A DNA stretch of 18,373 nt from assembly GCA_016840645.1 (NCBI GenBank), contig JAEORY010000025.1, positions 1 through 18,373 on the forward strand. Reading direction: 5' to 3'. The position numbers and the translations under genes are program-made. Positions 1-18,373 of this stretch are shown piece by piece (position 1 is the first letter of the stretch; each line of letters begins with the position of its first letter). The notes under the pieces are model-generated. The model was not told the DNA's origin. It made no database searches and worked only from the letters and a program-made list of their open reading frames with translations. Source of the DNA: Candidatus Borrarchaeota archaeon. GTDB lineage: Archaea; Asgardarchaeota; Sifarchaeia; Borrarchaeales; Borrarchaeaceae.

Positions 1-253
1 TTTCTGTGGCTATATCCCATAATACGATCTCATTATCCATCGAACATGTTGCAAGTAGATTATCATCAAAGGGGTGAAATGCCACTCCATAAACTGGTTT
101 TGAATGTGCTCCTTTAAGCATCTTTAGTTGTTTGCCTGATTTTAAATCCCAGAATCTAACTGTCTTGTCACCGGATGCTGATGCGATAAGACCATCATTT
201 TTGATTGCAATGTCGTAAACAGTCTCAGTGTGCCCCTTCAATACCATAATCAT
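1..253 (-). CDS. WD40-repeat protein, N-terminal part, runs off the window
   Basis: Minus-strand reading from ATG at 253 gives MIMVLKGHTETVYDIAI, then SASGDKTVRFWDLKSGKQ, HSKPVYGVAFHPFDDNLLAT and SMDNEIVLWDIATE before the window edge. These are two WD40 blades with the classic GH...D..V..WD spacing. The start is chosen because GGTGA, a good archaeal ribosome binding site, ends five bases before this ATG. WD40 propellers are scaffolds for protein complexes, and the partner cannot be told from this fragment. It is unusual that the first ~60 coding bases and the upstream region are duplicated at 1494-1734, where the coding part is decayed. The family assignment is firm; the function is unknown. 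Confidence 0.85.
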   Translation of the reverse strand, partial: MIMVLKGHTETVYDIAIKNDGLIASASGDKTVRFWDLKSGKQLKMLKGAHSKPVYGVAFHPFDDNLLATCSMDNEIVLWDIATE

Positions 254-387
254 CCAGTTCACCAAAAATGCATAAATCTTCAGTTTAGTACAAAATACCC
301 ATTGACCTATCGCATAGTCTTCAAGCTTAATATTTATGACTTATTTTAAAATATTAATCCATTTTGTACCACGAAAAAAGAGAGGCT
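194..387. repeat. Diverged direct repeat, copy 1 (WD40 5' end plus promoter region)
   Basis: This segment matches 1494-1734 over its whole length, once a 46-nt insertion in the second copy is set aside (194 versus 195 bases). It covers the first codons of the WD40 gene, its ribosome binding site and about 130 bases upstream. In the coding part most differences are at synonymous third positions (for example ACT/ACC, TAC/TAT, GAC/GAT), so both copies were probably expressed genes for some time after duplication. The stretch from 388 to 513 beyond it is AT-rich and shows no gene. Confidence 0.85.
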
Positions 388-521
388 TTTGGTAGAGAAA
401 TGTGCCATTTTTTTAAGAGTGCTTTGCAATTCTCTCATTACGAAGTGCATATGTATTAAGTTAAAGTAATAACTTTTTTCTTTAAGAATATGAAGAATTG
501 AAGGAGTCAGTATGTGAACTA

Positions 522-541
522 CCACCCAACAAGTTAGGTGG
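522..541 (-). repeat. Right-end hairpin of the 330-bp element
   Basis: Inverted repeat CCACC...GGTGG immediately inside the terminal TAGTTCAC of the element. In the IS200/IS605 group this hairpin is the right-end recognition structure and also the 3' end of the omega RNA, with the guide being the flanking DNA beyond TTCAC (513 downward on the minus strand). Confidence 0.65.
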
Positions 542-805
542 CTTCTGTCCTCCTAGACTGTTCTGCTTAGTCAACACGGTTGGTCACATTCAGCCTAGTC
601 ATCGACAGTTCGGGCTGGTCCACAGCAGCCCCCGTCCCTCAAGGGACACTTGAGGTCCGACAGTACCCTCATCGGTACTATGTCTTGTGTACGCTCCCAA
701 CGCCAAGCCAGACACCTCGGCATACTGCACACTGAGATGGTAGCTAACTGCTATTTAAGTGTTAGGGAGAGCTATGTGAAAGTGAAACCCTCTACCGCAA
801 TTCAT

Positions 806-825
806 CCCCCCAACACGTTGGGGGG
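806..825 (-). repeat. Left-end hairpin of the 330-bp element
   Basis: Perfect 9-bp stem (CCCCCCAAC / GTTGGGGGG) around a two-base loop, 17 bases inside the TTTAT target flank. The position matches the left-end hairpin of the tnpB element at 13781-13801. Confidence 0.7.
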
Positions 826-903
826 TCTTCTTGCGAATTGGTTATAAAAAGGAGTAAGAAATTCTTAAATTGGTAAATAAACATAAGTTTATCGGTGGTT
901 TAC

Positions 904-1089
904 ATGAGTGATGAGTTGTTAGAGAAGATTACTCACATTGAGAAAATGCTGATTGAAATTGGGGCTAAAATAGACAATTTTTTAGGTTTTGAAGAATTAA
1001 GTGAAGAGGAAAAAGAAGAGGTCAAAAAATTACGTGAGGAAGTTAACAAAGGCGAGTATGTAAGTTATAAAGAAGTATTCAGTGAATAA
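904..1089 (+). CDS. RelB-like antitoxin (61 aa)
   Basis: Small charged protein with a helical N-terminal half (residues 1-28) and an acidic, basic-tailed C-terminal half ending GEYVSYKEVFSE. This short tail is common in archaeal antitoxins that precede RelE-type toxins. The ATG at 904 is preferred over the in-frame GTG at 895, because GGTGGT at 894-899 then serves as ribosome binding site at good spacing. Its stop lies two bases before the toxin start, so the two are almost certainly translated from one message. Role by context: it would bind and neutralise the toxin and repress the shared promoter. I do not recognise a DNA-binding domain in it, and the antitoxin call rests mainly on position and the C-terminal tail. 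Confidence 0.75.
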   Translation: MSDELLEKITHIEKMLIEIGAKIDNFLGFEELSEEEKEEVKKLREEVNKGEYVSYKEVFSE

Positions 1090-1091
1090 TT

Positions 1092-1346
1092 ATGTATGAA
1101 ATACTCCTCACTAAACAGGCGGCAAAATATTTACGATCCTTGGATGAAGGATACAGGAACAAGATTAAAGAAATACTTGAAATACTGCAAATAAACCCAT
1201 TTTCATGGCCCTATAAAAAGATAAGAGGAGAAACAAATCTTTTTAGGATCAGACTTGGAGCGTATAGAATCCTTTATGAAATCAACAGATTAGAAGGCAA
1301 AATCATAATCCTAAAAATCGATCATAGAAGTAAAGTCTATAAGTGA
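1092..1346 (+). CDS. RelE/ParE-superfamily toxin (84 aa)
   Basis: The protein has the compact RelE fold signature: an N-terminal strand (YEILLTKQAAKYL), two helices, then KIRGETNLFRIRLGAYRILYEI and a C-terminal IDHRSKVYK. The R.R.G.YR..Y core and the terminal HR..VY motif are typical of archaeal RelE toxins, which cut mRNA in the ribosomal A site. Length is normal and nothing is missing. It starts two bases after the antitoxin stop. The pair sits between the two copies of the WD40 repeat and next to an IS-type element, a common setting for acquired toxin-antitoxin modules. Confidence 0.85.
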   Translation: MYEILLTKQAAKYLRSLDEGYRNKIKEILEILQINPFSWPYKKIRGETNLFRIRLGAYRILYEINRLEGKIIILKIDHRSKVYK

Positions 1347-1460
1347 TTGCTTTTTTTCTAATGCATATTTGCGTGAAATCCCTTCTGACAATTGCTCCTT
1401 ACTTTATGTTATTTACACATACAAAGACCTAGGTTAGAATTGAGAAAAGATTGAGGGATA

Positions 1461-1553
1461 TTAGCAAACTTTCGCAATGCTAAATCCTTCTTTATCGTTT
1501 TTGATTGCAATATCATATACGGTCTCGGTGTGCCCCTTCAATGCCACAATCAT
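1461..1553 (-). pseudogene. Decayed 5' fragment of a second WD40 gene
   Basis: ATG at 1553 begins MIVALKGHTETVYDIAIKND, almost the same as the N-terminus of the WD40 gene at 253. The frame then leaves the family (KEGFSIAKVC) and stops at 1461. The ribosome binding site GGTGA is kept. Synonymous differences in the matching part suggest an old functional paralogue whose 3' part was later lost. The break lies close to the toxin gene, so arrival or rearrangement of that module may have removed the rest; that is inference. Confidence 0.75.
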
Positions 1554-1734
1554 CCAGTTCACCAAAATGCATAAATCTTCAGTTTTAGTATGAAATAGCC
1601 AATGACCTATCGCAGTGTCTTTTAGCCTTTTATTCATTTCTTCATTTTATCGAAATTTCGCAAGAAAACCCTTCAACTTGTTGGGTGTTAGTTCACACTA
1701 TTAATCCATTTTGCACTATGAGAAAAGAGAGAGC
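1494..1734. repeat. Diverged direct repeat, copy 2, carrying a 46-nt insertion
   Basis: Second copy of the repeat at 194-387, at an exact offset of 1300 bp on its left side. Outside the coding fragment it keeps blocks such as CCAGTTCACC, GACCTATCGCA and TTAATCCATTTTG. At 1651-1696 it holds extra DNA that is absent from copy 1. Confidence 0.85.
1651..1696 (+). mobile_element. 46-nt micro-insertion with fused IS200/IS605-type left and right ends
   Basis: The insert follows TTTAT. It begins with 17 bases ending in CGCAAGAAA, as in the left end of the 330-bp element, and finishes with AACTTGTTGGGTGTTAGTTCAC read in two parts (AACTTGTTGGG and TGTTAGTTCAC), nearly identical to that element's right end. 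Removing it restores a sequence collinear with copy 1 of the surrounding repeat. The simplest reading is an internal-deletion derivative in which the left and right hairpins have merged into one imperfect hairpin (ACCC...GGGT). Its orientation is opposite to the 330-bp element. Confidence 0.7.
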
Positions 1735-1838
1735 TATGTTTACTTTTAAACGCGATAATTAATAGACAATGTTAATTAATAGGAAGAGAAATCATATTAT
1801 TGAGATTTCTCAATTTATCAAATAAGTAATGTGATATT

Positions 1839-3572
1839 ATGAAGACTTCTGATTTAATCAGCCAAAAAATGCGCCGAAAGGCTTCAGAAATCGACAGTCT
1901 TCGTCTAGGTTGTGGATGGACTGAAGATGATCTTGACAAACCATGGGTTCTTGTTGATTCTGTTGAAGGACAAAGTCATCCAGGTTCTGTACATCTTGGT
2001 TTAATTGGAGATGATGTGATAACAGGAATCGTAGCAGCGGGAGGAACTCCTGCAAAGTACTATGTTACTGACACTTGTGATGGAATCTCTCAAGGCACCC
2101 CTGGTATGAGTTATAGTCTTCCCAGCCGAGAATTCATTTCATTTGCAGTAGAGATGCATGCAAAAACTGGACATTTTGACGCAATGGCACTAGTTAGTAG
2201 TTGTGATAAATCGATTCCTGGGCATTTGATGGCCGCAGCGCGACTTGATCTGCCTACCATCATCATCCCTGGAGGCGTAGAAGAAGTGGGACCTCATTGG
2301 ATGACCCTAGAACAGGTAGCCACTTATGACTCACAGCGACGAAGAGGAAAGTTAAGTACAGAAAAATACCAGTTCTTGGCTAAATTCGGTTGCCCTACAC
2401 CTGGGGCGTGTGCCTTTATGGGAACTGCCTGTACGATGCAGATAATGAGTGAGGCATTAGGAATGGCACTCCCAACAAGTGCGTTAGCACTTTCAACCGG
2501 TTTCGAGATAACTAGGCTCGCACGTAAGGCAGGAAAACAAGTTTTGTACCTGATTGAACAAGGACTTTCTGCAGGAAAAATACTTACAAAAGAAGCATTT
2601 GAAAATGCAATAATGGTGCATGCTGCTATAGCTGGATCCACTAATGCATTATTACATATTATTGCGATAGCTGCTGAAAGGGGTATCGAGATAACTCATG
2701 ATGACTTTGATTTCATCAATAGGAGAATACCATATCTAACAAATATTCGACCTTCAGGTAGATACCCAAGTAGTTTCTTCTGGTATAGTGGTGGAACTCA
2801 ATTTGTAATGAAACAATTAATGGATCATATACATCTTGATACACTGACAGTTACCGGTGAAACGGTTGAAGAAAATATAAAGAACCTCGAAAAAGAAAAC
2901 TACTTTGAGAAGATAGCGACATATTTGGAGAACTATAAAGTCTCAAGAGATGATGTAATACGAACTAAATCAAACCCTTTCTCAGAAACAGGATCAATTG
3001 CGATATTGGAAGGAAATATAGCCCCTGAAGGTGCTGTAGTCAAAGTCACCGCAGTTGATCCTTCTATGCATAAATTCACTGGAAGAGCAAAAGTATTCGA
3101 TTCGCAAGATGACGCTGTAAAGGCAATTTTTGATGAAAAGATTGAGAGCGGGGATGCAGTAATAATCAGATACGAAGGACCAAAGGGAAGCGGTATGCCT
3201 GAACAGTTTTATGCAACCGAAGCCATCGCTTCTGATCCGAAGTTAAATGTTTCTGTTGCTTTGCTGACAGACGGACGTTTCAGTGGTGCCTCAAGAGGAC
3301 CATGCATCGGACATGTTTCTCCTGAAGCTGCAGAAGGCGGAACGATTGCTCTTTTAGATGACAACGACCTAATAGAGATAGACATACTAAGCAGACGTTT
3401 AGAGTTGGTAGGCGTACAAGGTCAAACTCTTAAATCAGAAGAAGTTACTAAAATATTAACTGAGAGAAAAAAAATGTGGAATCCACCGCAACGAAAGTTT
3501 ACAACAGGAATGTTAGCATTCTATACGCAGCATGCAACTTCAGCCAGTAAAGGTGGGCGTATGGAGTTGTAA
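1839..3572 (+). CDS. IlvD/Edd-family sugar-acid dehydratase (577 aa)
   Basis: Iron-sulfur dehydratase of the dihydroxy-acid/6-phosphogluconate dehydratase superfamily, full length. Conserved blocks are VTDTCDGISQGTPGMSYSLP (residues 76-95), SSCDKSIPGHLMAAARL (121-137), PGACAFMGTACTMQ (188-201), and LLTDGRFSGASRGPCIGHVSPEA in the C-terminal beta-barrel domain. Likely cluster ligands are Cys80, Cys122 and Cys191. The N-terminal PCN motif of dihydroxy-acid dehydratase is absent (HPGSVHL stands there), while Cys in CDGxxQG is a feature of Edd and of YjhG/YagF-type D-xylonate dehydratases. This argues against a role in branched-chain amino acid synthesis. The next gene encodes a KDG-type aldolase, so the likely reaction is dehydration of an aldonic acid to its 2-keto-3-deoxy form. 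A TGTGAT ribosome binding site precedes the ATG. Confidence 0.85.
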   Translation: MKTSDLISQKMRRKASEIDSLRLGCGWTEDDLDKPWVLVDSVEGQSHPGSVHLGLIGDDVITGIVAAGGTPAKYYVTDTCDGISQGTPGMSYSLPSREFISFAVEMHAKTGHFDAMALVSSCDKSIPGHLMAAARLDLPTIIIPGGVEEVGPHWMTLEQVATYDSQRRRGKLSTEKYQFLAKFGCPTPGACAFMGTACTMQIMSEALGMALPTSALALSTGFEITRLARKAGKQVLYLIEQGLSAGKILTKEAFENAIMVHAAIAGSTNALLHIIAIAAERGIEITHDDFDFINRRIPYLTNIRPSGRYPSSFFWYSGGTQFVMKQLMDHIHLDTLTVTGETVEENIKNLEKENYFEKIATYLENYKVSRDDVIRTKSNPFSETGSIAILEGNIAPEGAVVKVTAVDPSMHKFTGRAKVFDSQDDAVKAIFDEKIESGDAVIIRYEGPKGSGMPEQFYATEAIASDPKLNVSVALLTDGRFSGASRGPCIGHVSPEAAEGGTIALLDDNDLIEIDILSRRLELVGVQGQTLKSEEVTKILTERKKMWNPPQRKFTTGMLAFYTQHATSASKGGRMEL

Positions 3573-3591
3573 CATCCTTAGAAATCTATCT

Positions 3592-3607
3592 GTATACAAC
3601 AGTATAC
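3592..3607. repeat. Paired GTATAC palindromes after the dehydratase gene
   Basis: GTATAC occurs twice, separated by AACAG-like spacer bases (3592-3597 and 3602-3607), 20 bases after the dehydratase stop. It could fold as a short hairpin at the transcript end or be a protein-binding site between the dehydratase and aldolase genes. No T-run follows. Function unknown. Confidence 0.35.
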
Positions 3608-3725
3608 GTAGGAATACAGTAGCCAAACATCAACACAGAATTTTCGAATATTAAATTTTTAATAATTGGCATGGTAGTTAAAATCAGAAGATATGAATTG
3701 TTTGCTAAAAGATTGAACGAACTTA

Positions 3726-3734
3726 TCTATATAG
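3726..3734 (+). promoter_or_regulatory. Possible box A promoter for the aldolase-cyclase pair
   Basis: TCTATATAG lies about 75 bases before the chosen aldolase start, inside a 200-base AT-rich gap after the dehydratase. A second TATA-like stretch (CTCTATATGA, near 3757) could serve instead. Either would let the aldolase and cyclase be transcribed separately from the dehydratase. Confidence 0.35.
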
Positions 3735-3805
3735 GTAGTAGTAAGAACAAAAATTACTCTATATGATGACTATTGCTTATTGGAATATCAAAGGAGGAAA
3801 TAATT

Positions 3806-4687
3806 TTGAGTTTTGAGGGAGTTTTTTCGCCATTAGTAACACCCCTAGATAAAAACTATGAAGTGAACTGGGAAGCATTCCATGCACTATTAGACAAACT
3901 CATAGAAGGCGGACTTCATGGGGTTGTTCCAATGGGGACAGCTGGAGAATTTCCTATGTTTACAACTGATGAACGAATGAAAATCGCTGAAGGTGTCGCA
4001 AATCATATAAATGGAAGGACAAAGCTGATTGTTGGTACAGCAGCACCAAGCACCCACGAAACATTAATGCTTTCTAAACACGCAAAAGACATTGGTGCTG
4101 ATGGAGTTCTGGTAACTAATCCTTGGTATCTCAAACCTTCGGAAGCAGGATTATTGTGGCATTATCGAGAACTTGCTAAAGCAGATATTCCAATATTAGC
4201 ATACAATATTCCGAGTGCAACTGGAAGCATGATGCCGGTCCATATTGTTTCAAAACTGGCGGAAGAGGGAACACTTGCTGGAATTAAGGATTCATCTGGC
4301 GTACTTAACCAGACGATTATCTACATCCGTGAAACGCCACATGACTTTGTTGTTTTCCCGGGCATTGATACGATATTTTTAGCTGCAATGATGCATGGTG
4401 CAGAAGGTGGTGTCTTGGGAACCTCAATGGTTATACCAAAAAAAGTTGTTGAACTTTATGTTTTAGCTAGAGCTGGCAAATATGAATTAGCCAATGAAAT
4501 TCAAAATGATATGTCGGCAATAATTCAGTATGTTTTCCTCGGTGTATTTCCTGCAGGATTAAAGCAATTAGTTACGGAAGCTTTAGGAATAGACATGGGA
4601 GATCCAAGACCTCCTTTAAGCCCACTAAATGAAGAACAACGAAAAAATATTTCTGAATTCATCAAAAATCTACAATTGGAATATTAG
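3806..4687 (+). CDS. Class I aldolase, DHDPS superfamily, likely 2-keto-3-deoxy sugar-acid aldolase
   Basis: A 293-residue (beta/alpha)8 enzyme, normal length for the family. TTG at 3806 is taken as start because AAAGGAGG stands eight bases before it and the protein then aligns with family N-termini; an in-frame ATG at 3773 has no such site. Schiff-base Lys161 (AGIKDSSG), Tyr133 (LAYNIPSATG) and GTAGE (44-48) are present. The Arg that binds the second carboxylate in dihydrodipicolinate synthase (Arg138) is Ala here, and the YNxPxATG form recalls the Sulfolobus KDG aldolase. Expected reaction: reversible cleavage of a 2-keto-3-deoxy acid to pyruvate plus glyceraldehyde or glycolaldehyde. It follows an IlvD/Edd dehydratase that would supply this substrate. 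Lysine synthesis is less likely. Exact sugar unknown. Confidence 0.85.
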   Translation: MSFEGVFSPLVTPLDKNYEVNWEAFHALLDKLIEGGLHGVVPMGTAGEFPMFTTDERMKIAEGVANHINGRTKLIVGTAAPSTHETLMLSKHAKDIGADGVLVTNPWYLKPSEAGLLWHYRELAKADIPILAYNIPSATGSMMPVHIVSKLAEEGTLAGIKDSSGVLNQTIIYIRETPHDFVVFPGIDTIFLAAMMHGAEGGVLGTSMVIPKKVVELYVLARAGKYELANEIQNDMSAIIQYVFLGVFPAGLKQLVTEALGIDMGDPRPPLSPLNEEQRKNISEFIKNLQLEY

Positions 4688-4702
4688 AAAGGTAGACCGC
4701 AC

Positions 4703-5359
4703 ATGCAAATTAAAGAAATAATTGATCTTTCCGTATCTCTTGAAAATGGTATGCCAATTTATCCTGGTGATCCCACTCCCGATTTTAAAGCAACACGAAC
4801 TTTAGAGGAACATGGCGTTCTTGTCACTCAGATGCGATTAGGGACTCATACAGGTTCACACATGGATGCACCCCTTCATTTCATAGAAGGAGGAGAGTCC
4901 ATAGACGAACTTGACCTTGAAAAGTTAGTAACAGAGGCAATCGTCCTTGATCTTTCCTACAAAGAAATGGGTTCTGCCATTACAGTTGAAGATCTTGAGA
5001 AATTTTCAGAGGCGATCAAAGAAGGCGAGGGGATACTATTCTACACAGGAACCAGCAAACTTTGGGGCGATGAACGGATTTTAAGAAATTTTACATATAT
5101 TGATCCCTTTGCAGCAGAGTGGTTAGTCGAAAAAAAGGTTTCAATTGTTGGTATCGATTGCCTTAGCGTGGAAAAATACAAAGCAGATGCACCTGAGACG
5201 CATAAAACGCTGTTAAGCGCGGGAATTCCGCTTATTGAGACACTTTCTTCAAATCTCGAAAAAATCACAGGAGAGAGAGTTCTCCTAATAGCCCTTCCTT
5301 TAAAAATAAAGGGAAGAGATGCTGCGCCAGCGCGGGTTATAGCATTGCGAGTTGAATAA
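4703..5359 (+). CDS. Cyclase/KynB-like metal-dependent hydrolase (218 aa)
   Basis: Member of the cyclase family (the kynurenine formamidase fold). The metal-binding motif is intact: HTGSHMDAPLHF with His49, His53, Asp55 and His59. Later family blocks are GIDCLSVE, a His in ETHKTLLSAGIPLIE, and PLKIKGRDAAPAR near the C-terminus. Known members hydrolyse N-formylkynurenine, isatin or other amide, lactone or ester bonds. It begins 15 bases after the aldolase stop and is probably co-transcribed with it. In that company a role in opening a sugar lactone, or in removing an acyl group before dehydration, is more plausible than tryptophan breakdown; that is inference from context. Confidence 0.8.
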   Translation: MQIKEIIDLSVSLENGMPIYPGDPTPDFKATRTLEEHGVLVTQMRLGTHTGSHMDAPLHFIEGGESIDELDLEKLVTEAIVLDLSYKEMGSAITVEDLEKFSEAIKEGEGILFYTGTSKLWGDERILRNFTYIDPFAAEWLVEKKVSIVGIDCLSVEKYKADAPETHKTLLSAGIPLIETLSSNLEKITGERVLLIALPLKIKGRDAAPARVIALRVE

Positions 5360-5404
5360 CACTGTATCAATGATCCAAGATTCTATCAACATTCTTCTTT
5401 TTTA

Positions 5405-6103
5405 TTATAATATCAGAACAACAAAGCCGCCCCAGATGATGTGCCAGATTAAGTATTGTCCGAGATGGGCTACAATCGCAGACAGAAAGCCTGATTTTCT
5501 ATAGAGATACGCTGCAGTCAATGTGAAGCCGCCTGAAAGTACTATAAGTTCCACTACAAAAAATGGAGTGAGTCCGCCAACAAATGTTAGAAAGAGGCTT
5601 ATTTGCCAAAGAGTATACGCGATGGCAATAGCAATAGCTACTCCCCAAAAAACTTGTTGTTGTTTATTTTCTTTCAAAATTACGCTAGAAATAAGCCAGA
5701 CAAGGAAGGTAACTAGAAATAGTGTGAAAAGGAGTTGTTGTATAATGGCAGCCCGTGGATATACTACAAGAGAGATTGGGAATGGGAAATGTATTGTTCC
5801 TATTGGATTAATCAAGTCAAAAACGATCGTTACTGCACCAAAAAGAATTCCGATAAGCAAAGGAATTACGAAGCGTTGTTTGTTGTCAATTTCTGGATTG
5901 AGCATCTCAGGAAATCCTGATATTAGGGCTAGTCTCAAACCGACATAGCCTAAAACTAAATAAATGATTGTTTCTAACCAACTGATTGTTATTTGCTGAC
6001 TGGGTAAGAACGGGGCTAATAAAAGCGTGAATAGTACTTGTAAGACTACCAAGAGTACTGCTATACCGCCGTAGATTTTTTCATCAAGTGTTAATGTTCT
6101 CAT
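5405..6103 (-). CDS. CPBP-like membrane protein with degenerate active site (232 aa)
   Basis: About seven membrane spans, with little outside the bilayer. The segment AAIIQQLLFTLFLVTFLVW and the C-terminal GFLSAIVAHLGQYLIWHIIW resemble archaeal CPBP (CAAX protease and bacteriocin-processing) proteins. In active members the first segment carries Glu-Glu and a following Arg (EExxFR); here these are Gln-Gln and Thr, while a His in the last span is kept. If the homology is right, it is probably not a protease. It stands alone, with a convergent cyclase gene on its 3' side. GTGA precedes the ATG, and a box A lies at about 6141-6150. Confidence 0.55.
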   Translation of the reverse strand: MRTLTLDEKIYGGIAVLLVVLQVLFTLLLAPFLPSQQITISWLETIIYLVLGYVGLRLALISGFPEMLNPEIDNKQRFVIPLLIGILFGAVTIVFDLINPIGTIHFPFPISLVVYPRAAIIQQLLFTLFLVTFLVWLISSVILKENKQQQVFWGVAIAIAIAYTLWQISLFLTFVGGLTPFFVVELIVLSGGFTLTAAYLYRKSGFLSAIVAHLGQYLIWHIIWGGFVVLIL

Positions 6104-6140
6104 AATAATTCACTATGGTTTATATTTTCAATGTTCAGCA

Positions 6141-6150
6141 AAATATATTC
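6141..6150 (-). promoter_or_regulatory. Box A promoter for the CPBP-like gene
   Basis: On the minus strand GGAATATATTTTGC lies about 40 bases before the ATG at 6103, giving a predicted transcription start near 6120 and a short leader. Confidence 0.4.
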
Positions 6151-6176
6151 CTTTAAAAACATGCTGGTTAGGACAT

Positions 6177-6224
6177 CTATCATGGTTCTTCATAATTCTG
6201 TTAGAACGTTCATGATAGTTTTTT
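6177..6224 (+). terminator. Hairpin followed by a T-run, terminator-like but orphan
   Basis: CTATCATG (6177-6184) pairs perfectly with CATGATAG (6211-6218), with a further GTTCT/AGAAC stem inside, and TTTTTT follows at once on the plus strand. It looks like an intrinsic terminator for a plus-strand transcript, yet no plus-strand gene ends here. It could end a small RNA, or be a dyad operator upstream of the CPBP-like gene. Confidence 0.4.
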
Positions 6225-6282
6225 CAAACTCCAAATGGCGATTTACATAACCATAAGTATATTTCAAAGTATTGATAATTAA

Positions 6283-6380
6283 TTATTCAGTGAATAGTGC
6301 TTTTGGTAGAACTGCAGGGGTTATATCGACCAGTTGCGATATCCTCATATCAACTACCCCGCTCTAAAGGGAAGGCTTCA
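6283..6380 (-). pseudogene. C-terminal fragment of a second acetamidase/formamidase
   Basis: The minus strand reads VDMRISQLVDITPAVLPKA and then LFTE before a TAA at 6283. The intact gene at 7500-8423 has VDMRISQLVDITPGVRVVLP and then KVIFIES. The frame is closed upstream by a TAG and no other part of the gene is left. The fragment lies just beyond the stop of the NapH-like gene. An ancestral tandem pair of formamidase genes, with most of one copy replaced by the NapH-like gene, would explain it. Confidence 0.75.
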
Positions 6381-6389
6381 GCAGTCTGA

Positions 6390-7415
6390 CTATTTGTAAT
6401 GCGCGGGCTCGCTTATCCCATTTCTACTCCAAGCTTTTTGAACTATCCATACCAAGCCAAAGGTTACCAACAGCAGCCCTGGTGTCATGAGCACCTTTAT
6501 CTCCTGTGAGCTACTTTGTACACCAATGAAGAAAAAGATTATCGTCACGCTGGCCCACAGCACAGTAATAGCTATATCAAAGGCAGAAAGTTTCCTCCTC
6601 TTGAGAGAAATCCGTTCGGCCTTGGATGAAGCGGCATCCGAAAGGGATGCTTCTTTTCGGCTAAAGTTAAAACCAATCGCTCCTTTGGGGCATTCGTTGG
6701 TGCATTTGAGACAGCGGATGCAGTTTGAACTGAGTACCTCACCGTGAGTTTTGAGTTCGCCTAACACATCTACCTGCATATCACAAGTGTAGTTGCAAGT
6801 TCCGCAACCAATGCAATTATCGTTTACCAACCGTATCTTGCACAAGCCCACGATGCCGAAAATCTTAAGCAGGGCGCCGATAGGGCATAGGTAGCGGCAC
6901 CAAGCCTTTCGACCAAAAAAGAAGAAGAGCACGGGTCCAAACATGATCAATGTTATCAGGATAGAAATACCGGTCTGCTGTCCGCCCCAAGGCTCAACAT
7001 CGGCTAGTTGGAATGTAAATGTAGTCGGGAACCCTTGAATCCAGTTTATTAACAATGAGTTGGAAACTTTCAGCGCCAAACTAACAAATGGTATGACTCC
7101 TAGATACAGGAGCATCCGGCGCGGAATTTTAATCTTAAGACTGCCTATCCCCCACTCGACCATGTCCAGATAGCCACCAAACCAGCAGAACCATCCGCAA
7201 AAGTCCCTCCCAAGGATTACCGCTGAGATGAGAACCAATATCCAGAAAACAAACCCGGCATTGAGTACTCCCCGAGAGAGACCGGATAAGAGTGCCTCGA
7301 TTCCGATGCTACCCACAGCGTGGAGGCCCAAAAGATACCATGTAGCCACATGCACAGCCATCAGCAACATTAATAAGACTCGGCTCAACGTACGTAGGTT
7401 TTGAACATTCATCAT
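6390..7415 (-). CDS. NapH-like membrane iron-sulfur protein (341 aa)
   Basis: Polyferredoxin-type membrane protein. Two Cys-xxx-Cys loops follow membrane spans (GRDFCGWFCWFGG, Cys73/Cys77, and GRKAWCRYLCPIGALL, Cys173/Cys177). Two 4Fe-4S ferredoxin motifs come next (CIGCGTCNYTC, 201-211, and CIRCLKCTNEC, 232-242), then two more spans near the C-terminus. NapH, RdxA and CcoG relatives pass electrons across or along the membrane to a periplasmic or cytoplasmic oxidoreductase. No NapG or other reductase partner is present in the window, so the electron acceptor is unknown. GAGAGGAG precedes ATG at 7415. It lies 84 bases after the formamidase gene on the same strand. The gene looks richer in G+C than its neighbours, which hints at transfer. 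Confidence 0.85.
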   Translation of the reverse strand: MMNVQNLRTLSRVLLMLLMAVHVATWYLLGLHAVGSIGIEALLSGLSRGVLNAGFVFWILVLISAVILGRDFCGWFCWFGGYLDMVEWGIGSLKIKIPRRMLLYLGVIPFVSLALKVSNSLLINWIQGFPTTFTFQLADVEPWGGQQTGISILITLIMFGPVLFFFFGRKAWCRYLCPIGALLKIFGIVGLCKIRLVNDNCIGCGTCNYTCDMQVDVLGELKTHGEVLSSNCIRCLKCTNECPKGAIGFNFSRKEASLSDAASSKAERISLKRRKLSAFDIAITVLWASVTIIFFFIGVQSSSQEIKVLMTPGLLLVTFGLVWIVQKAWSRNGISEPAHYK

Positions 7416-7499
7416 GTAAAATCTCCTCTCAAGAAAAAGTGTCTTTTTACATAATGAATCTTAGTATTTCAGAAACTTTACTTTTATAGTCGTTTTTCA

Positions 7500-8423
7500 T
7501 TAACTCCGAAGATTTTCGACTGATTCTGATTCTATGAATATGACTTTTGGCAGAACTACACGAACTCCAGGGGTTATGTCTACCAATTGTGATATCCGCA
7601 TGTCAACGGCACAGCTACAGAGTGCATAAGCTTCTTGCCGTGTAAGTCCTTTTTCTGCTTCAAGCCAGTCTATCATATCACGCAGAGCTATCTTCACTGC
7701 TTCATCTGTCGTTTCAGCATAAGCAGTAGTCATAAAGAAATCAGGTGTCTCAATTTGTGGTCGTGTGATCTTCTTTTGTTTGTTCACTACAAGCCTAATA
7801 GTGACTTCGGCATCCACCTCCACAGCAGTGCCACATACCTCACCATCGCCTTGCACAGCATGAACATCCCCTACTCCAAAGAGTGCTCCTGGGACGAAAA
7901 CAGGTAAATAAAGCACAGTCCCTTCTTTAATAGCCTTAGTATCCATATTTCCACCATGGTCTTTAGGAATAAGCGTCCCCTCGCCGTCACCAAGAGGAGC
8001 AACGACTAGAGTTCCTGGGAATGGGTCAATCGGGATTCGTATTCCTTTGCCAAACTCAGCATAACCGTTTTTAATAGGAATAATCTTTGTCCATGCATCA
8101 GGAAATTCTGGAGCAAGAAAACCAAAGCCAGGAACTATGCAACAGGCTCCTTGATCCGCCACGTCGATTTTCTCTATATGCACCTCTAACGTGTCACCAG
8201 GTTCTGCTCCTTCAATATAAACGGGACCCGTTGCAGGGTTAACCCTTTCGAAGTCCAAATCTGTCGGTAAATCGGTGGAATTTTGTATTCCTTGATTAAA
8301 TGCGTCCTTGCACTCAAAGATGACCGTGTCTCCCGATTTAATACGTAGGACAGGTGGATTATTCTTATCTGTAGCAAATACTATATCATTTATGGAAATT
8401 CGATGAACCTTTCTTTCAGACAT
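7500..8423 (-). CDS. Acetamidase/formamidase family amidohydrolase (307 aa)
   Basis: Full-length member of the acetamidase/formamidase family. Diagnostic blocks are GPVYIEGAEPGDTLEV (66-81), HGGNMD (156-161) and GALFGVGDVHAVQGDGEVCG with TAVE following (179-202), which form the metal-bearing active site of this beta-rich fold. Characterised members release ammonia from formamide, acetamide or similar short amides. TGGAGG stands seven bases before ATG at 8423, and a box A at about 8490-8499 would give a leader of about 40 bases. A fragment of a second copy survives at 6283-6380. Substrate not determinable from sequence; a role in using amides as nitrogen source is the usual one. Confidence 0.9.
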   Translation of the reverse strand: MSERKVHRISINDIVFATDKNNPPVLRIKSGDTVIFECKDAFNQGIQNSTDLPTDLDFERVNPATGPVYIEGAEPGDTLEVHIEKIDVADQGACCIVPGFGFLAPEFPDAWTKIIPIKNGYAEFGKGIRIPIDPFPGTLVVAPLGDGEGTLIPKDHGGNMDTKAIKEGTVLYLPVFVPGALFGVGDVHAVQGDGEVCGTAVEVDAEVTIRLVVNKQKKITRPQIETPDFFMTTAYAETTDEAVKIALRDMIDWLEAEKGLTRQEAYALCSCAVDMRISQLVDITPGVRVVLPKVIFIESESVENLRS

Positions 8424-8489
8424 ATGAAACCTCCAATAATCCTTTTATTAGCATCTTGAAACAAATACAGACATGTGCTTAATACATAT

Positions 8490-8499
8490 TTATTATATT
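8490..8499 (-). promoter_or_regulatory. Box A promoter for the formamidase gene
   Basis: The minus strand reads CAATATAATAAATAT about 70 bases before the ATG at 8423. It is the only strong TATA-like stretch in the gap divergent to the CYTH gene. Confidence 0.4.
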
Positions 8500-8600
8500 G
8501 TCGCTCATCGTTCTCCATAAAAAAAGAAATCCTGAGTTCAAAACCCTAATAACAGAAAAGTCAGCTTGATACAACAATAGTATTTGACTAGGTGATTAAG

Positions 8601-9221
8601 ATGGCTTTCAAAGAGTTCGAGATTAAGCTTGCTGCTAACGGGAAAATCAAGGTAATAAAGGAACAACTTCATAAATTTGGTTTTAAGCAAACTAAAGATG
8701 TAATACAATTTGATTATTACTACGATGTTGTTGGACAAAGAAAACTGTACACAAACGATGAACGGCTAAGAATTAGATTAGAATATACACCATTAAAGGA
8801 ATTAAGTTACTGCCAATGGACTTGGAAAGGATCCAGACCAACTAGAGAAACTGATTTACGTGAGGATCATTCGATAGATATTCCAATAGATCAAGCAGAA
8901 GATTTACGTACCATTCTAGAGAAACTAGGATATGAAGTTTTGGTGGCATTTCGTAAAGTGCGAACACGATACAAAACTAAAAGTGAAATTGAAATTGAAT
9001 TCGATGAGAAAGTAACATTATTACATGAAGACAAAGAAATACCTATGGGATCATTTTTACAAGTTAGCTTAGAAAGTGAATTACCTGAAGACGTCAATGT
9101 AATTGAACTCGAAAAGGATTTAATGGAGAATTATGCAAAACGGCTTGGATTTTCGGAAAAAGATCGTATCGATACAACATATGTAGAAATTGCACTTAAG
9201 AAATTGAAAAAAGAAAATTGA
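8601..9221 (+). CDS. CYTH-domain protein (class IV adenylate cyclase / triphosphatase-like, 206 aa)
   Basis: The N-terminus carries the ExExK signature of CYTH triphosphate-tunnel enzymes (Glu5, Glu7, Lys9 in EFEIK). It is followed by basic and acidic strand residues pointing into the tunnel (RLRIRLEY, WTWKGSR, AFRKVRTRYK, EIEIEFDEKV). These bind a triphosphate and metal ions. Archaeal members hydrolyse triphosphates or make cyclic AMP, and sequence alone does not separate these. ATG at 8601 is chosen over the in-frame GTG at 8592 because that GTG lies within AGGTGAT, the ribosome binding site of the ATG. It stands alone, divergent from formamidase and convergent with the polyproline protein gene 15 bases away. 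Confidence 0.85.
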   Translation: MAFKEFEIKLAANGKIKVIKEQLHKFGFKQTKDVIQFDYYYDVVGQRKLYTNDERLRIRLEYTPLKELSYCQWTWKGSRPTRETDLREDHSIDIPIDQAEDLRTILEKLGYEVLVAFRKVRTRYKTKSEIEIEFDEKVTLLHEDKEIPMGSFLQVSLESELPEDVNVIELEKDLMENYAKRLGFSEKDRIDTTYVEIALKKLKKEN

Positions 9222-9236
9222 TCTCATAAAGGAATT

Positions 9237-9689
9237 CTATTCCTCTGCGCCGCCGCCTTTTATTCTTGAAAAGGCTTTTTTTAACTCTGAGTTGAGTTGC
9301 ATGCGTAGTGTAGCTCCAGTTACCGGTGGCGGGGATTCTGGTCCTCCAGGACCTGCTGCCGTAGGAGGGGGAGTGAGAAAAGGCTCTGAGGGGCCGGGTG
9401 TCATAGGTGGTGGTAAACCAGTTGATGTTGGTGACATTGGTGCTGCTGGACCTGCTGTTCTCATAGACGACATCCTGCCTTCTAGTGATTGAACCTTTGT
9501 GCTGAGATTATTAATTGACTGCCTAATTTCTGATTTAACACTTGATACGTCATTGCTAATACCCTCAACAGCTTTAAAGACAACGTTAATGAAGTTTTCA
9601 AGGATAGCATTTATTACTTGAACGATTTCCTCGATTTTTGAGGGGCTAGTTTGAATGTCTTTGAATAAATCGTCTATGTATTCGCCCAT
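9237..9689 (-). CDS. Coiled-coil protein with polyproline linker and C-terminal amphipathic helix (150 aa)
   Basis: I do not recognise a named family. Three parts are visible. Residues 1-75 are helical with heptad-like spacing (VEGISNDVSSVKSEIRQSIN and on), probably an oligomerising coiled coil. Residues 78-125 are a Pro/Gly/Ala linker with three PPP runs (93-95, 107-109, 120-122). Residues 127-144 (LRMQLNSELKKAFSRIK) form one amphipathic basic helix, followed by a Gly-rich acidic tail. There is no membrane span or signal peptide. Such a layout suits a cytoplasmic adaptor. PPP runs could bind a profilin or SH3-like partner, but that is speculation. GAGG precedes the ATG. Confidence 0.75.
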   Translation of the reverse strand: MGEYIDDLFKDIQTSPSKIEEIVQVINAILENFINVVFKAVEGISNDVSSVKSEIRQSINNLSTKVQSLEGRMSSMRTAGPAAPMSPTSTGLPPPMTPGPSEPFLTPPPTAAGPGGPESPPPVTGATLRMQLNSELKKAFSRIKGGGAEE

Positions 9690-9719
9690 GGTTTAAAACC
9701 TCGTCATAGATTTAACTTC

Positions 9720-9732
9720 GATATAATATATC
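9720..9732 (-). promoter_or_regulatory. Box A promoter for the polyproline protein gene
   Basis: GATATATTATATC on the minus strand, centred about 37 bases before the ATG at 9689, predicts a very short leader of about 10 bases that just holds the GAGG site. Confidence 0.45.
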
Positions 9733-9895
9733 AAATACCTGATATTTACACAGTAAACATATTTTATATGTGTGTGGATCAGTCAGGAACCAATTATGAT
9801 TTGCAAATTAATACACTTATGGTATTTTTCGCCGCATGTAAATAAAATATTGCAATCACGATTAGATATTACTCAAAGAACCATAAAAATTGACG

Positions 9896-10501
9896 TTATG
9901 GCTTGAACCAAGAAAACATAAAGTATCTAGGCGTTCCGTCTGGCGGGACGGTTGCAATGGTAAATTTTTTTCTAACAGTCGTGGCAAGACGACCTGCTCG
10001 AACTAATTCAATGGGAGAAAGTTCAACACCTCTTGACAAAACATGAACGATAAGTGGAGAGTGGTCAATGCCTGGGCCATGTTCGTAAATTGCAAAATCT
10101 GCACCGAATTTAAGCCCGGGTCGCACAACATAACCTCTATTCCTGAGATCAGTATAAACTATAAATTTCTCAGTAAATCGATCATAGTGCTGTTCACCAA
10201 TTCTTTTTAGCTCTTCATATGATATTGGTTTATTGGAAATTGCCCTCTTGATTCTTAATTTATTTATTGACAAAAGATAAGTAGATTCGAGCAAGGACAA
10301 CTCAAGAGGTCGTGTAAAATTGAAATGCTTCGGTTTACGTATTCCAACCGGCTTTCCATAATATCCATGCTTGTACAACCAAGAACCAACTTTTGGATTC
10401 CAAACAATTATTCTGTCTTCAAGTAATTCAGCCTCAAGATCTTCTTCTGTTATAATTTCTTCTTCCTCTTGAATGTCAATTTGATTCTCAGATTCATTCA
10501 T
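9896..10501 (-). CDS. endA: tRNA-splicing endonuclease (201 aa)
   Basis: Cuts the bulge-helix-bulge at both ends of introns in archaeal tRNAs and rRNA. The C-terminal catalytic domain is complete: YTDLRNRGYVVRPG, then KFGADFAIYEHGPGIDHSP, then LVRAGRLATTVRKKF. The catalytic triad is Tyr139, His147 and Lys178. The N-terminal domain (about 28-100) includes GYYGKPVG and RPLELSLLESTYLL, typical of short single-unit archaeal enzymes that assemble as homotetramers. Residues 1-28 are a very acidic extension (QEEEEIITEEDLEAE), probably disordered. AGAGGCG precedes the ATG. It sits between the polyproline protein and DUF47 genes, all on the minus strand but with gaps of 120-200 bases, so probably not one operon. 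Confidence 0.95.
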   Translation of the reverse strand: MNESENQIDIQEEEEIITEEDLEAELLEDRIIVWNPKVGSWLYKHGYYGKPVGIRKPKHFNFTRPLELSLLESTYLLSINKLRIKRAISNKPISYEELKRIGEQHYDRFTEKFIVYTDLRNRGYVVRPGLKFGADFAIYEHGPGIDHSPLIVHVLSRGVELSPIELVRAGRLATTVRKKFTIATVPPDGTPRYFMFSWFKP

Positions 10502-10627
10502 TTTAGACGCCTCTAAAAACGTGAATTTTTTTCTCCTTCTAGTTTAAAATAAAGCGCTTAACAAAATACAAGAAATGATAAACATAAAGTGAAATTCTTT
10601 ATAATTCTGCAAAGATACACTCATTTT

Positions 10628-11281
10628 TTAACGTGTGAGGGCTAGCATTCTTACAGCATCCGCTATTTCTAACCCAATATCTGCGATTTCATCAATTCTA
10701 AGAACTAGTTCTCTTAGAGCCATAATTATCCTTAAATCAGCATCTAGTTCAGTAATCTGAACTATTAAAGGTCTGTAGAGTTTATCAATTTGTTTTTCTA
10801 AGATATCAATTTCTCTGGCGAAGTTTAGTGCGTTTTCTGGGTTCGAAATGACATTAAAAATGGCGGATTTCAAATGTGTTACTGCTGCAATGGAGATGTC
10901 TACTAGATCTAAGATTCTTTCTGAAAGATCTGATGGAATCTGCCAATCCTTTAAGGTAGAGATATAGAACGCGCCACCCACTGCGGTATCCACTATTTTA
11001 TCTATGACTAAAAATCGAAGTATGTCTTCCTTCAATAAAAGGCCTGGTCCTGCTCTGGAGACTTCACTAAGTAACGAAATTCGAATTTCGTCAGCAGACG
11101 TCTCTAGTTGATTTAATTTCTTGTAACTTTCATCCATCTCTGATGTATTGCCCACTGCCCAAGCCTCTGTAAGTCCACGTAATTCTTTTACTGCTAGGAC
11201 TACTTCTCTCATTTGGTCATTTATTATATCGAATGCTTTTCTTTCGCTTGTAGAATAATCTGCGTTTGGATTGTATGTCAA
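10628..11281 (-). CDS. DUF47 (PhoU-like) phosphate-transport accessory protein (217 aa)
   Basis: All-helical protein of the DUF47 family, related to PhoU. Characteristic parts are the E.xaDeIR heptads (QLETSADEIRISLLSE), LLLKEDILRFLVIDKIVD, EIDILEKQIDKLYRPLI and the C-terminal ELVLRIDEIADIGLEIADAV. In other archaea and bacteria these accompany Pit-type phosphate transporters and probably regulate them; here no Pit gene is adjacent. The start is TTG at 11281, with no ribosome binding site before it. A box A sits about 27 bases upstream, so the message is probably leaderless and begins at the TTG. Three tandem 15-bp repeats lie just upstream of that box. Confidence 0.85.
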   Translation of the reverse strand: MTYNPNADYSTSERKAFDIINDQMREVVLAVKELRGLTEAWAVGNTSEMDESYKKLNQLETSADEIRISLLSEVSRAGPGLLLKEDILRFLVIDKIVDTAVGGAFYISTLKDWQIPSDLSERILDLVDISIAAVTHLKSAIFNVISNPENALNFAREIDILEKQIDKLYRPLIVQITELDADLRIIMALRELVLRIDEIADIGLEIADAVRMLALTR

Positions 11282-11301
11282 GTGATAAACTACCCCCAGA
11301 T

Positions 11302-11316
11302 CCCTATAAATAGTTC
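11302..11316 (-). promoter_or_regulatory. Box A promoter of the DUF47 gene
   Basis: GAACTATTTATAGGG on the minus strand is centred about 26 bases from the TTG start at 11281. That is the spacing from box A to the transcription start, so a leaderless message is predicted. Confidence 0.55.
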
Positions 11317-11330
11317 TCTTTGGTGTACGA

Positions 11331-11375
11331 TGCTAAGTGCTTTATTGCTAAGTGCTTTATTGCCAAGTGCTTTAA
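11331..11375. repeat. Three tandem 15-bp repeats upstream of DUF47 and UppP
   Basis: TGCTAAGTGCTTTAT occurs twice without change (11331-11345, 11346-11360), and a third copy differs at two bases (11361-11375). They end 15 bases upstream of the DUF47 box A, where archaeal activators usually bind, and also lie before uppP. They may be operator sites for a phosphate- or envelope-related regulator, or simple slippage products. Confidence 0.8.
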
Positions 11376-11526
11376 AAATTTACCTAATTTGCTAAACTCT
11401 TCAAGTTATAAAAAGACAAACTTCTGTTTACTCAATTAGAATATTCGTGAAATCAATTCAGTAATAATTTCCAAAAAAAACCAGTTGCAACTATATAGAC
11501 CAAAGAATAAGCAGGAAGGTGAATAC

Positions 11527-12330
11527 GTGAGTTTTGTGCAATTTATTCTTATTGCAATACTACAAGGACTCCTAGAATGGTTACCAATTAGTTCGGAAGG
11601 ACAAATCACGCTTGTTATGCTTCACGTATTCAATATCACCGAATTATCAACAATATTGTCACTAATTATTTGGTTACATCTTGGAACAGCTGGATCAGCA
11701 CTTCTAAAATATCGCTCAGAGTATTTTAATGTAATATTTTCTAAAACAGCTGAATTTAATTATCTTAGAAGATTTCTAATTATCGCAACTTTGGCCACTG
11801 GGGTAACAGCGATTCCACTTTATCTTCTTCTAAATGAACTATTTAACCCAATCTACGGGGATATCATTTCGGCTTTGATTGGCGTATTCCTTATTGTTAC
11901 AGGTATCGTCCTTTATTTCTTTAGGAATATCCGTGAATATCGACCTGCTACAGATCTTACACTTCAGGAAATAATTCTTTTAGGATTGATTCAAGGGTGT
12001 AGTATCCTTCCTGGAATAAGTCGCTCTGGAACTACAGTTGCAACACTTCTAGGGAGGAAAATTGAGCAAGAAAATTGTCTGAAATATAGTTTTCTTATGA
12101 GTGTCCCAGTGATTCTTGGGGCATTTATCTTCGATTTGCTAATATCAGGCGTCCCTAAAGTGGCTGGCATTTCCATCTATGTATTAATAATAATGATTGG
12201 TGTAGCATTTGCCTTTGGTTTACTTAGTATGGATGTTCTTTTAGCAGTCGCTAAAAAGGTTAATTTTGCATACTTCTGTGTGATAATAGGTTTAATAGCG
12301 GTTATTCTAGGACTTTTACCGCTAATTTGA
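11527..12330 (+). CDS. uppP: Undecaprenyl-diphosphatase-type polyprenyl pyrophosphate phosphatase (267 aa)
   Basis: Polytopic membrane enzyme of the UppP/BacA family that recycles polyprenyl diphosphate to the monophosphate carrier used in glycan assembly. In archaea the lipid would be a dolichol-type carrier for N-glycosylation. Both signature loops are present: LEWLPISSEGQ (Glu17, Ser22-Ser23, Gln26) and PGISRSGTT (162-170, with Arg166). The His that follows Gly in bacterial enzymes is Gln here, which I recall as common in archaeal sequences. GTG at 11527 is chosen because AAGGTGAA stands just before it. A longer reading from TTG at 11485 would add 14 polar residues and has no ribosome binding site. 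About eight hydrophobic spans. Confidence 0.88.
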   Translation: MSFVQFILIAILQGLLEWLPISSEGQITLVMLHVFNITELSTILSLIIWLHLGTAGSALLKYRSEYFNVIFSKTAEFNYLRRFLIIATLATGVTAIPLYLLLNELFNPIYGDIISALIGVFLIVTGIVLYFFRNIREYRPATDLTLQEIILLGLIQGCSILPGISRSGTTVATLLGRKIEQENCLKYSFLMSVPVILGAFIFDLLISGVPKVAGISIYVLIIMIGVAFAFGLLSMDVLLAVAKKVNFAYFCVIIGLIAVILGLLPLI

Positions 12331-12395
12331 CGCTTTGAGTTTTTACAAAAGGAAGTTTCTCCTCTATCATAATTCCCAAAATTGAGAGTGAACTA

Positions 12396-12416
12396 CCTCA
12401 CGCTGAAGCGGTGAGG
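12396..12416 (-). ncRNA. Right-end hairpin, predicted 3' end of the omega RNA
   Basis: CCTCAC...GTGAGG stem just inside the terminal TAGTTCAC. The tnpB stop codon lies within this hairpin, the usual overlap of tnpB coding end with the guide RNA scaffold. The 5' limit of the RNA cannot be seen; only the conserved end is marked. Confidence 0.6.
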
Positions 12417-13696
12417 CTTCCTGCTTCGCCGACCAAACTTGCGGTGACATAGGGAATACGGTTGAGGTATTCCAGCGATGCCACCGTAGAGGATTCAGTC
12501 TCCACAGGCTTAACATCCCTACGTTCCGTAGGTACCAGGTGTGTTAACCCTTCGGTTTCGATATTAACACTTGAATTATGGTCTCTGTCCATTACTAACT
12601 CACAGACTGGACAGACGTACACACGTTCATCTAATCCTATGTTCCGGATATTTCCACAGCGTGAACAGGTTTTGGTGGAAGGAAACCATTTATCGACTTG
12701 GATCGGAGTATGCATCTTTCCTTCAAGTGTGCGTATGATCCCTCCGATGGCCGTTGATAGGATTTTCCTGCCCCATATGCGTTGCCAGGCCTTAAAACTC
12801 TCATCTTGGTAGCAGACCACCCCATAGTTCTCTTGCAGGTAATGCACCAGTTTGTGCTTAATATCCTGCTTAATATTGGTCAGCTTGGCATACGCGTTCT
12901 CCAGTTGGCGCTTGGTTTTATACCAGTTCTGGCTGCGAAATTGACACCTACTCAATTTCTGGTTCAATTTTCTTAACTTGTTTCTAATGGGTATGGCATA
13001 CTGGATGGCGATGCCATCTGACAGCGTTAACTGTGTTTTAATGCCGAAATCGATGCCCACCGTTTTTGTAGGGGGCGGGGTGTGTTCCCGCGTCTGGTAG
13101 GTGGTAATCGCCAGGAAGTAGTCGCCATGTCGCTGAATCAGGGTGGCATTGGCCAACTCACTGCCAGCAGGAATTTGCGCTAAGCCATTGACCCGCAGGT
13201 GTTGTGAAATGCCCTGTATCTTGAGATACTTATCATTCAGGATTTTGTAGGTATTGCCATATTGTTTCAAAGGAATAGACTTGACACAACTCCTGTATTT
13301 GAGGGGACCGATTTTATACCCCTTTTCTTTTAAGCGTGCCAGCCCTTTGATGTTATTGATGGTTCGCCTAATGAGACTCTGCTTCATATGTGAGGATAAG
13401 TAGCATAATTCACGGAGTTCAAAGCTATCCTTGACTTTGACTGGCACTGCAGCGAGTTTATAGTCCATAGCAAACACAGTAGGCTGCGAGAGAATATGGT
13501 TATACAGCCATTTGGCTTCCAGAAATAAATGCTTCAACTGTGCTAGTGTGTGCTGGTTAAGGTGGGAGCTGTCGAGTTTTACCTCAAACACCCGACAGCG
13601 TTGACGCTTGCGGCGCGCTTTAGTAGCTTTCAAGGTAGCTTTGATGGTTTCGCTTTTTGATGGTGCGGTCGGCACTCCCGTAATCACCTGTTGCAT
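12398..13696 (-). CDS. tnpB: TnpB, RNA-guided endonuclease of an IS1341-type element (432 aa)
   Basis: TnpB is the Cas12-like nuclease that uses RNA from the element's right end to cut DNA next to a short target-adjacent motif. The RuvC core is complete: Asp216 in VGIDFGIK, Glu299 in YQDESFKAW and Asp372 in DRDHNSSVNI. The zinc ribbon CSRCG/CPVC (Cys344, 347, 362, 365) is intact. The N-terminal part has the OrfB helical region (LFLEAKWLYNHIL). The C-terminal tail ending EAGSLTASA overlaps the right-end hairpin. No frameshift or stop is seen, so the nuclease may be active. Length is within the family range, with about 35 extra basic residues at the N-terminus. Confidence 0.93.
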   Translation of the reverse strand: MQQVITGVPTAPSKSETIKATLKATKARRKRQRCRVFEVKLDSSHLNQHTLAQLKHLFLEAKWLYNHILSQPTVFAMDYKLAAVPVKVKDSFELRELCYLSSHMKQSLIRRTINNIKGLARLKEKGYKIGPLKYRSCVKSIPLKQYGNTYKILNDKYLKIQGISQHLRVNGLAQIPAGSELANATLIQRHGDYFLAITTYQTREHTPPPTKTVGIDFGIKTQLTLSDGIAIQYAIPIRNKLRKLNQKLSRCQFRSQNWYKTKRQLENAYAKLTNIKQDIKHKLVHYLQENYGVVCYQDESFKAWQRIWGRKILSTAIGGIIRTLEGKMHTPIQVDKWFPSTKTCSRCGNIRNIGLDERVYVCPVCELVMDRDHNSSVNIETEGLTHLVPTERRDVKPVETESSTVASLEYLNRIPYVTASLVGEAGSLTASA

Positions 13697-13753
13697 GGTG
13701 TGAACTCCCCCGTGTTTTGAGGCGTCTTGCTGTTCCTATAACCTATCGTCAAC

Positions 13754-13767
13754 AAACTATATAAACC
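13754..13767 (-). promoter_or_regulatory. Box A promoter in the left end of the tnpB element
   Basis: GTTTATATAGTTTG on the minus strand is a near-perfect archaeal box A, about 60 bases before the tnpB ATG. The predicted transcription start is near 13735. Confidence 0.6.
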
Positions 13768-13780
13768 TCGCCCCATTCAT

Positions 13781-13801
13781 CACCACGCTGAAGCTGTGGT
13801 G
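13781..13801 (-). repeat. Left-end hairpin of the tnpB element
   Basis: CACCAC...GTGGTG stem with loop core AGCTTCAGC on the minus strand, followed by GATGAAT as in the left end of the 330-bp element at 514-843. Confidence 0.65.
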
Positions 13802-13876
13802 CTTTCTGGCTTAGTCATAGTAAGATTTTTAATGATTCCAAATGTTTGACTCATTGCTTTCAAATTCTAAACATGG

Positions 13877-14572
13877 ATGGTTGATTATATTATGATTCTT
13901 GGAGAACTAGGAGAAACCTTCACAATCACGGTTATTGAGTGGATAAGAACGCTAGGCTTATTGGGTGTATTCTTAGGTGTAATAATCGAGTCAGTGATTA
14001 TCCCAATTCCCAGTCCCCTGATTATGATGGGGGCGGGTTTCATTTTGCTGTCCCCAGATCTAGGAATAACTGCTGCGATAATTCAACTTTTGTTAATCGC
14101 AGTAGTAGGTGCGTTTGCATCAACATTAGGCTCCTACATCGGATATGGGATTGGGTACTACGGTGGACGTCCAGCGATTCAAAAATACAAATGGCTCTTT
14201 GGAGTCTCAGTAGATGAACTTGATGTTATGCAAGCTAAATTTGAAGCACGTCCAGGAGCCATTCCAGGCATTATCTTCGCATTGCGAGCAATCCCAATAG
14301 TCCCACTTTCTGTAATGTCCTTTATTTTTGGAGTTTTACGAATTAGAGTTGAAAAATTCACAATTTGGACATTTCTTGGAGCACTACCGCGATGTTTTTC
14401 TTTGGCTGCGCTTGGTTGGATTGTCGGGCGTACATATGCAGGTCTAGCAGAAGCAATTGATTTCTTTGAGACAATCACCCTCGTGGCCATTGTGGTCATA
14501 ATAGTGGCCTATATTGTCTATAAAAAGAAATTTAGTGACCGCCTCTTGCATAAAATCGAGGAAACAGTATAG
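13877..14572 (+). CDS. DedA-family (VTT/SNARE-associated domain) membrane protein (231 aa)
   Basis: Polytopic inner-membrane protein. The DedA/VTT core is visible as two re-entrant-type segments: IIPIPSPLIMMGAGFILL with GSYIGYGIGYYGGRPAI, and later ALRAIPIVPLSVMSFIFGVL with GALPRCFSLAALGWIVGR. A final span and a basic tail follow. DedA proteins move polyprenyl-phosphate or phospholipid carriers across the membrane. A UppP lies upstream beyond the tnpB element, so both may serve carrier-lipid recycling; the link is only by proximity. The start could be ATG 13877 or ATG 13892, the latter with a weak GGTTGAT before it. Confidence 0.8.
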   Translation: MVDYIMILGELGETFTITVIEWIRTLGLLGVFLGVIIESVIIPIPSPLIMMGAGFILLSPDLGITAAIIQLLLIAVVGAFASTLGSYIGYGIGYYGGRPAIQKYKWLFGVSVDELDVMQAKFEARPGAIPGIIFALRAIPIVPLSVMSFIFGVLRIRVEKFTIWTFLGALPRCFSLAALGWIVGRTYAGLAEAIDFFETITLVAIVVIIVAYIVYKKKFSDRLLHKIEETV

Positions 14573-14677
14573 TGCTTAGATTTACCAATATCTAAGGCTT
14601 AATTAATCGCACTTCATTTTTTTACATCTTTTTTCAAAGCAACAATCGTTTAGAGTTGATTATCCATTCGCCCCAAT

Positions 14678-15109
14678 TCACTTTGGAATTTCTTCTCCAG
14701 GGACTGTCAATGTTGGACGGATGTATTTAAGTGGCAATGCATTGAGTTTACTAACCAAATTCTTTATTTGTTCTACATCCCCACGGACGGCTAGAATATT
14801 CATACAATTTTCTTCATCTAGATGAATATGGAGATTCGCCGTAATAATGGACCTATTATGATGTTCCAAATCAGTTAATTGATCCATAACTCCCGCTTCT
14901 CCATGATGATCGAGTATAATAGTGATAGTTCCCGCACGATCACCCTCTAATTGTTCTAACTGCTTGTAATTGACAATGAAGTCTCGCATTGCAGATCGTA
15001 TTCCATCGCTTCGGGTTTCAAAACCACTTAATTGCCTAATTTTATCGAATTCGTTTAGTAAATCCTCTGACAGACTTACTGAGAATCGAATAAATTTTTC
15101 TTCAGTCAA
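14678..15109 (-). CDS. nikR: Nickel-responsive regulator NikR (143 aa)
   Basis: The N-terminal ribbon-helix-helix DNA-binding domain (RFSVSLSEDLLNEFDKI, then SGFETRSDGIRSAMRDFI) is joined to the ACT-like nickel domain. All four high-affinity ligands are present: His83, His94, His96 and Cys102 (LEHHN, LHIHLDEENC), with the 11-residue spacing of E. coli NikR. It represses nickel uptake when nickel is bound; no nickel transporter or hydrogenase gene lies in this window. The start is TTG at 15109, after AGGAG. An inverted repeat spanning its promoter (15134-15163) is a candidate operator. Confidence 0.92.
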   Translation of the reverse strand: MTEEKFIRFSVSLSEDLLNEFDKIRQLSGFETRSDGIRSAMRDFIVNYKQLEQLEGDRAGTITIILDHHGEAGVMDQLTDLEHHNRSIITANLHIHLDEENCMNILAVRGDVEQIKNLVSKLNALPLKYIRPTLTVPGEEIPK

Positions 15110-15133
15110 AGGTCTATCTCCTACTAGTCATTG

Positions 15134-15163
15134 CTAATGCTTATTTTTCATAAAAACCATTAG
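15134..15163. promoter_or_regulatory. Inverted repeat CTAATG-N18-CATTAG, candidate NikR operator
   Basis: Two perfect 6-base half-sites flank a TATA-like stretch (TTTTTATGAAAAATAAG on the minus strand) that would serve as box A for nikR. E. coli NikR uses 6-base half-sites 16 bases apart, so a similar layout with wider spacing is reasonable for autoregulation. It also lies about 30 bases before the divergent coiled-coil gene. Confidence 0.4.
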
Positions 15164-15190
15164 ATGCTTAAGTTAAATAGTTAATTATCA

Positions 15191-16903
15191 ATGATAATGT
15201 CAGAAGGCTCAAAAATGGAATCAATAGATACGCAACTTTTCGTTCCTTTTGTGCTAAGGACAGTAGAAGCTGAAAAAGAAGCAACTATTAAAGACGCAAA
15301 ATCGCTGATTTCACAGGCGATAGAATTTGCAGTTCAATTTATGACTACGGATATAGACAAGGAAGACGATGAAGATATAATTGGATTTTCGAAAATAGGC
15401 TGGCCTTTTTGGGCATTTCTTATTGATACAAATTATGGGTACTTTATTGATGGGCTACAAATCTCAAGCGCAGATATCCAGATAACAACCCCTCCTCGTT
15501 ATAACGACTTAAAGAAACTAAATGTCGAGATGGATGACTATTTGAACATTCTAAAGAGTATTAACACAGAAATATCGAAAAGAAGACCAAAAAAAGATAA
15601 ACTAAAGATTTCTGGATTTTTTAAACCAGATTTAATGGAAATAATTTCCTCTCTATTTGGACTCGCAAAAAAAAATGATAAAGAAGAGATTATTCCCATT
15701 ATGCCTTTAATATCACAAACCACTGCAAAAGAATATACTAAAGAATTCAATAATCTCCTGTCTTCAATAGACAAAAATCTTGTTGAGTTCAAGGAGTTTA
15801 AGCAAGCCGTTTTAACTAGTAGCACTAATTGGGTTCAAGATATTGCTAAAACGAGCACAATACAAGAAGAAAATTATGATTCACAAATCAATCAAATGAC
15901 TATAAAAGTGAATGAAAATATCAGTGAATTTACTGCAATGCTAGAAAATAAAATCCATCAGTTAAATGAAGACAAGCAAAACAAAACAAATAGTGAAATA
16001 TATAAGCTTCGAGAAGAATTAGAGCCCCATATAAACGTTCTTCGCTTGCTGTATGTAGAAGTACGCGATACATATAAAGAAATCAATGATGTTCAAAAAG
16101 CTCAAGGAGAGCAGTTTGTGGAAAATATATTGAACAACGCTGGCACAATGGTAAAATTTGCAAAGAAAGACGCAAAAAAGATAGAAGATATCGTTCGAAG
16201 AATTACTTATTCCTATGAGAAATGCAATAACAAAATAAAATATATTTATAAGGAATATGAATCTAAAAAAGAGAAGCTTGAGAAGGAAAATTCTGAAAAA
16301 ATAGAAAATGAACAGCAAAAAGTCGTGAACCTGAAAAATGGTAAGCAAAAAAAACTGGAAGAATTAGAACTTCTAAAGCAACAACTACTAAAAGAAATAA
16401 AAAGCCTTAAAGAAGCACTAAATAATACAGAATCAACCCTTCAAAGTACTCAATGGACACCATCAGCTTTTTTTCAACCGATATGGATTGAAAAGGTTAA
16501 TGAACATAAATTGGTGTATATTCCGCTTATTCTTAACAAATATGCGAAGAAAGATGATAGAAACCGTACTAGGTTAAACACAAGACTTCCTGTTATCATT
16601 GACTTAGAATCTACAAAAGCTCTTAATGAACAAATGAAATCAACAACACATCCAATTCAAGAAAGGATCAGTGCATTAAATAAAATGATTAATGATAAGT
16701 TAAAAGGAGATCAAAAACTACAGAAAATCTTTGATGAGGCTTTGTTGCAGTTAAATTTTACAACAGATAAGGCAAAGAAGGAAGTTTTGTTCAAAGGCTT
16801 ATCTGAACTGAAAGAAAAAAACTTTATATCAGAGGAAACAGGGGAGTATTATAAGAAACAATTCGACGAAATTATACCAAAGGGACACAATAATCAATTA
16901 TAA
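15191..16903 (+). CDS. Large coiled-coil protein of unknown function (570 aa)
   Basis: I do not recognise the family. Residues 1-100 form a small globular part containing SKIGWPFWAFLIDTNYGYFI. Residues about 105-415 are mostly helical, with a long charged coiled coil strongest at about 350-415 (KKEKLEKENSEKIENEQQKV and on). Residues 419-450 carry STQWTPSAFFQPIWIEKVNE and LVYIPLIL, resembling the N-terminal W.P.W...Y motif, then a last helical part to 570. Paired end domains around a coiled coil recall SMC-like folding, but there is no Walker motif. No signal peptide. ATG at 15191 is used; ATG at 15215, preceded by AGAAGG, is a good alternative. It overlaps no gene and ends 15 bases before the pseudo-RecA gene. 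Confidence 0.8.
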   Translation: MIMSEGSKMESIDTQLFVPFVLRTVEAEKEATIKDAKSLISQAIEFAVQFMTTDIDKEDDEDIIGFSKIGWPFWAFLIDTNYGYFIDGLQISSADIQITTPPRYNDLKKLNVEMDDYLNILKSINTEISKRRPKKDKLKISGFFKPDLMEIISSLFGLAKKNDKEEIIPIMPLISQTTAKEYTKEFNNLLSSIDKNLVEFKEFKQAVLTSSTNWVQDIAKTSTIQEENYDSQINQMTIKVNENISEFTAMLENKIHQLNEDKQNKTNSEIYKLREELEPHINVLRLLYVEVRDTYKEINDVQKAQGEQFVENILNNAGTMVKFAKKDAKKIEDIVRRITYSYEKCNNKIKYIYKEYESKKEKLEKENSEKIENEQQKVVNLKNGKQKKLEELELLKQQLLKEIKSLKEALNNTESTLQSTQWTPSAFFQPIWIEKVNEHKLVYIPLILNKYAKKDDRNRTRLNTRLPVIIDLESTKALNEQMKSTTHPIQERISALNKMINDKLKGDQKLQKIFDEALLQLNFTTDKAKKEVLFKGLSELKEKNFISEETGEYYKKQFDEIIPKGHNNQL

Positions 16904-16918
16904 TAGGAAGGGACAATT

Positions 16919-17668
16919 TTGGAAGAAGAAAAAAAACTTACAAAAGCCAAATTTGGTATTCCAACATTAGATTTAGCATTAGGAGGAGGAATCCCTAGAG
17001 GATCAGTTATATTAATAGAAGATGAAGTTGGTGTAGAGCCAGCTCCACTGGTTATGAAATTTCTTACAGAAGCTTTACGGAAGGGTGAATATGGATATGT
17101 CTTAAGCACAGAGCATCCATTTTCATATTATTCAGGACTTTTAAGCGCTTTGGGAGTTAACCCCGAAATCGTTACAGAGACTAGGCGACTCATATATGTT
17201 GATGCATTCACAGATCCCTTTTCATGGGGAGAGTTCAGACCTGAGACAAAATATTTTGTCCGCAACATCTCAGATACTCGTGAAGTGAACCAAGTCGTCC
17301 GCAGCGCGCTTTTACATGTAAACCCGCAGATCCTAATTCGAGGCGTCGTAGATAGTTTTTCAACAATGGTTGTAACTTCAGATATCGAAAAATCACCACT
17401 AGCATATTTGCAGCACCAAGTGGCTGCTCAAAAGAAAACAGATCGAGTATTAGTTATGATAGTGCATGCTGATGCACATGAAGAACATTACCTCAGAACG
17501 CTTGAGCATATGGCTGGTGGAGTGATAAGTCTAACAAAAACGGTACTCGAAGAATGGCATACATTCCGTACCACATTGAGGATCCAAAAAATGCCAGAAG
17601 GTGAGTACTCTCGTGATGAATTCTGGTTTGAATTCACAGAAGGGAAAATTTTAATAACAAAACGTTAA
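16919..17668 (+). CDS. RecA/KaiC-fold protein lacking the Walker A motif (249 aa)
   Basis: The opening FGIPTLDLALGGGIPRGSVI is the classic entry to the RecA/Rad55/KaiC core. The expected P-loop GxxGxGKT is replaced by EDEVGVEPAPLV (residues 34-45), with no Lys or Thr. A Walker B-like strand survives (ILIRGVVDSFSTM, Asp145), as does the terminal strand pair ending EFTEGKILITKR. It is therefore probably a non-hydrolysing structural or regulatory relative of archaeal Rad55/KaiC-like ATPases. The start is TTG at 16919 after AGGAAGG. It begins 15 bases after the coiled-coil gene and surely shares its message, so the two proteins probably form a complex. Confidence 0.82.
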   Translation: MEEEKKLTKAKFGIPTLDLALGGGIPRGSVILIEDEVGVEPAPLVMKFLTEALRKGEYGYVLSTEHPFSYYSGLLSALGVNPEIVTETRRLIYVDAFTDPFSWGEFRPETKYFVRNISDTREVNQVVRSALLHVNPQILIRGVVDSFSTMVVTSDIEKSPLAYLQHQVAAQKKTDRVLVMIVHADAHEEHYLRTLEHMAGGVISLTKTVLEEWHTFRTTLRIQKMPEGEYSRDEFWFEFTEGKILITKR

Positions 17669-17815
17669 TCATTTTCGTTTCTGGCTTCACTTTTTGAGAA
17701 AAGACAACCCTCAGTACCTGCGTGGGACAGTCATGTTTCAAACCTTCATGGCTTTGAAATCAGTTTACCGAGCTAAATCATTGGATTGTCAATATTTGAT
17801 ATTAAAAGTAAATAC

Positions 17816-17824
17816 TTATATAAT
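17816..17824 (+). promoter_or_regulatory. Box A promoter of the 47-residue membrane protein
   Basis: TTATATAAT lies about 45 bases before the TTG start at 17863, predicting a transcription start near 17845. Confidence 0.45.
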
Positions 17825-17862
17825 TTGATTTAAACTAAAGCGCAGTTAAGTAAGTGATAAAA

Positions 17863-18006
17863 TTGAGACCGCGTGTAATTGGATTAATCTTATTAGTTAT
17901 TGCTTTGCTTACATTTGCTATAGGTCTGACAATAGGGCAGACCTTTTTAGTAGAAGAATTACTCGAATTTATTAGTGAGAGTAATGTGGGAGGCTTACCA
18001 GACTAA
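17863..18006 (+). CDS. Small single-span membrane protein (47 aa)
   Basis: TTG at 17863, preceded by AGTGAT, reads MRPRVIGLILLVIALLTFAI and on to FISESNVGGLPD before TAA. One hydrophobic span covers residues 5-24, with two Arg before it and an acidic tail (EELLEFISES) after it, so the N-terminus would be inside and the C-terminus outside. It could also be a weak signal peptide. A box A and a ribosome binding site in the right places support a real gene. Function unknown. Confidence 0.6.
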   Translation: MRPRVIGLILLVIALLTFAIGLTIGQTFLVEELLEFISESNVGGLPD

Positions 18007-18017
18007 AAAAACTCAAA

Positions 18018-18254
18018 CTAAAACGGACGACCTCCAGTTAGACGTAAACGTTCCTCTTTTTGAGCCTTCTTTAAGTATTTCTTTATCTTTTTGTAATGTT
18101 CTGTACAGAGATATATTCTGTTCTTCCTTCGAGACGTCTTGTAGTTTAAACCGGCTGAGGAAAGAGCTTCTCCCGCCTTTTCGATTGAGAGAGATCTAAC
18201 TGCCTCATTTTTACAGTTTTCAATTGAGCATACTTTTCCTTTACTCCGACTCAA
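18018..18254 (-). CDS. Small zinc-binding protein, CxxxxC...CxxH (78 aa)
   Basis: A short basic protein with four likely zinc ligands: Cys9 and Cys14 (VCSIENCKNEAVRSL), Cys50 and His53 (YLCTEHYKKIKKYLKK). The rest is Lys/Arg-rich. This type of small zinc protein recurs in archaea, but I know no assigned function; nucleic-acid or ribosome binding is a reasonable guess from its charge. The start is TTG at 18254, supported by AGGAGG seven bases before it. It is convergent with the 47-residue gene, with 11 bases between the stops. Confidence 0.78.
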   Translation of the reverse strand: MSRSKGKVCSIENCKNEAVRSLSIEKAGEALSSAGLNYKTSRRKNRIYLCTEHYKKIKKYLKKAQKEERLRLTGGRPF

Positions 18255-18373
18255 TTAATGGCCTCCTAGTACCAAGTCTGACCTAATTAAGATTACCATA
18301 TTATGTAAGTTCTTAAGACTTTTGTTGAACCTTACAATTATTTATAAAACGTGGAATTAGCTAAAACAGTCCA

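Follow-up and report, generated by a model that had tools for sequence, protein, structure and literature searches.

The window, by which we mean the whole stretch of 18,373 nucleotides analysed here, comes from a Candidatus Borrarchaeota archaeon. It contains the following features, where LE and RE denote left and right element ends:

194 to 387, no strand assigned: copy A of a repeat, in which the unit is absent
514 to 843, minus strand: 330-bp relative of the unit, of the same family; TTTAT precedes it on the minus strand and its RE ends at 514
1494 to 1731, no strand assigned: copy B of the repeat, interrupted by the unit
1646 to 1650, plus strand: TTTAT target flank without duplication, also found in the empty site of L004
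1651 to 1696, plus strand: 46-nt terminal-only unit, LE (CGAAATTTCGCAAGAAAACCC...) joined to RE (...GGGTGTTAGTTCAC) via one chimeric hairpin
12388 to 13819, minus strand: TTAC-type IS200/IS605 element with tnpB, 1432 bp, lying in full within the window
12398 to 13696, minus strand: tnpB gene, with OrfB_IS605 and Cas12f1-like_TNB domains

The gene at 1839-3572, which we take to be a dehydratase, has its nearest relatives in three Candidatus Borrarchaeota records (89-94% identity), all from Asgard archaea: L001 (B. weybense), L002 (isolate Yap75.bin3.45) and L004 (B. yapensis, 270 residues matched). The corresponding genomes are G001, G002 and G003, and G178 is a further genome of the same phylum. 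Each of L001, L002 and L004 holds a single copy of the region that is repeated as A and B in the window. In its 3' part, copy B matches L004 (88% identity) better than it matches copy A (80%), while the 3' part of copy A is closest to L002 (83%). The similarities suggest that a plain recent duplication is improbable and that a segment may have been recombined or imported. Since the two copies have different nearest relatives, the empty sites of the relatives outweigh copy A as evidence. Between the two copies the window has an extra segment, in which 904-1346 hold a ParE-type toxin gene (1092-1346, PF05016) and, ahead of it, a short open frame that, by eye, may be an antitoxin.

The unit at 1651-1696 reads CGAAATTTCGCAAGAAAACCCTTCAACTTGTTGGGTGTTAGTTCAC and is 46 nt long, with TTTTAT before and ACTATT after it. 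Positions 1675-1697 are the reverse complement of 513-535 (96% over 23 nt), and 1632-1685 pairs with 809-862 at 74%. The element at 514-843 lies on the minus strand with its RE at 514 and its LE at 843; it is 97% identical to a G001 copy, and no open reading frame of at least 80 aa is listed within it. Judged by these letters, both ends of the 514-843 element are present in the unit, in opposite orientation. The initial annotation had described a 46-nt segment behind TTTAT, its start resembling the LE and its end the RE of this element; this description proved exact to the base. The unit has no terminal inverted repeat and a clean empty site. IS200/IS605 elements have a hairpin and a guide at either end; the unit has one single chimeric hairpin, and the RE guide motif GGAAGCC is absent from it. 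A search of the window against Rfam at gathering threshold gave no match.

In an alignment of copies A and B with L001, L002 and L004, the segment is present in copy B alone. L004 represents a perfect empty site (TTTTATACTATTAATCC), in which TTTTAT abuts ACTATTAATCC directly. No relative has a long element at this position; the site is empty in L001, L002 and L004 as well as in copy A. The lack of the piece at 194-387, on which the initial annotation had built its empty site, is therefore shared by all three relatives, and the segment is not ancestral in both repeat copies.

The further copies that had been suggested as a check exist: the same architecture was found at 46 other places in four genomes. 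Including the window there are at least 47 units, 22 of the TTTAT type (46-48 nt) and 25 of the TTAC type (42-54 nt), distributed over G001, G002, G003, G178 and the window, in a list that was compiled by hand and holds some degenerate copies and some that are one site in two genomes. TTTAT occupies the expected position in 14 of the 22 TTTAT-type units (background 0.29% per position, five offsets allowed) and TTAC in 22 of the 25 TTAC-type units (background 0.40% per position, four offsets allowed); 23 of the latter end in TAGTTCAC. The pattern CAAGAAN{8,38}TAGTTCAC gave 34 matches in three genomes versus 12 for the backward control, and nearly all matches fell in two near-identical sets. Loci L045, L047 and L055 were discarded as chance pattern matches, and L049 was kept out of both unit families.

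Further loci were found with two sequence-only models, R1 (TTTAT type) and R2 (TTAC type). R1 matched seven of 227 genomes of the phylum under strict filters and with the best 25 candidates per genome, so that weak copies may escape; full-length matches were obtained in G001, G002, G003 and G178, and partial ones in G179, G081 and G105. R2 was run on five genomes and matched four. Six loci were read in G081 (L150, L157, L164, L170) and G105 (L151, L158), and no terminal-only unit was seen among them. These six loci have a similar left end, TTTAT-spacer-CAAGAAGACCCC, and wherever both hairpins of a G081 or G105 element were found, the LE hairpin was unlike the RE hairpin. Two exact patterns had no match in viral contigs, in which five relatives of the window TnpB were detected (33-45% identity). 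In the openly licensed literature, with little of the search Asgard-specific, we found no report of such units in this group of Asgard archaea.

Evidence for the origin of the units comes from sites at which one genome has a unit and another a long element. The 1432-bp element of the window has the ends TATGACTAAGCCAGAAAGCACCACAGCTTCAGCGTGGTG (LE) and CCTCACCGCTTCAGCGTGAGGTAGTTCAC (RE). At the same site B. yapensis (G003) has a 47-nt unit, L253 (TATGACTAAGCCAGAAAGCACCACAGCTTCAGCGTGAGGTAGTTCAC), with 59 of 60 left-flank letters equal to those of the window element. Up to GCTTCAGCGTG, L253 follows the LE of the window element letter by letter, and from there on its RE, without any mismatch; GCTTCAGCGTG is an 11-bp repeat common to both end hairpins of the tnpB element. 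B. weybense (G001, L001) has kept the LE side of the element at this site (about 390 bp) and lost the remainder together with some flank, which makes the long form the older state. Corresponding pairs exist at two other sites, namely L042 (G001, 47 nt) versus a 257-bp element in G003 (L106), and L067 (G003, 46 nt) versus a 324-bp element in G001 (L108). That is, the long and short forms at three sites identify units as core-deletion remnants.

The RE hairpins of L042 and L106 belong to different subtypes. L136 (G001) and L282 (G003) are both long and align throughout the right flank and the body, with CCTACTTGTAGGGTGG versus ACAACTTGTTGAATGG as RE hairpin. This subtype switch in an otherwise matching element indicates that hairpins are replaceable locally while the element stays. 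Local hairpin conversion of this kind can explain the mismatch between L042 and L106, though it would add a step. The L023 site also differs in size, 331 bp in G001 versus about 1366 bp at G003:C106:24516-26084, going by coordinates only.

The course of events that we propose would begin with a longer element, either the 250-330-bp form or the 1.4-kb tnpB form, that inserts 3' of TTTAT without duplication of the target. Its LE and RE hairpins, whose loops and inner stems are nearly identical, would provide a short direct repeat, across which a slipped-strand or annealing deletion would take out the core and one repeat copy. Left over would be the LE cleavage flank and the LE spacer, then a hairpin with its 5' arm from the LE and its 3' arm from the RE, and finally the RE terminus TAGTTCAC. 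Slippage, not an enzyme, presumably made the deletion. For the unit family, the sequence comparisons support deletion between similar hairpins as the probable route. The initial annotation had considered that the window unit was left by an internal deletion, with similar hairpins at the two ends as its boundaries; this stands at the sister sites (L042, L067, L253) but lacks such a counterpart at 1651-1696, where the relatives are all empty. We regard it as very probable that 1651-1696 is a terminal-only core-deletion remnant of an IS200/IS605-type element. That this particular copy arose by deletion in place, and was not inserted already short, seems likely, with somewhat less assurance.

We also analysed how the units depend on a repeat shared by both ends. 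TTTAT RE types with 10-12 bp in common with the T-loop LE, together with variants of these RE types, are over-represented among the units; they account for 16 of 19 TTTAT units and for 43 of the 83 REs of long elements (Fisher p = 0.01; 103 rows of TTTAT elements with one unclear row omitted, units and long forms sorted by hand, some copies orthologous and not independent, and the search pattern built on the unit's own arm). The poorly matching TTTAT RE type, with 6 bp shared, was found in 3/19 units and 40/83 long REs. For the G-loop LE, the exact shared run was just 3-7 bp with every RE type. Among the TTAC-type units, 15 of 25 end in GCGTGAGGTAGTTCAC, the RE of the window tnpB element; among longer TTAC elements, an RE was present in the fetched stretch of 23, of which 18 end in TAGCTCAC and two in GCGTGAGGTAGTTCAC, while in about 18 further longer candidates no RE was found within 1.7 kb. 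The TAGCTCAC type has no more than 4 bp in common with the LE. Among the 3' arms of TTTAT units, TTGGGTGG is the most frequent (8/19 units), but it occurs in only 3/83 long elements. Because it is so rare in the latter, deletion needs a junction 3' of the loop, a correction of the arm, or a lineage of units.

To establish site occupancy, orthologous sites were searched by joined-flank queries for 19 + 16 units, plus the window, L253 and equal-flank sites. At 24 unit sites the state was resolved. At seventeen of them a relative has the empty site (the window, L052, L053, L054, L059, L060, L061, L062, L064, L065, L161, L198, L245, L246, L247, L252 and L258), with an inexact empty junction at L052, L053, L064, L161, L246 and L247. 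At three others a relative carries a long element (L042, L067, L253), and at four both genomes have the unit (L057/L202, L043/L259, L046/L172/L168, L148/L264). Outside the 24 lie, among others, L041, L044, L048, L050, L051, L063, L069, L070, L244, L250, L254, L257 and the complex region L256/L068. L257 is probably empty in G001 and occupied in G178 by other sequence of about 900 bp; L261 is probably shared.

Long TTTAT-type elements served as control. A 150-420-bp element was obtained at 26 of 42 loci, a range by which the longer tnpB forms are excluded, and 20 long loci were queried and judged from match coordinates (L015 and L026 were discarded as odd). Twelve are empty in the sister genome (L011, L013, L017, L022, L024, L030, L036, L039, L135, L139, L144, L145) and three are occupied (L023, L136, L138), whereas L014, L020, L033, L126 and L134 were queried and stand outside the count. 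Addition of L106 and L108 (long versus unit) and of L140/L141 (long in both, equal flanks) gave 18 resolved long sites. The empty fractions are similar, 17/24 for units and 12/18 for long elements. In a hand count of the TTTAT type in G001 and G003, units were at 8 young and about 6 old sites, and sampled long copies at 12 young and 7 old sites. Slow decay alone predicts a clearly smaller share of units at young sites; their share is not clearly lower there, and the numbers are far too small to decide.

The state of the hairpins and the supply of transposase bear on whether a unit could move. As single-stranded DNA, three units folded at -4.0, -3.5 and -2.9 kcal/mol, with z near 0 against shuffled sequences; the LEs of longer elements gave -12.9 (TTTAT type) and -7.5 kcal/mol and the REs -5.6 and -6.9 kcal/mol. 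Covariation of the hairpin arms in the unit alignments of both types gave no signal beyond shuffles. In the stem chosen for the TTTAT type, a C-T mismatch is present in nearly every row and a standard pair in 0/12 rows, and in the stem chosen for the TTAC type two outer pairs are unpaired in 8/13 and 9/13 distinct rows. The RE guide motif GGAAGCC is found in 2/47 units and absent in 45/47. We detected one full-length TnpA match (a 156-aa open frame with tnpB downstream) in each of G001 and G003, three more partial matches in G003, and no match in G002. Both full-length matches belong to an element with other hairpins.

At some old shared sites, hairpin arms had changed on both sides. L172 and L046 differ from L168 in both arms (ACCC/GGGT versus ACTT/AAGT) at one site shared by three genomes, and both arms changed together between L148 and L264. 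L057 and L202 have a perfect stem in one copy and an imperfect one in the other. Template-switch correction acts on imperfect palindromes, and the joint changes may result from it or from selection.

Spacers were compared as a further line of evidence. An identical spacer in a longer element exists for 7/22 TTTAT and 9/25 TTAC units (16/47 in total), and 38/89 TTTAT and 32/48 TTAC longer LEs share theirs with another longer LE (longer or unclassified matches), in a count that relies on exact patterns, possibly incomplete genomes and lists with some chance matches. By this count deletion in situ is not favoured, and mobility is not proven. Since most unit haplotypes thus have no identical longer parent in the lists, deletion in place at 1651-1696 becomes slightly less likely and insertion in short form slightly more so.

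The main competing explanation is that units were inserted already short, as one-hairpin elements of 46-48 nt that TnpA moves in trans and that would be near the smallest IS200/IS605 substrate; some of the 17 units with empty sites could have moved in this way. The similarity of the empty fractions of units and long elements speaks for it, as do the identical units L061 and L070, which lie in two genomes at places unrelated to each other. The spacer TAGTAGCTAAG was found in three LE matches, all of them units, two of which (L198 and L202) lie at unrelated sites. For 31/47 unit spacers the lists hold no identical longer counterpart, although these may be missing just because of incomplete genomes, drift or exact patterns. 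A candidate enzyme is also at hand in the full-length TnpA frames of G001 and G003. For Haloquadratum walsbyi, a 2011 report suspected that the 52-bp form is mobile but left the question undecided, and the strain-specific insertions of ISHwa23 were short in 6/6 cases (PMC3119063). Against insertion in short form stand the long/short pairs at three sites, which are deletions, the three fused hairpins that fold no better than shuffled sequence, the lack of covariation beyond shuffles, the 45 units without guide motif, and the different hairpins of the element that holds the full-length TnpA. Taken together, we consider insertion in short form unlikely, but still an account to be reckoned with. 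The idea of the initial annotation that the unit is an active minimal TnpA substrate is not borne out by the folding of these three hairpins and by the missing motif, while the spacer counts do not argue against it.

Two other explanations fare far worse. Short, single-hairpin and scattered copies are also what one would see if a REP-type palindrome had been spread by a domesticated RAYT transposase, and REPtrons resemble the units as single short palindromes in many copies (PMC8266576). In REPs a tetranucleotide stands in front of the palindrome, GTAG being the commonest; the 5' foot of the units is mostly GAAGACC or GAAAGC, without a GTAG-type tetranucleotide, and we therefore rejected REP membership (PMC8266576). 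In addition, the units differ in that they derive from both IS ends, which are the ends of full IS200/IS605 elements, and long forms occur at the same sites. A REP origin is accordingly very improbable. The joint arm changes at old shared sites (L172/L046 versus L168, L148 versus L264) would fit a functional non-mobile hairpin, e.g. a terminator, but such a hairpin, or a chance resemblance, does not account for clean empty sites with a recurrent TTTAT or TTAC flank. As an origin this explanation is refuted and has next to no probability left; later co-option of single copies is possible.

With core deletion as the preferred reading, Asgard archaea too follow the decay route of IS605-type elements that is known from a haloarchaeon, here with repeats down to 11 bp. 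One site with three states, the intact tnpB element, a truncated form and a 47-nt unit, provides a clean natural record of this decay. The units with empty sites are at the same time a test set for the mobility of a one-hairpin unit. If units were mobile in trans, one chimeric hairpin and both cleavage sites would be enough for TnpA, the units would be among the smallest transposable elements, and the Haloquadratum question of 2011 would be answered.

The units resemble IS200/IS605 elements, tnpB-only (IS1341-type) elements and their short derivatives in the subterminal hairpin, the oriented insertion 3' of a short target, the absence of target duplication and the right end TAGTTCAC; they differ in carrying a single hairpin, not two, and no gene. 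In solo LTRs, the core of an element is likewise lost by recombination between like ends. This is an analogy only, as they belong to another element class with much longer repeats. The closest counterpart, and a precedent for core deletion, is found in Haloquadratum walsbyi, where core deletions across two near-terminal palindromes of IS605-type elements and PATEs produced 52-bp terminal-only forms, one of which derives from a tnpB-bearing element about 1500 bp long (2011; PMC3119063). The Borrarchaeota units are the same kind of object as these terminal-only PATEs. Like core-deleted HqIRS46 and the 52-bp ISHwa23, they consist of about 50 nt of fused IS605-type ends with one near-terminal palindrome, related, as in PATEs, to IS605-type elements; repeat-mediated deletion, long and short forms at the same site and strain-specific short insertions are common to both (PMC3119063). 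Long forms at the same site are known for three other Borrarchaeota copies, while at 1651-1696 all relatives are empty. The units differ from PATEs in that they belong to another archaeal group and to other sequence families, with TTTAT and TTAC as targets. Their shared repeat is also shorter and imperfect, 11-12 bp at best, versus the palindrome repeats of 19-22 bp in Haloquadratum (PMC3119063), and the hairpin that remains in Borrarchaeota is therefore chimeric and mismatched.
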